Source: Thermomicrobium sp. CFH 73360
GTDB lineage: Bacteria; Chloroflexota; Chloroflexia; Thermomicrobiales; Thermomicrobiaceae
NCBI RefSeq assembly: GCF_023806465.1
Contig: NZ_JAMSLS010000001.1
Location: 62,001-126,000, forward strand
DNA length: 64,000 nucleotides
Direction: 5' to 3'
Positions 1 through 64,000 of this stretch are shown here, in pieces. Positions within the stretch are counted from its first letter, which is position 1. Every line of letters begins with the position of its first letter. Made by a program: the position numbers and the translations under genes. The notes under the pieces are model-generated. The model did no database searches, had not been told where the DNA came from, and saw only the letters and a program-made list of their open reading frames with translations.

Positions 1-1018
1 GCCGACCAAACCGAATGTGATCGCTCGCTATGGTAGCGAGCCAGGCCCCCTCTTTCTCTGGAATTCGCACCTCGATGTTGTCCCGGTGGGCGAGGAATCT
101 GCTTGGACGGTACCTCCCTTCGGTGGTGTGGTGCGCGACGGGAAGTTGTATGGGCGCGGTAGCTGTGACGTAAAGGGTGGGGTCGCAGCACAGCTCGTGG
201 CCGCTGCTGCACTTGCGCGCAGCGGCGTCCCCTTGCAGGGGACGCTCGTCGTGACCGAAGTCGCTGATGAGGAGGTGGGTGGCCTGTTTGGCGCAAAGCG
301 TATCGCCGAGCGCACCGATCTCCGTCCCAATGCCGTGCTCGTCGCTGAGCCCACGAACAATCGGATCTGTATCGGGGAGCGCGGTGGTGTCGGCATTCGC
401 GTCACAGTATATGGCCGAACCGCCCATGGAGCTCTTCCCTGGGAAGGTGTTAATGCGATCGAGGGCATGGCACAAGTGATTAGCGCCCTTCGGGAGGAGT
501 TATGGCCCCGCTTGGCCGCGCGTCGGCATCCCTACTTCGCACCAGCCTCCGCGACGATCAGCTTGATCGAAGGCGGAGTCAAGACGAATGTTGTCCCTGA
601 TCGCTGCTCGATCTATATCGACCGGCGTTTAATTCCGGGAGAGAACCCCAACACTGCGGTTGACGAGGTCCGCGAGGTAGCCGAGCGTGCCATCCAAACG
701 GTACCGGGACTGCGCGTGAGTGTCGAGCCCGCTGCGGAGTGGCCTGGCCGGCCGGCCATTCTCCAGCCGGAAGACACACCACTCGTTCGGACAATGGTTG
801 CAGTCAATGACTATCTCGGATTGGACAGCTCGCTGACCGGGTTCAGTATGGGCACGGACGGTCGCTTTTTCGCTACACGTGGGTATCCCACCGTCATCTA
901 CGGTCCAGGCGATCCAACCGTCGCTCACCAGCCAGACGAGTGGGTGAGCGTCGACGAACTCCTCCAGTGCGCCCGCGCGTATGCGTTGGCAGGGCTTGTT
1001 GTTTTGGGACAACGCTGA
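1..1018 (+). CDS. M20 family metallopeptidase (ArgE/DapE/acetylornithine deacetylase type), 5' end cut by window
   Basis: Zinc-dependent amidohydrolase of the M20 family, which removes acyl or amino acid groups from N-acylated substrates in the cytosol. The open frame runs off the left edge (residues PTKPN precede the first GTG at 17), so roughly the first 60-80 residues are missing. Visible metal and catalytic motifs in order are SHLDVVP (His and catalytic Asp), GRGSCDVKGG (bridging Asp), EVADEEVGG (catalytic and metal Glu), VAEPTN and, near the C-terminus, the histidine of TVAHQPDEW. The central dimerisation insert with TAHGA is present. The exact substrate (acetylornithine, succinyl-diaminopimelate, a dipeptide) cannot be told from the sequence. 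The gene ends convergently with the DUF4349 gene, and no partner gene is visible on this side. Confidence 0.88.
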   Translation, partial: PTKPNVIARYGSEPGPLFLWNSHLDVVPVGEESAWTVPPFGGVVRDGKLYGRGSCDVKGGVAAQLVAAAALARSGVPLQGTLVVTEVADEEVGGLFGAKRIAERTDLRPNAVLVAEPTNNRICIGERGGVGIRVTVYGRTAHGALPWEGVNAIEGMAQVISALREELWPRLAARRHPYFAPASATISLIEGGVKTNVVPDRCSIYIDRRLIPGENPNTAVDEVREVAERAIQTVPGLRVSVEPAAEWPGRPAILQPEDTPLVRTMVAVNDYLGLDSSLTGFSMGTDGRFFATRGYPTVIYGPGDPTVAHQPDEWVSVDELLQCARAYALAGLVVLGQR

Positions 1019-1352
1019 TCCACTTCACGAGTGTCGCTTCCTCGGAAGTGGTTCCTAGCGAGCAACAGGCAGTGCTCAATCGTCTCGGCACTGGTGACGC
1101 GTAGCAGGACGCTCCACTGTCTACTACCAACAGGATGACAGGTCGCTCTCACGCGAGCGACACCAAGAGAGGACCCCCAAAGAGCAACACCGTGGGGCGT
1201 AGCAATCGCAGTTCCCCGCCGGAACTGATTTCAGGAGCCGCGGCAAGACAACTGTGTCCAAGCCATTGCAGTGCTCGGTGCTGCGGTAGCTTGACGATCC
1301 CCGCCCCGATCGCTTCGAGCCGTGCTCTCCAAGGTATGGTCTCACCGTTCCT
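1019..1352. other. intergenic region between convergent genes, nothing recognised
   Basis: About 330 bases between two genes that end towards each other. The short open frames here look like chance frames. I found no convincing hairpin with a T-run, promoter or RNA gene. Confidence 0.5.
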
Positions 1353-2198
1353 TCAAGCTGGCAGCGACCTCCGCCAGGGTCTTCGTCTCCACCAAAGTAA
1401 CAAGAGCGCAGTTACCACCAGCAGCGTACTCCAGACCCACCACGTCAGCACAATTGCCCATAACGTGCCCCGAATCACCACCCGAAGGAAGAAGAGTGAA
1501 GCTGACCACGCCTCCTGGAATGTCTCGAGGAAACCGGGCTCCCCCTGACGCGGAGTGGGGACGAGCAGTAAACGAACCTCCGCATACTGGATTCGTCGGT
1601 CGAGGAAGTGCTCACGCTCAACAATCTGTTCGATCTCCATTCGCACGCGGGTAAGCTCTTGCTCAAGACGCAGGATCTCGTCGATCGTCTGGGCCCGCTC
1701 TAGCAGCGCCTGGAGTCGCGCTTCAGTGCGCTCCAATGTTCGCCGGCGCGCAGCGAGATCCAGCGTTTCCTCAGTCACGTCGCTACTTCGCACGCGCTCA
1801 CTCGCGACACGTGTGACACTCGGTTGTTCCGCGACCGCGGTCAGGAAGTGCTCGAGCTCATCCGCTGGAACCATTACGGTCAGGGATGCTTGGCGCGGTC
1901 CACTCTCGTCTCGTAGATCGACCACGTCTGACTCCAGCACATAGCCACCAAACGTCGTGACCAGCTCCTGGATTTCTCTCGCTGCCGCAAGGTAATCGTC
2001 ACACCAGACAAGGAGCTCGGCTTCCCGTACGACGAGGCGGCCTATCGAGGGAAGCCGATTGCTCGGCGACGCAGGTTCCCTACCGGGTGCTCCTTGTGTC
2101 ACCGGTTCGGATGGTCCTCTGGGAAGCACTTCATTCGATTGCGAACAACCAAGTGTCACGATCAGAGTCAGACTTACCAAGAGGAGAGCCCTTCCCAT
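1353..2198 (-). CDS. DUF4349 domain lipoprotein
   Basis: Envelope lipoprotein of unknown role. The start is set at the ATG ending at 2198 because AGGGAGG lies about 7 nt upstream; the frame stays open further upstream, but there without a good ribosome site. The 281-residue product begins with a short lipoprotein signal peptide whose lipobox VTLGC puts the lipidated Cys at residue 18. The DUF4349 body follows. It includes a region centred on ESDVVDL, a predicted coiled coil (about residues 145-205, rich in E, R and L with heptad spacing) and two hydrophobic segments near the C-terminus followed by a basic tail WWRRRPWRR. DUF4349 proteins are common in Chloroflexota, Actinobacteria and Firmicutes, without a settled function. 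It lies about 100 nt downstream of the ABC permease on the same strand and may be co-transcribed with it. Confidence 0.85.
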   Translation of the reverse strand: MGRALLLVSLTLIVTLGCSQSNEVLPRGPSEPVTQGAPGREPASPSNRLPSIGRLVVREAELLVWCDDYLAAAREIQELVTTFGGYVLESDVVDLRDESGPRQASLTVMVPADELEHFLTAVAEQPSVTRVASERVRSSDVTEETLDLAARRRTLERTEARLQALLERAQTIDEILRLEQELTRVRMEIEQIVEREHFLDRRIQYAEVRLLLVPTPRQGEPGFLETFQEAWSASLFFLRVVIRGTLWAIVLTWWVWSTLLVVTALLLLWWRRRPWRRSLPA

Positions 2199-2305
2199 TG
2201 TCATCCTCCCTTGACACCCTCGCTGAGAAGACGCAATGAGTCGGGCTCGGGTTCCAGTGGTCATGCTCCGCCTGATCCGAGTTCCAAGCTGTGTGTTACA
2301 GAGGC

Positions 2306-3163
2306 TTACAACATCACACGGTCGTAACGGCGACTCACGATCACCTGTAAAACCGCAAGCCAGGCGAGCAACACGAGCCAATCACGCGGTGCGCCGAGCG
2401 TGTTTCCTGCCACAAGTGCCTGGCGCAAGAGCTCGACAAGATAACTCAGCGGGTTGAGATGTGCCAGGATGCGCAGCCAGCTCGGCATGATGTCGAGCGG
2501 ATAAATGGCGTTGCTCGCGAAGAACAGCGGCATCGTGAGGACCTGGCCGATGCCCATGAAACGTTCGCGCGTCTTTAAGAGCGTCGCCAGCAGCATCGAG
2601 AGAGTTGCGAAGACACTTGCGCCCAGGACGATCGCAACTGCGCAGGTCAAGAGTGACAGCGGAGCGACCTCAAGAGGGATACCCATCGCGATAGCAACGA
2701 GGATGATGACAGCACCCTGTATGAGCGCGCGCAGCCCGGCCCCAAGTCCTTTCCCAGCGACGAAACTTGCCCGTGGGACGGGCAAGACGAGGATCTTCTG
2801 AAGAATCCCTGCGTCCCGCTCCCAGATGATGGCAAGACCATAGAAGATCGAGGTAAACATGACCGATTGCGCCAGAATCCCCGGGGCGAGAAACGAGAGA
2901 TAATCTCCCTGCCCTGGAAAGAGGCGGGCTCGCGCAACCGCCTGCCCAAAAATGGTCAGCCACAGGAGCGGCTGGATTGCGCGCGTGACAACCTCCCATG
3001 GATCATGCCGCAACCGACGAGCTTCTACTTCTGCTACCACGAGCGATGCCGCGACGAAGCTCGCGACTCGCTCTCCGAGCGAGAGCGGATGGACTGCCTC
3101 GGCAAGCCGCGTAGCGAGATCAACCGAAACGCCGGAGCCGCCGACGGAGCTGTCTGACTTCAC
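2306..3163 (-). CDS. ABC-2 type transporter permease
   Basis: Membrane half of a DrrB-like ABC exporter, partner of the ATPase just upstream. About six hydrophobic segments are visible after a soluble N-terminus containing VTRAIQPLLWLTIFG, typical of the ABC-2 family; the ANAIYPLD-like segment (here ASNAIYPLDIMP) before the last helices is a family hallmark. I chose the GTG ending at 3163, which has GGGAGGG 7 nt upstream; another GTG 10 codons earlier lacks such a site. This start lies inside the ATPase gene (44-nt overlap), which suggests translational coupling. Substrate unknown: members export drugs, antibiotics or lipids. Control is probably through the MarR regulator two genes upstream. 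Confidence 0.88.
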   Translation of the reverse strand: MKSDSSVGGSGVSVDLATRLAEAVHPLSLGERVASFVAASLVVAEVEARRLRHDPWEVVTRAIQPLLWLTIFGQAVARARLFPGQGDYLSFLAPGILAQSVMFTSIFYGLAIIWERDAGILQKILVLPVPRASFVAGKGLGAGLRALIQGAVIILVAIAMGIPLEVAPLSLLTCAVAIVLGASVFATLSMLLATLLKTRERFMGIGQVLTMPLFFASNAIYPLDIMPSWLRILAHLNPLSYLVELLRQALVAGNTLGAPRDWLVLLAWLAVLQVIVSRRYDRVML

Positions 3164-3914
3164 TGAATGACCCTCCCGACTCCAAGGTATCACTTGTCAA
3201 CGCCGTGAACACAACATCAAGCGAACTCGCTCCGCCGATGCTCGCCTTCAATTCGTCTGGGGTCCCAAGAGCGACTAAGCGGCCACGGTTCATAATTCCG
3301 ATGCGCTCGCAGTGAAGCTCCGCTTCCTCCATGTAATGAGTCGTGACGAGCAGGGTGGTCCCCTCGCGCCGCCGGAGTTCCTGAAGCGCCTCCCAGACTG
3401 TTCGACGAGCCGTTGGATCAAGTCCAACCGTCGGCTCGTCCAGCACCAGGAGCACTGGCCGGTGAAGGATTGCTTGGGCAATTTCTAGTCGTCGGACCAT
3501 GCCTCCCGAGTAGCTCCGCACAAGGCGATCTGCTGCCTCCTCTAGTCGTGCGAGCTCCAAGACCTCCGCAATGGCGCGCTCACGATCCCGCCGGGGAATG
3601 CGGAGTAACTTGGCAACCATCAGCAGGTGCTCGTAGCCAGTCAGGGAACCGTCAGCTGACAACGTCTGTGGTACGTACCCAAGCACCCGGCGCACCCGAT
3701 CGGGAGAGCGAATGGCATCAATCCCTGCAATGCGGACCGTACCACTGGTCGGACGCAGGAGCGTGACGAGCATGCGAATCGTCGTGGTCTTCCCGGCTCC
3801 GTTCGGCCCGAGCAGCGCAAATACCTCTCCAGGTTCAATGGAGAAACTCACATGATCGACCGCGAGGACATCTTCAAAGCGCCGCACGAGCTCCGTCACT
3901 TCAACGAGCGGCAT
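3120..3914 (-). CDS. ABC transporter ATP-binding protein (DrrA/CcmA-like)
   Basis: Cytosolic ATPase that powers the adjacent ABC-2 permease. Walker A is GPNGAGKTT, the Q-loop lies in YVPQTL, the signature is SYSGGMVRRLEIA and Walker B is LLVLDEPTVGLDP followed by the H-loop TTHYMEEAE. This is the pattern of the DrrA-type multidrug export subfamily. Length (about 265 residues) is slightly short of the usual 300-330, and the C-terminal tail is truncated to an Arg-rich end. Two ATGs are possible (3926 or 3914); I prefer 3914 because family homology begins there, though neither ribosome site is decisive. The start overlaps the end of marR by 14 nt, so marR, the ATPase and the permease form one overlapping unit. 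Confidence 0.9.
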   Translation of the reverse strand: MPLVEVTELVRRFEDVLAVDHVSFSIEPGEVFALLGPNGAGKTTTIRMLVTLLRPTSGTVRIAGIDAIRSPDRVRRVLGYVPQTLSADGSLTGYEHLLMVAKLLRIPRRDRERAIAEVLELARLEEAADRLVRSYSGGMVRRLEIAQAILHRPVLLVLDEPTVGLDPTARRTVWEALQELRRREGTTLLVTTHYMEEAELHCERIGIMNRGRLVALGTPDELKASIGGASSLDVVFTALTSDTLESGGSFSEVRQLRRRLRRFG

Positions 3915-4362
3915 TGCGGACCCCATCCTCTTGTTCTGCCGCAGCGACCAGTCGCGCCAGGAGCGGTCGTAAGGTCGCGAGCTCCTCTGAACTCAAGACA
4001 GCGAGAAGTTCGACCAAGTATGCGCGCCGCAGTTCCTGCCATTGACGCAACCGTTCCTGTCCTTCAGCAGTCAGCGAAACAATGACGACTCGCTCGTCAC
4101 CAAACGCCCCGCGCTCGCGTTGGAGTAGCCCAGCCCGCTCCAAGCGCTTGCATGCCACGGTGATCGATCCCGGTGTAACACCGAGTTCGGCTGCGAGCTC
4201 GCCGATCCGCAGGGGCCCCCGTAGCCACAGGCGCTTGAGAAGCCAGAACTGCTCCGGGGTCAGCTCGCCCTGCCGTACCGGGTGCGTACGCCGCCGCAGC
4301 GATCGTGCGAGTTCGAAGAGGAGTTCGGCGACTTCCTCACGAAGTGCGCCCGCTTCCTGCAT
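3901..4362 (-). CDS. MarR family transcriptional regulator
   Basis: Winged helix-turn-helix repressor that probably autoregulates this operon in response to a ligand. The helix-turn-helix is visible as RIGELAAELGVTPGSITVACKRLERAGLL, followed by the wing RERGAFGDERVVIVSLTAEG, both typical of MarR. About 153 residues from the ATG ending at 4362, with GAGG just upstream. Earlier in-frame ATGs (up to 4401) fall within the predicted promoter (4388-4417) and so are unlikely to be used. First gene of the overlapping marR-ATPase-permease unit; the DUF6391 gene is divergent. Confidence 0.88.
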   Translation of the reverse strand: MQEAGALREEVAELLFELARSLRRRTHPVRQGELTPEQFWLLKRLWLRGPLRIGELAAELGVTPGSITVACKRLERAGLLQRERGAFGDERVVIVSLTAEGQERLRQWQELRRAYLVELLAVLSSEELATLRPLLARLVAAAEQEDGVRNAAR

Positions 4363-4387
4363 GGCCTCATCCTTTCGATTACTTAGC

Positions 4388-4417
4388 ATTTTACTCATCA
4401 AACAAGAACGCAGTCAA
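4388..4417 (-). promoter_or_regulatory. sigma-A-like promoter of the marR exporter operon
   Basis: On the minus strand, TTGACT (4412-4417) and TAAAAT (4388-4393) are separated by 18 nt. Transcription would start about 20 nt before the marR ATG at 4362. The AT-rich stretch around the -10 also holds a near direct repeat of TTACTTA/TTACTCA, a possible repressor contact site (inference). Confidence 0.6.
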
Positions 4418-4463
4418 ATGTGGCATACTGGCACCGGACAGTGCTGCGGACGCCGGAGGTCCC

Positions 4464-5177
4464 GTGCTCGTGCTCCTGCTCGTCACCATACTTCTCGTGA
4501 TTGGCCTGCTCGCCCTGACCGTTCTGGTCGGTTTGACCCTCACGTCGCTCGTGACCTTGATCACGGCGCCTGGTCAATTTGTGCGGCTTCTCCGAGATCG
4601 ACAGTTGCGGCGCAATCATGCGCTTGAGCACGCGACGATCAATGTGATCGAGGAACGATTCGGACCGACCAGACTGGCTGGTCTCGCACGCCAGGATGGC
4701 TTCCTGATCTTCGGTCCGGTTGCCCCAACGCTTGTCCTGGAAGCCGCTCAAGAAGGCCTACGCCGCCTCCAGCATGGTGAGCGCCAACTCGCAATCCACC
4801 CGCGTTGCGGTACCACACTCGTGGCCAGCCAACTTGTTCTCGCCCTCGCCTTCCTTGCAACGTTGCTACTCTTGCGTCAGCTCTCGCCCTTACCCTTCCT
4901 GGTAGGCCTGGCCGCAGCGCTCCTCCTCGGCCCACGCATCAGCCCTTTTTTGCAACGCTGGGTCACGACCGATTCTCAAGTCGATGGCCTTGCCATTCAG
5001 GGGCTCCAACCACAACTCGTTCCGCTTCAACTTCCGTGGACGAATGTCCTCGTCCCGGTCCCGGGCGCGCTGCTGGTCCGAACTGGCGCGACGGAGCAGG
5101 CGTCGCTCGCTGGCTCGGTGACGGTTCTTACCCCTGATGCACGGACCTATCAAGTCGGTCGGTACCAAATCGACTGA
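4464..5177 (+). CDS. DUF6391 family membrane protein
   Basis: Integral membrane protein of unknown function. The hallmark is HALEHATINVIEE followed by GFLIFGPV, then an EGLRRLQHGE stretch and the AIHPRCGT motif; this conserved pattern is shared by Chloroflexota and cyanobacterial DUF6391 proteins. Hydrophobic segments occur at the N-terminus (about residues 1-32), in two mid-protein helices (LVLALAFLATLLLL and LPFLVGLAAALLL), and the C-terminal 70 residues are soluble. The start is GTG at 4464 or GTG at 4470; GGAGGT at 4455-4460 serves either. The HALEH motif resembles a metal site, but that is only a guess. Divergent from marR; mnmA follows 72 nt later on the same strand. Confidence 0.75.
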   Translation: MLVLLLVTILLVIGLLALTVLVGLTLTSLVTLITAPGQFVRLLRDRQLRRNHALEHATINVIEERFGPTRLAGLARQDGFLIFGPVAPTLVLEAAQEGLRRLQHGERQLAIHPRCGTTLVASQLVLALAFLATLLLLRQLSPLPFLVGLAAALLLGPRISPFLQRWVTTDSQVDGLAIQGLQPQLVPLQLPWTNVLVPVPGALLVRTGATEQASLAGSVTVLTPDARTYQVGRYQID

Positions 5178-5249
5178 GCTGGAATGATGATACGTCGCTG
5201 TGCTACAATTATTCGATTAATGCGAATTGGGAACTGTTGGTGAGGAACA

Positions 5250-6341
5250 ATGGCGGAGCGGATTCTGGTGGCATTGTCCGGCGGCGTGGATAGCGCCGTG
5301 ACCGCGTTTCTGTTGAAGCAAGCCGGTTGGGAGCCGGTCGGGATCCATTTGCGCCTTTTTGACGCTGCGCCTGGTTTGGACGGTGTTTGCTGCGGCGATG
5401 CTGCTGCTGCGGACGCGCGAGCTGTCGCCGCCCAGCTGGGTATTCCGTTCTACGTGCGCGACTTGCGTCCCGAGTTTGAGCGCCACGTCGTTGAGCCGAC
5501 TGTCGAGCACTACGCACGAGCCGAAACGCCGAATCCGTGCATCCTGTGCAATCACCGAGTTCGCATCCCGGCCTTGCTCGAACTCGCCGACGCACTCGGT
5601 ATCCGGTACGTCGCGACTGGACATTATGTACGCAAAGTTTGGACTCCCACAGGTTGGCGAATCGCCGAGGCGCGTGATCTTCAGCGCGACCAGTCGTACG
5701 TCCTGTACCGGTTGACACCTGAACAGGTTGAGCGCCTTGTCTTCCTGCTCGGCGAGTATGATAAGCCGAGAGTTCGCGCGATCGCGCGCGACGCAGGCTT
5801 GTTCGTCGCCCAGAAGCCCTCCTCCGTGGGTCTCTGCTTCGCCAAAACCTACGGCGGTATCGGTCAGCTCGTCGCACAACGGCGTCCTGAGACCGCGCGT
5901 CCCGGTCCGCTTGTCGATGAACTCGGACACGTGGTCGGATCTCATCCGGGCATTGCGTTCGTCACGATCGGCCAGCGCCGCGGTCTACACTGGACACACC
6001 CGACACCAGAGCGCCGGTACATTGCCTCGATTGAGCCAGAGGGAGCGATTGCGCGTGTCGCACCGCGCGAGCGGATCCTTACCCGGGCTGTCCAGTTGGT
6101 CGACCCGATCTGGCATGAGCCGGTAACTACTGGCGAGGCCCGGTTGCGTTACCAGGGGCAGCGGATTCCAGCACGTGTGGAAGGTGACTGGGTCATCTTC
6201 GACGAGCCGGCACCGCCGCTCGCTCCGGGTCAGTCCGTTGTGCTGTATGTCGAAGATCGCGTTGTCGGCGGGGGAATCGCTGGTCAGATCGAACGAGTGA
6301 GTGCCGGCGAACCCATGTTGGCAGTCTCCGCCGCCGACTAA
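5250..6341 (+). CDS. mnmA: tRNA 2-thiouridine(34) synthase MnmA
   Basis: Makes the 2-thio group of uridine 34 in tRNAs for Lys, Glu and Gln, using ATP and persulfide sulfur. The ATP-pyrophosphatase PP-loop SGGVDS is at residues 10-15. The catalytic cysteine pair is Cys100 in NPCILCN and Cys196 in SSVGLCFAK; the residue two after the usual Asp position is Cys97, as in many Gram-positive MnmA proteins. The central ATGHYVR and C-terminal beta-barrel (GQRRGL onward) are present. 363 residues, normal length. The second Cys sits in SSVGLCF rather than the usual DSQDICF, a modest deviation. A TACAAT at 5204-5209 could be its -10 box, but no good -35 was seen. Ends convergently with moaC. Confidence 0.95.
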   Translation: MAERILVALSGGVDSAVTAFLLKQAGWEPVGIHLRLFDAAPGLDGVCCGDAAAADARAVAAQLGIPFYVRDLRPEFERHVVEPTVEHYARAETPNPCILCNHRVRIPALLELADALGIRYVATGHYVRKVWTPTGWRIAEARDLQRDQSYVLYRLTPEQVERLVFLLGEYDKPRVRAIARDAGLFVAQKPSSVGLCFAKTYGGIGQLVAQRRPETARPGPLVDELGHVVGSHPGIAFVTIGQRRGLHWTHPTPERRYIASIEPEGAIARVAPRERILTRAVQLVDPIWHEPVTTGEARLRYQGQRIPARVEGDWVIFDEPAPPLAPGQSVVLYVEDRVVGGGIAGQIERVSAGEPMLAVSAAD

Positions 6342-6348
6342 GGCCAAC

Positions 6349-6828
6349 TTAGCCCGAGCGGCGCCACTCCCCGCTCCGGCCTCCCGCCTTGAGCACTAGT
6401 CCAATCGCGTCAATCGTTATCCCTCGGTCAATTGCCTTCAGCATGTCGTAGACCGTCAGCGCTGCGACAGCGACCGCCGTCAGCGCTTCCATTTCCACCC
6501 CGGTCCGACCAACCGTCTCGACGCGTGCCTCAATCTCGATACACGACTCAGCCTCGTTTGGTTGGAGATCCAGTTCGACCTTGGTCAAGGGTATGGGATG
6601 GCAAAGGGGGATCAAGTCCGCCGTCCGCTTCGCCGCCATGATCCCGGCGACGCGAGCGACACCAAGGACGTCCCCCTTCGCCGCGCGCCCTTCGCGAACG
6701 ACTCGAAGTGTTCCCGGCTGCACCTGGACGCGGCCTCGCGCGACTGCAACGCGCTGCGTTTCTGGCTTTGCACTGACATCCACCATGCGCGCCTGACCGC
6801 GCTCGTCAAAGTGAGTCAATTCCGTCAT
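6349..6828 (-). CDS. moaC: cyclic pyranopterin monophosphate synthase MoaC
   Basis: Second step of molybdenum cofactor biosynthesis: turns the MoaA product into cyclic pyranopterin monophosphate. The diagnostic motifs [11 protein letters not shown] and [20 protein letters not shown] are intact, as is KAIDRG near the C-terminus. 159 residues, the usual length. The start ATG ending at 6828 has GGAGGAG about 8 nt upstream; the frame continues upstream through 64 further codons but those cover the terminator hairpin and have no family similarity. No other moa gene is adjacent, so the pathway is dispersed. Confidence 0.96.
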
Positions 6829-6882
6829 CGTCGGCTCCTCCACGGACCCGTTGTTCCCATATCGAGCGTAACATGGCACGAA

Positions 6883-6915
6883 AAGAGCGTGGTCGAAAAA
6901 CCCCACCACGCTCTT
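6883..6915 (-). terminator. intrinsic terminator after the small gene at 6929-7273
   Basis: An 11-bp perfect inverted repeat (AAGAGCGTGGT at 6883-6893 and its complement at 6905-6915) with an 11-nt loop. Read on the minus strand it is followed by TTTT. It separates the small orphan gene from moaC, so moaC probably has its own promoter or relies on readthrough. Confidence 0.75.
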
Positions 6916-6928
6916 GCCCTCCGTTCGA

Positions 6929-7273
6929 TCAGGCGCTGAGTTCTTCGAAGTCAAACTCTCCAACGAGCCAGCGAGCAAGCATGTCGATTTCGTAGAGCGA
7001 CTCCAACACGGCGACACCAAGGAAAAATGCAGTCACAGCTTGCATCAACCGTTCTCGTTCCTCGCGTGTTCGGCTGGGGTGGCATCCCTTCTTCCACTGG
7101 TAACCTTGAAGGTACGTGCTATAGACCTCCCAGGTAGCATGGAGAATGCGGTCAGCAGTCTCTCGTCGATTCGCGGTGGCAAACCGAACCTCCCGCCCAA
7201 GAACCGTTCGGAAGGCCCGCTCGGCCGCCACAATCCCGAGTTCGATCGGGACTCGACCAAGAACAGCTCGCAT
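6929..7273 (-). CDS. hypothetical protein (114 aa)
   Basis: Not recognised. The start is the ATG ending at 7273, with GAGGAGGT just upstream; it is a strong translation signal. The product is 114 residues, soluble-looking and mostly helical, with an N-terminal segment [20 protein letters not shown], a central [17 protein letters not shown] and an acidic C-terminus [11 protein letters not shown] near-consensus promoter lies about 110 nt upstream and a clear terminator follows, so this is a single-gene transcript, probably well expressed. No signal peptide or obvious membrane span. Function unknown. Confidence 0.75.
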
Positions 7274-7380
7274 ACCACCTCCTCGGTCTTTCACACCACC
7301 GCCACACAGCCACCCAACCGCTCCGGCGTGCTCTCAGATCACCCGTGGTGGCATGTCTGCTCGGAGAGATGCAGACCGCA

Positions 7381-7409
7381 ATTATACTCATCATGAATGA
7401 GCTTGTCAA
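7381..7409 (-). promoter_or_regulatory. near-consensus sigma-A promoter of the 114-aa orphan gene
   Basis: On the minus strand, perfect TTGACA (7404-7409) and perfect TATAAT (7381-7386) are separated by exactly 17 nt. It reads towards the gene starting at 7273, with a leader of roughly 100 nt. It is the closest match to the consensus seen in the window. Confidence 0.85.
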
Positions 7410-7619
7410 GAGAATTCACGAGCAAAGGTCGAGAGACAGGCCGATGGAACGCAAAGTCATTCATGTCACTGTCTCTCATCGAAACGGGCTGACCACGCTG
7501 CCATTGACTGGTCCCTATACCAACCGCTTTTGTGGGAAGACAATATCAGTAGCGGCTTAAGTCACGATCGCTTGGAAATCCCATCAAGCGTGCTTGCGCC
7601 CGCTGAGGAAACGAACTGC

Positions 7620-7647
7620 GGGGGAGCGAGTCTCTGTTCACTCCCCC
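7620..7647 (-). terminator. probable terminator of the aminotransferase gene
   Basis: Inverted repeat GGGGGAGCGA (7620-7629) against TCACTCCCCC (7638-7647), ten pairs with one G-T wobble and an 8-nt loop, about 45 nt after the stop of the minus-strand aminotransferase. The downstream T-run is poor. The rest of the 7410-7692 gap shows nothing recognisable. Confidence 0.45.
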
Positions 7648-7692
7648 TGAGCAGCTGATTTCCTGCCAATTCGCAGGATTGCCAAGGGTGCC

Positions 7693-9048
7693 TCACTCAA
7701 GGACGTCAGCCAACGCTCCTGCCACGGCTTCGATGAGGATGTCGCACTCTGCGCGAGAAATGGTGAGCGGCGGTGCCATGACGATTCCATCTGGCGTGCA
7801 GCGGACGATGACGCCGCGGCGTCGTGTTGCAGCCTCGAGCTTGGCACCAAGCTTAAACTCCGGTGGGTACTTCTCTTTGGTGACCTTATCCTGGACAACC
7901 TCGATAAGGAGCATCAGCCCTTTGCCACGCACCTCACCGACGTACGGACGTTCCTCAAGTTGCCGCAAGGCCTCCAGGAGATAAGTCCCGGCCTCCGCGG
8001 CATTCTCCCATAGTCGTTCCGCGAGCAAAATATCGAGGTTACGGAGCGCGACGGCACAAGACACCGGATGCCCCGAATAGGTGAAGCCATGCATAAAGAC
8101 GCGATCGGCACTCGCCAAAGTGTCCGCAATTTCGTCGCTTACTCCAACTCCACCCAGTGGGAGATATCCGGAGGTGATGCCCTTGGCGAAGGTCACGATG
8201 TCCGGCACGATCCCGTACTGCTGCATCCCGAAGAGTGTTCCCGTACGCCCAAAACCGGTGATCACCTCGTCAAGGATGAGTAAGATACCGTACCGCCGGA
8301 GAACACGAGCGATTGCTGGCCAATACCCGTCGGGTGGAACTACGACTCCACCCGCACCCTGGACGGGCTCCCCAATGAACGCAGCGATCGTCTCCGGCCC
8401 CTCACGCTGAATCGTCTCCTCGAGTTCCTGCACGAGACGTGCCACAAACTCCTCGTCAGAGAGTCCTTCCCCGAAGCGATACTTGTATGGAGCTGTTAAA
8501 TGGATGAATCCCGGCGGCCGTGGCCCGAACCCTTCCCAGTAGGACGGCACACCAGTCGCAGACAAGGCCCCCATCGCGATCCCGTGATAAGCCATTCGGC
8601 GCGAAAGGATCTTCATGCGGTCGGGCTGGCCTTTCAGCCACCAGTAATAACGCGCGATCTTGATCGCTGTCTCATTCGATTCTGCGCCACCACAGGTGAA
8701 CTGGAAGTGGTTGAGCGGTTCGGGGAAGAGGTTAGCCAGACGCGCTGCAAGTTCGATCGTCGGCGGACTCGCCAATCCAAAGAAGGTCGGGACGAACGCG
8801 ATTCGCTCCATTTGCGCCCGTGCAACCTCGGCCAGCTCTCGACGGCCATGGCCCACGTTCACGTTCCATAACCCTGCGAATCCGTCGAGGTATCGACGTC
8901 CCTCGGCATCCCAAACCCATACGCCTTCCCCTCGGACGAGAACCAGTGGTCCCTCACGGCGGAGCTGGTGCAGGTTCGTCAATGGATGCAGATGGTGCGC
9001 AATGTCCTTCTGCACCAACTCCGCCGCATTCGAGGTCTCAACTTGCAT
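7693..9048 (-). CDS. class III aminotransferase (omega-amino acid:pyruvate transaminase type)
   Basis: Pyridoxal-phosphate fold type I transaminase acting on an omega- or diamine-type amino donor; the true substrate is not determined. Family motifs: YLDGFAGLWNVNVGHGR near the N-terminus, FTCGGAESNETAIK for phosphate binding, YHG, IGEPVQGAGGV, LILDEVITGFGRTG, and the PLP lysine in FAKGITSGY. 451 residues from the ATG ending at 9048, which has AGGAGG 8 nt upstream, normal for the family. Another aminotransferase of the same architecture is encoded at 33148-34542, and HemL at 61816-63102 shares the fold. It appears to be a single-gene unit, divergent from greA. Confidence 0.9.
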   Translation of the reverse strand: MQVETSNAAELVQKDIAHHLHPLTNLHQLRREGPLVLVRGEGVWVWDAEGRRYLDGFAGLWNVNVGHGRRELAEVARAQMERIAFVPTFFGLASPPTIELAARLANLFPEPLNHFQFTCGGAESNETAIKIARYYWWLKGQPDRMKILSRRMAYHGIAMGALSATGVPSYWEGFGPRPPGFIHLTAPYKYRFGEGLSDEEFVARLVQELEETIQREGPETIAAFIGEPVQGAGGVVVPPDGYWPAIARVLRRYGILLILDEVITGFGRTGTLFGMQQYGIVPDIVTFAKGITSGYLPLGGVGVSDEIADTLASADRVFMHGFTYSGHPVSCAVALRNLDILLAERLWENAAEAGTYLLEALRQLEERPYVGEVRGKGLMLLIEVVQDKVTKEKYPPEFKLGAKLEAATRRRGVIVRCTPDGIVMAPPLTISRAECDILIEAVAGALADVLE

Positions 9049-9269
9049 TGTACTGCCCTCCTCGCCTGCATTCGGACCCACACGATTGTTCTCGAGAGGA
9101 GCGCGTCACGTCCACTACGATTCTCATGACCGCAGAGTAGCACGCTGCCCTGGGTCTGGCCGCCGTGGTCACTTGGAAACACACACGCTATCATTACCAT
9201 TCGCGTCCGAGAAGGGAACGCGCGAGCGAAAAGGAACTCGAAATCTGCCGTGCAGGAGGTCAAACGACG

Positions 9270-9740
9270 ATGACTCGTGAGCGAATTCCGATCACGCGGG
9301 AAGGGCTGGAGGCGCTGCGCCGGGAATATGAGTATCTTGTGAAGCATCGCCGACCCGAGATCGCACGCGTCATCCAAGAGGCGCGCGAGCATGGGGACAT
9401 CCGGGAAAACGCCGCCTACGATGCCGCGAAGCATGATCAAGCATTCATCGAGGGGCGTATCCGGGAAATTGAGGAACTCTTGAAGCGTGTCGAACTTATC
9501 GAAGAGCCGACCGATGGTGACCGTTCGGTTGTCCGAGTCGGCTCAACCGTCACCATCGAAATTGATGGAGAGATCGAAACGTATACGATCGTCGGTGCGA
9601 TCGAGGCCAAGCCGTCGGCTGGCCGCATCTCGAACGAGTCGCCGGTTGGGAAAGCGTTGCTCGGCCGTCGGGTCGGCGACAGCGTCATGATCGATACCCC
9701 CAACGGCCAGATCACGGCACGTATCCTTGAGGTTTCGTGA
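9270..9740 (+). CDS. greA: transcription elongation factor GreA
   Basis: Rescues backtracked RNA polymerase by inserting its coiled coil in the secondary channel and stimulating transcript cleavage. Residues 1-75 form the antiparallel coiled coil, with the acidic tip contained in EAREHGDIRENAAYDAAK (family motif GDLSENAEY). Residues 80-156 form the FKBP-like domain with NESPVGKALLGRRVGD. 156 residues, standard. The ATG at 9270 has AGGAGGT at 9254-9260. The YbaK gene begins within 20 nt of its stop, so the two probably share a transcript. Confidence 0.96.
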   Translation: MTRERIPITREGLEALRREYEYLVKHRRPEIARVIQEAREHGDIRENAAYDAAKHDQAFIEGRIREIEELLKRVELIEEPTDGDRSVVRVGSTVTIEIDGEIETYTIVGAIEAKPSAGRISNESPVGKALLGRRVGDSVMIDTPNGQITARILEVS

Positions 9741-9759
9741 CTTGCTCTCGGAGTGCACC

Positions 9760-10239
9760 GTGTCACGCCTGGACACAACGACTCTCGAAGCGTTCCTTAG
9801 GCGTCAGGGGGTACAGTCCCGATTGCTACACCTCGATCAACCTACGAGGACTGTTACCGAAGCGGCACAGGCACTCGGTGTTTCACCGCGCTGCATCGTG
9901 AAATCCCTCCTCTTCTCGACTGTGGATGGCAAGTGCGTGCTCGCTGTCGTCCGCGGTGACCAGCGAGTGGATCGTGTACTGCTCGCAGCTGCGCTTGGCT
10001 GTGACCAGCTGGTACTTGCCCCCGCCGAGCAGGTCGTGACCGTTACTGGTTACCCAGCTGGTGCAACTCCGCCGGTCGGACATGCCACATCTGTCCCAGT
10101 CATCGTCGATCCGGCCGTTCTGGAGGAGCCAATCGTCTATGGTGGCGGTGGTGACGATCACACGATGCTGGAAATCCGTCCCGAGGACATCATTCGCGTG
10201 TCGGGAGCCCGGGTCGTACGGATCGCACAATCCACCTGA
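9760..10239 (+). CDS. YbaK/EbsC family aminoacyl-tRNA deacylase
   Basis: Free-standing editing protein related to the ProRS INS domain; members hydrolyse mischarged tRNAs such as Cys-tRNA(Pro) or Ala-tRNA(Pro). Recognisable signatures are the N-terminal TVTEAAQALGVSPRCIVKSLLF, with the conserved Lys in IVKSL, LAVVRGDQRVD, and the C-terminal GGGGDDHTMLEIRPEDI. About 159 residues. The GTG at 9760 has GGAG six nt upstream; an upstream ATG at 9727 would overlap greA by 14 nt and lacks a better site. Likely co-transcribed with greA. Which tRNA is edited cannot be told. Confidence 0.85.
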   Translation: MSRLDTTTLEAFLRRQGVQSRLLHLDQPTRTVTEAAQALGVSPRCIVKSLLFSTVDGKCVLAVVRGDQRVDRVLLAAALGCDQLVLAPAEQVVTVTGYPAGATPPVGHATSVPVIVDPAVLEEPIVYGGGGDDHTMLEIRPEDIIRVSGARVVRIAQST

Positions 10240-10248
10240 ACGCGAGGC

Positions 10249-11130
10249 TTAGCGCCGTCGCTCGCCCCTTCGTTCCAGAAAGGCCTCAACCGCTTCGCGC
10301 GTCGGCACGGCATCAGGCCCGAGTCCTTGGATCCTCAAAGCGGCAGCAGCGGCGGCCATCTTCGCCGCCCACAGCGTTGCTTCGTGCTGGGCACGGAGCA
10401 AAAAGAGCACTGCCGCGAAGACGTCCCCCGCTCCGACATCATCGCGCACAGTCACTGGGTAGGCCGGGATATCATAGCTCCGTCCACGGTCAATCACGGT
10501 CGCTCCGTCAGGTCCTCTGGTGATGGCAACAACGCCACGCTGTGCGATCGCCTCAATCTCATCCCTCGCAAGAGTGTGCTCTAATGTGCTGAGGACGAAC
10601 CCGTCGAGCCGCGTCACCAGCTCATGCGGCAGGCGCAGGGGAATAAGCCGAACGCGGCCACCGGAGCGTGGCCACTGCCGCATCCACCCTTGCGGGGTCG
10701 CGCCGAGGAACTCAGGGCTGAGACGACCAGCCTGCCGTGGATCAATCTCCTGGGCGACAGGAGCCAAATGAATAATCCGTGCCGAGCGCCAGGTTGGCGG
10801 CAACCCGCTGAGATCGATCGGCCCGGCCCACGAGTGGACTGTTTGCTCACGGCGTCCTGCGACCGTACGATTCGTGAAAACAGTCGGCGCAGCAGCCTCC
10901 TGCACGATCATTGCAACTTCATGGGAGAACCGTGCGAGCTCCTCGCTAATTGCTGCGCCATAGGTGTCGAACTTCCCGCGGGTCAAGATGGCAGCATCCA
11001 ACCCAAACCGCGCTGCCGTCAGCGCCGCATAGAGCGCGGTGCCGCCGAGCCGAGCCGACCCCGTTGTCGGATCGAGATCAACCGTCACATGGCCGATCGC
11101 GACATATTGTGGAGCACGCTGTGAACTCAC
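10249..11130 (-). CDS. PfkB family carbohydrate/nucleoside kinase
   Basis: Ribokinase-fold kinase. The second PfkB signature is clear as DDVGAGDVFAAVLFLL with the catalytic Asp, and the N-terminal part has IGHVTVDL and GGTALYAALTAARFG. About 293 residues, near the family norm, though the central part is divergent so the sugar or nucleoside substrate is unknown. GTG start at 11130 with GGGA 7 nt upstream. It lies 40 nt downstream of jag and may be the last gene of the rpmH operon, an unusual companion where trmE/gidA often sit in other bacteria. Confidence 0.85.
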   Translation of the reverse strand: MSSQRAPQYVAIGHVTVDLDPTTGSARLGGTALYAALTAARFGLDAAILTRGKFDTYGAAISEELARFSHEVAMIVQEAAAPTVFTNRTVAGRREQTVHSWAGPIDLSGLPPTWRSARIIHLAPVAQEIDPRQAGRLSPEFLGATPQGWMRQWPRSGGRVRLIPLRLPHELVTRLDGFVLSTLEHTLARDEIEAIAQRGVVAITRGPDGATVIDRGRSYDIPAYPVTVRDDVGAGDVFAAVLFLLRAQHEATLWAAKMAAAAAALRIQGLGPDAVPTREAVEAFLERRGERRR

Positions 11131-11169
11131 CGGGGAATCCCTTTCCGGCCGCTGGCCTCCCTGGCGACA

Positions 11170-11853
11170 TCAGCGGCGCGGGTAGACAGTGACTCGTCGT
11201 TGATCCCCCTCACCGCTACTGCGCGTCTCCACGTCTGGGTTCTCACGCAATGCGACATGGATGACCCGGCGCTCGTTCGCGGGCATCGGCTCAAGCGTCA
11301 CTGGTTGCTTGGTGCGTGCCACCTGGCGCGCTACGCGATGCGCCAGTGCAATCAGCGACTCCTCACGACGGCTCCGGTACCCCTCAACGTCGATGATCAC
11401 ACGTGTCCACGACGAAAGGCGCCGATTGACAAGCACGTTCACCAAGTACTGGAGCTGCGCCAGGTGCTCGCCGCGCCGCCCAATCAGCATACCCGAATGT
11501 GGACCATGAATGTCGATGAAGACAGTCGGTGGATCCTCCGGTCCGAGTTCGATAATTGACGGATTGTCGACCGCTAAGACCGTACAGGAGAAGCCCATCG
11601 CCTGCAGGAGTTCTCGCACTACCTGTTTCACAATTGCTTCGGTCTGGGGATCTGGTCGCTTGATCGGTCCCCTCGACACCTCACCGCTACCGAGTGGGGT
11701 CACCCGAACGAGTGCTTCCCCTCCATAGGGGACATTGTCGACGAGCACTTCCACATGAACGCGCTCGCGAGGTAATCCCAACTGTTCCAGCGCGAGCTTT
11801 ACTGCCTCATCGACCGATCGAGCCTGAATCTCAACAGCTCTCTTTTCCGCCAT
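11170..11853 (-). CDS. khpB: Jag/KhpB RNA-binding protein (Jag-N, KH, R3H)
   Basis: RNA-binding protein associated with YidC. Domains in order: Jag-N (residues 1-50, ARSVDEAVKLALEQLGL), a linker, a KH-like domain with IGRRGEHLAQLQYLVN (GxxG loop IGRRGE) and a C-terminal R3H domain with PANERRVIHVAL (the R-x3-H core). 227 residues. The ATG ending at 11853 has AGAGG 7 nt upstream. In Gram-positive bacteria KhpB works with KhpA in regulating envelope synthesis; that role is inferred by family. Immediately downstream of yidC in the conserved rpmH-rnpA-yidD-yidC-jag order. Confidence 0.95.
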   Translation of the reverse strand: MAEKRAVEIQARSVDEAVKLALEQLGLPRERVHVEVLVDNVPYGGEALVRVTPLGSGEVSRGPIKRPDPQTEAIVKQVVRELLQAMGFSCTVLAVDNPSIIELGPEDPPTVFIDIHGPHSGMLIGRRGEHLAQLQYLVNVLVNRRLSSWTRVIIDVEGYRSRREESLIALAHRVARQVARTKQPVTLEPMPANERRVIHVALRENPDVETRSSGEGDQRRVTVYPRR

Positions 11854-11908
11854 CACCGCGCCTCTGTCCCCCCGTGCCCCGGTCGGGACGCGCTGCGTGA
11901 CCGCTCAC

Positions 11909-12844
11909 TCAGGATGACCGCTTGCCACGCGAACGCGAACGTCTTGGTACCAGCGCAGCAGGGTCGAGCGGTGGCTGGTCAGCGGGAGCCGAAACGGCAG
12001 CAGATGTGCGATCAGACGGATTCGGCTCTCCTGCAGCCGGCGTCCCCTGCTGGGCCTGCGTCTGAGCCTGTTGCAGGAGTCGGTTGAGGAGACCACCGCG
12101 ATTTCCCTTGTTGTTCACTCGCTGCTTCGGATCGACGTACCCCAACCGTCGATGCTCCGGCAACTCGGGCAGGAACGGCAACCAGTCGCGCATCGCGCCC
12201 CACCCGGTGATCAACCACTGCTGTACCACACTATAGAGTGCAGAAACGACCCAATAGAGAACGGGACCTGCCGCGAAATTCCACCCAAACAAGACCACCA
12301 TCGCGGGCATGAACAGCATCATCGAGTACATCATCTGCTGCTGCGGATCTTCGAATCGCCGCATCCCTGCTGGACGAGTCATCCGCGTTTGGATGAACTG
12401 AAATACACCAGCCAAGATCGGCAGAATCCGCAAGGGATCGGGTTGTGCGAGATCGGGTACCCACAGGAACCCGTGTGCCCACGCACCGACCTGACTCAGA
12501 GACAAGTTCCGGATCGCAAAGTACAAGCCGAAGAACACTGGAATCTGCAGGAGCATCGGAAGGCAACCCGACATTGGGTTGATACCATGCTCCTGATACA
12601 GTTTCATCATTTCGGCGGAAAGGCGCTGCCGGTCCTGCCCATACTTCTTCTGCAATTCCCGAATTTTGGGCTGGAGTTCCTGCATCGCCTTGGTAGAACG
12701 CACCGACTTAATTGTGAGCGGCAGGAGCACCGTCTTGATCAAGATCGTGAACAGAATGATCGCGACACCTGCGCTCCCCGTTAATTCAGCGGTGCGTGCC
12801 AAGCCCCATTCGATCGCATAGACAAACTGATCCCAGATGATCAA
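11909..12844 (-). CDS. yidC: membrane protein insertase YidC/OxaA
   Basis: Inserts and folds inner-membrane proteins, alone or with Sec. It is the short Gram-positive type without the large periplasmic domain. Five hydrophobic stretches flank the conserved cytosolic coiled coil MQELQPKIRELQKKYG and the NPMSGCLPMLLQIPVFFGLY segment. The usual groove Arg is replaced by Lys in FTILIKTVLLPL, as in some other families. The C-terminal tail is long, Gln/Pro/Ala-rich and ends in a basic RRSRSRGKRSS, probably contacting the ribosome. The start is TTG at 12844, supported by GGAGG 6 nt upstream. Between yidD and jag. Confidence 0.96.
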   Translation of the reverse strand: MIIWDQFVYAIEWGLARTAELTGSAGVAIILFTILIKTVLLPLTIKSVRSTKAMQELQPKIRELQKKYGQDRQRLSAEMMKLYQEHGINPMSGCLPMLLQIPVFFGLYFAIRNLSLSQVGAWAHGFLWVPDLAQPDPLRILPILAGVFQFIQTRMTRPAGMRRFEDPQQQMMYSMMLFMPAMVVLFGWNFAAGPVLYWVVSALYSVVQQWLITGWGAMRDWLPFLPELPEHRRLGYVDPKQRVNNKGNRGGLLNRLLQQAQTQAQQGTPAAGEPNPSDRTSAAVSAPADQPPLDPAALVPRRSRSRGKRSS

Positions 12845-12892
12845 CGGCTTCCTCCTGAATGCCGGTCACTCATTGGTGACACCCGACTTTGC

Positions 12893-13102
12893 TCATGGCA
12901 CCGGATCGTATCCACCAGGATGGAAAGGATGGCAGCGTGCGATGCGCCGCACCGCCAAGATGCCTCCTTTGATGATACCGTACCGCTCGATCGCCTCGTA
13001 GCCATACTCCGAGCACGTTGGATAGAAGCGGCACGCAGGTGGCAGACCCGGCGAGATAAAACGCTGGTAGAAGCGAATGAAGAGGAGGACTAACCCTTTC
13101 AT
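12893..13102 (-). CDS. yidD: membrane protein insertion efficiency factor YidD
   Basis: Small amphipathic protein that helps YidC-mediated insertion. It matches the family throughout: [35 protein letters not shown] with the three conserved cysteines region [11 protein letters not shown], then [17 protein letters not shown] at the C-terminus. I start it at the ATG ending at 13102 (69 residues), which overlaps the rnpA stop as ATGA and implies coupled translation; an upstream in-frame GTG or ATG within rnpA is less likely. Confidence 0.93.
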
Positions 13103-13482
13103 CGCGCCAAACCCTGAGAATCTCCCTCTCGATCTTGATCCGCCCACAATCCAGCCCGCTTCACCAACGACTCGACTGTGGCGGCAACTTCATGATACGT
13201 CACAGACTCATCTGCCAGTGTACCCCGGGCGACAAACACGAGGTCATAGCCCTGTTGGAGATGCGGATGCATCCGCCGTACCGCTTCACGCAGCCAGCGC
13301 TTCACCCGGTTGCGACGCACCGCCTTCCCGACTCGCCGCCCGACCGCGAATCCGTACCGATTATGTGCAAGCCCGTTCAGTGCGACGCGCAAAACGACGA
13401 GTCGACTACTCACGGTCCGGCCCCGGCGCCGCACCTGCTCGAAATCGCTGGAACGGCGGAGACGCAACCGCCGCGCGATCAC
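13099..13482 (-). CDS. rnpA: ribonuclease P protein component
   Basis: Protein subunit of RNase P, which matures tRNA 5' ends with the M1 RNA (whose gene is not in this window). The conserved RNR motif is seen as [19 protein letters not shown], preceded by [11 protein letters not shown], and the protein is Arg-rich as expected. 127 residues. The start is GTG at 13482, nine bases after the rpmH stop. The stop overlaps the yidD ATG. Confidence 0.95.
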
Positions 13483-13490
13483 AAGAATGC

Positions 13491-13661
13491 CTAGCGCTTA
13501 TTGGGCGTGATCTTCTTTTCGTCCGACACAGTCAGCTTCCAGCGCCCTTTTAGGCGCCGTCGCTTCAGGACGGCTCGCCCACCACGGGTGCTCATTCGAG
13601 CCAGGAATCCATGGACGCGCTTCCGACCTAACCGATTCGGCTGATATGTTCGCTTTGGCAC
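13491..13661 (-). CDS. rpmH: 50S ribosomal protein L34
   Basis: A 56-residue protein of the large ribosomal subunit. Reading the minus strand from the GTG ending at 13661 gives (V)[18 protein letters not shown], then [20 protein letters not shown] and a tail ending ITPNKR. The middle matches L34 closely; the C-terminal extension [15 protein letters not shown] is longer than in many bacteria (E. coli L34 has 46 residues). GGGGAG lies about 8 nt upstream of the GTG. First gene of the rpmH-rnpA-yidD-yidC-jag operon; dnaA is not next to it. Confidence 0.95.
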
Positions 13662-13733
13662 TGCTCAGCTCCCCACTCGGGATTAGCCTCACACAAAAAA
13701 GCCCGCGTCGGCCCGCGCCGCCACGGCATTCTC

Positions 13734-13763
13734 AGTATAACACGCAGGACGTGTTCACGTCAC
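13734..13763 (-). promoter_or_regulatory. probable promoter of the rpmH operon
   Basis: On the minus strand, GTGACG (13758-13763) and TATACT (13734-13739) with an 18-nt spacer, about 70 nt upstream of the rpmH GTG. The -35 overlaps the stop region of the preceding gene. A GC-rich stretch ending in T6 lies between this promoter and rpmH. Confidence 0.5.
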
Positions 13764-14804
13764 TGCAGCGACAACACCATTTAGTACTGAGGCAATCCGC
13801 TGTAAGAAACGTTCTCGCCCAAGATTCAAATGCCGGTTCGAAACGAAGACAACCGCTAGATCGTAGGCCGGATCGTACCATGCAGCACAACCCGTGGCGC
13901 CCGTATGCCCAAAGCAACTCGGCGAGAAAAGATCCACCTCGCCAAAATACCCACCTCCCACCTCAAACCCGAGGCCCCATCCCGGCAGTCCCAGCGTCTC
14001 CGGAGTCTGCCGGCTCGTCATCGCCGCGACGGTTGCCCGCGCAAGCAAGCGCCCTGGCGCGTGCGGCGTAAAGTGGAGTAGAAACTGCACTACGTCCGGG
14101 AGCGTCGCCACGACTCCCCACGCTGGGTGGGCTAAGCGCAAACCGTATCGCGCACCATACATTGCCCAAGGCAATCCATCACCAAGCCCGCCCACGACTC
14201 GAGCAAGGCGCCCCTCATGCACATCACCCCGCAGCGGAAAGTGGGTCTCATCGAGGCCAGCTGGCAAGAGAACGAACTCCCGCATGAGCTCAGGGAAGGG
14301 TCGACCCGTCACGCGTTCCGCCAGCACGCCGAGAAGTGCGTATCCGAGGTCGCTGTACCCGATCCGACTTCCTGGAGCGAAGTCCAGCGGCTCAGTGAAG
14401 GCCGCCTCGATCACCTCGTCCAACGGAAGCTGCTGTTGCAACAGTAGCTCCATGTCAACGGGCTCATAGGGAATGCCTGAGGTGTGTGTCAAGAGATGTC
14501 GAACGGTGATCGTGCGCCGCTCATCCTCGTCAAACTCCGGCAAGATCGAAGCCACCGTCGTCCCGAGTGTCAAAATTCCCCGCTCGACCAGAGCGAGAAT
14601 AGTCGCCGCGGTGTAAAGCTTGCTCACCGAGGCCAACGGCCAGAGAACGCCAGGCCCGGCTGGTAGCCCCGGAGCGGCTTCACCTCCGTACCACTCGAGT
14701 AGCATTTCACCGCCTCGCCCGACTGCGAGGCCAGCTCCGTCAAGCTCGCCACTGTCAATAAACGAAGCGATCCGGCTCGTGACCGCGGAAAGCCGCTCGA
14801 TCAC
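13755..14804 (-). CDS. beta-lactamase family serine hydrolase (class C/AmpC-like fold)
   Basis: Serine hydrolase of the class C beta-lactamase, penicillin-binding and esterase superfamily. Catalytic motifs: SVSK (nucleophile Ser and general base Lys) after PLASVSKLYTAATILALVERG, Tyr in IGYSDLGYALLG (YxN-type site as YSD) and the HTG triad in FGHTGATG. About 349 residues. I chose the GTG ending at 14804 because GGAGGAGG lies 6 nt upstream; the frame extends upstream to 14906 but without a good site. No signal peptide, so it is probably cytosolic. Substrate unknown: esterase or D-aminopeptidase are more likely than antibiotic resistance. Divergent from the GAF/HD-GYP gene. Confidence 0.88.
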   Translation of the reverse strand: MIERLSAVTSRIASFIDSGELDGAGLAVGRGGEMLLEWYGGEAAPGLPAGPGVLWPLASVSKLYTAATILALVERGILTLGTTVASILPEFDEDERRTITVRHLLTHTSGIPYEPVDMELLLQQQLPLDEVIEAAFTEPLDFAPGSRIGYSDLGYALLGVLAERVTGRPFPELMREFVLLPAGLDETHFPLRGDVHEGRLARVVGGLGDGLPWAMYGARYGLRLAHPAWGVVATLPDVVQFLLHFTPHAPGRLLARATVAAMTSRQTPETLGLPGWGLGFEVGGGYFGEVDLFSPSCFGHTGATGCAAWYDPAYDLAVVFVSNRHLNLGRERFLQRIASVLNGVVAAVT

Positions 14805-14978
14805 ACTGAACCTCCTCCGTGAAGTTCCCCTTTGCACCAGCATAACGAAGTCTGCGCATGACCGTAAGACGGAATTCAGGACGATTGACCTACCTGTGAC
14901 TGCCATCTTTTGCCGAAGCCGTAATCGATATACTCAAGTGGTGGACATAGTGCCAACCATGCTTCGGTGGACCTAACC

Positions 14979-17900
14979 ATGCGAACGATCACCGAGCAAC
15001 CAGCACCGGAGAATCTTTTTCGTCACGTCCTTCGGACGCTCCTGCCGATCGTCAATGCCGACCTCGGCGGCTTTTTCGTCTTCGATGAGGACTTCGAACA
15101 GGTGCTCCTCGGGACGATCGAAGGCGAACTCCCTCCCGAATCGCTCACTCCGGTTGGTGTCGCCAAGGTTCCTCCCAGCCAGGTACCAGCCGAGCGCTGG
15201 ATCCGTGAACACCAGCGGCCGCTGCACCTTTATCGTCCCCGCGACTGGCGACGCTTCCCACCGGTCAATCCTGGCCTGCGGGAACTCGCATTGCGTGGCA
15301 AGCTTGTTGCCCTCGTGATTCCACTACGCTCGCAAGACGAACTCGTTGGCGTCGCTTATCTCTGGCGACATCACAACCCCCGTCCATTCCTTCGCCGGGA
15401 GATCCGTGAGGCTGAACGGTGGTGCTCACTCGCCGCTCTTGTCGCAATCGCTGGTCGTCTCTATGAACGCGAGGCGCTAGCACGCCAGGCACTGGCGCGC
15501 GTCTTGGCAATCGACCGCTCGCTGGCCACCGCGTCAAGTCACGACGCCGTTGGTCGGGCGGTGGTGGGTCCGCTGGCAGACTTCCTCGGCGTGGAATCTC
15601 TGGCGTTGTGGCTTCGGGCGGGAGAGGATCACAAAGTCTTTTTCCAGAATATCGCGGACGAAAGCATTCGGGAAACTCTCACTACCTGGGAGTTCTCCTG
15701 GTCACATTTTGAGCAATTGACCAGTCGGCCGCAGGTTGTTCCTCGTGACAGAGCATATGAGACGTTAGGCCCGTGGGTGGAAGCGCTCCCGACCTCGGTC
15801 GACCACATTATCCTCTGCAGCATTCGCTCCGACGCGAACGTTGTCGCACTGGTCGTCGGCTGGGACATCAGCGCAACAGTTCGACGTCCTTCGAACACGC
15901 GTCATGAGATACTGGAAGCAGCAGCAGTTCTTCTCGAGCAGATCGCCGTGACCCTTGTGCGGCTCTCCTTCCGAGCTGAGCTGGAAAGAACAATCAGTGA
16001 TCTGCGAAGCCTCTTGAAAGTCTCCCAGCGCGTTGTCTCTACTCCCTCAGTTGCTGATTTGCTGGAAGAAGTTGAACGCGTCATTCGTGACCGACTGCGG
16101 TATGATGCCATGATCTACCTTGAACCCGACCCAGATTCACCATACGCCTTGCGCGTTTCCTGGGGCTCCGGCACCATCCCTGAATCCCGCGTCGGACATC
16201 GTATTCCCCTCGATCGAAGTCTTGCTGGTTGGGTTTTCCGCACTGGCCGCGAACTCCTGATCACCGATACCTGGGAAGATCCTCGAACATACCATCGCCC
16301 AGGACAGCCTTTCCCCTTACGGTCACTACTCCTGTTCCCTGTTCGTTACGAGGAACAGACAATTGGCGTCCTTGGTTTTGGGCGGAAGCGAGTCTCTCCT
16401 TTCTCAGAATACGACCGCGAACTCGCTAGCCTCATCGCAAGTGAACTGGCTACAACAATTCGTTTCATCGCACAGCGCCATGCCCTGCGTCGGCAAGCAC
16501 ACTATCAGACCCTCCTTGCCACCGTCAGCCAGCTGCTCCTCCGCGACTTTGATCCGCGATCCTTCGCTCCTCCACTCGTCCAACAGCTCAGTGAATGGGT
16601 CGGTGGATCAGCGGCGTTGGTCCTCCAGTGTCCGGCCTTTCCGGCTCGTGCCGTCGCAACGGCGGATGCTCTGTCCTCTCACCGACTTCCCGACCTCGAG
16701 CCTTTGTGCCAAAACGCGTTCTATGAGTGGCTGGCATCAATGAGTTCTGAGCGTGCTCTAGATTTCAGTGATGCCGTGTTCGTACCGGCAGAATTCCGTG
16801 CGCCCTTCTCGGAAATTCTTGCAACATTTCACACTGTTCTCCTTGTAACGCTTGACCCTGACGAGACTCCAACTGGGTTTCTTTTACTCGCACTTCCAGA
16901 ACAGCTTCGGGCAGAACGGGGAGAGCTCGCCGTCACACTCTGGGAAGTGCGAAACCGTATTCTCCACGCAACTGAGCGGTGGATTGCGTTACTCGAGCAA
17001 GACACCGTAACACACCTGACACTCGATCTTGGGGCACAAAGCTCAAGCGACACGTTCGCACGCGCACTCCTTGCTAAGCTCTCTGCGCTCGTGCGGTTCG
17101 ATTTTGCCGCTGTCTTCGATCTCGACCGCGAACGAGGTCGCTTTGTCCCGCTTGCGACGACGCCGCACTTCGATGGCCTACCCAAGGGCTGGACGCTCGA
17201 GCCGGAGATCGCTGACTTTGGTGCACATTCCTCAGAAGGGACTCTAGAAGGGACTCTGCACTACATCCCAGACACCTCGACGAAGGATCTCGGATACGCC
17301 CTCCGCTTCGCGACAGCTGCACATCCGTCGTCCCTTGTTTTCGCCCCGCTTGCCATCCAGGGCGACGAGTTGGGACTCCTCCTCGTCGGACGCTTCGGAA
17401 CCCACCGCTTTTCCAAGAGCGAGCGTCGGCGCCTCGCCAAACTTACCACTCACGCCGCTCTCGCTTTCCACATCGTTCGTGGGAATGAGCGCGAACGGGC
17501 ACTCTATCGCGCCTCGGTGGAGGCGTTGGCCGCAGCGGTTGATGCCAAGGATCCAGCGACTCACGATCACTCGCGCCGTGTCGCACGGATCGCCCGCGTG
17601 ATTGCCGAACACTTACAGCTCTCACGAGAGGCGATCGAAGAGATTGAACTCGCCGCGCTCCTTCACGACATCGGCAAACTCGCTATCCCAGATCATGTCC
17701 TTGGGAAACCAGGAGCGTTGGACCCATCGGAATGGGCACTGATCCGGCTCCACCCCTCCATCGGCGCCGAAATCTTGGCAAATCATCCGCAACTAAGTCG
17801 CATTATTCCACTCGTCCGCGCCCACCACGAGCGTTGGGATGGTCGAGGTTATCCAGATGGCTTGTCTGGGGAGGAGATTCCGCTCGGCGCCGCCATTATT

Positions 17901-18722
17901 GGTCTGGCCGACGCATTCGATACCATGATCTCTGATCGCCCCTATGGTCCGGCACGCCGATTTGCGGACGCGATCGAGGAGATTCGTCACGGTCGGGGCA
18001 CGCAATTTCATCCTGCCGTGGTTGACGCCTTCTTTGAAGCGCTTCGGGACCCGAACAGCGTACCAATCCTGCTACTGCAGCACTCCGTTGTTCCGCCGAC
18101 ATCGGTTGCTGCTCATGCCATCCACCGAGTGGCTGAGCATCTTCCGCATATCCCGAACGTTGATGCTTTGGTTGAAGTGATCGACCTCGCGATTTCGGGC
18201 ACACTGTCGAACGACAACATTGTCATCTTCCTCCTCGACGAATCGGCGACCTCTTTGCACGTTCTGTACTCGCGTCACGATCAAGATCTCGCCGCCACAG
18301 TCCGGATCCCACGCGGTCACGGGATCGCATGGCAGGCGATCGAAAGCAACGCTCCTATTGCGGTGATCGCCCCTGAGGCGCCACCAAATACGATTCTCAG
18401 GTGGGGAAGGCGTGATCTCTATGCCGTTTTGGTCGCACCCCTTGTCGCCGGTTCTCGGGTACTCGGGGCCGTTGCAGTCTCACGCACTGATCCCCGTCCC
18501 TTCTCAACAGCTGATGCTGAACTTCTTGCCACCCTTGGGCGTTATTTGGGCCCACTCTTGCAAACCTTTTTGGAGTACCACCACAGACCGTTATCATCCG
18601 ATGAGACGACCTACGTCAAGAAGCCCAAGAACAGCGAGCAGCACGACGAGAACCGGCTGATGGATCAGATAGAGCATGAGGCTATGCCGGCCGAGCCAGA
18701 TGACAATCGAGATGGGGAATAG
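14979..18722 (+). CDS. multi-GAF HD-GYP domain protein (probable c-di-GMP phosphodiesterase)
   Basis: Large soluble signalling protein, about 1247 residues. The HD-GYP domain lies near residues 845-1020 with [10 protein letters not shown], the metal-binding HD at 896-897 ([11 protein letters not shown]), HPSIGAEIL, the second metal pair HH at 949-950 and [20 protein letters not shown]. These residues are complete, so hydrolysis of cyclic di-GMP is likely. Before it, about five GAF-like modules can be traced by recurring cores (for example [58 protein letters not shown]), and one more GAF follows it ([19 protein letters not shown]). It starts at the ATG at 14979 or a GTG at 14967. Its last 129 nt overlap the convergent gene at 18594. 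No transmembrane segment. Confidence 0.85.
   Translation: [1247 protein letters not shown]
17234..17257 (+). repeat. 12-bp perfect tandem duplication within the HD-GYP gene
   Basis: AGAAGGGACTCT occurs twice back to back. It keeps the frame and gives a doubled EGTL-EGTL in the protein, in the GAF region before the HD-GYP domain. It looks like a recent in-frame duplication. Confidence 0.8.
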
Positions 18723-19376
18723 TCGTTCCCAAGAGGGGAAGGCCCACCGCCGTCCTCCGCCCGAATACAGCCAGCTGCCCGCTGAGACTCCAAGGAGCAC
18801 AACCGCAAACCACGGCAGGAAGGGTCGGAAATCAAACGAGCGGTAATCCGCCGGTACCAGACCGACCCAGAACAGCCAAGGATTCCCCGGTAGCCGAGCG
18901 AGCAGCAATCCAAGCAGCCAAGCCACTGCCGCGATCGGAAGGTTCCAGAGTCCCAATCGTAAGAGTGGGAGTGCCACTAGACTCGACAGCAGGATGAGAT
19001 GCAAGATCCCGAACAGGACAACATCGCGTGGACTGATCACCCACGTGACGATCGTCACCAGAGCCGCCGCGGCAGCAAGACGGGATGAACGGCGCAGCAC
19101 TTGCCACCAGTAGGAGCGCGTGTCCTGACCAGCACGGGACCGTGCGAGGACGAGCGACACGCCAGAGACGAATAAGAAGAGACTGGCGATGAAATCAGCG
19201 AAGGCACGCCAGGCTCCTGAGGTCACGCCAATGGGCCAACCACCAAACACCGCGAGATCGAACGCACCGTGATAGATCACCATCAGGATGAAAGCAAACC
19301 CGCGGAGCAGATCCACTTCCCAGAAGCGCGTCTGCTTCGCTGTCACCGGTTCAGCACGGAAAAAGTGCCCACTCAT
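18594..19376 (-). CDS. DUF1624/heparan-alpha-glucosaminide acetyltransferase-like membrane protein
   Basis: Polytopic membrane protein. The N-terminal motif RFWEVDLLRGFAFILMVIYH with the conserved Asp-Leu-Leu-Arg-Gly and a membrane His followed by LFLFVSGVSL fits the acyltransferase-like DUF1624 family. About eight hydrophobic helices follow, including FGILHLILLSSLVALPLL and LGRHSLMLYLIHQPV (a typical end motif of these families). About 260 residues. The start ATG ending at 19376 follows the MFS stop by 19 nt, with a weak ribosome site. The acyl donor and acceptor are unknown. Its 3' end overlaps the HD-GYP gene by 129 nt. Confidence 0.78.
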   Translation of the reverse strand: MSGHFFRAEPVTAKQTRFWEVDLLRGFAFILMVIYHGAFDLAVFGGWPIGVTSGAWRAFADFIASLFLFVSGVSLVLARSRAGQDTRSYWWQVLRRSSRLAAAAALVTIVTWVISPRDVVLFGILHLILLSSLVALPLLRLGLWNLPIAAVAWLLGLLLARLPGNPWLFWVGLVPADYRSFDFRPFLPWFAVVLLGVSAGSWLYSGGGRRWAFPSWERLFPISIVIWLGRHSLMLYLIHQPVLVVLLAVLGLLDVGRLIG

Positions 19377-19395
19377 CGGAGCTTGCACGCACCGC

Positions 19396-20628
19396 TTACT
19401 GGGCTGCCGTGGGAACGGTTTGGTGCAATGGGTCGAGCTGGGCGCACGGGCACGGCGACACCCGTACCGGAAACACGACGGCTGCTGCCGCGATCCCAGC
19501 CGCCGCTGAGAGCAACAGCGAAACCGTGTAGCTTCCGGTCCAGTCAAAGAGCAGGCCAGCCAAAGCGGATCCTGCAGCAGTCCCCACCGGCATCACAGCG
19601 AAGAGTAATCCGAAGATGGTGCCCAGCCGACGCAGCCCGAAAAGCGTTGCACAAAGCGATGAGGTGAGCGGTGTCGTCGCACTCCAGGAAATCCCGATGA
19701 CAAGAGCAGCAATGAGGAGGCCAACTGTGTGTCCCCCAATCCAGAGAAGGAGGATGAAGCCCAATCCACGCAGTGCATACACAACGGCTAACGGGAGGGT
19801 ACTTCCTGTGTGGTCCAACCACCAGCCAGTCGCAAAGGCTCCAGCAATGCTCGCCCACCCAGTCAGCGCAAGACCCGTGGCCGCCACCGTGTGACTCAGA
19901 CCAAGACGCGTCGCGTAGTCGACGAAATAGGTCATGACCCAGCCCATCGTGAAACCACAGACCCAGAAGCCAAACCCGAACTGCCACCAGGCAGGTGAAC
20001 GGAGAGCATCGGTCACGCTGCACCCGCTGGCTTCAGCCTTCCCACTCCACCGCGTGCCGTGAGAGCTCAGGAGCAGCGCTGCGGCTGGCGCGAGAACGAG
20101 TAAGCCAATCCCCAGCATGGAGACCGCTGCACGCCAGCCCAGCCCCGTCACCAGTGCGGCCAAGACTGGGACCACCAGCGCTTGCCCAGCCGGATTCACT
20201 GTCGAGACCAGCGAGAGGGCTGTCGTTTTTCCTCGCTCAAACCACGCTGCCACCACCGGTGTGAGAAGCGTTGGTGAGATTGTCGCAAGTCCGAGACCAG
20301 CCAGAACCCCGAGTCCGAGTGTCAGCGCGAGCCGATCCTGGGCATAACCCCCGAGAATCAAACCGAAGCCAAGGCTAGACAGTCCCCCCAATGCAACGAC
20401 ACGAGCCGAGTAGCGATCAACAAGCCATCCGACACCTGGTTGGGCAAGCCCGACAATCAGTACGCTCAGCGAGACGATCGAGCCGAGCTGCGCGTGACTC
20501 GTGTGCAGATCGTGCTGAATATCGGGGAAGACCAGTCCGATGAGGAATCGCCCACCAGCTGCCGTCGCCATGATAGCGGTGACGCCGATCAAAGCAAGCC
20601 AACGTAATACCATTGACTGTCTCGGCAT
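19396..20628 (-). CDS. MFS transporter (OFA-like)
   Basis: Twelve-helix major facilitator. Family features: GFSRFxI-like start GGRFLIGLVFPDIQHDL, the A-loop motif GWLVDRYSARVVALGG, GLGLATISPTLLTPVVAAWF in helix 5 and the second-half GWWLDHTGSTLPLAV. About 411 residues. The ATG ending at 20628 has GGGG about 10 nt upstream; a second ATG at 20613 is possible. A promoter with perfect TTGACA lies 30-60 nt upstream. Substrate unknown; the pattern is like monocarboxylate or oxalate:formate carriers. The membrane acyltransferase gene follows 19 nt downstream. Confidence 0.87.
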   Translation of the reverse strand: MPRQSMVLRWLALIGVTAIMATAAGGRFLIGLVFPDIQHDLHTSHAQLGSIVSLSVLIVGLAQPGVGWLVDRYSARVVALGGLSSLGFGLILGGYAQDRLALTLGLGVLAGLGLATISPTLLTPVVAAWFERGKTTALSLVSTVNPAGQALVVPVLAALVTGLGWRAAVSMLGIGLLVLAPAAALLLSSHGTRWSGKAEASGCSVTDALRSPAWWQFGFGFWVCGFTMGWVMTYFVDYATRLGLSHTVAATGLALTGWASIAGAFATGWWLDHTGSTLPLAVVYALRGLGFILLLWIGGHTVGLLIAALVIGISWSATTPLTSSLCATLFGLRRLGTIFGLLFAVMPVGTAAGSALAGLLFDWTGSYTVSLLLSAAAGIAAAAVVFPVRVSPCPCAQLDPLHQTVPTAAQ

Positions 20629-20659
20629 GTTCACAACATCCCCATACAATCTCGCCCCA

Positions 20660-20688
20660 ACCCTATGAGAGCAACTGGTGCGTGTCAA
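20660..20688 (-). promoter_or_regulatory. promoter of the MFS transporter gene
   Basis: On the minus strand, perfect TTGACA (20683-20688), 17-nt spacer, TAGGGT (20660-20665). It reads to the MFS start at 20628, with a short leader. Confidence 0.7.
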
Positions 20689-21042
20689 CTCACCCAAGAG
20701 CAGGTGCTGGGAGAGCCTCTTCCTTCCGCGCACCTGCGGGAAATTCAGCCTCTTGCAGCGTTCCTCTACCGACGGCTGCATCGTGTTGACAAAGCAGCAC
20801 TGTGGAGCGCTGAACCACTGGGCTCAACCACGCTTGCGTGAGTGTCAACACTCGGTCTTCTTTCCGCCTACCTCGTCCTCCACACTTCTCTTCGATGATT
20901 GGCCTGCAACGCCACGCTCCGGCATGGAACTTTTGCTCGGATCCTGGGTACCTGCAGGGTGCTCTGTCGTGCCTGGTGCAGCAATGATGAGGCATGTTGC
21001 GTACCCCACAATGCTTCTTTGGGTGCTGGGAGCGGTAGCCAG

Positions 21043-21072
21043 TTGTCGCCCAGTCGAGAGGCGTGGTAGGGT
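21043..21072 (+). promoter_or_regulatory. possible promoter of the ileS T-box transcript
   Basis: TTGTCG (21043-21048) and TAGGGT (21067-21072) with an 18-nt spacer, just before the T-box. The same -10 hexamer occurs in the divergent MFS promoter. The boxes are imperfect, so this is a moderate call. Confidence 0.4.
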
Positions 21073-21094
21073 TTTGGATGGTAACAAATGAACA

Positions 21095-21317
21095 CGGCAA
21101 GGGCGAAGACGGAAACGAGTACGTCGCGAGTCACCCTCAGCGAGTCCGGGACGGTGTGAGCCGGATGGGATGCACGCGACGGAAGATCCTTCCCGAGCCG
21201 CTGCCCGAACCGGAGTGACACCAGAGTAGGCGCAGACGGGAGTCGCCCGTTACAGCGACCGAAAGTGGGCGCAGGACGCCAACGTCCTGTGCCAACTGGG
21301 GTGGTACCGCGGGTGGA
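21095..21317 (+). promoter_or_regulatory. T-box riboswitch of ileS (isoleucine specifier)
   Basis: Leader that senses uncharged tRNA(Ile). The conserved T-box AACTGGGGTGGTACCGCGG is at 21294-21312; its UGGU can pair with the ACCA end of an A-discriminator tRNA. Stem I features precede it: the AG-bulge and distal-loop-like GAGTCCGGG ... GGTGTGAGCCGG (21142-21164) and a specifier region GGAAGATCCTTCCCGAG (21181-21197) that contains ATC, an Ile codon. The stem III-like GACGGGAGTCGCCCGTTA (21235-21252) also fits. Followed by the terminator at 21318-21349. The 5' boundary is approximate. Confidence 0.9.
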
Positions 21318-21349
21318 CCCCCGTCCTCAGGCCTGAGGGCGGGGGTTTT
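21318..21349 (+). terminator. attenuator terminator of the ileS T-box
   Basis: Strong hairpin with CCCCCG at 21318 pairing to CGGGGG ending at 21345, inner stem CCTCA/TGAGG and a GGCC apex, followed by TTTT. It lies directly after the T-box and 58 nt before ileS, as in transcriptional T-box attenuation: uncharged tRNA would favour the antiterminator and ileS expression. Confidence 0.88.
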
Positions 21350-21407
21350 CGGTACTGAGCTTCAAGGAGAGACGAAAAAGCGTTGGAACTGTTCGGAGGT
21401 GCGCCAC

Positions 21408-24400
21408 ATGTTCGAGCCAGTGCCAACCAAGGACGTTGACTTCCCAGCGCTCGAGCGTGCAGTCCTCCGCTGGTGGTATGAGCATGGCATCGTTCAAAAG
21501 TATCTCACCCGCAACACACACAGCGATAAACGCTACTCGTTTATGGACGGCCCCATCACCGCAAACAATCCGATGGGCGTGCACCATGCCTGGGGACGAA
21601 CCTACAAAGATTTCTACCAGCGTTTCTACACCATGCTCGGCTACCGTCAGCGGTACCAGAACGGTTTCGACTGCCAAGGTCTCTGGGTCGAGGTCGAGGT
21701 CGAGCGCGAACTCGGCTTCACATCCAAACGGGACATTGAGGCCTATGGCATCGATCGTTTTGTCGAGAAGTGCAAGGAACGCGTCTTTACTTACTCGGCA
21801 ATTCAGACTGAACAGTCCAAGCGTCTTGGCTACTTCATGGATTGGGACAACTCCTACTACACGCTTTCTGACGAGAATAACTACGCGATTTGGCACTTTC
21901 TAAAGGTATGTCACCAGAACGGCTGGATCTACCACGGCTTTGACGTCATGCCCTGGTGCCCACGCTGCGCCACGGGTCTCTCCGAGATGGAGGTCAGCGA
22001 GGGATATAAGGAAATCACACACCTCAGTGTCTACGTCCGTTTCCCACTCGAGGGACAGGACCGCGAATCACTACTCGTCTGGACGACAACGCCTTGGACT
22101 CTCACCGCAAACGTCGCGGCCGCCGTCCATCCCGATCTCACCTACGTCCGAGTCCGGCAGAACGATGAGGTGCTGATCCTGGCCGAAGAAGCCGCTCGCC
22201 ACGCACTGCGTGGCCCGTATGAGGTCTTGCAATATCTCAAGGGGAGCGACCTCATTGGCCTCCAGTACCGCGGACCTTACGACCACTTGCCGGTCAATGC
22301 CCAAGTCGAGCACCGGGTAATTCCCTGGGAAGCCGTCGATCCAAGCGAGGGGACCGGCATCGTGCATATTGCGCCAGGCTGCGGGCGCGAGGACTACCAG
22401 TTGAGCAAAGAGCACGCGCTTGCCGTCATCGCTCCGCTGACCGAAGACGGGTACTACGTGGATGGGTTCGACTGGCTGACCGGGCAACACGTACACACCG
22501 TCGCCGACCCAATCGCACGCGACTTGGAGACACGCGGGCTGTTGTACCGTCGCGAACCATACACCCACCGCTACCCGACCTGCTGGCGCTGCGGGACAGA
22601 ACTCGTCTTCCGGTTGGTCGACGAGTGGTTCATCGCGGTCGATCCCTGGCGGGAAAAGGTCATGGAGGCAGCTCGCCAGGTGCGCTGGATCCCAGAGTTC
22701 GGGCTCGAGCGCGAGCTGGATTGGCTCCGCAACATGGACGACTGGATGATTTCGAAGAAGCGCTACTGGGGCCTTGCGCTCCCCATCTGGCAGTGCGCTG
22801 AGTGCGGCTGGTTTGATGTCATCGGTAGCGAGCAGGAGCTCCGCGAGCGAGCGATCGCCGGGTGGGAAGAGTTTGAAGGGCATACACCGCACCGGCCATG
22901 GATCGATGCGGTCAAGATCCGCTGCGAACGGTGCGGAGCCGTGGCAAACCGCATCCCTGACGTTGGGAACCCATGGCTCGACGCGGGTATCGTGCCCTTC
23001 TCGACACTTCGGTATCGACACGACCGCGACTTCTGGCAGGAGTGGTTCCCGGTCGACTTCATCACCGAGTCGTTCCCCGGCCAGTTCCGGAATTGGTTCT
23101 ACTCCTTGCTCGCCCAGAGCACAGTGCTCACCGGACAAGCACCGATGAAGACTTGCCTCGGCTTCGCCCTACTCCGTGACGAGAAGGGCGAAGAAATGCA
23201 CAAGAGCAAAGGGAACGCCATCTGGTTCGACGAAGCCGCTGAGCGTGCCGGCGTCGACGTCATGCGCTGGCTCTACCTCAAGCACAATCCGGCACAGAAT
23301 CTCAACTTCGGCTGGCGCCTCCTCGATGAGGTTCGCCGAACATTCCTGTTACCGCTCTGGAACTCCTACGCCTTCTTCGCCAACTATGCCCGCCTCGATG
23401 GCTTCGTTCCGTCTCAGCACGATGTGCCACTCGAAGAACGGACGCTTCTTGATCGCTGGATCTTGGCACGACTCCAGCAGGTCATCATGACCGTCCGCGA
23501 CCGGATCCAGGATTACGACTCGATGAATGCAGCCCGTACCCTTCAAGAGTTTGTCGTCGACGATCTCTCCAGCTGGTACATCCGCCGCAATCGTCGTCGC
23601 TTCTGGAAGACCGAGAGCGACCGTGACAAAGCAGCGGCCTATCTCACGCTATACGAGGTGCTGGTCACGTTGGCCAAGCTCCTGGCACCCTTTATCCCGT
23701 TCACGACCGAACTCATGTATCAGAACCTGGTCCGCCGTGTCGATCCTCAGGCCCCGGAGTCGGTGCATCTCACTGACTACCCAGAGGCGGATCCGGTGAA
23801 GGTTGATCTCCAACTTATCCAGGACATGAACTGGCTGTTGCGGGCGGTTGAGCTCGGCCGGGCAGCTCGCAATAAGGCCGGCGTCAAGGTGCGCCAACCA
23901 CTGGCTCGAGCGGTCGTCGCCGTCTGTGAACCCGCTGCTCGACGCGCCCTTGAGCGACTGCTTGACCAGTTTATGGACGAGCTCAACGTCAAGGCTGTCG
24001 AGTTTGCCGAGCGCCCGGAAGACTACCTGACCTATCGCGTAAAGCCGAACCTCCCCGTCCTCGGGCCGCGACTCGGGGCAAAGCTCCCGGCATTCCAGCG
24101 GGTTCTGACCGAAGTGGAGCAGAACCAGCTCGCGCGACGCCTCCGTGCTGGCAACCACGTCGTCCTGGTTGTCGATGGTGAAGAACTCGAGTTTGGTCCA
24201 GACGACTTCCTTGTCGAAGCGCTTGACCGTCCCGGTTTCGCCGCCTTCGAAGATCGTGACCTGCTCGTCGCAGTCGATCTCGAAATCACGCCGGAGCTGC
24301 GGCTTGAGGGATTGGCACGCGATTTCGTCCGCGGAGTTCAAGAGGCACGCAAGAATGCCGGGTTCGAGATCGACGACACAATCGTCGTCGTCTATCGGGC

Positions 24401-24587
24401 ATCCGGGGACATGGCTGCAGCCGTCGAACGGTTCGCCGACTACATCGCGCACGAGACACTCGCTGTCGAACTTCGCCCTGGCGATCCGGAGCGCGAGGAC
24501 GGGCATCTTGAGGAGATGAAGGTGGGGCGCGAGCGGTTTGTCGTCGCTCTCCGGCGCGTCGGTCGCCTCGCTGAGGCTCGGCGATGA
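21408..24587 (+). CDS. ileS: isoleucine--tRNA ligase, IleRS2 type with altered signature motifs
   Basis: Charges tRNA(Ile). 1059 residues, class I synthetase with CP1 editing domain (LLVWTTTPWTLTANVA, EGTGIVHIAPGCG), anticodon-binding domain (LLDRWILARL onward) and a C-terminal region with VRQPLARA. The ATP-binding HIGH motif is replaced by GVHH at residues 57-60 (context NPMGVHHAWGR), and KMSKS is replaced by EMHKS at 596-600 (context EEMHKSKGN). Both are at the expected places, and the rest of the protein is well preserved, so these are real variants and not decay. The ATG at 21408 has GGAGGTG 6 nt upstream. Controlled by the T-box leader. The methyltransferase gene overlaps its stop (ATGA). 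Confidence 0.95.
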   Translation: MFEPVPTKDVDFPALERAVLRWWYEHGIVQKYLTRNTHSDKRYSFMDGPITANNPMGVHHAWGRTYKDFYQRFYTMLGYRQRYQNGFDCQGLWVEVEVERELGFTSKRDIEAYGIDRFVEKCKERVFTYSAIQTEQSKRLGYFMDWDNSYYTLSDENNYAIWHFLKVCHQNGWIYHGFDVMPWCPRCATGLSEMEVSEGYKEITHLSVYVRFPLEGQDRESLLVWTTTPWTLTANVAAAVHPDLTYVRVRQNDEVLILAEEAARHALRGPYEVLQYLKGSDLIGLQYRGPYDHLPVNAQVEHRVIPWEAVDPSEGTGIVHIAPGCGREDYQLSKEHALAVIAPLTEDGYYVDGFDWLTGQHVHTVADPIARDLETRGLLYRREPYTHRYPTCWRCGTELVFRLVDEWFIAVDPWREKVMEAARQVRWIPEFGLERELDWLRNMDDWMISKKRYWGLALPIWQCAECGWFDVIGSEQELRERAIAGWEEFEGHTPHRPWIDAVKIRCERCGAVANRIPDVGNPWLDAGIVPFSTLRYRHDRDFWQEWFPVDFITESFPGQFRNWFYSLLAQSTVLTGQAPMKTCLGFALLRDEKGEEMHKSKGNAIWFDEAAERAGVDVMRWLYLKHNPAQNLNFGWRLLDEVRRTFLLPLWNSYAFFANYARLDGFVPSQHDVPLEERTLLDRWILARLQQVIMTVRDRIQDYDSMNAARTLQEFVVDDLSSWYIRRNRRRFWKTESDRDKAAAYLTLYEVLVTLAKLLAPFIPFTTELMYQNLVRRVDPQAPESVHLTDYPEADPVKVDLQLIQDMNWLLRAVELGRAARNKAGVKVRQPLARAVVAVCEPAARRALERLLDQFMDELNVKAVEFAERPEDYLTYRVKPNLPVLGPRLGAKLPAFQRVLTEVEQNQLARRLRAGNHVVLVVDGEELEFGPDDFLVEALDRPGFAAFEDRDLLVAVDLEITPELRLEGLARDFVRGVQEARKNAGFEIDDTIVVVYRASGDMAAAVERFADYIAHETLAVELRPGDPEREDGHLEEMKVGRERFVVALRRVGRLAEARR

Positions 24588-25339
24588 CACCGCGACGTGT
24601 CACAGCAAGCCATGTTCCCGAGCAGACTCCACCGGTGCAAATGGTTATCCCCGGCTGGGATCAGTCCCGGCTGGGCCCGCTTCGGGTCCGTTCGCTTACT
24701 CTGCCCCGCTCCGGGCGGAATCTCACAATCGTTCAGCCAGCCGATACCGATCGGCTCCTTGAGCTGGCACAGGACGACCCCGAAGAGCAGTTGCCCTATT
24801 GGGCCGAGCTCTGGCCGAGCGGTATCGCGCTGGGTGACGCTCTCCTGCTGAATACGGAGGCCGTGCGCGGCCGTTTTGTCGTCGAACTCGGCTGCGGACT
24901 CGGGGTGACGGCTGTGGCAGCGCTGTGGGCTGGCGCAGAACTTCTTGTCACCGATTACAGTACCGAGGCCTTGCTCCTGACCCGCTGGAACTGTCTTCAG
25001 AATACTGGCCGTGCCCCCGCCACATGCCGTCTCAATTGGCGACAGCCGTCACCCGAGTTCTTGGCGCTGGTCGAATCGACAAACACACCTCTGGTCTTGG
25101 CAGCCGACGTCCTCTACGAAGATCGGGACATCGTACCGCTCCTTGCGCTCGTCGAACGCCTCATCGCACCAGGTGGGTCACTCTGGCTCGCCGAGCCAGG
25201 ACGTCGCACGGCTGCCACGTTCGTGGAACAGTTGCGGACATTGGGCTGGCACGACGACGTCGACTTTTGGCCGGGCCCCTGGCCTGATGCCAGCGACACC
25301 ACTGTTACTGTCGCAGTGCACCGTTTGCGGCGCCCGTGA
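24584..25339 (+). CDS. class I SAM-dependent methyltransferase (Methyltransf_16/METTL21-like)
   Basis: Rossmann-fold methyltransferase. Motif I is VVELGCGLGVTAVAALWAG, motif II region is LVTDYS, and the post-motif segment LVLAADVLYEDRDIVPLLALVERL matches the lysine methyltransferase METTL21/nicotinamide N-methyltransferase-like group, as does LPYWAELWPSGIALG before motif I. About 251 residues. Start ATG overlaps the ileS stop (ATGA), so it is translationally coupled and may also depend on the T-box. Substrate unknown; a protein substrate is the family-based guess. Confidence 0.85.
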   Translation: MTPRRVTASHVPEQTPPVQMVIPGWDQSRLGPLRVRSLTLPRSGRNLTIVQPADTDRLLELAQDDPEEQLPYWAELWPSGIALGDALLLNTEAVRGRFVVELGCGLGVTAVAALWAGAELLVTDYSTEALLLTRWNCLQNTGRAPATCRLNWRQPSPEFLALVESTNTPLVLAADVLYEDRDIVPLLALVERLIAPGGSLWLAEPGRRTAATFVEQLRTLGWHDDVDFWPGPWPDASDTTVTVAVHRLRRP

Positions 25340-25580
25340 AAGGTTGTGGCACACCGCGTGTCCGGCAAAACGTCGTCTCGGTTTTTCGCACGTGGTGCCA
25401 ACCGCCCCCTGTATCGCGTGGTACTCGAGAATCACTGTCGCCAGGAGAACTGGGCGAGGCAGTTTCGTCCAAGGACAAGAAGCACAACGCCAGAGCGGTA
25501 CCGCCCTTTTCACAAGACGTTCGTTATGCTACCGTGGCGAGACAGCTTGGACGCTGTTGCAAGTGGAAGGTGACGGACTT

Positions 25581-26579
25581 GTGCGGATCGATTGCCACAC
25601 ACACTTCTATCCGGCTGGATACCTGCGCGAGATCGAGCGCAGAAGCGACCACGTAACGTTGGTCCGTGATGAGGCGGGCAATCTCGTGCTGCACTATGCG
25701 GGCGACTATAACGTCCTCGCTCCTGCACACCACTCGCTCGAGGCACGCGTAGAGGACATGGCACGTGCAGGAATCGACATGGCGATCCTCTCCTTGACCA
25801 CCCCTGGCATTCATGTCGAGCGCCCTGATCGGGCCAGAGCGCTGGCACGGGTCGTCAATGAACAGTTCGCAGAGATTCAGCGTACGTATCCTCACCGGTT
25901 TCGCTGTCTGGCCACACTTCCGCTTGAGACTCCGGAAGTAGCTGCGTACGAACTTGAACGAGCAGTCCGCGAACTTGGTCTCGTCGGAGCCATGGTGTTC
26001 TCGAACGTCAACGGGCGTCCGATCGATGCACCGGAGTTCTGGCCAGTCTTTGAAGCAGCTGAGGCACTCGATGTTCCACTCATGATTCATCCAACCGCAC
26101 CGGCATTCGCCGACTACCTCAGCGACTATCGGCTGGTAGCCCTTCTCGGCTTCGCCTACGACACGACCATGGTCGCCGTTCGCATGGTCCTCGGTGGTGT
26201 CCTTGATCGGTTCCCACGCCTCACCGTAATCCAGACCCACCTCGGTGGGACGCTCCCGTACCTGGCCGAGCGCGTGCAGCGCGGCTATCGTGCCTATCCT
26301 GAACTGCGCGGTCGCCTCCAGCGTGATCCAATGGACTATTTTCGTGAGATGTACCTCGACACGGTCCTCTTTGACCCTGCGTGTCTCCTTCTTGGTCTCG
26401 CCTTCGTTGGCGAAGACCGTCTTCTCCTCGGTAGTGACCATCCACATCAGATCGGAGATATTGAGCGCGCCCCGCGCGTAATCGAAGAATTACCAATCTC
26501 TCCACACGCAAAGCGCAAGATTCTTGCAGACAATGCCTTGCGACTATTCCGTATTCTCCCAGCACATGGAGACTTCTAA
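25581..26579 (+). CDS. amidohydrolase_2 family metal-dependent hydrolase (ACMSD-like)
   Basis: TIM-barrel hydrolase or decarboxylase of the amidohydrolase_2 family. Visible metal site residues: DCHTHFYP near the N-terminus, LMIHPTAP with the conserved His, IQTHLGGTLPYLAERV and the final Asp of LLLGSDHPHQIGD. 332 residues from the GTG at 25581, with AAGGTGACGGA just upstream; an open frame extends upstream but has no family similarity. Members act on carboxylated aromatic or small acids such as aminocarboxymuconate semialdehyde or uracil-like compounds. TAATG overlaps the next gene by one base, so the pair is coupled. Confidence 0.85.
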   Translation: MRIDCHTHFYPAGYLREIERRSDHVTLVRDEAGNLVLHYAGDYNVLAPAHHSLEARVEDMARAGIDMAILSLTTPGIHVERPDRARALARVVNEQFAEIQRTYPHRFRCLATLPLETPEVAAYELERAVRELGLVGAMVFSNVNGRPIDAPEFWPVFEAAEALDVPLMIHPTAPAFADYLSDYRLVALLGFAYDTTMVAVRMVLGGVLDRFPRLTVIQTHLGGTLPYLAERVQRGYRAYPELRGRLQRDPMDYFREMYLDTVLFDPACLLLGLAFVGEDRLLLGSDHPHQIGDIERAPRVIEELPISPHAKRKILADNALRLFRILPAHGDF

Positions 26580-27769
26580 TGCGAGGGCAAGCGTTACTGG
26601 TTTTTCAGAGTGGCGGACCAACCGCTGTGGTGAATGCCACCCTGGCAGGGGTTATTGAGGGTGCGCGAAGTGCGGGCTTCACGCGTGTGCTGGGTGCTCG
26701 CCGCGGGGTTGCAGGTTTGCTCGCGCATGACGTGGTCGATCTCACATTGTGTGACAAACATCAGCTGGAGACACTGGCGCGCACGCCCGGCGCCGCGCTG
26801 GGCACGTCGCGTGAACGACTCGACGATCAGGCAAGCAATCTGATCCTTGAGCGCCTACGGAGGCTTGGGGTAACCGCGCTCATCGCGATCGGCGGGAACG
26901 ATACAGCCGAGACTGCACAGCTACTCCTTTCGGCTGCAACCCGCGCTGGCTTCTCGTTCGCTGTTGTCCACGCTCCAAAGACGATCGACAACGATCTCCC
27001 GGGAAACGATCACACACCAGGTTATCCATCAGCGGCTCGCTTTCTTGCCTTCGCCACACAGGGCTTACTTCTTGACAGTTGGTCCGTTCGGGAGCTCTAT
27101 TCCTTTACCCTCCTCGAAGTCCAGGGCCGGAACGCCGGTTGGCTCGTCGCCGCCTGTGCGCTGGTCACTCCGCAAGACCTCCGGCCACATCTTCGCTTAC
27201 TCTTACCGGAACGCCCACCGCTCTCGCGAGAGGCACTCATCGAGGAGCTTCTCACCGCGCAGCAACAACTGGGTTGGCTCGTCACGGTTCTGCCCGAAAC
27301 GCTGCGCGACGCATCCGGGACGCCAATCGCTGGGTCTGCGGTTCGATGGGTCGACCCTCATGGGCACGTCTATCCGCCCAGTCCAGCAGAGGTGCTCGCA
27401 GAAGCGCTGGAGAGACGCTCTGGACGACGAGTTCGTGTCATCCGTCCCGGCGCACTTGCCCGCTCCTTCATTCCCGCAATCGTGCCCCTCGACCGCGAGG
27501 AAGCCCGTTTGGTTGGCTGGACTGCCGCACAGTGCGCAGGTGCAGGACACAGTGGCTGCTCGGTTGGGATCGAGCGGCTGAGCGACAACCCCTATCGCAT
27601 TGCCCTCCAACCCATTCCTCTTGACGTCCTCGCCGGTCGTGAGCGGCGCGTTCCTGATGCGTTTATTGCCCCCGATGGGCACGCAGTGACGGATGCGTTT
27701 CGACGGTACGCCAGCCCACTGGTGGGCGAGATCGACGACGCAACGTTGTGGTGTAGCTCTCTCCTCTGA
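26579..27769 (+). CDS. phosphofructokinase-like protein (PPi-type family)
   Basis: Member of the PfkA family. Landmarks: SGGPTAVVNATLAGVIEG at the N-terminus, GVAGLL, the nucleotide/pyrophosphate loop GGND at residues 105-108, PKTIDNDLPGNDHTPGY at 133-149 (PKTIDND as in PPi-dependent enzymes), VQGRNAGWLVAACAL and the late RRYASPLVGEI. Normally the loop is GGDG (ATP) or GGDD/GGED (PPi). The fourth residue Asp points to pyrophosphate use or a divergent function, and the third-position Asn in place of a usual acid is unusual. 396 residues. Its ATG overlaps the hydrolase stop (TAATG). Whether it acts on fructose 6-phosphate is unproved. Confidence 0.82.
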   Translation: MRGQALLVFQSGGPTAVVNATLAGVIEGARSAGFTRVLGARRGVAGLLAHDVVDLTLCDKHQLETLARTPGAALGTSRERLDDQASNLILERLRRLGVTALIAIGGNDTAETAQLLLSAATRAGFSFAVVHAPKTIDNDLPGNDHTPGYPSAARFLAFATQGLLLDSWSVRELYSFTLLEVQGRNAGWLVAACALVTPQDLRPHLRLLLPERPPLSREALIEELLTAQQQLGWLVTVLPETLRDASGTPIAGSAVRWVDPHGHVYPPSPAEVLAEALERRSGRRVRVIRPGALARSFIPAIVPLDREEARLVGWTAAQCAGAGHSGCSVGIERLSDNPYRIALQPIPLDVLAGRERRVPDAFIAPDGHAVTDAFRRYASPLVGEIDDATLWCSSLL

Positions 27770-27930
27770 GCGTCGGAGACAACCGCACTCCGGTTGCCTG
27801 TACCTTCTGTCACGATGCAGGTTCTTTACGCAGATCACTCTGACACGTTGGAGACTCACCAGCCTTCCTTCGAGACCAAGCTCGTCCCGACTCGTGTACC
27901 GCTCCAGAGCCCAGCAGAGCAAAGCGTCTC

Positions 27931-28224
27931 TCAGATCACCACATACCCCTCGGCGTCCCGATCGACAAGACGCCGCGCATAGCGCTCGAACTCTGGCAAG
28001 CGCGGCAGGAGTTCACCGAAGAGACGCTGGTTGAAGGCGTTATGTGCCTCCCGACTCACCCAGCGTTCGACCCACACATAGCGTTGTTCTTCGTCAAGGC
28101 GTACCAGTTCGGAAGAAACGCACCCTTCGGCCTCCCGAGCAGCAGCGATCAAGACACGGAAGACTTGTTCGAATTCCGGTTGCATCCCCTCGTCCACCTC
28201 GAAAAAGCTGAGATCAATGAACAT
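27931..28224 (-). CDS. antibiotic biosynthesis monooxygenase (ABM) domain protein
   Basis: Small ferredoxin-like fold protein of the ABM/quinol-monooxygenase superfamily; the family includes heme-degrading and quinone-oxidising members. Seen: MFIDLSFFEVDEGMQPEFEQVF, AEGCVSSELVRLDEEQRYVWVERWVS and an AHNAFNQ-like helix. 97 residues from the ATG ending at 28224, with a GGGGGG sequence a few bases upstream. The ATG lies within the end of a small upstream ORF (28214-28462), overlapping by 11 nt. Function cannot be narrowed. Confidence 0.8.
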   Translation of the reverse strand: MFIDLSFFEVDEGMQPEFEQVFRVLIAAAREAEGCVSSELVRLDEEQRYVWVERWVSREAHNAFNQRLFGELLPRLPEFERYARRLVDRDAEGYVVI

Positions 28225-28462
28225 CGGCCCCCCGATCTGTCTCTCGAACACGATCCTGCGTGTTGTCAGCCCGCGCGTCAAGGAACAACCGTAGCCAACC
28301 GAGGTACGGTTGCCTATCCGCTCGATGGTCCTCGAGCTCAACGACCGCGACCCCGATTGCAGAATTGTTCGCGACGCGGTTTCCCACTGCCTCGTAGAGC
28401 GCCGATGCGGCTGAGATCGGCGTCAAAAATGTATCTTGCGGCGTGCGCGATGCTTCAGACAC
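28214..28462 (-). CDS. small hypothetical protein upstream of the ABM gene
   Basis: An 82-codon frame with codon use like its neighbours (mostly G or C in third positions), starting at GTG 28462 after an AAGG, and ending 11 nt inside the ABM gene. It contains a helix-like ISAASALYEAVGNR and the stretch NSAIGVAVVELEDHR. No family recognised. Its coding status is supported by frame length, codon style and overlap only. Confidence 0.45.
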   Translation of the reverse strand: MSEASRTPQDTFLTPISAASALYEAVGNRVANNSAIGVAVVELEDHRADRQPYLGWLRLFLDARADNTQDRVRETDRGADVH

Positions 28463-28630
28463 TCCGCCTTACGAGGCTTGCCCTTTGTCCGCAGCGTGCG
28501 TCCGACGCATCTCTCTCCGAATACTAAATCCACTGTTGTTCCTGGCACCCGACACCAGCAACCCTCGTACTCAGTGGGGCATCGGTTATCCTCGGATCAG
28601 GTAAGCGTGCGCAGTGATTCGGAGGGGATG

Positions 28631-29398
28631 ATGCAGCGGTATACAATTGGGATTCTCGGCGGGATGGGCCCTCTAGCAACCGTCGATCTCTACCGTAAGA
28701 TCATTGAACTCACACCGGCCACGTGTGACCAGGATCATCTGCATGTGATCATTGATGCCGACCCACGCATCCCAGACCGCACCGCTGCGCTTCTCGGCAA
28801 CGGTCCTGACCCAACTCCCTGGCTCATAGCCAGTGCACAACGGCTGGAAGCGGCTGGCGCAGATTTGCTTCTCGTTCCGTGCAACACCGCACACGCGTTT
28901 CTTGCCGCCGTGCAGCAGCTGATCTCGATTCCGATCATCAGCATGATCGAAGAGACAGCTGAACAAGTGAGTCGTCTCGTGCCTGCGGGGTCACTGGTAG
29001 GTATCCTGGCGACTGCCGGAACGATTGCAAGCCGCCTCTACCAGGAAGCACTCGCCCATCGCGGTCTAGAGGCGCTCGTTCCTGACTCAGAGCATCAGGC
29101 GCTGGTCACCAACGCGATCAGCCGCGTCAAAGCAGGGAAGCTGGACACCGAAACCACTGAGTTGGCGCTTACTGCGGGAAGCTGGCTCGTCCATTGCGGC
29201 GCTCGCGCCCTCGTCCTTGGTTGTACGGAACTCCCGCTGGTCTTTCCGGAGGGCGCGCTCCCCGTGCCGATTGTCGACCCCACCCGCCTGCTCGCCGAGG
29301 CAGCCGTCGCGATCGCTCGCGGGGAGAGACCTCTTCCATCACAGACTGCGTCCGGCTCTTCTGTGTGGACCGAGAAGCTTTCAGCAAAGCAGGCATGA
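28631..29398 (+). CDS. aspartate/glutamate racemase family protein
   Basis: Cofactor-independent two-cysteine amino acid racemase. The first catalytic Cys is in LLVPCNTAHAFL and the second in ARALVLGCTELPLVF; the N-terminal IGILGGMGPLATVDLYRKI and the AGADLLLVPCNT stretch are hallmarks. 255 residues, starting at the ATG at 28631 after GGAGGGG. By the family split these motifs point to an Asp racemase-like enzyme (YgeA/RacX group). A D-amino acid for the wall or for signalling is possible; no adjacent murein gene. The C-terminal tail is Ser-rich. Confidence 0.85.
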   Translation: MQRYTIGILGGMGPLATVDLYRKIIELTPATCDQDHLHVIIDADPRIPDRTAALLGNGPDPTPWLIASAQRLEAAGADLLLVPCNTAHAFLAAVQQLISIPIISMIEETAEQVSRLVPAGSLVGILATAGTIASRLYQEALAHRGLEALVPDSEHQALVTNAISRVKAGKLDTETTELALTAGSWLVHCGARALVLGCTELPLVFPEGALPVPIVDPTRLLAEAAVAIARGERPLPSQTASGSSVWTEKLSAKQA

Positions 29399-29430
29399 AT
29401 CCAACACAATTCCGTACACTAGTATAAGTG

Positions 29431-29451
29431 CCTGCCGCACGTGCGGGCAGG
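29431..29451 (+). promoter_or_regulatory. 21-bp near-palindrome overlapping the first ribosome site of the YtkA/SCO operon
   Basis: CCTGCCGCAC (29431-29440) mirrors GTGCGGGCAGG (29441-29451) with one unpaired base. The right arm contains AGG of the AGGA ribosome site for the ATG at 29459. It may be an operator or an RNA hairpin that hides the ribosome site. Confidence 0.45.
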
Positions 29452-29458
29452 AAATACG

Positions 29459-29866
29459 ATGACGACGACGCAACGCGCAACAACCACGCTCACACTGTTG
29501 GCAGTTCTGGCGACAGGCCTCGGACTTCTCCTCTTCCCAACCGTCTGCACTTGCGGTGCGGATTTTCCTCACCCACACGCCCTCTTCGAACTTCCCGGTC
29601 ATCATCATGGGCCACTGCGCTCGCAAACAACGTACGATCCACAAGACGTAAACCTCCTCGCGCTGGGTGGTAACCCCATCCTCACGCTGACCATTGCGGT
29701 TCTCCCCATTCTCATTCACCTGCCTCGGGGTGACGGTCGTACACCGTGTGCTGACCACTCACGCCCCGCGCCATTCGATCGACAGCACGAACCTGATTCG
29801 CCTCCTCCGCGCAAGCTGGATGATCCGTCTGCCGTGGCGTTTTGGCAATCTTTCGGAGGAGGTACC
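29459..29866 (+). CDS. upstream in-frame ORF (His-rich, membrane-anchored), possibly the N-terminal part of the YtkA gene
   Basis: From the ATG at 29459 (AGGA six bases upstream) the frame encodes a hydrophobic N-terminus (TLLAVLATGLGLLLFP), VCTCGADFPHPHALFELPGHHHGP with a CTC motif and His cluster, a second hydrophobic stretch (NPILTLTIAVLPILIHLP) and then a Pro/Asp-rich linker that runs, with no stop codon, into the ATG of the YtkA lipoprotein at 29867. The CTC and HHH features would suit copper or haem handling, but the family is not recognised. Either a real upstream protein fused in frame or a chance-open extension. Confidence 0.4.
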
Positions 29867-30340
29867 ATGTCGGTTATCCGCCTTCTCCTCTCGGTTCTCC
29901 TGCTGGTCGTCCTGGCCAGCAGTCTGGCCGCCTGCCAACGTGGCCAACGAAGCTCCGAGGTCATGGTTGACATCGTGTCGGTCGAGCCATCACCACCCCA
30001 AGTCGGTCCCGCCGAACTCCACCTGCGGCTCCGTGATGAACGCGGGCAGACTCTTGCTGGTCTTGGCTCCGTTGAGGTCGAAGGCACGATGTCCCACGCT
30101 GGAATGAAGCCGGTGATCGTGCAAGCCTCCGAGGAAGGTGATGGAGTCTACCGGACAGAAAACTTCGAGTTCACCATGGCCGGAGACTGGATCATCATCG
30201 TCCGCGGAACAAGGAATGGACAAGCGTTCGAAGCCCGCACGACGATCTCAGGTGTTCGGTCAAGTAGCCAGTTGCCCGCCACTCCCGGTCATGACCATAG
30301 CCCCAGTGTAACCCCCTACACCGTAGGAGGTTCTCCATGA
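29867..30340 (+). CDS. YtkA-like lipoprotein
   Basis: Exported lipoprotein with a YtkA-like immunoglobulin fold, a fold found in copper and cytochrome oxidase-associated proteins. The ATG at 29867 is preceded by GGAGGAGGT (29855-29863), the strongest site nearby. The signal peptide LLLSVLLLVVLASSLAAC gives a lipobox LAAC; the YtkA core LHLRLRDERGQTLAGL, MSHAGMKPVIVQ and YRTENFEFTMAGDWIIIV is typical (conserved Met/His in MSHAGM). 157 residues, ending in a His-rich tail PGHDHSP. Its stop overlaps the next ATG (ATGA). No stop codon separates it from the upstream ORF at 29459. Confidence 0.85.
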   Translation: MSVIRLLLSVLLLVVLASSLAACQRGQRSSEVMVDIVSVEPSPPQVGPAELHLRLRDERGQTLAGLGSVEVEGTMSHAGMKPVIVQASEEGDGVYRTENFEFTMAGDWIIIVRGTRNGQAFEARTTISGVRSSSQLPATPGHDHSPSVTPYTVGGSP

Positions 30341-31788
30341 CCGCCCAGAAAGCGCTTAGACACCGTACCATCGGATCATGGAGCGATCTGCAACACTGGC
30401 CGATTCTCGGCCCGTGGCTCCGCTGGCGACACGCCCGAACGAGCGCGCAGGCTGTACTGCTGTTTCTTGCTCTGCTTGTCCTTTATGATGGATTTTTCGG
30501 ACCACCCCTCGCCCCCAAGAATCTCGCCGGTGTCCTGCCGTGGGTACATTGGCGTGGGCTCGTGGTGCTGGCACTGTTACTGGCTGGAAACCTCTTCTGT
30601 TTCGCTTGTCCCTTTCTGCTGCCGCGGCGCCTCGCTCAGCGACTCTTCCGACCACGCCGTGCCTGGCCCCGTTGGCTTCAGGGGAAATGGCTGGCGCTCG
30701 TGCTTCTGGTAGTCTTCTTTTGGGCCTACGAGGTGTTTGACCTCTGGGCAAGCCCATGGCTGACTGCCTGGGTGATCATCACGTATTTTGTGGCCGCGTT
30801 TCTTATTGACGGGTTCTTCCGAGGTGCAGCGTTCTGCAAACATGTTTGCCCCATCGGCCAATTCAATTTTCTTGGTTCACTGGCTTCACCGTCTGCTGTC
30901 ACAATCCGTGACCGTGGAGTCTGCGCAAGCTGCGTGACGAAGGACTGTATTCGCGGACATGTTGATTCAGAAGGGAAACTGGTGCAGCGCGGCTGCGAGC
31001 TTGGCCTCTTCCAACCACGCAAGGTTGGGAACCTCGACTGCACGTTCTGCCTTGACTGTGTTCATGCCTGCCCATACCAGAACGTGACTGTACGGCTCCG
31101 CCTCCCGCTGGTGTCAGAACTCGATCCAGGTGTGAACCGGTCCGGTATTGGGCGCCTGAGCAATCGTCCGGACTGGATGCTTCTTGTCCTTGGACTCACC
31201 GGGCTTGGACTTCTCAACGCCTTCGGCATGGTAAGCCCCGTCTACCAGTTCTTAAGCTGGCTCAGTCAGACACTGCGTATTACCAGCGAGGGCGTTTTGC
31301 TCGCATTCATGTTCCTGGGCGGCATCGGTCTCCTGGCGGTTGCAGCGATGCTCGCCGGGCTCGTCACAAGCGTTCTCACAGGAGCACCCTCGCGGTGGTG
31401 GGGATTTCAGCGATTTGTGTATTCCCTTGCTCCGCTTGGCTTTGGAATGTGGACGGCTCACTACCTTTTTCACTTCTTGACCGGCGCGCTGACAGTCGTA
31501 CCCCTGACCCAAAACTTTGTCTTCGATGTGTTCGGATCTGCGCTCCTCGGTCAACCCGCTTGGCAGCTCGCCAGCCTACTCCCGATGAATACCGTTTACG
31601 AAGTGGTCGTCCTCACGCTTGCTGCGGGATTTTTCGGATCGGTCCTTTGGGCACTGGCGCTCGGCCGCCAACTCCAGCTTGGCTTTCTCGCGGTCCTTCC
31701 CTGGCTTGTCCTCCACATGGCACTCTTTCTCTTCGGTGTTTGGCTTCTCGGCCAGCCCATGGAGATGCGCGGGACACTACTAGGATGA
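30337..31788 (+). CDS. membrane-bound polyferredoxin (NosR/NapH/CcoG-like) 4Fe-4S protein
   Basis: Integral membrane electron carrier or assembly factor, 483 residues with several hydrophobic segments at both ends. Cysteine sets are FCFACPF, AAFCKHVCPIG, VCASCVTKDC and DCTFCLDCVHACPY; the last two look like [4Fe-4S] ligand sets in a ferredoxin domain between two membrane regions. This arrangement is shared with NosR/NapH and CcoG-type proteins. The start ATG overlaps the YtkA stop (ATGA). Redox partner unknown; next to SCO1 it could reduce Cu or maintain oxidase assembly factors. A full NosR has a FMN domain, which is absent. Confidence 0.83.
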   Translation: MTAQKALRHRTIGSWSDLQHWPILGPWLRWRHARTSAQAVLLFLALLVLYDGFFGPPLAPKNLAGVLPWVHWRGLVVLALLLAGNLFCFACPFLLPRRLAQRLFRPRRAWPRWLQGKWLALVLLVVFFWAYEVFDLWASPWLTAWVIITYFVAAFLIDGFFRGAAFCKHVCPIGQFNFLGSLASPSAVTIRDRGVCASCVTKDCIRGHVDSEGKLVQRGCELGLFQPRKVGNLDCTFCLDCVHACPYQNVTVRLRLPLVSELDPGVNRSGIGRLSNRPDWMLLVLGLTGLGLLNAFGMVSPVYQFLSWLSQTLRITSEGVLLAFMFLGGIGLLAVAAMLAGLVTSVLTGAPSRWWGFQRFVYSLAPLGFGMWTAHYLFHFLTGALTVVPLTQNFVFDVFGSALLGQPAWQLASLLPMNTVYEVVVLTLAAGFFGSVLWALALGRQLQLGFLAVLPWLVLHMALFLFGVWLLGQPMEMRGTLLG

Positions 31789-31907
31789 AGCGGAAACCAG
31801 AGTATGCAAAACAATCACCGCCAGCGGACTTGCAGACCCTGGAGGCTGGTGGACCTCCCCCACCAGCCCTTTCCCACCCACGGCTCGAAGCAGGGCCGGC
31901 AAGCTGA
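31785..31907 (+). CDS. 40-codon ORF coupled to the ferredoxin gene, possibly the 5' part of a frameshifted gene
   Basis: The ATG overlaps the stop of the preceding gene (ATGA), the common junction style in this operon. The product would be 40 residues: basic start MKRKPEYAKQ, then Pro-rich. It ends at TGA within the early part of the next gene, which is read in the +1 frame. This pattern fits a short coupled peptide or a frame break at the start of the next gene. Confidence 0.4.
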   Translation: MKRKPEYAKQSPPADLQTLEAGGPPPPALSHPRLEAGPAS

Positions 31908-32511
31908 CCGAGGCAGCTCCGTCTCCCGTACTCCAGTACCCAACAAGCGGACGCAGCCTCGATCTCTGGCAGTTATTGCGCTCGCACTCCTGTTCACTAT
32001 CCTTACGCCAGAGGCCGTCCTTGCGAATGGTGGGCAGGTGCGGGTGGCCAATTACCCCATCGGGCCATACGAGGTCACGGTCTTCACGAGCCCGGTGCCG
32101 CTTCAGACGGGAATTGTGGATGTGAGCGTTCTTCTGCAACGTCAGGAGGATAAGGCGATCGTCGAGAACGCCGAGATTCTGCTCACGATTACCCCCTTGA
32201 ATGGCGGTTCGCCCCAGAAGTATCCGGTAACGCGGGAGCAAGCGACGAATAAGCTCTACTACGCGGCCGAGTTTCCAGTCGATCAACCCGGGAGGTATCG
32301 AATCGAGTTGGCTATTCGGGCTCCCGGAGGAGCTGGCTCGGTTGCCTTCGACGTCACAGTGGAACGCGCAGAACCCACCCTGTGGGGGTCCTGGTGGCTG
32401 TGGGGTGCTATCACGATCACGGCGATCCCACTCCTTTGGTGGCTCTTTGGTGGACCAGGCCAACGTCCCCGAATCACCCGCGCAGCGCAACCGACGAGAG
32501 GGAAACGATAA
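31804..32511 (+). CDS. YtkA/FixH-like membrane-anchored protein, start uncertain
   Basis: Exported or membrane-anchored protein with a YtkA/FixH-like domain: hydrophobic segment SLAVIALALLFTILTPEAVLA (about residues 53-73), the exported domain with YEVTVFTSPVPLQTGIVDVSVLLQ and YYAAEFPVDQPGRYRIELAI, then a C-terminal hydrophobic helix WWLWGAITITAIPLLWWLF and a basic tail. About 235 residues from the ATG at 31804, which has a poor ribosome site and gives a 52-residue atypical N-tail. The real start may lie nearer the hydrophobic segment, or the true N-terminus may be the overlapping ORF at 31785 in another frame. Its stop overlaps the SCO start (TAATG). Confidence 0.7.
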   Translation: MQNNHRQRTCRPWRLVDLPHQPFPTHGSKQGRQADRGSSVSRTPVPNKRTQPRSLAVIALALLFTILTPEAVLANGGQVRVANYPIGPYEVTVFTSPVPLQTGIVDVSVLLQRQEDKAIVENAEILLTITPLNGGSPQKYPVTREQATNKLYYAAEFPVDQPGRYRIELAIRAPGGAGSVAFDVTVERAEPTLWGSWWLWGAITITAIPLLWWLFGGPGQRPRITRAAQPTRGKR

Positions 32512-33131
32512 TGCTACGACGCATCCGCAATACACTCTGGATCCTTGCATGTGTGGCGCTGGTTGGTACGGGAGTGCTGTATGCGGTCCGCTGGTATCAG
32601 GCACAGCGCGCCCTCGAATGGGCACTTGAGCTCGACGGTCGGCCTGCCCCTGACTTTACATTACTCAATCAGACTGGCCAGACAGTCCAATTCTCAAGTC
32701 TGGAAGGCCGCGCGTTCATTGTGACCTTCGTGTATACGAGTTGTCCGGACACCTGCCCTTTGACGCTGCGGAAATTGGTGGCCGCCTATCAGCGTCTTCC
32801 GCAGAACGTCTGCAATCAGGTGCAGATCATCGCTATCACGGTCGACCCGGAGCGAGATACACCCACGCGTGTGCAACAGTATCTCACGCTCAATGGGTTC
32901 GGGGATCACATTCTCTATCTCACCGGTGACCCACAGACTCTTGAGTCGGTATGGGCAGATTTCGCGATTGCCGTCGTGCGTCAACCTCTCGCTGATGGAC
33001 AGTACGAAGTTGCGCACACCACCGTGAGCTACATCCTCGATAGCGAACGGCGCATCCGCTACCTCATTCGCGACGAGGCGCTCGACCCCGAACGCCTCGC
33101 GGGGCTTCTCGAACGCCTCGTCGCGGGTTGA
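32511..33131 (+). CDS. SCO1/SenC copper-binding assembly protein
   Basis: Thioredoxin-fold protein that delivers copper to the CuA site of cytochrome oxidase or acts as a thiol redox factor. N-terminal membrane anchor (about residues 8-25) then the domain with GRPAPDFTLLNQTG, the metal-binding CxxxC at Cys78-Cys82 (TSCPDTCP) and the third ligand His168 (YEVAHTT). 206 residues. The start ATG overlaps the previous stop (TAATG). Last gene of the operon starting near 29459. The genuine Cu ligand set is complete, so a copper role is likely. Confidence 0.9.
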   Translation: MLRRIRNTLWILACVALVGTGVLYAVRWYQAQRALEWALELDGRPAPDFTLLNQTGQTVQFSSLEGRAFIVTFVYTSCPDTCPLTLRKLVAAYQRLPQNVCNQVQIIAITVDPERDTPTRVQQYLTLNGFGDHILYLTGDPQTLESVWADFAIAVVRQPLADGQYEVAHTTVSYILDSERRIRYLIRDEALDPERLAGLLERLVAG

Positions 33132-33147
33132 CGCGCAAGGACTCGTC

Positions 33148-34542
33148 TCAGTCTGTAATCTCGCTTGCGAACTCGTCCTCGGTCTCCGTCAGTGCCTCAT
33201 CGATGATCGCAACAATCAGATCGAGTTCCTCATAGGTGACGACCAACGGCGGGGCCACGTGGACAATCTCCCAGACCCGCGTCAGCAAGCCCTTCTCATT
33301 CATCCGCCGTTCTAATGCCTTGACAAAGGCGCTGTTCCGCGGCCACTTCTCCTTTGTCGTCTTGCTCTTCACAAGCTCGATGCCGCACATCAGCCCCAGA
33401 CCACGAACGTCGCCAACGGTCGGATGGCGGAGGAGTCCCTTCAACTGCTCGAGGAGGTACTTGCCCTTCTCCGCACTTTGCTGCACCAGCCCCTCACGGT
33501 CGAAGATCTCGAGGTTCTTGAGTGCAGCGGCCGCGGCAACGGCATGACCTCCAAATGTCAGCAAGTGGCCAAGCGGAACCTCCTTCTGCTCTTGGAAGAT
33601 CTCAAACACCTTGTCCCGCACGGCCACCGCCCCCATCGGCGCGTACCCCGACGTAATTCCCTTCGCCATCGTCATCAGGTCGGGCACAACACCGAAATGC
33701 TCAGCGGCAAACATCTTCCCGGTACGGCCGAAGCCGTTGATGACCTCATCCATGATAAGCAGCACGCCGTACTTGTCGCAGATCTCCCGGAGACGCTGCC
33801 AGTACTTGGGTGAGGGAACATGGACCCCGTTCGACGTCGAGATTGGCTCACCGATCACCGCTGCAACCGTCTCGGGATCCTGGTAGAGGATCTCCTGTTC
33901 CACATAATTCGCACACATGAGATCCCCTTCCTCCCCTTCGAGCCCGAAGTCATTGCGGTACCGGTTCGGCGAGGGAACGTAGTACACCCCGTACAGAAAT
34001 GGCCCGAAGAACTTTTCGTTTCGCGATTGGGTCAGCGTCATCGCGCCATAGGTCATGCCGTGGTAGCTTCCACGTCGTGCGATGATCTTATACCGTTTCG
34101 GATAACCCCGCATCGCTTGAACTTGCTTCGCAATTTTGATCGCGCTCTCCACCGCCTCCGAACCGCCGGAACAGAAGAAGACACGGTTAAGGTCTCCAGG
34201 AAGCCGCACCGCGAGCTCGTGGGCCAGGCGAACTGTTGGCACGGTCGTATGATTGGCCGAGGACACATAGGCTACCTTTGCAGCCTGCTCGGCCATTGCT
34301 TCAGCAATTTCGCGTCGACCGTGCCCTGCGTTGACAACCCACAAGCCGGATAGACCGTCGATATACTCGCGACCGTAAACGTCGACGAGCATGCTCCCGT
34401 AAGCTCTCTCAAAGACCCGAAAACCTCGCTCCTCAGCCAAGCGAATCCATTCCGCCGAGTGGATCCAGACGTGGTGAAGCGCCTCTTGCTCAAAGTCCGG
34501 TGCCGTCTGTGGCTCCGGATGTGTGACCATCCCATCACCCAT
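33148..34542 (-). CDS. class III aminotransferase (omega-transaminase type)
   Basis: PLP fold type I transaminase, 464 residues. Features: YIDGLSGLWVVNAGHGR, FFCSGGSEAVESAIK (phosphate site), YHGMTYGAMTLTQ, IGEPISTSNGVHVPS, LIMDEVINGFGRTGKMF and the PLP lysine in MAKGITSGYAP. It is a paralogue of the product of 7693-9048, and the two have the same arrangement but distinct specificity segments. ATG at 34542 preceded by GGGGG 7 nt upstream. Likely pairs an amine or omega-amino acid with pyruvate; a single-gene unit convergent with SCO1. Confidence 0.9.
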   Translation of the reverse strand: MGDGMVTHPEPQTAPDFEQEALHHVWIHSAEWIRLAEERGFRVFERAYGSMLVDVYGREYIDGLSGLWVVNAGHGRREIAEAMAEQAAKVAYVSSANHTTVPTVRLAHELAVRLPGDLNRVFFCSGGSEAVESAIKIAKQVQAMRGYPKRYKIIARRGSYHGMTYGAMTLTQSRNEKFFGPFLYGVYYVPSPNRYRNDFGLEGEEGDLMCANYVEQEILYQDPETVAAVIGEPISTSNGVHVPSPKYWQRLREICDKYGVLLIMDEVINGFGRTGKMFAAEHFGVVPDLMTMAKGITSGYAPMGAVAVRDKVFEIFQEQKEVPLGHLLTFGGHAVAAAAALKNLEIFDREGLVQQSAEKGKYLLEQLKGLLRHPTVGDVRGLGLMCGIELVKSKTTKEKWPRNSAFVKALERRMNEKGLLTRVWEIVHVAPPLVVTYEELDLIVAIIDEALTETEDEFASEITD

Positions 34543-35190
34543 ACCGATACCCCCGCATGACTTTCCGCGGCGTATCGCCGTCCCATCTCATAAGCAAACC
34601 GGCCGGTGCAAGATTCCTCACCGTGCACCACCGATCCGCACGGTCACAGTGTCCCACAGAGCACGGAAGTCGACAAGGGACTCAAATGACGGGACTCAAT
34701 CGGCACGACCTCACTCGTCCAAGGTCGCAACGCTACGCTCAGGAGAGCTACCCTCCTGCCACTTCCACAGCCGGGATCGTCGATCGCGCGGTTTTCGGGC
34801 ATCGCCCACGAAGGAAGGTCATCAAGCATCGACTCACTGGGAAACCACCGCGAGCATAACGCGATATCCTCATTTGTCTACCGTGTGACGCTGGCGCCTG
34901 CCCCGTCGCTCTGCCCCCACAGACCTGCACCAAGTGAAAGGGACCGCCAGCGCGCTCCTCTGGGAGTTCTTGATTGACAGGGGCATGAGACGAGAAACCT
35001 GTCCCGCTCGTACTCCACGAATCTCCTGGGACCCGAGATGCTTCCAACGTGAGACAAGCTCCGTCACGATGCCCTTGCGGAGAGCGAGCGGTCAAGGACA
35101 CAGCCCCCGGTTGCCAAACCGGAGCAGGGACAGACAGAAGCAACAGTCTACCGAATTGCTTCATGTCTGAATCGATTCCATAAAAGGGTC
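34543..35190. other. intergenic region upstream of the gltB promoter, nothing recognised
   Basis: About 650 bases between the aminotransferase start and the gltB promoter. Open frames here have no family look and no good starts. No RNA gene or repeat seen. Some hold control sites for the divergent aminotransferase, but I could not place one. Confidence 0.4.
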
Positions 35191-35219
35191 TTGCGGTCGA
35201 CCGGATTGCCTGCTATAGT
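35191..35219 (+). promoter_or_regulatory. promoter of gltB
   Basis: TTGCGG (35191-35196), 17-nt spacer and TATAGT (35214-35219). Transcription from here would produce a 5' leader of about 355 nt before the gltB ATG. Confidence 0.6.
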
Positions 35220-35286
35220 ACCCAGCTGAGGTCCTCGCGGTTTCTGCCCGCGCAACGGCGCGCGAGCGATGGAGGAGGAACCGGAA

Positions 35287-35409
35287 TGGCGGCAACGGCG
35301 CGGCAAGTGCCCTCATCACAGGTTCAGCAGAGTTCCACGCTGGCGTTCTTCAGCTCTTCCCTGAGGCGTTCTGTACCTCTCAGGCCCCGGGCGAGGACGC
35401 GCAAGTAAT
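35287..35409 (+). CDS. 40-residue leader ORF of gltB
   Basis: An ATG at 35287 preceded by GGAGGAGGA at 35272-35280 (6 nt away), the best ribosome site in the leader, opens a 40-codon frame ending with TAA at 35407-35409. The peptide begins MAATARQVPSSQ and ends SVPLRPRARTRK, so it is Ser- and Arg-rich and not a recognised protein. Its stop lies in the loop of the first of two hairpins, which suggests a role in controlling leader structure by ribosome position. Confidence 0.55.
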
Positions 35410-35446
35410 TTGCGCGTCGGATAATTCCGGTCTCCCCGACCGGAAC
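35397..35446 (+). promoter_or_regulatory. tandem hairpins in the gltB leader
   Basis: Hairpin 1: GACGCGCAA (35397-35405) against TTGCGCGTC (35411-35419), nine perfect pairs, 5-nt loop containing the uORF stop. Hairpin 2: TTCCGGTC (35426-35433) against GACCGGAA (35439-35446), eight perfect pairs, 5-nt loop. No T-run follows, so these are not simple terminators. They may be RNA switches, ribosome-stalling sites or protein sites. Confidence 0.5.
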
Positions 35447-35580
35447 TCGCGACCGGGGCATTGATGTTCTCGCATTGTTTGCCACTAGGGAAATCCGTTC
35501 GCTGAAAGGTCGAATCAGCATCGCTCAGTGCATGAGTAGGAGCGACGACCTCAGCGCAGAGGGAAGGAGCTATCGACGCA

Positions 35581-38500
35581 ATGATGCGTGTGAGCAGCGA
35601 GGAACAGATCGTCGGCGCACCACTCTACCGGCCAGACTATGAGCACGACGCATGCGGTACTGGCTTCGTTGCCGACCTCAGTGGGAAACCCAGCCACGAG
35701 ATCGTTCGCTATGCGCTCGAAGCAGTCGTCAATCTCACACACCGCGGCGCCGTGTCAGCCGATGCAAAAACAGGTGACGGCGCTGGCGTGACCCTGCAAT
35801 TGCCGCGTAAGCTGCTGGTCCGGGAACTCACCCGCGTTTTGGGCGTAACGGTTGAGCCGGAGCGCCTCTCCGCAGGACTGGTCTTCCTCCCGTTCCAGGA
35901 TGCGGCAGCGAGCGAGCGCTGCAAACAGGAACTGACTGCTGCTCTCCAAGCACAGGACATCTCCGACGTTTGGTGGCGCGTGGTGCCAGTCGAGCCCACC
36001 GTGCTCGGGCAGCAAGCACGGCAGACGATGCCCCATATCGAGCAAGTCATCGCTGCCCGACCGGCGGGGATCGACGAAATGGAGTTCGAGCGCCGTCTCT
36101 ATCTGGCCCGCCGGCGAGCGGAACGCTGTGCCAAGGAGCTCGGGATCCGCGGCTTCTTCGTTCCCTCACTGTCTTGTCGAACGGTCGTCTATAAAGGCCT
36201 CTTCGTAGCACGCGATCTGGCAGCTTTTTACCGAGATCTCCAGGATCCGCTGATGGAGAGCGCTCTCGCCCTCTTCCACCAGCGGTACAGCACCAACACG
36301 TTCCCCACCTGGCAACTCGCCCAACCGTTCCGCCGGATCGCGCACAACGGTGAGATTAACACCCTCCAAGGGAACCGCAACTGGATGCGCGCCCGCGAGC
36401 CGGAACTCTCGTCGCCGCTATGGGGCGACCGACTTTCAGAGCTGCTGCCGTTAATCGATCCTGAGGGTTCCGACTCGATGAGCCTGGATCAAGTGCTCGA
36501 ACTCCTGGAACTCTCAGGCAGAGACATCGTTCACGCCGTCGCCATGCTCATCCCGGAGGCGTGGGAGCATATGGATGATCTCGCCCCCGAGGTGCGCGCA
36601 TTCTTGGATTACCATGCAGGGCTCATGGAGCCTTGGGACGGTCCCGCAGCGATCGCCTTTACTGATGGGCGCGTCGCTGGCGCGGTCCTCGACCGTAACG
36701 GTTTGCGACCAGCCCGCTACTCAATTACCGAGGACGGACTGGTCGTGCTTGCGAGCGAAGTAGGTGTCATTGATCTCTCCACACGCCACGTCATCGAACG
36801 TGGTCGCCTCGGCCCAGGGCAGATGCTCGTTGCCGACACAGCGACCGGCACAGTGTACCGGAACCATGAGATCAAACAGCTCCTCGCAGTCCGGCGTCCT
36901 TACGGGGAATGGATCGCTCAGCACCGCGTGCACTTGGTGCCGAGCTCGGTCGGCGGAAACGGACACGAGGTTGAGGAGCACGATTGGCTTCGTCGGCAGG
37001 TCGCCTTCGGCTTTACCGCGGAAGATCAGCGGCTTGTCGTCCAACCAATGGCCGTGGAGGGCAAAGAACCGCTGTGGTCGATGGGCGACGACACTCCCCT
37101 CGCTGTTCTCTCGGAGTTACCGCGCCCATTGGCCCACTTTTTCCGCCAGCGCTTTGCTCAGGTAACAAACCCGCCAATCGACTCACTCCGTGAAAAGTTG
37201 GTCATGTCGCTTGATGTTTATCTAGGACCGCGCGCCAGTCTCCTGACCGAAACGCCGGAGCACGCACGGCTCCTCCATTTGCCGAGCCCAATCTTGCTCG
37301 AGGAGCAGCTGGCTGCGCTCGCGAATCATCCAGAGCTGAAAGCTCGAACACTGCGCGCGGTCTTCAAGGTCGCAGACGGGCCAGCCGGACTGGAGCAAGC
37401 GTTGGCCGAGCTCCTTCGTTGCGCTGAGCAGGCGATTGCTGAGGGCGTCAGCATCCTCATCCTGAGCGATCGTGATGTCGATGCCACGCATGCACCGATC
37501 CCCATGCCGCTTGCTGTCGGCGCCGTGCACCACCACCTGATTCGGGCCGGCAAGCGGATGCGTGCCTCAATCGTCTGCGACACCGGTGATGTCTGGGATG
37601 TACACCAGGCCGCGGTCCTCATCGGATATGGTGCAGCAGCAGTTCATCCGTATCTGGCGCTGCATGTCGCCCGCAGTTTCGCTGGCACCCGCGGCGCTGA
37701 CCAGCTCTCTGCTGACGAGCTCGCGAAGCGCTATGTGAAGCAGCTCGAGTATGGGCTCTTGAAGATCATGTCGAAGATGGGGATCTCCACACTTGCAAGC
37801 TATCAGGGTGCTCAACTGTTCGAGATCCTTGGTCTGTCCCAGGACGTCGTCGATCAGTTCTTCACCGGAACTCCGTCGCGTCTGGGTGGGCTCGACCTGG
37901 CGGGAATTGCCGAGCGCGCGCTCCAGCGACATGCCTCTGCCTTCACAGAGCCGATCGATCGGCTACCCGACTGGGGCTTTGTCCGCTTCCGCAAGGATGG
38001 TGAGTACCATGCTTTCAGCCCGACAAACGTCCGGGCACTCCAGCAGGCAGCCCAGACCGGTGATCGTGAGGCCTACCGGCAGTACGTGCAGCTGGTACAG
38101 GATCGGCGCCCAATGGCCTTGCGTGATCTCCTGACTTTCCGTCCGACACAGCCCATTCCACTTGACGAAGTCGAGCCAGCAGAGGAGATCCGCAAACGGT
38201 TCGTTGTGACGGCAATGTCCTTGGGAGCGCTCTCACCAGAGGCACACCGGACCCTTGCTATCGCCATGAACCGGATCGGAGCGCGCTCGAACTGCGGCGA
38301 AGGTGGCGAGGATCCTGACTGGTACTACGAGGAAGGGACTGATGTCCCGCACAACAAGATCAAACAGGTTGCCAGTGCACGCTTCGGTGTGACGGCCGAG
38401 TACCTCGTGCGGGCAGAGGAATTGGAGATCAAAATCGCCCAGGGATCCAAGCCCGGGGAGGGTGGACAGCTGCCCGCGCACAAGGTGACAGCGATCATCG

Positions 38501-40107
38501 CCCGCTTCCGTCATGCGATTCCTGGCATCCAGCTGATCTCGCCGCCACCGCACCATGATATTTACAGCATTGAAGACTTGGCTCAGCTGATCTACGACCT
38601 CAAGATGGTCAATCCGCGCGCGCGGGTCGGCGTCAAGCTGGTGGCCGAAGCCGGCGTGGGCACCATCGCGGCTGGTGTTGCCAAAGCCCATGCCGACTAC
38701 ATCCTCATTAGCGGCCATAGCGGCGGCACAGGTGCCTCGCCACTCTCTTCGATCAAGTATGCAGGTGTCCCATGGGAACTCGGTCTGGCCGAAACCCAGC
38801 AGACGCTTGTCCTCAACGACCTGCGTAGCCGAGTGCGACTGCGGACCGATGGCGGTCTGCAAACGGCACGAGACATCGTGATCGCGGCCTTACTCGGTGC
38901 GGAGGAGTTCGGATTTGGCTCTGCTGCACTCGTCGCCATCGGTTGTGACATGGCACGACAGTGCCACCTCAACACGTGCCCGACCGGTATCGCGACACAG
39001 CGCGAAGATCTCCGTAAGCGGTTCGCTGGCAAGCCGGAGCACGTGATCAACTTCTTCACGCTCCTGGTCGAGGAAGTACGGGAGTATCTCGCCATGCTGG
39101 GAGCCCGGCGCCTGGACGACATCGTTGGACGCGTCGAGTTGCTCTCCGTTATGGACCAACTCGACGGACCAGCCGCAACGCTCGATCTCCAGCCGTTGCT
39201 CGCGGTACCAGCCGATCCGAACGCTCCGCGTCGGTGTCTGTATGACCGGAATATCTTCCATGACCTCACCGGGCCGGCCCTCGACGAATGGCTGCTTGAG
39301 CAGGCACGTCCGGCATTCGAGCAGCGCCAGCCAGTCCGCATCAGCACGACGGTACGAAATCACAATCGGGCGGTTGGCGGCCGTCTGGCCGGGGAACTCG
39401 CGCTGCGCTTTGGCAGGGAGCGTGCACCTGAAGGTCTTGTCACCGTCGAACTCACCGGCCAGGCTGGTCAGAGTTTCGGCGCCTGGTGCTGGCACGGCCT
39501 GACACTCATCCTGAATGGTGAGGCCAATGACTACGTTGGGAAGGGCATGGGTGGCGGCACGATCATCGTTCGCTCCCCCGAACCCCCCGCCGACACGAAC
39601 CGGCCGCATGTTCTTGTCGGGAACACGGTGCTCTACGGTGCGACTGGCGGAGAACTTTTCGTTGCCGGACAAGCTGGTGAACGCTTCGCGGTCCGCAACT
39701 CCGGCGCCATTGCAGTAGTTGAGGGTGTCGGTGATCACGGTTGCGAGTACATGACCGGTGGCGTTGTCGTCGTCCTTGGTCCAACTGGGCGGAACTTCGC
39801 AGCCGGTATGACGAACGGCGTCGCCTTTGTCTTCGACCCAGAAGGTGTCTTCCCAGGACGCCTGAACCGCGAGTATGTGCAGTTGGAGCGCCTGAGTGCC
39901 GAAGACGAGGAGATGCTTCGCACCCTCATTGCCAAGCATGTCGCTTTCACCAGCAGCCAACGCGGCCGCGAGATTTTGGAACGATGGGACGAGTTGCGCA
40001 CCGCCTTCTGGAAGGTGGCTCCACATCCTCCGATCGAAGCAGTCGAGGAGCGCCCGACACGGCGCGTGCGCGAGCGACCCGTCGAGGCCCGAGCTGTTGC
40101 AGACTGA
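35581..40107 (+). CDS. gltB: glutamate synthase large subunit
   Basis: Makes two glutamates from glutamine and 2-oxoglutarate. Residues 1-24 are a propeptide; Cys25 (DACGTGFVAD) is the N-terminal nucleophile of the class II amidotransferase domain (to about 430). The central domain and FMN domain follow, with AEAGVGTIAAGVAKAHADYILISGHSGGTGASPL. The 3Fe-4S site is CDMARQCHLNTCPTGIATQ, and the GXGXG beta-helix domain ends the protein (GGTIIVRSPEP, NTVLYGATGGELFVAGQAGERFAVRNSG). 1508 residues, normal length. ATG at 35581 or 35584, with GGAAGGAG upstream. No small subunit gltD is adjacent; the reductant may be ferredoxin or an unlinked GltD. The leader uORF and hairpins may control it. Confidence 0.96.
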   Translation: MMRVSSEEQIVGAPLYRPDYEHDACGTGFVADLSGKPSHEIVRYALEAVVNLTHRGAVSADAKTGDGAGVTLQLPRKLLVRELTRVLGVTVEPERLSAGLVFLPFQDAAASERCKQELTAALQAQDISDVWWRVVPVEPTVLGQQARQTMPHIEQVIAARPAGIDEMEFERRLYLARRRAERCAKELGIRGFFVPSLSCRTVVYKGLFVARDLAAFYRDLQDPLMESALALFHQRYSTNTFPTWQLAQPFRRIAHNGEINTLQGNRNWMRAREPELSSPLWGDRLSELLPLIDPEGSDSMSLDQVLELLELSGRDIVHAVAMLIPEAWEHMDDLAPEVRAFLDYHAGLMEPWDGPAAIAFTDGRVAGAVLDRNGLRPARYSITEDGLVVLASEVGVIDLSTRHVIERGRLGPGQMLVADTATGTVYRNHEIKQLLAVRRPYGEWIAQHRVHLVPSSVGGNGHEVEEHDWLRRQVAFGFTAEDQRLVVQPMAVEGKEPLWSMGDDTPLAVLSELPRPLAHFFRQRFAQVTNPPIDSLREKLVMSLDVYLGPRASLLTETPEHARLLHLPSPILLEEQLAALANHPELKARTLRAVFKVADGPAGLEQALAELLRCAEQAIAEGVSILILSDRDVDATHAPIPMPLAVGAVHHHLIRAGKRMRASIVCDTGDVWDVHQAAVLIGYGAAAVHPYLALHVARSFAGTRGADQLSADELAKRYVKQLEYGLLKIMSKMGISTLASYQGAQLFEILGLSQDVVDQFFTGTPSRLGGLDLAGIAERALQRHASAFTEPIDRLPDWGFVRFRKDGEYHAFSPTNVRALQQAAQTGDREAYRQYVQLVQDRRPMALRDLLTFRPTQPIPLDEVEPAEEIRKRFVVTAMSLGALSPEAHRTLAIAMNRIGARSNCGEGGEDPDWYYEEGTDVPHNKIKQVASARFGVTAEYLVRAEELEIKIAQGSKPGEGGQLPAHKVTAIIARFRHAIPGIQLISPPPHHDIYSIEDLAQLIYDLKMVNPRARVGVKLVAEAGVGTIAAGVAKAHADYILISGHSGGTGASPLSSIKYAGVPWELGLAETQQTLVLNDLRSRVRLRTDGGLQTARDIVIAALLGAEEFGFGSAALVAIGCDMARQCHLNTCPTGIATQREDLRKRFAGKPEHVINFFTLLVEEVREYLAMLGARRLDDIVGRVELLSVMDQLDGPAATLDLQPLLAVPADPNAPRRCLYDRNIFHDLTGPALDEWLLEQARPAFEQRQPVRISTTVRNHNRAVGGRLAGELALRFGRERAPEGLVTVELTGQAGQSFGAWCWHGLTLILNGEANDYVGKGMGGGTIIVRSPEPPADTNRPHVLVGNTVLYGATGGELFVAGQAGERFAVRNSGAIAVVEGVGDHGCEYMTGGVVVVLGPTGRNFAAGMTNGVAFVFDPEGVFPGRLNREYVQLERLSAEDEEMLRTLIAKHVAFTSSQRGREILERWDELRTAFWKVAPHPPIEAVEERPTRRVRERPVEARAVAD

Positions 40108-40129
40108 CCTCCCATCCATCCCATGCCGC

Positions 40130-40164
40130 AACCGGCCCGCGGGGGATCTCCCCGCGGGCCGGTT
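40130..40164. terminator. strong bidirectional hairpin between gltB and glnK
   Basis: A perfect 15-bp inverted repeat, AACCGGCCCGCGGGG (40130-40144) and its complement (40150-40164), with a 5-nt loop, 22 nt after the gltB stop and 29 nt before the glnK end. There is no long T-run on either side, so it may work as a shared roadblock, rho-independent weak terminator or mRNA 3' end stabiliser. Confidence 0.65.
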
Positions 40165-40193
40165 GGTGGGTGGGGATGGGTTCTTGGATGAAT

Positions 40194-40544
40194 TCATGCG
40201 ACTGGTGTCACCGCAGCTTCGTCACGTTCTCCAGTCCGGATTCGGTAAACACGCTCCACCGGTAGGACGAAAATCTTGCCGTCCCCCACCTGTCCGGTCC
40301 GAGCGGCTTCCAGAATCGCCTGCACGGTCGGCTCCACGAAGTGATCGGACACGCCGATATCGAGGCGCACTTTTGGCGTCAGTTCCATTTTCACGGTCAT
40401 GCCACGATACGTTTCAACCTGTTCCATCTCCCCGCCGTGTCCTTGAGCAGCTGAAATCGTCAGGCCACGCACCTCAGCGCGAAACAATGCTTCCAAGACG
40501 TCGTTCAACTTTTCGGGTCGGATGATCGCTACGATCAGCTTCAT
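40194..40544 (-). CDS. glnK: PII family nitrogen regulatory protein, atypical T-loop
   Basis: Trimeric sensor of ATP, ADP and 2-oxoglutarate that controls the ammonium transporter. E. coli GlnB numbering fits without gaps from residue 34 to 107. K58, T83, G87, G89, K90, R101 and R103 (ATP site) are conserved. The T-loop differs: Gln39 is Glu, Arg38 is Gly, and the uridylylated Tyr51 is Val (Tyr46 is kept), in SAAQGHGGEMEQVETYRGMTV. So GlnD-type uridylylation at Tyr51 cannot occur. 116 residues. ATGA overlap with amt upstream, the classical amtB-glnK pair. Confidence 0.93.
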   Translation of the reverse strand: MKLIVAIIRPEKLNDVLEALFRAEVRGLTISAAQGHGGEMEQVETYRGMTVKMELTPKVRLDIGVSDHFVEPTVQAILEAARTGQVGDGKIFVLPVERVYRIRTGERDEAAVTPVA

Positions 40545-41833
40545 GCACTTCCTCCAACTTGCTTGACCTTTGGTCCCACGCGTACACCACTCTCCACTGC
40601 CCGTACTGTGGGCAAGAGAAGGATCGCTCCTTCACCGCTCGTGTACGCCTGCTCACCGTGCTCGCTGACATCCAGACCGAGCCGTTCAGCGAGATCCGGC
40701 ACCCGAAGCGCCGTGACCGCAGCGATCGCCCGGAGGATCACGAACGTCCCAACCGCGGTATACGCCGCGACCGCAAAGACAGCAACCGCTTGGATCACCA
40801 CTTGCATGGGATTACCAAAGAGCAGCCCGTTTGTCACCCCGTTCCAGGATTCCTGGGCAAAGACTCCTGTGAGTAGCGCTCCGGTCAGGCCGCCCACCCC
40901 GTGAGCCGCGAAGACGTCCAGGGAATCGTCCAAGCGGGTACGAGCCCGCCACACCAGAGCGAAGTAACTTGGAAACGCGGCGAGTGCACCGAGCGCGATT
41001 GCCGACAGCGGTGCGACGAAACCAGCCGCAGGGGTAATCGCCACCAATCCAACGACGATCGCCGTCGCCACACCGACAGCTGTCACCTTCCCAGTCCGAA
41101 CCACGTCCAAGAGCATCCACACGAGTGCTGTGCCCATTGGAGCAAGCATCGTGTTCGTGAACGCGAGTGCTGCTGATTCATTTGCAGCAAGAGCACTCCC
41201 TGCGTTAAAGCCGAACCACCCGAGCCACAGGAGTGCTGCACCAAGCAGGGTAAAGGGGATATGGTGCGGCAGGATCGCCTGACGACCGTAGTCACGTCGC
41301 TGGCCGAGCACCAGCGCGCCGACGGCAGCCGCCACACCGGCATTCACGTGAACCACCGTTCCCCCGGCAAAGTCGAGTGCCCCGAGGTTCGCCAACCAAC
41401 CGCCGCCCCAGACCCAGTGAGCAATTGGTGCGTAGATGAGTACCGCCCACAGGGCAAGAAACACGAGGTACGGACCGAAGCGCATACGTTCGACGAGTGC
41501 CCCGCTGATCAATGCCGCCGTGATGATGGCAAAAGTCGCCTGGAAACTCATGAAGAGGACGTGAGGAATTTGTCCTTGCGCAGCCAGATCGACACCACGC
41601 AGCAGTGCAAAGGACAAGTCACCAATGACCGGAAGTCCCGGTGCAAAGGCGAGGGAATACCCGAGGAACGCCCAAGTAAGACCAACGAGGGGGAGTGCCG
41701 CAAAACTCATCATCAGCGTGTTCAGCACGTTCTTTGAGCGAACCAGCCCGCCATAAAAGAAGCCAAGTGCCGGTGTCATGAGGAGAACCAATGCCGTGGA
41801 GATCAGCATCCAGGCAATCGCACCATCGCTCAT
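40541..41833 (-). CDS. amt: ammonium transporter Amt
   Basis: Trimeric channel-like ammonium importer. Eleven hydrophobic helices; hallmark motifs include FFYGGLVRSKN, the Phe gate region and the FAGGTVVHVNAGVAA segment with the conserved His, plus AHGVGGLTGALLTGVFA with the second pore His. About 430 residues from the ATG ending at 41833 (GGGAG about 8 nt upstream). The C-terminal cytosolic tail ends in a basic RVGPKVKQVGGSA. Stop overlaps the glnK start, the usual coupled amt-glnK unit. No GlnK-interacting motif could be identified because the T-loop of the partner is altered. Confidence 0.95.
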   Translation of the reverse strand: MSDGAIAWMLISTALVLLMTPALGFFYGGLVRSKNVLNTLMMSFAALPLVGLTWAFLGYSLAFAPGLPVIGDLSFALLRGVDLAAQGQIPHVLFMSFQATFAIITAALISGALVERMRFGPYLVFLALWAVLIYAPIAHWVWGGGWLANLGALDFAGGTVVHVNAGVAAAVGALVLGQRRDYGRQAILPHHIPFTLLGAALLWLGWFGFNAGSALAANESAALAFTNTMLAPMGTALVWMLLDVVRTGKVTAVGVATAIVVGLVAITPAAGFVAPLSAIALGALAAFPSYFALVWRARTRLDDSLDVFAAHGVGGLTGALLTGVFAQESWNGVTNGLLFGNPMQVVIQAVAVFAVAAYTAVGTFVILRAIAAVTALRVPDLAERLGLDVSEHGEQAYTSGEGAILLLPTVRAVESGVRVGPKVKQVGGSA

Positions 41834-42559
41834 CGTCGAGCTCCCTTCCGCTGCACCGTCGCAGCTCATCGAGTGCGGTACGAACGACTCCCGGCGAACG
41901 TGGAGGCATCACATGCGGAGGTTCTCGGGTCCGAGACCGAATGGCCTTCGCCATCGCCGTCACCCCCTTCCGTTCGTGCAGCGTACCGAAGCGGGGAGTG
42001 CAGTGCTCAGGCACCACGCGCAATCTGGCTCGGCCCTTTTGTGCACGACGCATAGTTCCACGCGACCCGGAGGCGACCAGTATTCCGCATACGTGCTACG
42101 ACACGGAAAACGAACGCACTCTCCCGCTGAGAGGAGGCTCTTCACCCCCCGAGTGTTGGCGCATGACGCAACTGCTCGCTTTCCCCAGGCTAAGAAACCC
42201 CAACTCGGAGAGGAACACGAACTCTCAGAAGCGATCCCCGGAGGATCACCCACAGGCTTGCACTGTGCTCGCAAGCCCAGGTGGTATGGAAAATCGTCGT
42301 TCGATCATCAAGACGCCGCGAGAGAACGTCCCAAGAACTTGAGACGGCAGCCCAGAAATCGCGAGGGGTTGCATCGTCCGCAGAGCCGGAGTATCCACTG
42401 GTTGTTTGGGAACATGCCACTCGATCGATGACCTTTGCCGTTCCCGATCGGGAGCAAAACATCGCCACCGTTCCGAGAGCCCCGCTGGCTGTTCTGCACT
42501 CATGAACAACTCAGTGTCCAGGCGTTCTTCAGCGCTACACTTGCCGAGGGAGGCGAGGA
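41834..42559. other. intergenic region between amt and the MFS gene, no gene recognised
   Basis: About 725 bases of non-coding-looking sequence. Both flanking genes start here, divergently, so each promoter should lie within it, but I could not find a good TTGACA/TATAAT pair. The open frames here have irregular codon use. Confidence 0.4.
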
Positions 42560-43765
42560 GTGGCGACTCGCTCGTCAAGACGAGCAGCGACTCAGCGGTT
42601 TAGTCAGTGGAGCCTCGCTCCATTCCATCTCGGTTCACTGATTGGTCCCTACAATGGCGGCGGCTTCCCTATCATCTTTCCAATTCTCCAGGGAGTCTTT
42701 CATGTTGACCGAACAGCACTCTCGGTGATCATTCCAGCCTATTTTGCGACCTTTGGCTTGTGTCAGTTCTTTTCGGGAACCATTTCCGATCTTACGTCGC
42801 GCCGAGTAGTCATCCTGGCCGGCTTCGGGTCATTCGGCCTGGCCGCTTTGCTCTGCGCTCTGGCACCGAATCTGCGTCTTTTCGTGCTCGGCTGCCTCTT
42901 GCTTGGAGTGACGAATGCCTTCACAACACCGATCCTGCTGGCGACGCTCGGCGATGCACTGCCGGCAACGCAGCTGCCACGGACCATCGCTGTCTTCTCT
43001 GCGGCCAACCAGACCGGCCATCTCATCGGTCCGCTCATCGCGGGTCTGCTCGTGGCTTGGTCCTGGCGACTCTTTTTCGTGTCGGTCGCGCTTGTAAGCT
43101 GGATTGCTGGCGCCTGGCTCCTCGTCTGGTTCCACCGACACGGTCACGTCGTGCCGCCCCGACCGCGCGCGCCGTCGCTCGGTCACGCCCTCCGCGAACT
43201 CCTCGCTGCTCTTGATCGCGGAGTTGCGCAAGTCGTCGCCCTCGCGTTTCTCGCGAATGCGGCCGTCATGGGTACGGCCTATCTCCTCGGGCAGGCTTTG
43301 CGTGATTTGTGGCAGCTCGATTACGCAACGATCGGACTCGTCGTGTCTCTCTACGGCCTCGGCGCAATTCTGTTTGGGCCGCCAGCTGGGCTCCTCCTCG
43401 AGCGCTTCGGCGCGCAACGCGGGGCCGCTCTCGGCCTTCTGGCCATAAGCAGTACCGTCGCAGTAATGGCCGCGGCCCCGCATCCCTGGGTATTCGCCGC
43501 AGCCTATCTGACGCTTGGTCTCGCAGCGATGCTCACGTGGACTGCCTTCAGCACCCTCGCCGTCCAGGCGGCGCCCAGCCACCGTGGTACCGCATCGGCG
43601 TATTTCTTGGGAGCCCGCTTCCTGGTACAAGGACTCGCGCCCGCACTGTACACACCGATCTATGGCGCGTTCGGCCCCCGCGTGATGTTCGCCCTTTCAG
43701 CTGCTATCGCACTGTCCGCATTCCTCCCACTCTGGCTGCTGCGTCCTCCTAGCAGGAGCAGCTGA
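42560..43765 (+). CDS. MFS transporter
   Basis: Twelve-helix facilitator. Hallmark loop FFSGTISDLTSRRVVILAGFG after helix 2, GVTNAFTTPILLATLGDALPATQLPRTIAVFSAANQTGHLIGPLIAGLL in the first half and a second A-loop FGPPAGLLLERFGAQRGAALG in the second half. 401 residues. The start is GTG at 42560 with GGAGG 6 nt upstream. The substrate is not clear; it resembles efflux-type members. Ends convergent with mutS, 22 nt apart. Confidence 0.86.
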   Translation: MATRSSRRAATQRFSQWSLAPFHLGSLIGPYNGGGFPIIFPILQGVFHVDRTALSVIIPAYFATFGLCQFFSGTISDLTSRRVVILAGFGSFGLAALLCALAPNLRLFVLGCLLLGVTNAFTTPILLATLGDALPATQLPRTIAVFSAANQTGHLIGPLIAGLLVAWSWRLFFVSVALVSWIAGAWLLVWFHRHGHVVPPRPRAPSLGHALRELLAALDRGVAQVVALAFLANAAVMGTAYLLGQALRDLWQLDYATIGLVVSLYGLGAILFGPPAGLLLERFGAQRGAALGLLAISSTVAVMAAAPHPWVFAAAYLTLGLAAMLTWTAFSTLAVQAAPSHRGTASAYFLGARFLVQGLAPALYTPIYGAFGPRVMFALSAAIALSAFLPLWLLRPPSRSS

Positions 43766-43787
43766 AGCACGCGCTTGCACGTGATGA

Positions 43788-46385
43788 TTAGCGATTCGCA
43801 GCATCCTCGCGCACGAGACGCTGGAGTTCGTACAGAACTGTCAGTGCTTCGAGAGGCGTCATCGCGTCAAGCTCAAGAGCCTTCAATCGTTCAACCACCG
43901 GGTGAAAAGCACCGAACAGTGTCAGCTGCACCGTTACCGGCGTGTCCTTCGCCATCGCGGTCCGGCGCCGCACCCGCTCGCTCGACCGCGCCTCTTCCAG
44001 ATCAGCGAGGATCTCTCGCGCTCTTCGGATGACGGCTTGCGGCAAACCCGCGAGTTGTGCCACGTGGATGCCGTAACTCTTGTCCACGCCTCCTTGCACA
44101 ACCCGGTGCAGGAAGACGACTTGATCTCCTTCTTCGAACACGTCCATCCGGTAGTTTCGGACCCGCGGCAGGACACGTTCCAGTTCGGTCAGTTCGTGGT
44201 AATGCGTCGCGAAGAGGGTGCGACAACCCAGTCGTGGATGATTGTGGAGATATTCGACCACGGCTCGGGCAATTGCGAGCCCGTCGTAGGTGCTCGTACC
44301 GCGTCCGACCTCGTCCAGTACAACCAGCGAGCGTTGCGTTGCCTGGCGCAGGATTGCAGCTGTCTCGACCATTTCGACCATGAACGTACTCTGACCAGAA
44401 GCGATGTCGTCCTGCGCGCCGATTCGGGTGAAAATCCGATCCACAATGCCGACCCGTGCATGCTCGGCCGGTACAAAGGACCCAATCTGGGCCAGTAGTA
44501 CGATCAGTGCCACTTGTCGCAGATACGTCGATTTTCCCGCCATATTCGGCCCGGTGAGGATCATGATCTGCTGTTCCTCGACGTCAAGGCGGGTGTCGTT
44601 TGGCACAAAACGGCCTGGTTCGGTCGTCGTCTCCACCACTGGGTGACGACCGCCGCTAATCTCGAGGATCAAGCTCTCGTCAACCTCGGGTCGCGTGTAC
44701 CGACGCTCGACGGCGACTTCAGCGAATGCCCGATAGACGTCAAGTTCCGCGACAAGCTGCGCCACACGTCGGATCTGTCCTGCCGAACTCGCCACTTCCC
44801 CAACGACTCGACGATATACGTCTGCCTCGAGTGCCGCAATCTGCTCCTCGGCATGGAGGACAAGATGTTCATACTCCTTTAGCTCTGGAGTGACATAGCG
44901 CTCAGCGCCGACGAGTGTCTGCTTGCGCTGATAGTCAGAGGGCACAAGGTGCCGATTTGCATGGCTCACCTCGATATAGTAACCGAACACCTTGTTATAG
45001 CCGACCTTGAGTGAGCGAATCCCAGTTCGCTCGCGCTCACGCTGTTCAAGCGAAGCGATCCATTCCCGCGCTGAACGAGCTCGGGCGCGCAGTTCATCGA
45101 GCTCTGGAGCGAATCCCGCGCGAATCACTGGTCCTTGGGCAAGGGTGGCCGGTGGATCGTCAACGACCGCTGCCTCAATCAACCGAGCAACCGGAGACAG
45201 ATCGGGTAACGCACCGAAACTCGCCAACTCGTCTCGTTGCGCGACAGCCTCGGCGATATCAGGAAGCACACTCAAGGAACGTGCGAGCTGCCGGAGTTCC
45301 CTTGGCGTGACACGCTCCGTCACGACGCGGTTCGCAAGCCGCTCCAGATCTGCGACCGCACGCAGAAGTTCGCCCAAGCGCACCCGTGTCATCGTCTCCT
45401 CGACGAGCGCTGCAACGCGCGCCTGACGATGGCAAATCGCCCTCACGTCGAGCAACGGCTGGTTCAGCCAGCGACGCAAGAGTCGTGCACCCATTGGGGT
45501 CTTGGTTCGGTCGAGGATCGCAACAAGAGAGCGACTCTGTTCACCCCGTACCGTTTCAAGGAGCTCCAGGTTGCGGCGCGTTGCGGCATCGAGCGTCATG
45601 TACGTGTCGGTTCGATAAACGACGAGATCGTCAAGTTGGGGCAGCCGACCCGCTTGTGTCTCGGCCAGATACTGGAGGAGTGCACCAGCAGCACGCAACG
45701 CCAGTGGCCGTTCCTCCAATCCGAACGCCTCCAACGACGCAACCCGGAAGTGCTCCTGCAACGCACGACGCGCCGAACGCTCGCTCCAGATCCATTCCGG
45801 TGTCTCCGTGACGAAGGCACCAACATCTGGCACACGAGCACGTTGTTCGGAGGAGGAGAGCAGTTCAGCTGGTCCCAGACGCAGGAGCTCACGTTCGACT
45901 GCCGCCTGGAGTTCCTCTGCCGAACCTGCCAGCAATTCCGTGGCTGCAAATTCCCCAGTGGAGAGATCTGCAAACGCGAGTCCTGCTCGCAGTTCATCGA
46001 GCAGGAGCGCCGCGATGTACGTGTTGCGTCGCGAGTCGAGCATCGACGGCTCGGTGATGGTTCCGGGTGTGACAACACGCGTAATACGGCGTTCGACAAG
46101 GTGACGACCGTCTGGCGTACCAATTTGATCGCACAGTGCAACACGATAGCCGGCTGCGACAAGCTTCGCGATATATGGCTCAGCTGCATGTACCGGGATC
46201 CCAGCCATCGGCACCCGCTGGTCACGGCCGAGCTCCCGTGAGGTTAAGGCGATATCGAGCACCTTTGCTGCAATGACTGCATCGTCATCGAAGAGTTCGT
46301 AAAAATCGCCAAGCCGGAAGAGGAGCAACGCGTCAGGAACCTGCTGCTTAATCGCCAGATACTGACGTCGGATCGGCGTTGACAC
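43788..46385 (-). CDS. mutS: DNA mismatch repair protein MutS
   Basis: Recognises base mismatches and small loops. Domain order is standard: mismatch-binding domain with the FxE motif in GDFYELF near residue 27, connector, core lever and clamp, then ATPase with Walker A TGPNMAGKST, signature GQSTFMVEM and Walker B LVVLDEVGRGTSTYDG, and the HTH region (KSYGIHVAQLAGLP). 865 residues, normal. The start is GTG at 46385 with GGGGGTGAAGG just upstream. No mutL neighbour; mutS is alone here, convergent with the MFS gene. Confidence 0.96.
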   Translation of the reverse strand: MSTPIRRQYLAIKQQVPDALLLFRLGDFYELFDDDAVIAAKVLDIALTSRELGRDQRVPMAGIPVHAAEPYIAKLVAAGYRVALCDQIGTPDGRHLVERRITRVVTPGTITEPSMLDSRRNTYIAALLLDELRAGLAFADLSTGEFAATELLAGSAEELQAAVERELLRLGPAELLSSSEQRARVPDVGAFVTETPEWIWSERSARRALQEHFRVASLEAFGLEERPLALRAAGALLQYLAETQAGRLPQLDDLVVYRTDTYMTLDAATRRNLELLETVRGEQSRSLVAILDRTKTPMGARLLRRWLNQPLLDVRAICHRQARVAALVEETMTRVRLGELLRAVADLERLANRVVTERVTPRELRQLARSLSVLPDIAEAVAQRDELASFGALPDLSPVARLIEAAVVDDPPATLAQGPVIRAGFAPELDELRARARSAREWIASLEQRERERTGIRSLKVGYNKVFGYYIEVSHANRHLVPSDYQRKQTLVGAERYVTPELKEYEHLVLHAEEQIAALEADVYRRVVGEVASSAGQIRRVAQLVAELDVYRAFAEVAVERRYTRPEVDESLILEISGGRHPVVETTTEPGRFVPNDTRLDVEEQQIMILTGPNMAGKSTYLRQVALIVLLAQIGSFVPAEHARVGIVDRIFTRIGAQDDIASGQSTFMVEMVETAAILRQATQRSLVVLDEVGRGTSTYDGLAIARAVVEYLHNHPRLGCRTLFATHYHELTELERVLPRVRNYRMDVFEEGDQVVFLHRVVQGGVDKSYGIHVAQLAGLPQAVIRRAREILADLEEARSSERVRRRTAMAKDTPVTVQLTLFGAFHPVVERLKALELDAMTPLEALTVLYELQRLVREDAANR

Positions 46386-46671
46386 CCTTCACCCCCTGGC
46401 GATAGTGTATGGTGCGAACGCCACCGACGACACAACGCGGGGACGGTACTCACAAGGTAGCCCCGGGTCATCGCACTTGTTGAATCTTGCAAGACTCCTC
46501 TACGTGACAGCTGACAGGTCATGATTATACAATAAGATGAGTCCCGGAAATCTTCGATGAGTCCTATCGAGACGACCGCAGCTGCGAGATATCCGAGGAA
46601 CCATCTTTCGCTCCTTCAGCAGCATAGGTCACCATAACGTGCGTATTATCGTTCCCATAAATTGCGCCCCC
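46386..46671. other. intergenic region upstream of mutS, no gene recognised
   Basis: About 285 bases to the symporter promoter. On the minus strand a TATAAT lies at 46524-46529 towards mutS, but no acceptable -35 is at 16-18 nt. Nothing else recognised. Confidence 0.4.
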
Positions 46672-46700
46672 TTGACAGGGCTCAGCCCTTCCGCTATACA
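46672..46700 (+). promoter_or_regulatory. promoter of the DUF4212/symporter operon
   Basis: TTGACA (46672-46677), 17-nt spacer and TATACA (46695-46700). It gives a leader of about 220 nt before the DUF4212 gene at 46925, which shows nothing recognisable apart from GGAGG-type sequences. Confidence 0.8.
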
Positions 46701-46924
46701 GCAAGTAGTCCAAGACTGTGTTGGATGCTGAGAGACAACGGTTCCAGCGGGTGCGCGACACGGCAAGCTCGCCAGCCTTATCTAGAACGCAGCTGATCGG
46801 ATCAGCAGGAAAGGAGGTGCTAGTCGGGTTGTTGGTCAGTACATTGCAGGAGGCAGGGGGTTAACGATCAGATACGGGATGATCTCCCACTGATTGGGAA
46901 GTGAAGAGGGCAGGAGGAACTGCA

Positions 46925-47206
46925 ATGTCGGGGGCACCAGGAGTCGATAGCACACGGCTCGAAGCGTACTGGAAAGAACAGTGGAGACTGATTCTCACGC
47001 TCCTCGTCATCTGGTTTGCGGTGACCTACCTCCATCCGCCTTTTGCAGCCTCGCTGAACAATATCCGCATATTGACCGGCTTCCCGCTCGGATACTGGCT
47101 CTCCAGTCAGTTCGCGATCACGGTCTACGTCATTCTCATCTTTGTGTACGCCTTGACGATGAACCAGGTCATTGACAAGAAGTACGGCTTCGAGGAAGAG
47201 GAGTAG
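46925..47206 (+). CDS. DUF4212 domain protein (symporter small subunit)
   Basis: Small two-helix membrane protein, 93 residues, that precedes VC_2705-type sodium:solute symporters. It begins MSGAPGVDSTRLEAYWKEQW and has the hydrophobic segments LILTLLVIWFAVTYL and FPLGYWLSSQFAITVYVILIFVYAL, with a charged tail DKKYGFEEEE. ATG at 46925 has AGGAGG upstream. The gene ends 7 nt before the symporter start, so the two are a unit. The molecular role of DUF4212 is not known; the family is always next to these symporters. Confidence 0.9.
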   Translation: MSGAPGVDSTRLEAYWKEQWRLILTLLVIWFAVTYLHPPFAASLNNIRILTGFPLGYWLSSQFAITVYVILIFVYALTMNQVIDKKYGFEEEE

Positions 47207-47213
47207 GGCAGGC

Positions 47214-49130
47214 ATGGCACAGGAAGCTGGCTACACCCCGCTGACCCGTGCCCAGATCAGTGCGTTTCGTCGGCGCCTCGCCAAGTACTATGGATCCTTC
47301 TTTATCTTTCTAATCATCTTCACACTCATTCTTCTTTTACTAGAGAATGTTGGATTACCGAAGGCATATATTGGTTATGCCTTTATCTTTCTCACACTTG
47401 CCTTGTACGCTTTTATCGGAATTCTTAACTTTACACGACGGCTGGAAGAGTACTATGTCGCTGGTCGTCGTGTGCCAGCGTTCTTCAACGGAATGGCTAC
47501 CGGCGCAGACTGGATGAGTGCTGCGTCGTTCATCTCTATGGCCGGCACGCTCTGGCTTTTGGGATATGACGGCCTTGCCTACATCATGGGATGGACCGGT
47601 GGGTACGTCTTGCTTGCGCTCCTCTTCGCACCGTATATCCGGAAGTTTGGACAATACACTATCCCAGACTTCGTTGCTACTCGCTACGGTGAAAAAGCCC
47701 GGCTCACTCGGCTCGTCGCGGCCATCTGTGCCATTATCGTCTCGCTCGCGTATGTGACTGCACAGGTGACTGGCGTCGGTATTATCATGAGCCGCTTCTT
47801 CGGTCTCGACTACCGGGTGGGCGTCTTTGTTGGTCTCGCCGGAGTGCTGGTCTGTTCGTTCCTCGGCGGTATGAAGTCTATCACCTGGACACAAGTTGCC
47901 CAGTATATCATCTTGATTGTGGCCTACCTCATCCCGGTTACATTCCTCTCAGGCAAACTGACAGGTGTTCCCTTCCCACAGCTCATGTACGGCCAGGCTC
48001 TTAGTCACATTGCCCAGCTTGAACAGTCAATGAATCTCGCCTCCTATGTGCAGCCGTTTAAGCAAGCACTGTCCAACGCCAGTGCTATCACGGCGTTTAA
48101 GCAGATCGGTCTCACTCCCCCTGAGCCGATCACCGTGCGCGACTGGGTCGGTACTCCGTGGCAATTCCTCGCGTTAACCTTGTGTCTCATGGCCGGCACT
48201 GTCGGTCTACCGCATATTCTCATCCGGTACTACACAGTGCCCAGCCCCAAGGAGGCACGTATCAGTGTCGGTTGGTCCTTGTTCTTCATCTGGCTCCTCT
48301 ACGTCACCGCACCCGCCTATGCTGCGTTCTCACGTTGGGAAGTGCTCCAGAACGTGGTCGGTCAGCCTATTAACGCCCTTCCCGCCTGGACCACAAGTTG
48401 GATCCGGACTGGTCTTTTGACCATCAAAGATGCTAACGGTGATGGGCTCCTACAATTTAATGAGCTGACCATCAACCCAGATATTGTGGTCCTCGCCACC
48501 CCGGAGATCGCCGGTTTGCCCTTCACGATCGCCGCACTCGTTGCTGCTGGTGGTCTGGCCGCCGCACTCTCTACAGCTGACGGGTTACTTTTGGTCATCT
48601 CCACTGCTGTTGCCCACGACATCTACGCGAAGATCATTAACCCCAATGCGCCCTACGGTCGCCGGTTCTTCCTCAGCCGCCTTATGATCCTTATCTCCGC
48701 TATTATCGCGGCCCTGCTAGCAATCCCCCAGTTCGCCCTTATTGTCCAACTCGTGGCATGGGCCTTCTCGCTCGCAGCTTCGACCTTCTTCCCGGTAATC
48801 TTGCTGGGAATCTTTTGGAAGCGTGCCAACGCCAACGGCGCAATCGCCGGGATGATCGGCGGCTTAATCGTGTGTTTTGCGTACATGATTGCGAACTATA
48901 TTGATCCTCGCATCAACGTCCTCGGTCTGTCCCACCTCTCGGCCGGAATCTTCGGTATGGCCGCGAACTTCCTTCTCCTCATCATCGTGAGTCTGGCCAC
49001 CGCACCCGCGCCGAAGTACATCGAAGACATGGTCGATCAGCTGCGCATCCCTGTTGGCGAGATGCGTCTCCCTGCTCCAGGCACAGCGCCGGGTACTGCA
49101 CCAGGCGTGGCACCAGCCGGGCACGACTGA
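47214..49130 (+). CDS. sodium:solute symporter, VC_2705/ActP-like (probable acetate carrier)
   Basis: Solute:cation symporter (SSS family), about 638 residues with 13 or so membrane segments. Family motifs: RLEEYYVAGRRVPAFFNGMATGADWMSAASFISMAG, GLPHILIRYYTVP and AALSTADGLLLVISTAV. Between membrane segments a loop at about residues 400-425 contains DANGDGLLQFNEL, an EF-hand-like calcium loop. The C-terminal tail has PGTAPGTAPGVAP. ATG at 47214 is 8 nt after the DUF4212 stop. With acs and the CBS-NTase and exonuclease genes nearby, acetate or another short acid is the likely substrate. Confidence 0.9.
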   Translation: MAQEAGYTPLTRAQISAFRRRLAKYYGSFFIFLIIFTLILLLLENVGLPKAYIGYAFIFLTLALYAFIGILNFTRRLEEYYVAGRRVPAFFNGMATGADWMSAASFISMAGTLWLLGYDGLAYIMGWTGGYVLLALLFAPYIRKFGQYTIPDFVATRYGEKARLTRLVAAICAIIVSLAYVTAQVTGVGIIMSRFFGLDYRVGVFVGLAGVLVCSFLGGMKSITWTQVAQYIILIVAYLIPVTFLSGKLTGVPFPQLMYGQALSHIAQLEQSMNLASYVQPFKQALSNASAITAFKQIGLTPPEPITVRDWVGTPWQFLALTLCLMAGTVGLPHILIRYYTVPSPKEARISVGWSLFFIWLLYVTAPAYAAFSRWEVLQNVVGQPINALPAWTTSWIRTGLLTIKDANGDGLLQFNELTINPDIVVLATPEIAGLPFTIAALVAAGGLAAALSTADGLLLVISTAVAHDIYAKIINPNAPYGRRFFLSRLMILISAIIAALLAIPQFALIVQLVAWAFSLAASTFFPVILLGIFWKRANANGAIAGMIGGLIVCFAYMIANYIDPRINVLGLSHLSAGIFGMAANFLLLIIVSLATAPAPKYIEDMVDQLRIPVGEMRLPAPGTAPGTAPGVAPAGHD

Positions 49131-49151
49131 TCGTCGAAGAACAGTCCGCTT

Positions 49152-49179
49152 ACCGGGTACCGGCTTCCCGGTACCCGGT
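49152..49179 (+). terminator. 12-bp perfect hairpin after the symporter gene
   Basis: ACCGGGTACCGG (49152-49163) and its complement (49168-49179), 4-nt loop, 22 nt after the symporter stop. No clear T-run follows (TACTTTG). Possibly a partial terminator or mRNA 3' end before yggT. Confidence 0.5.
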
Positions 49180-49207
49180 TACTTTGTCACGCGAGGAGAC
49201 ATGACAA

Positions 49208-49471
49208 ATGCTTCAAGAGATCATCACCATCTTGAACTGGCTGCTTGCCATCGCCATGTGGCTCGTTATTGGCCGTGCAGTTCTTGACTGGCTTACTCGT
49301 GGGCGAAGAACCGTCATTCATCAGCTCCTTTACCTTTTCACAGAGCCACTATATCGACCAGTCCGCCGCCTCCTGCCTGACGTGCCAGCGATAGCGATTC
49401 CGGTGACGCTGATTCTACTGTTCTTGGGACTGCGTGTGCTCCTCGTCGTTGTGGTGTCGCAAGTTGGCTAG
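49208..49471 (+). CDS. YggT family membrane protein
   Basis: Small integral membrane protein, 87 residues, two hydrophobic helices around the family motif FTEPLYRPVRRLLPD, with SWLLAIAMWLVIGRAVLDWL-like start. YggT proteins are widespread and linked to cell division or osmotic and ion tolerance; the exact role is not settled. ATG at 49208 with GAGGAG upstream. Its last 4 bases overlap the convergent exonuclease gene. Confidence 0.88.
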   Translation: MLQEIITILNWLLAIAMWLVIGRAVLDWLTRGRRTVIHQLLYLFTEPLYRPVRRLLPDVPAIAIPVTLILLFLGLRVLLVVVVSQVG

Positions 49472-50142
49472 CAGAGGCCAACGAGCCGAAGATCACGTAA
49501 CGTCTCAATCCGCTCGTTGATGAGTTCGTAGAGTAAGCGCTGCCACAGTTGTGCCGCCACAAAGGCATCAGCCAATGCATGATGGCGCGCCGGCGGCTCA
49601 ATATCATACGCTGTTAGCAACTCCTCGAGGCTGAACCGTCCACGGTCTGCCGCGGCCTCAACGAACGTGCCGTGATGCGAGGTTAGCCATCGCGCGACAC
49701 GCCCTGTATCGATCCACAGTGAACACGGGAGTCGTAATCCCAGGCGACGCGCTGCACGTTCCAGAAACTTCCGATCGACCTCAACGCCATGCCCTACTAA
49801 CACCGTACCAGCAAGAAAGGCGAAAAATTCTGGGAGCACAAGACGAAGCTCAGGGGCCTCAGCCACGTCGATAGGTCGAATACCATGGATCGGAACACTC
49901 GGTCCCCACCGCCGCACAGTGGGGCGAATCAGACTATAAAAACGCTCCCCAACCAGGATACGCGGACCCTCCATGCGAACCGCACCAATTGCCAAAAGCT
50001 CGTCCTGCTCGATGTCAAGACCGGTCATTTCAGCGTCAAGGACAGTATAACGAACCTCAAACAGGTGACGATGGTCTCCCTCGATGCCAAGTTGACGCAG
50101 AATGGCAGCCAGTCGGGTACGCCAACCGTTCTGCTCGCTCAT
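49468..50142 (-). CDS. DEDDh 3'-5' exonuclease (DnaQ-like)
   Basis: RNase T/DnaQ-family exonuclease. Exo I DAE in VLDAEMTGLDIEQDELLAIGAV, Exo II in LVGHGVEVDRKFL and Exo III in HHALADAFVAA, all acidic ligands plus the catalytic His in place. 224 residues. In many bacteria an exonuclease gene of this kind sits next to a cNMP/CBS/NTase gene and an acetate symporter, so the context is conserved. ATG overlaps the upstream gene stop (ATGA). Substrate, RNA or DNA, cannot be told. The 3' end overlaps yggT by 4 nt. Confidence 0.9.
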   Translation of the reverse strand: MSEQNGWRTRLAAILRQLGIEGDHRHLFEVRYTVLDAEMTGLDIEQDELLAIGAVRMEGPRILVGERFYSLIRPTVRRWGPSVPIHGIRPIDVAEAPELRLVLPEFFAFLAGTVLVGHGVEVDRKFLERAARRLGLRLPCSLWIDTGRVARWLTSHHGTFVEAAADRGRFSLEELLTAYDIEPPARHHALADAFVAAQLWQRLLYELINERIETLRDLRLVGLC

Positions 50143-52046
50143 TCCCCCGCCTGTTCTAGATGGAATCGTTCGCGAACTACGGCCTGGGTTCTCCCAATGA
50201 CGCGGAAGGCCTCTTTCAACAACGTTCGATCGAGTGAGCTCAACTGTCGGGGATCTACGAAATTGGACGGCCGTTCACCCCGTTGCAGCTGTTCGAGCTG
50301 TACCCGCACGCGCAGGCCGAGCAAGAACTCGAACGCCTGCGCAAGGTCATCCGCAAGTTGACTCTCGATCGCCCGGGCTTCACGCAAGGCAAGTAACCGG
50401 GCCAGTGTATTGGTCTCCTCGATCCCGCGTTCAAGTGCGAAGAGTCGAACAAGGTTCACAATTGCTCCTGTCCCACCGATCTTCAGATCAAGCTGGTTCT
50501 TGTGTTCCCCTGAACGCTCAACGACAAACCGCCCGAGAAAACCAAGTGGCGGCGGATGGGCAGTCGAAAGCGCTGCCACATGGAAGAGGAAGCGAGGACT
50601 GTGCGCGAGTTCCTGCCTGACGTACGAGCGGAGCTCCGTGGCAAGTGCAAGTTCTCCGTGAACGCCGCGAAAATCAAACACAATCAGGGAATTCAGCACC
50701 GATTGCGGCTCGGGCACCGCCATCCAAGCACGGAACCTCCGCTTCCACTCCTCCACAGGCAACACCCACGCTGGATTATCAGCGGAATACCGTCCGGGAC
50801 AGGGTGGAAAGCCGAGCGCAACCAGACGTTCAACGGCCCATTGCCCAAGCCGCAGGAAGTATCCCCGGACCAGCTCCTCTTGCCCCGCAGGCGGATCACT
50901 ATACACGATACCATTGTCTTGGTCGGTACGAATTGTTTGCTCTCGGCGCCCCTCGCTACCGAAAACAAGCCAGCAATAAGGCACCGGCGGCGGTCCCAAT
51001 TCCTGTTCAAGCAAGGCCAACACACGTGCAATTACGCGATCATTAATTTCGCTGACTAGTTGGGCCACTTCGCCCGCCCGGATTCCTCGCGAAAGGAGGA
51101 AAGGCAAGAGCTGGCGTTGCGCTTGCTCCACGACATACGCCAGCCGTTCAGTGCGCGTTTCGCGGTCAATCGCTCGAGCAAGGAAGAGCGCGCTCGTCCC
51201 TTGTTGCACCAGGAGATCGAACGCGGTCAGCATGCCGATCGGTCTCCCCTCCTCGGTAACGACCAAGTGGTTGATGCGGCGCCCGATCATCAAGCGGAGC
51301 GCCTCAAGCAACAGCTGATCGGCATCAATCGTCACCAGTGGCGTGCTCATCACTTCCCTGACCGGCGTTTCCAGTGCGCGTCCTAGTGCGATCACCCGCT
51401 CGCGCAAGTCCCAGTCGGTGACAATACCGATGCCACCCCCCTGCGCATCGACGACGACGACCGAGTTCACCCGCTCGGCACTCATCCGTCGCGCAGCCTC
51501 ACGGACGTTCGTTTCTGGCGTGCAGGTGAGCAGTGGCTGGCGAGCAACGGAGCGACACGGCGCGGAAAGCAAAAGCGATCCTTCACCCGTCTCCTCCTGG
51601 CGCTCGAGCGCAGTCAAGCTGGTACGCACCCATTCCCGCAAAGCACCTACGAAAAAGCGTGCGACCGCCGGTTCGGTCGCAATCAACTCCTGGACTACAG
51701 CACGCGGGATGGCATAGCAGACCGTATCCTCAATTGCGATATCGTCTAGTTGACCTTCCAACCCGTTGACAGACGACAGCACACCGACGAGGTCCCCTTC
51801 GCTCGCAACTTCGAAGATATGCTCCTCGCCGGTCGCAGACCGTAGTGCCTTCTTCACACCACCCCGCACGACCACCCACAGGTAGTCGGGTGGCCGTTCA
51901 CCGCGGCGAATCAACGCCGAGCCCCGGGGGAAATAGTGCACCTCGATCCGACGTGCCAGTTGGCGCAATTGCTCCTCGCCCAGAAACTGGAACGGCGGTA
52001 CGCGCTTCAAGAACTCGGTGACACTTCCAAGAACGATATCGTCCAC
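50139..52046 (-). CDS. cyclic nucleotide-binding/CBS/putative nucleotidyltransferase (DUF294) protein
   Basis: Regulatory protein, 635 residues. In order: a cNMP-binding domain (about 20-130, FPRGSALIRRGERPPDYLWVVVRGG), a pair of CBS domains (about 170-290, VNSVVVVDAQGGGIGIVTDWDLRERV and INHLVVTEEGRPIGMLTAFD), a nucleotidyltransferase-like DUF294 domain (about 340-460, LVFGSEGRREQTIRTDQDNGIV) and the C-terminal DUF294_C domain. This arrangement is known from genes beside acetate symporters, where they probably sense nucleotides and modify a partner. Start ATG ends at 52046. It is divergent from acs, with overlapping promoters, and coupled to the exonuclease. Confidence 0.9.
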   Translation of the reverse strand: MDDIVLGSVTEFLKRVPPFQFLGEEQLRQLARRIEVHYFPRGSALIRRGERPPDYLWVVVRGGVKKALRSATGEEHIFEVASEGDLVGVLSSVNGLEGQLDDIAIEDTVCYAIPRAVVQELIATEPAVARFFVGALREWVRTSLTALERQEETGEGSLLLSAPCRSVARQPLLTCTPETNVREAARRMSAERVNSVVVVDAQGGGIGIVTDWDLRERVIALGRALETPVREVMSTPLVTIDADQLLLEALRLMIGRRINHLVVTEEGRPIGMLTAFDLLVQQGTSALFLARAIDRETRTERLAYVVEQAQRQLLPFLLSRGIRAGEVAQLVSEINDRVIARVLALLEQELGPPPVPYCWLVFGSEGRREQTIRTDQDNGIVYSDPPAGQEELVRGYFLRLGQWAVERLVALGFPPCPGRYSADNPAWVLPVEEWKRRFRAWMAVPEPQSVLNSLIVFDFRGVHGELALATELRSYVRQELAHSPRFLFHVAALSTAHPPPLGFLGRFVVERSGEHKNQLDLKIGGTGAIVNLVRLFALERGIEETNTLARLLALREARAIESQLADDLAQAFEFLLGLRVRVQLEQLQRGERPSNFVDPRQLSSLDRTLLKEAFRVIGRTQAVVRERFHLEQAGE

Positions 52047-52063
52047 CTGGCCACCTCACCGTC

Positions 52064-52093
52064 TCGACAGGTTAGAACCGGACGCATTATACT
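52064..52093 (+). promoter_or_regulatory. promoter of acs, overlapping the opposing promoter
   Basis: TCGACA (52064-52069), 18-nt spacer and TATACT (52088-52093), reading to acs at 52142. Its -10 shares bases with the minus-strand -10 at 52086-52091, so polymerase could not occupy both promoters at once. Confidence 0.6.
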
Positions 52094-52114
52094 GCCCATA
52101 ACAGCGCGTGACAG
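52086..52114 (-). promoter_or_regulatory. promoter of the CBS-NTase/exonuclease unit
   Basis: On the minus strand, CTGTCA (52109-52114), 17-nt spacer and TATAAT (52086-52091). The -10 overlaps the -10 of the acs promoter on the other strand. Confidence 0.6.
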
Positions 52115-52141
52115 GATGTCTGAGCAGCGAGGAGGTGCCGC

Positions 52142-54103
52142 ATGGAGGTGATCAACCCGATCGTCGCTCATTGGCGGCGCGAGGGACTTGAGGATCCGGT
52201 GCGCTTCTGGGCACGAGCGGCGGAACGTGCCTTCTGGTTCCGCACGTGGGATGAGCCGTTCGCCTGGGAACCGCCGACCTTTCGCTGGTTCATCGGCGGG
52301 CTTACAAATCTGAGCTACGCCGCGCTGGATCGGCATATCCTCGCGGGTCAGGGCGGCCGAGCGGCGCTGATCGCTGAAACGGAGTGGGGTGAACGCCGCA
52401 CGTATACCTACGTCCAGCTCTGGCGTCTCGTCCGACGTCTCGCCGCAGCCCTTCGTGGCCTTGGCATCCAACGCGGTGACCGAATCGGAATCTACATGCC
52501 GACCTGTCCCGAGGCGATCGCGCTCATGCTGGCGACGACCCGAATCGGCGCAATCCACATTGTCGTCTTCGCAGGCTTTGGTGCCGGTGCGCTCGCCGAC
52601 CGCTTGAGCATGGCCGGTGCCAAGGTCGTCTTCACCACCGACCTCACCTGGCGTCGCGGTCGCGAGGTACGGCTCAAGGAGATCGTGGATCAAGCACTCG
52701 CGAGCGGCATTCCCACAGTCGAGCGTGTGGTCGTTCTCCGCCGTGGCACAGCTACACCACCGATGACACCGGAGCGAGACATGTGGTGGGAGGACTTCTT
52801 CTCCCTTGCCGTCGGCCAGGACGACTGCCACGAGGTGATGGAATCCAATGAGCCTGCTTTCATTTTGGCGACGTCCGGCACGACAGCAAAGCCAAAGCTC
52901 GCCATCCACACCCATGGTCCCTACCAGGTTGGTATTCGCTCCACTGGGGAATGGTGCCACGGACTAAAGCAGTCGGACGTCTGGTGGGCGACCTCTGACA
53001 TCGGCTGGATTGTTGGTCACAGCTACATCGTTTATGCTCCGCTCCTCCTCGGCGCGACGACGATCGCCTTCGAGGGAGCACTCGATTATCCATCGGCTGA
53101 GACACCCTACCGCATCATCGAAGAGAACGGCGTGACCGGCATCTTTACATCGCCCACAGGGGTTCGTCTGCTGATGAAGTACGGCACCGAACCGGCCAGG
53201 AAGTACGACCTCAGTTCGGTCGAGCGAGTTGTCTGTGCTGGGGAAGTACTCAATCCACCCGCCTGGGAATGGCTGCAGAAGGACGTCTTTCAGAACCGTA
53301 TCCCGGTGATCGACCACTGGTGGCAAACCGAGACGGGCGGACCCGTCATCGGCAATCCCTACGGTATCGCATTGCTCCCCATCAAGCCGGGGTCGGCAAG
53401 TCTTCCGCTTCCCGGGATGGACGTTGCAGTCGTCCGTCCAGAGGACGGCACACCCTGCCGCCCCGGTGAGCGTGGCGTTGTCGTCATCCGCCGTCCTTTC
53501 CCGGGACTGACTGCTGGCCTCTGGGGTGAGCCGGAACGCTATGCGCGCGACTATTGGCAGCGTATTCCTGGCGTCTATTTCACTGGCGATGCTGCTTCTG
53601 TCGACGAAGACGGCTACTTCTGGTTCGCAGGCCGTGCCGACGAGATCATCAAGATCGCAGATCACCGCATCGGCACCATCGAAGTCGAGAGTGCCTTCCT
53701 CCGGCACCCCGCAGTTGCCGAAGCGGGCGTCACTGGCCGGCCTGACCCGTTACGGGGCGAGGTGATTAGCGCGTTCATCACCCTCAAGCAGGGTTACGAG
53801 CCGTCGCCAGAGCTCGAGCGCGAACTCATTGAGACGGTTCGCCGGGAACTCGGGCCAGTCGCAGTGATTGGCGAACTCAACTTCGTCCGTGCGCTTCCCA
53901 AGACACGGAGCGGGAAGATCATGCGGCGGGTCCTCAAGGCCGTCATCCTCGACCGTGATCCGGGTGACATTTCGACGATTGAAGAAGAGGGCAGTGTCGA
54001 GGAAGCCCGAGCAGCGTGGCTGCAACTCAAGGAGATGCTCCGCGTCGGCGTCTACCTTGAACAGCCGCAACCGACTGGCGTCGAGGGATCTGACGGAAGC
54101 TGA
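52142..54103 (+). CDS. acs: acetyl-CoA synthetase (acyl-CoA synthetase, AMP-forming)
   Basis: Activates acetate (or propionate) to acyl-CoA. Adenylate-forming motifs: P-loop FILATSGTTAKPK, A5 HWWQTETGG, A7/A8 YFTGDAASVDEDGYFWFAGRADEIIKIADHRIGTIEVES (hinge) and the A10 lysine in LPKTRSGKIMRR. 653 residues, typical for Acs. The lysine of GKIMRR is the usual acetylation site of Acs. ATG at 52142 after GGAGGTG. Beside a VC_2705 symporter and its regulator, an acetate scavenging role is consistent. A terminator hairpin follows at 54150. Confidence 0.93.
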   Translation: MEVINPIVAHWRREGLEDPVRFWARAAERAFWFRTWDEPFAWEPPTFRWFIGGLTNLSYAALDRHILAGQGGRAALIAETEWGERRTYTYVQLWRLVRRLAAALRGLGIQRGDRIGIYMPTCPEAIALMLATTRIGAIHIVVFAGFGAGALADRLSMAGAKVVFTTDLTWRRGREVRLKEIVDQALASGIPTVERVVVLRRGTATPPMTPERDMWWEDFFSLAVGQDDCHEVMESNEPAFILATSGTTAKPKLAIHTHGPYQVGIRSTGEWCHGLKQSDVWWATSDIGWIVGHSYIVYAPLLLGATTIAFEGALDYPSAETPYRIIEENGVTGIFTSPTGVRLLMKYGTEPARKYDLSSVERVVCAGEVLNPPAWEWLQKDVFQNRIPVIDHWWQTETGGPVIGNPYGIALLPIKPGSASLPLPGMDVAVVRPEDGTPCRPGERGVVVIRRPFPGLTAGLWGEPERYARDYWQRIPGVYFTGDAASVDEDGYFWFAGRADEIIKIADHRIGTIEVESAFLRHPAVAEAGVTGRPDPLRGEVISAFITLKQGYEPSPELERELIETVRRELGPVAVIGELNFVRALPKTRSGKIMRRVLKAVILDRDPGDISTIEEEGSVEEARAAWLQLKEMLRVGVYLEQPQPTGVEGSDGS

Positions 54104-54149
54104 GCTGCGCTTTCAACGTTTGTGGCTTACGGGCCTTGGTCTGTCACGG

Positions 54150-54179
54150 GAGCGGGGCACAAAGTCTCTGGCCCCGCTC
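54150..54179 (+). terminator. probable terminator of acs
   Basis: GAGCGGGGC (54150-54158) and its complement (54171-54179), nine pairs with a 12-nt loop, 47 nt after the acs stop, followed by the pyrimidine-rich TGCCTCTTTGC. Confidence 0.6.
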
Positions 54180-54658
54180 TGCCTCTTTGCACCAGCACCA
54201 CTTTGGAGAATGCCCAGAACAGCTCGAACCACCAGATGGCCAGGAGGTGTGGCTGGTCGTCAACGGACTCTCCGATTATCTCTCGCCGCAAGCCCTGAAC
54301 GCCGGTTTCCTGTCCTTCTCCGGGATTTCGTCTCTCCTCAAAACGGAACCGATCTGGCTCACCACTGCCGATCGACTCTGAAGAATGCTTCACTTGACTT
54401 CACCGCACCTTGTGTATGGTAGGGTTCATCGAGGGGGGTGTACGTCAGAAATCATGAGCGCACCGACACCACATCCGCACGTTTTCACACGGTGACCTTG
54501 CATGGCGGCCTTCGAGCTCCTCTCCCTCGGCGCATTGCATAACATCCTTCATTGCGGCGAATTCTGCAGTTGACCGGAACCGACTCGACGTGCATCATCG
54601 TGTACGGAGCACTGGACCGCGCACTGTCTGCCAAAGCAGAAGGGACAGGAGTCACTGC
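54180..54658. other. intergenic region upstream of the penicillin acylase gene
   Basis: About 480 bases. A TTGACT and a TAGGGT occur near 54393-54424, but the spacing is about 20 nt, too long for a good promoter. Nothing else recognised. Confidence 0.4.
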
Positions 54659-57019
54659 ATGCCGTCATCTCGCCCAAGTCATCTGTGGTTGTTGTCCCTT
54701 ACCCGTCGCTTTGGGCAAAGAGTTTTGCGGCATCGCCTACCGATCACGTCCGGCAGTATTGAAGTACGGGGCCTCGATACAGTCGTCACCATCATCCGTG
54801 ATTTGTGGGGTATCCCCCATATCAAAGCCCAAACCGAGCACGACGCCTGGTTCGCCCTCGGATTCTGTCAAGCACAAGATCGAACTTTTCAACTTGAATT
54901 TCTGCGGCGTTTGATCCGGGGCGAACTCGCCGAGGTCGTTGGTCCGCCCGGCCTGGCCTTTGATCGTCTCGCCCGCCGTATTGGCTTCCGTCGTGCATCG
55001 CTGCGACAACTCCCGCACCTCTCCGATGACATCCACGCTCAGGTCGAAGCGTTCCTGGCCGGGATACGCGCTGGGCTTGAACGGGGTCTCGCCGCTCGTC
55101 CGATTGAGTTCCTCCTCTTGCGAACCGAACCCCAGCCGTGGGACGCTGCCGATGTGCTTGGTCTGGTGAAATTCCTCTCCTTCGCCTTGGCCTCAAACTG
55201 GACCTCAGAACTCATTCGACTGCACGTCCTGCTCACGGATGGTCCCGAGGCGTTACGCGACTTGGATCCTGCTCTGCCCACCAGCAGTGAGACCTACGAG
55301 GCACGGGCACCAATTACCCCCTCCTGGCTAGAGCAGTTTTCGCGTGAACTGGATCAACTTCGTAGACTTGCTGGCTCCGCAGCCTCCAACAATTGGGTTA
55401 TTGCCGGTGATCGGACGCAGAGTGGCAAACCGATTCTGGCGAATGACCCCCATTGGAGTCCGATCCTTCCCTGCTTCTGGTACCTCGCGCACCTCATCTC
55501 ACCAGCCTGGGCTATCGCAGGTGCAACCCTCATCGGTACCCCAGCATTCATCGCCGGCCACAACGGCTTTGCAGCGTGGGGAGTCACCGCAGGACTGAGT
55601 GACAACACAGACGTGGTTCTTGAAGCGTTCGGTCCTGACGGAAAGACAGTACGCGAAGGTGACCGTTTCGTCCCCTGCACGGTTCACCAGGAGACGATTC
55701 GCGTGCGTGGTCATGGTGCCGTCACTGACCTTGTCTTGGAAACACGTCGCGGACCGATCGTCAGTCAGGCTCTCCGTGGCGTTCCCTGGGCCGTCTCTCT
55801 GCGGGCTGTTTGGCTCGATCCACTACCCATTCGTGGACTCCTGGAGATGCATCGGGTCCGCTCGTTTGAGGCCTTGGAGCAGGCCTTTGTGGACTGGCCA
55901 CATCTCCCGCTCAACCTTGTCTATGCGGACTCATGCGGCACAATCGGCTGGCTCCTCGCTGGCACAGTACCCCAGCGCCGGTCGTCAAGCGGTCTGCTGC
56001 CGGTATCTGGTTGGGAGAACCCTGACCCGTGGCTTGGATACGTCCCTGCTGAACGATTGCCACGTTTGGTGAATCCACCCGAAAAGTTTATTGCTACGGC
56101 GAACAATCGGCCGCTACAGCGCCACGAAGCCTTGCCTCTCGGCGCTGATTATCTCGATCCCTATCGCGTCGAGCGCATCGCATCGGTGCTCGCGGATCGA
56201 TTTGATTGGAATCGTGACGCGGTGCTCACATTGCAGCTCGATACATACTCGCTTCCGTGGATGCAGATCAAACACTTCTTCCGTGATCTCCCAGCCCAAA
56301 CTTCCCTTGTCGAGCAGGCACTCGCTCTCTTGCGTGACTGGGACGGCAACGTGTCAGCCGAGAGCGCTGCTGCAAGCGTCTTTGAACTTCTCCTTCATCG
56401 CCTTGCTGCGCGAGTTGCCCAGGCACGAGCACCGCAAAGCTGGCGGTGGGTAGTGGGAGCAGGTTTCCACGATTTGGCAGGTGGGACCAGTTGGGGTGTC
56501 CGCCGGATCGCGCATCTTGTTCGCCTTCTTGAAGCACCACCGTCAGGTTGGTTTCAGTCTGACTGGGAAGAGGTCCTCCTTGAAACCCTTGGGGAGGTGA
56601 TCCAGGAACTGCACGACCGCTACGGGAGCGACCCTGCGTGCTGGGCATGGGGTTCGATTCGCCCGCTTACGTTGAGGCACCCCCTCGGTGCGTCACCGTC
56701 ACCTCGCTGGCTTTTCGATCGCGGACCGTTTCCGATCGGGGGTGATGCCAACACGGTTAATCCCGCCGGGGTCTCGGCGCATGATCCACTTGGCCCGGTA
56801 CAGTTTATCGCCTCGCTACGCTTTGTTGTAGAACTCGGTGCCTGGGACGAAGCGCAGGTCGTCCTGCCAGGCGGACAGTCTGGGCACCCACTTTCGCCCC
56901 ACTATGATGACCTTCTTGGCCTCTGGCTTCGCGGAAAGTCAGTTCCGCTGGCCTGGAGTTCGGTCGCAGTGCAGCGTGTGGCGCACTCGGTTCTCGAACT
57001 ACGACCAGGTCGAGGATAG
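54659..57019 (+). CDS. penicillin acylase family Ntn-hydrolase
   Basis: N-terminal nucleophile amidase. The nucleophile is Ser243 in GSAASNNWVIAG, so autocleavage would yield an alpha chain of about 242 residues and a beta chain of about 544. The family motif DLWGIPHIKAQTEHDAWFALGFCQAQDR at the start, LANDPHW and the C-terminal PGGQSGHPLSPHYDDLL fit the family. 786 residues from the ATG at 54659, with AGGAG about 8 nt upstream. No clear signal peptide is seen: the N-terminus is short and basic. Substrates include acyl-homoserine lactones, penicillins and N-acyl amino acids, and it cannot be assigned. Confidence 0.87.
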   Translation: MPSSRPSHLWLLSLTRRFGQRVLRHRLPITSGSIEVRGLDTVVTIIRDLWGIPHIKAQTEHDAWFALGFCQAQDRTFQLEFLRRLIRGELAEVVGPPGLAFDRLARRIGFRRASLRQLPHLSDDIHAQVEAFLAGIRAGLERGLAARPIEFLLLRTEPQPWDAADVLGLVKFLSFALASNWTSELIRLHVLLTDGPEALRDLDPALPTSSETYEARAPITPSWLEQFSRELDQLRRLAGSAASNNWVIAGDRTQSGKPILANDPHWSPILPCFWYLAHLISPAWAIAGATLIGTPAFIAGHNGFAAWGVTAGLSDNTDVVLEAFGPDGKTVREGDRFVPCTVHQETIRVRGHGAVTDLVLETRRGPIVSQALRGVPWAVSLRAVWLDPLPIRGLLEMHRVRSFEALEQAFVDWPHLPLNLVYADSCGTIGWLLAGTVPQRRSSSGLLPVSGWENPDPWLGYVPAERLPRLVNPPEKFIATANNRPLQRHEALPLGADYLDPYRVERIASVLADRFDWNRDAVLTLQLDTYSLPWMQIKHFFRDLPAQTSLVEQALALLRDWDGNVSAESAAASVFELLLHRLAARVAQARAPQSWRWVVGAGFHDLAGGTSWGVRRIAHLVRLLEAPPSGWFQSDWEEVLLETLGEVIQELHDRYGSDPACWAWGSIRPLTLRHPLGASPSPRWLFDRGPFPIGGDANTVNPAGVSAHDPLGPVQFIASLRFVVELGAWDEAQVVLPGGQSGHPLSPHYDDLLGLWLRGKSVPLAWSSVAVQRVAHSVLELRPGRG

Positions 57020-57068
57020 CTTCCCCTAAGTCGAATCCTGGCTCAGAACCTCCGCGCTCATCAGATCC

Positions 57069-58580
57069 TCACGGCGTAACGAGGAGACTTGGGGCATCGC
57101 TCCGTCGGTACACAATCCAGTCCGCACGGAAACCATCCACCACGAAGCCAGGTGGAGGCCCGAGCCGAAATTGCGCGCTTACCACATCATCCTCCGGAGC
57201 CGATGGACTCACGAGGATGTACTGGACTCGGTCTTTGGGCGAACCCAGCGCCAATGGAAAGTCGGCATCAGCAGGGAGCAAGAAAGGTCGCGCCGACTCC
57301 GTACGGGCGATGAGCCGATAAGCACCTCGATCATCGGCGAGGATCGACCGGGGTGGGGCTTGGCGCAGCGCCGCTGCCAGTGCACGCTCGTCAAGATCAC
57401 TCGTTCGTGCTTGTCCGGTGGTCAGTACATGCTCCCACTGCCGCACCTCTCCCTCACGCAGCACAAGCGCCGTGCCGGAAATCCCTTGCAGCAGAGCGAA
57501 GAGAACGAGGAGCGGACCGACCCATCTCGGGAGTCGCTCTGGCAGGGCGAGGAGAGCAAGTAGGGTATAGGTTCCGAGTGCCAGGGGCAAACCGTAGGCG
57601 AGGCCAGCGAGACGGATGAGCGACGGTAAAGTGGCCAACAAGGTAAGGGGAACAACCCGTCTCGGGTAGCGCCACGCGTTTAACGCGAGGACCGCCAAGA
57701 GCAACGGCTGAGCGAGGAGTTCCAGAGCGAACTCGCGTAACCACTCGACTCGTTCTGGGAGAGGCGCTCTCCAGTGGACCGAATCGATGGCTGCCGCCAC
57801 TGGTCCGGCAAGATAGGTAAAGGGATTTCCCGTGAAGACCCAATTGATGTACGTCCAGCTTGCTGCGGTCCAGAGTGCCGGAAACACGGTGACCAGCATC
57901 TGACTGAGCGTCGCCCAGTGCTCACGCGTTTGCCGTGAGTCATCTGCAGAGCGACGGAACAGCGGAACAAGCCCGGCAAGGGCGATCGCGTACAGGAACG
58001 CGTAGAAGTTCGCATAGAAGGCCAAACCGAGAACTAACCCTGCGACAAACCCGCTAAAGGTATGTCCGTATCGCACAAAATTCCAGTAATAGTGCCACGC
58101 CACGACCACCAAATGGAGCGCAAGTACCTCCGGATACGCCTGTGTCGCAAGGTACAGAGCTGTCGGCGTTGCAACCACCGAAACCGTCAAGAGCATACGC
58201 CACAAACGTGGCAGCCCGGTGCGTTCGAGGTCGTACCAAAGGAGCCAGGCAATCCCTCCTGCAGCGATACTCGCCAGGACGGACGGCATCCAGGTGCGGG
58301 GGAAGACAAGCACGCTGAGGAAGGGGAGTGGCGGATAGAGGAAGCCGATTACTTCGAGCCGGAGGCGGTCGGCTGCCAAGAGCGCCTTTTCGACGATATG
58401 GGCATGCATGTTACTGAGGAAGGCGAGGCGGTGCACGAGGAGGGCAACTCCTAGAAAAGGAAGGCTGAAGAGCAGTACCCGCACGAGGTGATCGCGCCAC
58501 GTCAAATCGACGAGACGCAAGCCCTCAGTCGCCTGCGGCCGCGAGGGGCGTACTGGGGTCGAGATAACGGGTGAGGCCAT
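57069..58580 (-). CDS. polytopic membrane protein (GT-C glycosyltransferase-like)
   Basis: Membrane protein with about nine or ten hydrophobic segments (for example LVRVLLFSLPFLGVALLVHRL, LPFLSVLVFP, FSGFVAGLVLGLAFYANFYAFLYAIALAGLVPLF) and a C-terminal soluble domain of about 130 residues. The general layout resembles GT-39/GT-C type transferases, but a clear acidic active-site motif is lacking, so it is not a firm call. About 503 residues from the ATG ending at 58580, which is inside the end of the preceding GT2 gene (56-nt overlap), so the pair is coupled and probably handles an extracellular or lipid-linked glycan. Confidence 0.68.
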   Translation of the reverse strand: MASPVISTPVRPSRPQATEGLRLVDLTWRDHLVRVLLFSLPFLGVALLVHRLAFLSNMHAHIVEKALLAADRLRLEVIGFLYPPLPFLSVLVFPRTWMPSVLASIAAGGIAWLLWYDLERTGLPRLWRMLLTVSVVATPTALYLATQAYPEVLALHLVVVAWHYYWNFVRYGHTFSGFVAGLVLGLAFYANFYAFLYAIALAGLVPLFRRSADDSRQTREHWATLSQMLVTVFPALWTAASWTYINWVFTGNPFTYLAGPVAAAIDSVHWRAPLPERVEWLREFALELLAQPLLLAVLALNAWRYPRRVVPLTLLATLPSLIRLAGLAYGLPLALGTYTLLALLALPERLPRWVGPLLVLFALLQGISGTALVLREGEVRQWEHVLTTGQARTSDLDERALAAALRQAPPRSILADDRGAYRLIARTESARPFLLPADADFPLALGSPKDRVQYILVSPSAPEDDVVSAQFRLGPPPGFVVDGFRADWIVYRRSDAPSLLVTP

Positions 58581-60432
58581 GGCGCGTCTTCTCCCAGTAA
58601 AATGGCTTCGTGACCAGCTGCCAGACAGCCTTATAAGACGCCAGAGAATGAAGTACCCAGTAGAACGGATTGAGGAGGGCAAAGGGGATCAACAGGTAGC
58701 GACGTCGCTTAAAGCCAGCCAACATACCAAGGTAGATCATCACCCCGTTGCCAATCAGAAGATTGAACAAGCTCATGTATAAAACTGCTGGAGGAAAGAG
58801 CACATCAAAGAGATGGGTCCGTGTCACCAGCCAGATCAGCGTAATCGACCAGAGTGGGATCAATGAGAGGAACGCAAAGGGAGCACCGCCAATGAGAAGG
58901 ATAAAACCGAAAACGTTCTTTAGCCCAACGCTCTTCAACAGCTGCACCGGGTGCCGGGTGTGAACGAGCACGGTCTGGATGTATCCCTTGATCCAACGAG
59001 ACCGCTGGCGAATCCAATTACCGACGTGATTATTTGCTTCCTCCCAGGTTGTGGAGTTGATGACACCAACACGGTAACCATGCGCCGCCGCGCGAATGCC
59101 CAAATCCGCATCCTCGGTGACGTTGAACGGATCCCACCCACCGAGCTCCCGGAGCCGGTCGATGCGAAAATGATTACTCGTGCCGCCGAGCGGGATCGGC
59201 AATCCGAGCCGGTCAAGTCCGGTGAGCACGTAGTCGAACCAGTACGAATACTCAAGCGTAAACATGCGCGTTAGGAGGTTCTCTGTCGCGTTGTAGTAGT
59301 TCAACGCTGCTTGGACACAGACCAGTTCCGGTGGCCCCTTCCGGAAAGCGACGACTGCCTTCTTGAGTTGGTCTGGCTCGGGACGATCTTCTGCGTCATA
59401 GATCGTCAAGTATTCGCCGCGTGCGAACAGCAGCCCCACATTACAAGCCTTCGGCTTCGTCTTCGGCATACCGTTGGGCACGACGATGAACGTGACCGTC
59501 TCTGGTGGTCGCGCTGCCTTCGCAGCTGCCAGCGTCTCCTCGTCGTCTTCCTCAATAAGCAGAAGAATTTCTAACTTGCTCGGTGGATAGTCCAGTCGCC
59601 GAAGATTTTCCACCAAGTGTTGGACGACGTTTGCTTCTCGATACACCGGTACCAATACGGTGTACATTGGAAGTTCGTCGTCGCGGAGCGCCTTCACCTC
59701 CTCCTCGCTGATTGCCTGCTCGTGCTCGTGGCGAGCTCCGGCCATGGCAACGACGAAATGGAAGGCGACGAAGAGGAACAATGCACCGTTGATGAGTGCT
59801 GAGAGCACCACCGCGGTGGTGCGTGGAGCGAACAGCAAGCCCAGGACGACTCCAATTACCATGAGCGCGAGCAAAACCTTCTGCCAGCCAATCAGAACCC
59901 GGCGAGCACTCTCATCCGGATTCCGGAAGTAGAGTCCGAGCGCCGCCCGATCAAGAACAACGTCACGGAAAACGGTGCGGATGGCGTAATCAATATCCCA
60001 CTCGGTCGTCACGAGTGGGCGCACGGTCACCGGTCCCAGCACTCCGCGGATAAACTCCTCCAGTTCGGCACTTGGTTGCTCGGCTGTCGCCACAAAAATG
60101 TCCGGACCATGCCGACGCACAGGAAAGCATCGTCGCTGGACAAGCTCCGCAGGATCAAAGAGTCGTGCAAGACGCGAGTCGAGAGGCTCCTGCAAGAGAT
60201 CGACGAAGGGATAACCCCAGAGTTCAGCCAGAACATGGTAGAGCTGCCGACGCCGAATGAGCCCGAGCGCAATCAGGATGCGACCAATCCGGTCACCCGT
60301 CCGCCGCTGGTACTCGAGTGCCCGGTCGAGCTCTTGCTGCGTCAAGAGCCCGCGAGCGACCAACGCTTCGCCGAGCCGTTCTCGATGCCGCGTTGCAACT
60401 GGTGAACTTGCTGGCCGACCGCGAATGAACAA
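58525..60432 (-). CDS. family 2 glycosyltransferase with N-terminal MshEN-like domain
   Basis: Membrane processive-type glycosyltransferase with a regulatory N-terminus. Residues about 15-95 resemble MshEN/GspE-N (RLGEALVARGLLTQQELDRALEYQRRTG followed by RIGRILIALGLI), a c-di-GMP-binding type domain in other proteins. Two TM helices follow, then a GT2 domain with YTVLVPVYREANVV, the DxD-like DAED (IYDAEDRPEPDQ), EDADLGIR and QRSRWIKGYIQT (QxxRW), then C-terminal TM helices. About 635 residues. The best start is TTG at 60432 (AAGGGA 7 nt upstream), because the longer frame overlaps hemA. Product unknown polysaccharide. Confidence 0.83.
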   Translation of the reverse strand: MFIRGRPASSPVATRHRERLGEALVARGLLTQQELDRALEYQRRTGDRIGRILIALGLIRRRQLYHVLAELWGYPFVDLLQEPLDSRLARLFDPAELVQRRCFPVRRHGPDIFVATAEQPSAELEEFIRGVLGPVTVRPLVTTEWDIDYAIRTVFRDVVLDRAALGLYFRNPDESARRVLIGWQKVLLALMVIGVVLGLLFAPRTTAVVLSALINGALFLFVAFHFVVAMAGARHEHEQAISEEEVKALRDDELPMYTVLVPVYREANVVQHLVENLRRLDYPPSKLEILLLIEEDDEETLAAAKAARPPETVTFIVVPNGMPKTKPKACNVGLLFARGEYLTIYDAEDRPEPDQLKKAVVAFRKGPPELVCVQAALNYYNATENLLTRMFTLEYSYWFDYVLTGLDRLGLPIPLGGTSNHFRIDRLRELGGWDPFNVTEDADLGIRAAAHGYRVGVINSTTWEEANNHVGNWIRQRSRWIKGYIQTVLVHTRHPVQLLKSVGLKNVFGFILLIGGAPFAFLSLIPLWSITLIWLVTRTHLFDVLFPPAVLYMSLFNLLIGNGVMIYLGMLAGFKRRRYLLIPFALLNPFYWVLHSLASYKAVWQLVTKPFYWEKTRHGLTRYLDPSTPLAAAGD

Positions 60433-60595
60433 ACTTCTGTCCCTTCGCTCCTCAGCTCTCCGAATCGTACATTGAAAAAACCTAAGGTTACCGTTTATCC
60501 GTGGGGAAGTTTCGGCTGCCGCTCGTTGGCAGGTGGAGGACCAGCAGTCAGGACTCACGACGAACGAACGTCCCGCCAGACGAGGGAAAGAAGAG

Positions 60596-61813
60596 CTACC
60601 GCTGAACGCCTGCCAGGAGACGGAAGACGGTGGCTGCCCCATCCGCTTCCGGATGCAGTGACTGGAAGACTGGAGCAAGGACTTTCCGGGCAACGCTTGC
60701 CGCTGCCTCACGCTCAATCTCACTTGCCTTCTCGGGACTGCGGGCGATCAGCTGGAAGGCACGTCGGAGCTCGCGATGGCATAACTGCTCGAGAACTTCC
60801 TGGGCCAATCGGATCTCCTCAGCGAGTTGCCGTGCCTGCCACCACCGCAGGTATCGTCGCACGTAGTGATCCACAATCTCCTCGGCACACTGGTACGGTG
60901 GCTGTGTTCGTGAACTCCCTGGTTCATCCTGCAAATCGTCGACCGTAATGAGTCGAATTCCAGGGACGTGTGCAACGGAAGGCTCGACATTCCGAGGAAC
61001 TGCAAGATCAACCACAACACCAGAACGAGCACGTGAATCGAAATGCCTCGCACAGAGGATCGGTTCCGGAGCAGCTGTCGCCACGAAGATCGCATCGACT
61101 TCAACCACCAACTCGGGCCACCGCGCCCATTCCACCCCTCGGACATCGCCATCACCAGCAAGTGCTTGGAGTCGCCCGGCTGTTCGATTGCTGACCCAGA
61201 GTACAGCGGGCTGTTCACGTCGCAATTCTGTGACAACGAGCCGCCCCATCTCCCCAGCCCCGAGCACCAGTACGGCTCGTCCGCCGAGTCCACCGAGCGA
61301 ACGGCTGACTGCGCCGACCGCCAGCCGTGCGAGCGACCGCCCACCCGCACTCAGACCGGAACGTGCGCGAGCGGTGCGTCCAGCTGCCAGACTCAACGAA
61401 AAGAGCCGTTCAAGAACGGGACCGAGGGTTCCCGCGGTGCGCGCGAACTCCCTTGCCCGACGGACCTGCCCGAGAATCTGCGTCTCCCCGACAACACGTG
61501 AGTCCAACCCGGCTGCTACCCGCATCAAGTGGCGAACCGCCTGCTCGCCTCCAGCTCTCAGCGCCACGGGGGCAAGAACCTCCACCGGTAGCCCAGCCGC
61601 AGCCGCGAGCCACTCGAGACCACGCCCAGTTCCCGGCTCGTCAGCGATCCAGTAGAGCTCCGTACGGTGGCACGTCACCAGCAGCACGAGCTCGTTCGCC
61701 AGGCTTTTCCACTCGCGGAGCCACGCGACCTGATCGTCCGGCGAAAAGCCGAGTCGTTCTCGGATCGTCAACGGTGCCGTTCGATGTGTGATCGCCACGA
61801 CCGCAAGTGACAT
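60596..61813 (-). CDS. hemA: glutamyl-tRNA reductase
   Basis: First committed step of the C5 haem pathway: reduces Glu-tRNA(Glu) to glutamate-1-semialdehyde with NADPH. Catalytic Cys48 in LVTCHRTELYW (usual TCNRTE is TCHRTE here), NADPH-binding GAGEMGRLVV and RTAGRL are present; the C-terminal dimerisation helix ends ATVFRLLAG. About 405 residues from the ATG ending at 61813; a GTG at 61819 overlaps the hemL stop. Downstream of hemL and hemB. Confidence 0.94.
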   Translation of the reverse strand: MSLAVVAITHRTAPLTIRERLGFSPDDQVAWLREWKSLANELVLLVTCHRTELYWIADEPGTGRGLEWLAAAAGLPVEVLAPVALRAGGEQAVRHLMRVAAGLDSRVVGETQILGQVRRAREFARTAGTLGPVLERLFSLSLAAGRTARARSGLSAGGRSLARLAVGAVSRSLGGLGGRAVLVLGAGEMGRLVVTELRREQPAVLWVSNRTAGRLQALAGDGDVRGVEWARWPELVVEVDAIFVATAAPEPILCARHFDSRARSGVVVDLAVPRNVEPSVAHVPGIRLITVDDLQDEPGSSRTQPPYQCAEEIVDHYVRRYLRWWQARQLAEEIRLAQEVLEQLCHRELRRAFQLIARSPEKASEIEREAAASVARKVLAPVFQSLHPEADGAATVFRLLAGVQR

Positions 61814-61815
61814 GC

Positions 61816-63102
61816 TCACCCCCGCACGACCTCTCGGAGCGCCTCTCCTGCTGCTGCAACCGTCCGGTCCACGTCAGCCTCCTCGTGCGCAAGCGAGAGG
61901 AACCATGCTTCGAACTGCGACGGCGGCAACAAGATGCCCCGCTTCCGCATCGCTCGGTGGAAAGCCGCGAAACGCGCTGTGTCCGCTGCCTCGGCCTGCC
62001 GCGCGTTAGTGACCGGCGCTTCAGTGAAAAACAACGTGAGCATCGACCCGACTCGTTGCACCACAGCGGGCACACCGGCCAGACGCACAGCCTCACGCAA
62101 GCCACGCTCCAGGCGTGCACCAAGCTCCTCGAGCCGCTCGTAAGCTCCCGGCTGACGCGCGAGCTCCAACGTCGCCAGCCCGGCCGCCATCGTGAGCGGA
62201 TTTCCGGATAAGGTGCCCGCCTGATACACCGGTCCACTTGGTGCAACTTGCGCCATCAGATCGCGTCGCCCACCATACGCCCCAACGGGTAGTCCACCCC
62301 CAATCACCTTGCCAAAGCAGGTGAGATCCGGTTCAACGCCGTACTTGCCTTGCGCGCCGTTCCATCCAATCCGAAAGCCTGTGATGACTTCATCAAAAAT
62401 AAGGAGAGCGCCGCTTCCTTTGGTCAAGTCGCGCAAGCGCTGCAAGAATCCGGGAACCGGTGGTACCACGCCCATGTTCCCAGCGACCGGCTCAACGATG
62501 ACCGCGGCAATCTGCTCACCGTACCGCGCGAACGCTTCCTCGGCCGCTGCGACATCGTTGTACGGCAGGACCAGCGTCTCGCGTGCTGTTCCACTGGTCA
62601 CACCGGGAGTACCGGGAATACCAAATGTCAGGATTCCCGAGCCAGCAGCAACCAAGAGTGCATCGACATGGCCGTGATAGCAGCCGGCAAACTTGAGAAT
62701 CAACGACCGGCCAGTGACTGCTCGCGCCAAGCGAATGGCACTCATGGTCGCTTCGGTCCCCGAGTTGACGAAGCGAACGAGCTCCACTGACGGCACCGCC
62801 TCGACGATCGTGCGAGCCAGTTCAACCTCCTGCGGAGTCGGCAAGCCAAAGCTCGTGCCATTCTGCGCCGCTTCCGTAATTCGCGCGACAACATGGGGAT
62901 GCGCATGCCCTGCAAAGAGCGCTCCCCACGAACAGATGAAATCGAGGTACCGTTGTCCATCAGCGTCGATAAGGTATGCCCCCTCTCCACGGACGATGAA
63001 GAGTGGATCGTCTGCGACAGCCCGAAAGGCACGCACGGGACTGTTCACACCCCCAGGAAGATATCGCTGCGCCGTCTCCCAGAGGATGCTTGATCGCGTC
63101 AT
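61816..63102 (-). CDS. hemL: glutamate-1-semialdehyde 2,1-aminomutase
   Basis: Converts glutamate-1-semialdehyde to 5-aminolevulinate with pyridoxamine/pyridoxal phosphate. Features: YLPGGVNSPVRAF near the start, SGTEATMSAIRLAR (phosphate site), FAGCYHGH, LIFDEVITGFR and the PLP lysine in LTCFGKVIGGGLPVGAYGG. 428 residues from the ATG ending at 63102, with GAGGGG 7 nt upstream. Downstream of hemB and followed by hemA with a 3-nt spacing, giving the hemB-hemL-hemA operon. Confidence 0.95.
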   Translation of the reverse strand: MTRSSILWETAQRYLPGGVNSPVRAFRAVADDPLFIVRGEGAYLIDADGQRYLDFICSWGALFAGHAHPHVVARITEAAQNGTSFGLPTPQEVELARTIVEAVPSVELVRFVNSGTEATMSAIRLARAVTGRSLILKFAGCYHGHVDALLVAAGSGILTFGIPGTPGVTSGTARETLVLPYNDVAAAEEAFARYGEQIAAVIVEPVAGNMGVVPPVPGFLQRLRDLTKGSGALLIFDEVITGFRIGWNGAQGKYGVEPDLTCFGKVIGGGLPVGAYGGRRDLMAQVAPSGPVYQAGTLSGNPLTMAAGLATLELARQPGAYERLEELGARLERGLREAVRLAGVPAVVQRVGSMLTLFFTEAPVTNARQAEAADTARFAAFHRAMRKRGILLPPSQFEAWFLSLAHEEADVDRTVAAAGEALREVVRG

Positions 63103-63118
63103 CGGCTTCCCCTCTCGA

Positions 63119-64000
63119 TCACTCAGCAAGAGCACGTGCAGGCGCCATACTGATCTGCCCTTCGCGGAGCCAGCGTGCAACGTCCTTCGCGTGATAGGTG
63201 ATGATCATCTGCGCGCCAGCGCGGCGAATGCCGGTCAAAATCTCGACGACGACACGCTGCTCATCGATCCAGCCATTGCGCGCCGCCGCCTTGACCATCG
63301 CATACTCACCACTCACGTTATAGGCCGCAATTGGCACGTCAAAGCGCTCTCGCGCTGCAGAAACGACATCAAGGTAGGCAAGCGCCGGCTTCACGATGAT
63401 TGCATCCGCGCCTTCCTCGAGATCCGTTGCAATCTCGCGCAGCGCTTCGCGCCGGTTCCCCGGATCCATCTGATGCGATCGGCGGTCACCAAACGCCGGT
63501 GCAGATTCGGCCGCTTCTCGGAACGGCCCGTAGAACGCCGACGCGTATTTGGCAGCGTAGGAAAGAATCGGGATTTCCGAAAACCCAGCCTGGTCGAGTG
63601 CACGCCGGATCGCGCGTACGCGACCGTCCATCATATCGGACGGCGCAACCATGTCAGCACCAGCCTCGGCATGCGAAACAGCGGTCCGTGCCAAAAGCTC
63701 GAGCGTAGCATCGTTGAGAATGTGCCCATCGCGAACGATCCCGCAGTGCCCATGGGACGTATATTCGCAGTTGCAGACGTCTGTGATGACAACCAACTCC
63801 GGCGCGACCCGCTTCAACTCCCGGACCGCCCGCTGCACAATGCCATCCGGATCGTATGCCTCGCTCGCGAGTTCGTCCTTGCGAGCTGGGATACCGAAGA
63901 GAAGAACGGCAACGATCCCAAGTTCCAGAAGTTCCTCGGCCTCGCGCCCCAACTGATCTACGCTCAGCTGGTAGACACCAGGCATCGAGTTCACCTCTCG
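63119..64000 (-). CDS. hemB: delta-aminolevulinic acid dehydratase (porphobilinogen synthase), 5' end beyond window
   Basis: Condenses two 5-aminolevulinate into porphobilinogen. The frame reads to the window edge with [11 protein letters not shown] as the visible N-terminus, so about 35 residues are missing. Zinc-site cysteines are in [16 protein letters not shown], Schiff-base lysines are in [14 protein letters not shown] and [13 protein letters not shown], and [16 protein letters not shown] is also conserved. The Cys-rich site indicates the Zn-dependent type. First gene of hemB-hemL-hemA, 16 nt upstream of hemL. Confidence 0.95.

Follow-up and report, generated by a model that had tools for sequence, protein, structure and literature searches.

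The locus at 29459-33131 of the window, which is the whole stretch of 64,000 nucleotides of Thermomicrobium sp. CFH 73360 that was analysed, raises the question of which enzyme is served by putative copper-protein genes that surround a membrane polyferredoxin (PFD) and have no oxidase gene beside them. We propose that it is probably a copper-maturation module for heme-copper oxidases, possibly also for N2O reductase. The genes are all on the forward strand, in the order ORF1–YtkA1–PFD–YtkA2–SCO1, and are flanked by genes for an Asp/Glu racemase and a class-III aminotransferase. No oxidase gene adjoins the operon, as the initial annotation had observed, and the COX1 and COX2 matches of the genome are all on contigs other than the window contig. 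That annotation described five or six overlapping genes: the ATGA overlap of YtkA1 with PFD (30337-30340) and the TAATG overlap of YtkA2 with SCO1 (32509-32513) agree with it, but a six-gene operon was rejected, since the 40-codon ORF at 31785-31907 is not kept in the relatives compared by eye and is probably not a gene. The operon is real and its gene count is five. PFD is present in five of six congeneric genomes with its neighbours in the same order; in one of them, G005 (62% complete), the SCO of the locus is broken or diverged and has no PF02630 match. PFD relatives, which were sought with two peptide patterns, are found at 349 places in the species collection, so that together with the congeners the arrangement is beyond chance. 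A promoter and terminator scan of the locus gave a signal no better than shuffles.

ORF1 (29459-29866) is a small His/Cys-rich membrane-anchored protein, and the residues C30, C32, H38, H40, H48, and H50 are common to the six aligned sequences. Among the relatives examined it is seen only within the genus, and it matches nothing in Pfam or NCBIfam at E ≤ 1. Its codons 1-50 have a coding bias, with 6, 3, and 16 differences by codon position, and little bias is seen after codon 50 (21, 18, and 30 differences). In the five congeneric loci this His-rich ORF is separate or out of frame, but in this genome 29459-30340 is a single open frame with no stop between ORF1 and YtkA1. A fusion of the two as a functional protein was rejected because ORF1 is separate in the congeners and YtkA1 has its own ribosome site, the ribosome-site-like GGAGGAGG that precedes its ATG at 29867. 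YtkA1 (29867-30340) is a CtaK-like lipoprotein and putative copper carrier with the motif MxHxGMxP. It matches PF13115 with E 4.4e-13 and 50.1 bits, above the gathering score of 25.9, which confirms its earlier identification as a YtkA lipoprotein, and it is the only YtkA match in its own genome. The lipobox Cys, M75, H77, M80, and P82 are kept in 63/63 aligned sequences and M104 in 62/63.

PFD (30337-31788) is a membrane polyferredoxin of 483 residues, formed by a NapH/CcoG-like N-terminal half and a C-terminal membrane domain of about 200 residues. Its match to TIGR02163 (NapH/MauN), at 35.3 bits, is below the cut-off of 213. All 80 aligned PFDs (best 80 of 349) match this model at E ≤ 0.001, with a best E of 3e-15, while 15/80 match the NosR model NF046105 (best E 1e-7; window PFD 11.9 bits, cut-off 1000) and 0/80 match TIGR02745 (CcoG) at the same threshold. 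TIGR02745 has no match in the own genome either, PFD included. The Fer4_5 model of Pfam also gave no match in this genome, so that PFD escapes it at the threshold applied. The hhalign alignment to E. coli NapH covers PFD residues 25-256 (Prob 97, E 6e-10), and NapH stops at the point from which the C-terminal half of PFD continues; the alignment to E. coli YccM, described as a CcoG homologue (PMC7558416), covers residues 65-249 only (Prob 97, E 4e-11). PFD carries the CxxCP/CxxxCP-type motifs and the two ferredoxin motifs of the core shared with CcoG, and its Lys/Arg residues cluster in the N-terminus, at residues 83-117 and in the ferredoxin loop, which favours the proposed topology with these parts in the cytoplasm. 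The label NosR/CcoG-like is thus adequate for the N-terminal half, but it does not extend to the C-terminal half, and the window PFD stays below the thresholds of the CcoG, NapH, and NosR models.

In the same 80 aligned PFDs (best 80 of 349) twelve Cys residues, M298, H375, and H379 are invariant, and M475 and M477 are kept in 79/80. The AlphaFold model of PFD has a pLDDT of 90.1, and that of the C-terminal domain 93.2. Foldseek searches with the whole protein and with the C-terminal domain gave 0 matches at E ≤ 0.001, a PDB sequence search gave nothing convincing, and for the C-terminal domain neither a relative outside the PFD family nor a Pfam match was found. The best VIA-align Z scores are 7.3 for the whole PFD and 7.7 for the C-terminal domain, and the partners, ABC-transporter helices and small helical proteins, are treated as a background of mixed helical chains. 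The VIA-align rows for the whole PFD also include cytochrome b561 (Z 4.6) and ba3 (Z 4.7), both of which were set aside.

YtkA2 (31804-32511) has a signal peptide, a YtkA-like domain and a C-terminal anchor. Its match to PF13115 (E 0.017, 16.2 bits) is below the gathering score of 25.9, and no FixH match is listed at E ≤ 1; of the proposed YtkA/FixH-like anchored protein, the anchor and a weak likeness to YtkA remain, but not FixH. Over roughly the first 55 codons the differences from the nearest relative fall on the three codon positions without bias (22, 22, and 26), which makes the start uncertain, and the conserved part begins near 31970. SCO1 (32511-33131) is an anchored SCO1/SenC protein with a CxxxC motif (78-82) and H169. 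Its match to PF02630 (E 1.6e-34, 119 bits against 22.8) bears out the identity first given to it, and in the locus alignment C78 is kept in 25/25, C82 in 24/25, and H169 in 24/25.

The best 80 of the 349 places were taken as loci. The YtkA1–PFD–YtkA2 core recurs across them in Chloroflexota, Gemmatimonadota, Planctomycetota, Acidobacteriota, and others, and the partners that stay constant are YtkA1 (70/80) and YtkA2, which is no more than 6 kb from PFD in 78/80. Set A6 comprises the window and 79 of these 80 loci, L030 being left out for its long read-through start (607 aa), and L100 was left out of A7. Recurrent neighbours in the 80 loci are YtkA, SCO, COX, CtaG or M4/UnbV genes. Among the 42 loci without M4, SCO or PCuAC is found in 25 and oxidase-gene matches in 12 (L042, L045, L051, L053, L056, L066, L076, L077, L082, L086, L089, and L093), and 36/42 carry one or the other. 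In L053 and L076 the genes COX1-COX3-COX4 are followed directly by the core in the same direction, and in G007 PCuAC lies directly upstream, joined to the core. Pfam confirmed representative members for COX1, COX2, COX3, COX4, cytochrome b, SCO, and PCuAC. The home-made COX2 profile also catches cytochrome c domains, and its matches were checked in part by Pfam, which assigns to cytochrome c the matches in L034 and, for L053 and L076, the ones that lie downstream of YtkA2. L034 was therefore not counted among the oxidase loci and was retained as a SCO locus, which leaves 36/42 unchanged; among the 12 oxidase loci only L077 depends on a match to this profile, a partial COX2_TM below the cut-off.

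A fusion is seen as well: in one clade of six loci (L056, L066, L082, L093, L094, and L100, from Planctomycetota/Verrucomicrobiota, among the best 80 of 349) every member has Caa3_CtaG (PF09678) and PFD in a single chain, with CtaG at the N-terminus (E 2e-52 to 4e-60). The stand-alone character that the initial annotation suggested for this locus does not hold for the family in general. The linkage to oxidase genes is seen in relatives only, with none in the window genus and 0/38 in the loci with M4. In these 38/80 loci (best 80 of 349), which form one side of a branch, the core stands with M4, often also with UnbV and RnfD-like genes, and no SCO or COX genes are present in the DNA examined around each, which means that a different function is open to the core.

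Elsewhere the genome encodes four CuA oxidases and a single NosZ, with nosZ on another contig; SCO and PCuAC genes are present also outside the operon, and beside two of the oxidases there are two separate Caa3_CtaG genes. Co-occurrence is found in the phylum sample both with an oxidase gene and with nosZ. COX2 is present in 20/20 genomes with a strong PFD and in 142/181 others (Fisher p 0.016, kinship uncorrected), but this is weak evidence, since COX2 is common to most genomes (162/201 in the phylum sample, 57/61 in the relatives). The 181 others include three genomes with a weak PFD (G063, G074, and G080, E about 1e-61), each of them with COX2 and without nosZ. NosZ is enriched as well, in 7/20 PFD genomes against 6/181 of the phylum sample (p 4e-5, partly via the window genus) and in 8/11 against 15/50 PFD-less genomes of the relatives (p 0.014), and G028 (96% complete) has PFD and NosZ, its sole COX2 match being in NosZ. 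These counts, together with the 15 PFDs that weakly match the NosR model, favour a module that matures N2O reductase, with a NosR-like PFD and with YtkA1 and SCO1 acting like NosL for the CuA and CuZ of NosZ. We regard this reading as improbable, because nosZ is missing in 13/20 strong-PFD genomes of the phylum sample and in 3/11 PFD genomes of the relatives (G009, G015, and G025), PFD is missing in 15/23 nosZ genomes of the relatives, the NosZ counts outside the window genus are only 3/16 against 6/181 in the phylum sample (p 0.028, kinship uncorrected), and in relatives the ties by adjacency and by fusion lead to oxidase genes. The 13/20 count was the ground for rejecting a role dedicated to N2O reductase.

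General periplasmic copper homeostasis or detoxification, with PFD as a cupric reductase or copper transporter and no single client enzyme, would fit the copper tolerance that is described as raised by overproduction of CcoG (PMC7558416), the ZnuA-like metal transporter gene divergent to the module in Gemmatimonadota and the M4 loci; it is unlikely in view of the CtaG fusion and of the SCO, PCuAC or oxidase genes of most non-M4 loci. PFD could also be an electron-transfer subunit, the NapH/NosR-like part of a quinol dehydrogenase, for a periplasmic respiratory enzyme, with the copper proteins as bystanders. The weak match of all 80 aligned PFDs to the NapH model and the RnfD/NQR2-like protein in 23/38 M4 loci (both among the best 80 of 349) point in this direction, but YtkA1 and YtkA2, and no one reductase, are the constant partners, and the invariant His and Met residues of the C-terminal domain and the CtaG fusion make this very unlikely. 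The idea of copper delivery or a reductase for a distant copper enzyme, such as a caa3 oxidase or N2O reductase, agrees with the oxidase linkage, the CtaG fusion, and the CuA oxidases and NosZ encoded elsewhere; its reductase activity and its target are parts that we infer, as are iron-sulfur and copper binding, electron direction, and topology.

In the preferred reading, copper maturation for heme-copper oxidases, YtkA1 would bind copper outside the membrane by its Met/His motif, as a lipoprotein of the CtaK kind. Two [4Fe-4S] clusters of PFD facing the cytoplasm and the CxxCP/CxxxCP pair at the membrane would pass electrons outward to the His/Met site of the C-terminal membrane domain, where Cu(II) would be reduced to Cu(I); alternatively, PFD may keep the thiols of apo-CuA or Sco reduced. 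The anchored YtkA2, whose gene is beside PFD as CcoH is beside CcoG, would take or position copper, and SCO1 would deliver it into CuA of subunit II. Given the CtaG fusions, CuB is also a possible target.

Several known systems come close to this module. CcoG, whose gene adjoins those of cbb3 oxidase, is described as a cupric reductase with [4Fe-4S] clusters and a periplasmic Ig-like domain (PMC7558416). The ccoGHIS (fixGHIS) genes of cbb3 likewise have a membrane polyferredoxin gene followed by that of a small anchored protein, are tied to an oxidase, and encode iron-sulfur clusters proposed to reduce Cu(II). PFD differs from CcoG in the lack of a TIGR02745 match and in the C-terminal membrane domain that replaces the Ig-like domain reported for CcoG (PMC7558416), and among its relatives the linkage is to SCO and to COX operons that include a CuA subunit II. 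In Bacillus subtilis, CtaK (YtkA), a lipoprotein with conserved His and Met residues like YtkA1, is postulated to be a partner of Sco on the CuA of caa3 oxidase (PMC13344008, PMC9145763), but the available text of PMC13344008 names no ferredoxin (0 occurrences) and describes Firmicutes as having no CcoG homologue. The Sco/PCuAC pathway to CuA shares SCO1 with the operon, and PCuAC in G007, but in the window PCuAC is outside the operon; YtkA1 may take its place, by analogy with what is reported for CtaK in Bacillus (PMC9145763). Caa3_CtaG, fused to PFD in relatives and outside the operon in the window, is given as only tentatively a CuB factor, with more oxidase assembly proteins expected (PMC9145763). 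In Chloroflexus, SCO1 accompanies COX I-IV in an ACIII operon, and YtkA and a polyferredoxin are not named in the accessible part of that source (PMC3150298). The gene set was not found in the literature by a search that reached few subscription journals.

With a little less than even confidence, PFD may represent a new class of transmembrane metal-handling proteins in at least six phyla, in which a ferredoxin half that faces the cytoplasm is wired to an undescribed membrane domain; at the outer face, copper would be reduced, and perhaps conducted, by the invariant HxxxH and Met (M298, M475xM477) site of this domain. This class would act in CuA/CuB maturation in some lineages, be fused to CtaG in others, and be put to a different use, together with M4/UnbV/RnfD-like genes, in Acidobacteriota and Planctomycetota. 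For the step that reduces copper, the module supplies a specific candidate in several phyla, and the link can be tested through the CtaG-PFD fusion, a single chain in which copper reduction and oxidase assembly would be joined.

The operon at 29459-33131 (+) of the 64-kb window, which holds the five genes ORF1, YtkA1, PFD, YtkA2 and SCO1, is read as an oxidase copper-maturation system of known type with a distinctive polyferredoxin, PFD. The source genome comprises 3.06 Mb and is 99.7% complete, and the operon lies between an upstream Asp/Glu racemase gene and a downstream, convergent class-III aminotransferase gene. YtkA1 and PFD overlap at an ATGA junction, YtkA2 and SCO1 at a TAATG junction. 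ORF1 and YtkA1 have no stop between them and form a single 293-codon frame (29459-30340), with a ribosome-site-like sequence of its own ahead of YtkA1. ORF1 is out of frame or separate in the five congeneric loci; among the six including the window, the common stop-free frame is found in the source genome only. A 40-codon ORF at 31785 showed no conservation by eye in the relatives compared.

PFD is present in 11/61 genomes (the source genome and 60 relatives), including 5/6 congeners, the sixth being 54% complete, and the five PFD-bearing congeneric loci keep the same five-gene order. In one of them (L016, of the 62% complete genome G005) the operon SCO is broken or diverged and does not match PF02630; its CxxxC is not recognisable in the frame examined (4490-5235 in the oriented copy), and an assembly error is a possible source of the break. 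Differences by codon position from the closest relative, taken as the measure of coding constraint, indicate constraint in the first 50 codons of ORF1 (6,3,16), in YtkA1 (25,18,58), in PFD (57,39,200), in the conserved part of YtkA2 (33,15,75) and in SCO1 (19,10,49), little constraint in the remainder of ORF1 (21,18,30), and none visible over the ~55 codons that open the YtkA2 ORF (22,22,26). Three further genomes of the phylum sample (G063, G074, G080) encode distant PFD-like proteins (E about 1e-61), with an internal TAA in the best match of two, which possibly form a second subfamily.

Scanning 84,980 species genomes by pattern gave 349 PFD relatives, and the locus analysis covers the best 80 of them, from Chloroflexota, Gemmatimonadota, Acidobacteriota, Planctomycetota, Verrucomicrobiota, Rhodothermota/Balneolota and Bacteroidota. 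The closest named loci among these 80 are in Bacterium HR28, with a PFD that is 82% identical, and in an uncultured Thermomicrobium, at 78%; the host is accordingly Thermomicrobium-like (Chloroflexota; Thermomicrobiota in current NCBI naming). Neighbours were labelled by profiles built from the loci themselves, with representatives checked against Pfam. In these 80 loci, the genes found <=6 kb from PFD are YtkA2 (78/80), YtkA1 (70/80), M4, a membrane-protein gene (38/80), UnbV (28/80), SCO (25/80), COX1 (10/80) and PCuAC (6/80).

Across the same 80 loci the M4 context and the SCO/oxidase context are mutually exclusive: SCO, PCuAC, COX1-3 and cytochrome b were found in 0/38 M4 loci, and 36/42 of the other loci have SCO/PCuAC (25) or oxidase-gene matches (12, with L077 counted solely through a partial COX2_TM match), L086 having both. 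In L053 and L076, COX1-COX3-COX4 directly precede the YtkA1-PFD-YtkA2 core and a cytochrome c ORF follows it. Six non-M4 loci have neither kind of match: L094 and L100 are CtaG fusions; L032, L067 and L085 lie on short or cut contigs, L032 being placed in the M4 clade; and L061 is explained neither by fusion nor by its contig. In a maximum-likelihood tree a single branch (100/99) sets the M4 type apart, and the window PFD falls among the SCO/COX types. The M4 loci (L080:6669-17410 and 37 others) belong to Acidobacteriota, Planctomycetota and Rhodothermota/Balneolota and have the M4 protein, which has no Pfam match, ahead of the core; UnbV_ASPIC/FG-GAP proteins occur in 28/38 and an RnfD/NQR2-like protein in 23/38 (PF03116, E 7e-9 in L080). 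In Gemmatimonadota L029, L031, L033, L035, L071 and L101, a ZnuA-like gene (Pfam-checked in L071) is divergent to SCO-YtkA1-PFD, joined in 5/6 by permease and ATPase cluster members.

The strongest tie between PFD and oxidase assembly is a clade of one-frame fusions (L056, L066, L082, L093, L094, L100; five Planctomycetota and one Verrucomicrobiota), single chains of 748-809 aa with Caa3_CtaG (PF09678, E 2e-52 to 4e-60) as N-terminal half and PFD as C-terminal half. COX genes and cytochrome b precede the fusion gene in 4/6 loci, as checked on representatives. The source genome encodes four COX1 proteins, and the CuA motif C-x3-C-x3-H-x2-M occurs in four COX2 proteins and in NosZ; two Caa3_CtaG genes lie beside two of its oxidases, and a profile search of this genome found no CcoG. 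Of 201 genomes sampled from the phylum, 20 have a strong PFD match (23 including weak ones). With kinship uncorrected, COX2 occurs in 20/20 strong-PFD genomes vs 142/181 others (p 0.016) and nosZ in 7/20 vs 6/181 (p 4e-5; p 0.028 without the window genus). In the relatives sample, likewise uncorrected, nosZ is found in 8/11 PFD genomes and a COX2-family match in 11/11, that of G028 being NosZ itself. These distributions fit a module serving CuA-bearing enzymes in general, oxidases first.

The window PFD matches no Pfam family at cut-off, and Fer4 models are matched by 7/80 and 3/80 members (E<=0.001). All 80 aligned PFDs match NapH (TIGR02163) weakly, 15/80 match the NosR model and 0/80 the CcoG model. 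The profile alignment covers residues 25-256 against E. coli NapH and 65-249 against YccM, and extends no further. In the 80 sequences (the window and 79 loci), C88 and C91 (CxxCP), C167 and C171 (CxxxCP), and C196, C199, C204, C220, C235, C238, C241 and C245 are invariant, which by sequence would be enough for two [4Fe-4S] clusters. M298, H375 and H379 are also invariant, M475 and M477 are present in 79/80 and H71 in 76/80. AlphaFold models the whole protein with pLDDT 90.1 and residues 273-483 with pLDDT 93.2. By Lys/Arg counts, the N-terminus and both the 83-117 and the ferredoxin loops would face inward; the helix order of the model would then put M298 and the C-terminal PMEMRG outside and HxxxH mid-membrane, residues that may have a copper or heme role. 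Structure searches gave no convincing solved-fold match for the whole protein or its C-terminal domain, a result that falls short of demonstrating a new fold.

YtkA1 is the sole YtkA match in the source genome and belongs to a family with the lipobox Cys, M75, H77, M80 and P82 in 63/63 sequences, and SCO1 retains CxxxC and H169. A second locus of this genome encodes an SCO-like protein (below cut-off), SCO and PCuAC; since the same three genes lie directly upstream of YtkA1-PFD-YtkA2 in G007, a genome of the relatives sample, both loci seem to belong to a single pathway. CopC has an N-terminal His copper site. The YtkA2 of acidobacterial-type loci (e.g. L080:9338-10021) has a predicted mature start at or near His (AHxGPPFP), possibly a CopC-like N-terminal His copper site; oxidase-type loci have ANGG at the corresponding start.

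Published work describes Bacillus CtaK, a YtkA lipoprotein, as a postulated partner of Sco at the caa3 CuA site (PMC13344008, PMC9145763), and CcoG, whose gene lies beside cbb3, as reducing Cu(II) via two [4Fe-4S] clusters (PMC7558416). By analogy, the module looks like the CtaK/Sco and CcoG ideas merged in one operon, with YtkA2 beside PFD as CcoH is beside CcoG. YtkA1 and Sco would carry copper and PFD would provide electrons, the recipient being copper, Sco or CuA thiols, alternatives that are alike on sequence. What would surprise a specialist is the C-terminal domain of PFD, together with the M4/UnbV/RnfD-like variant.
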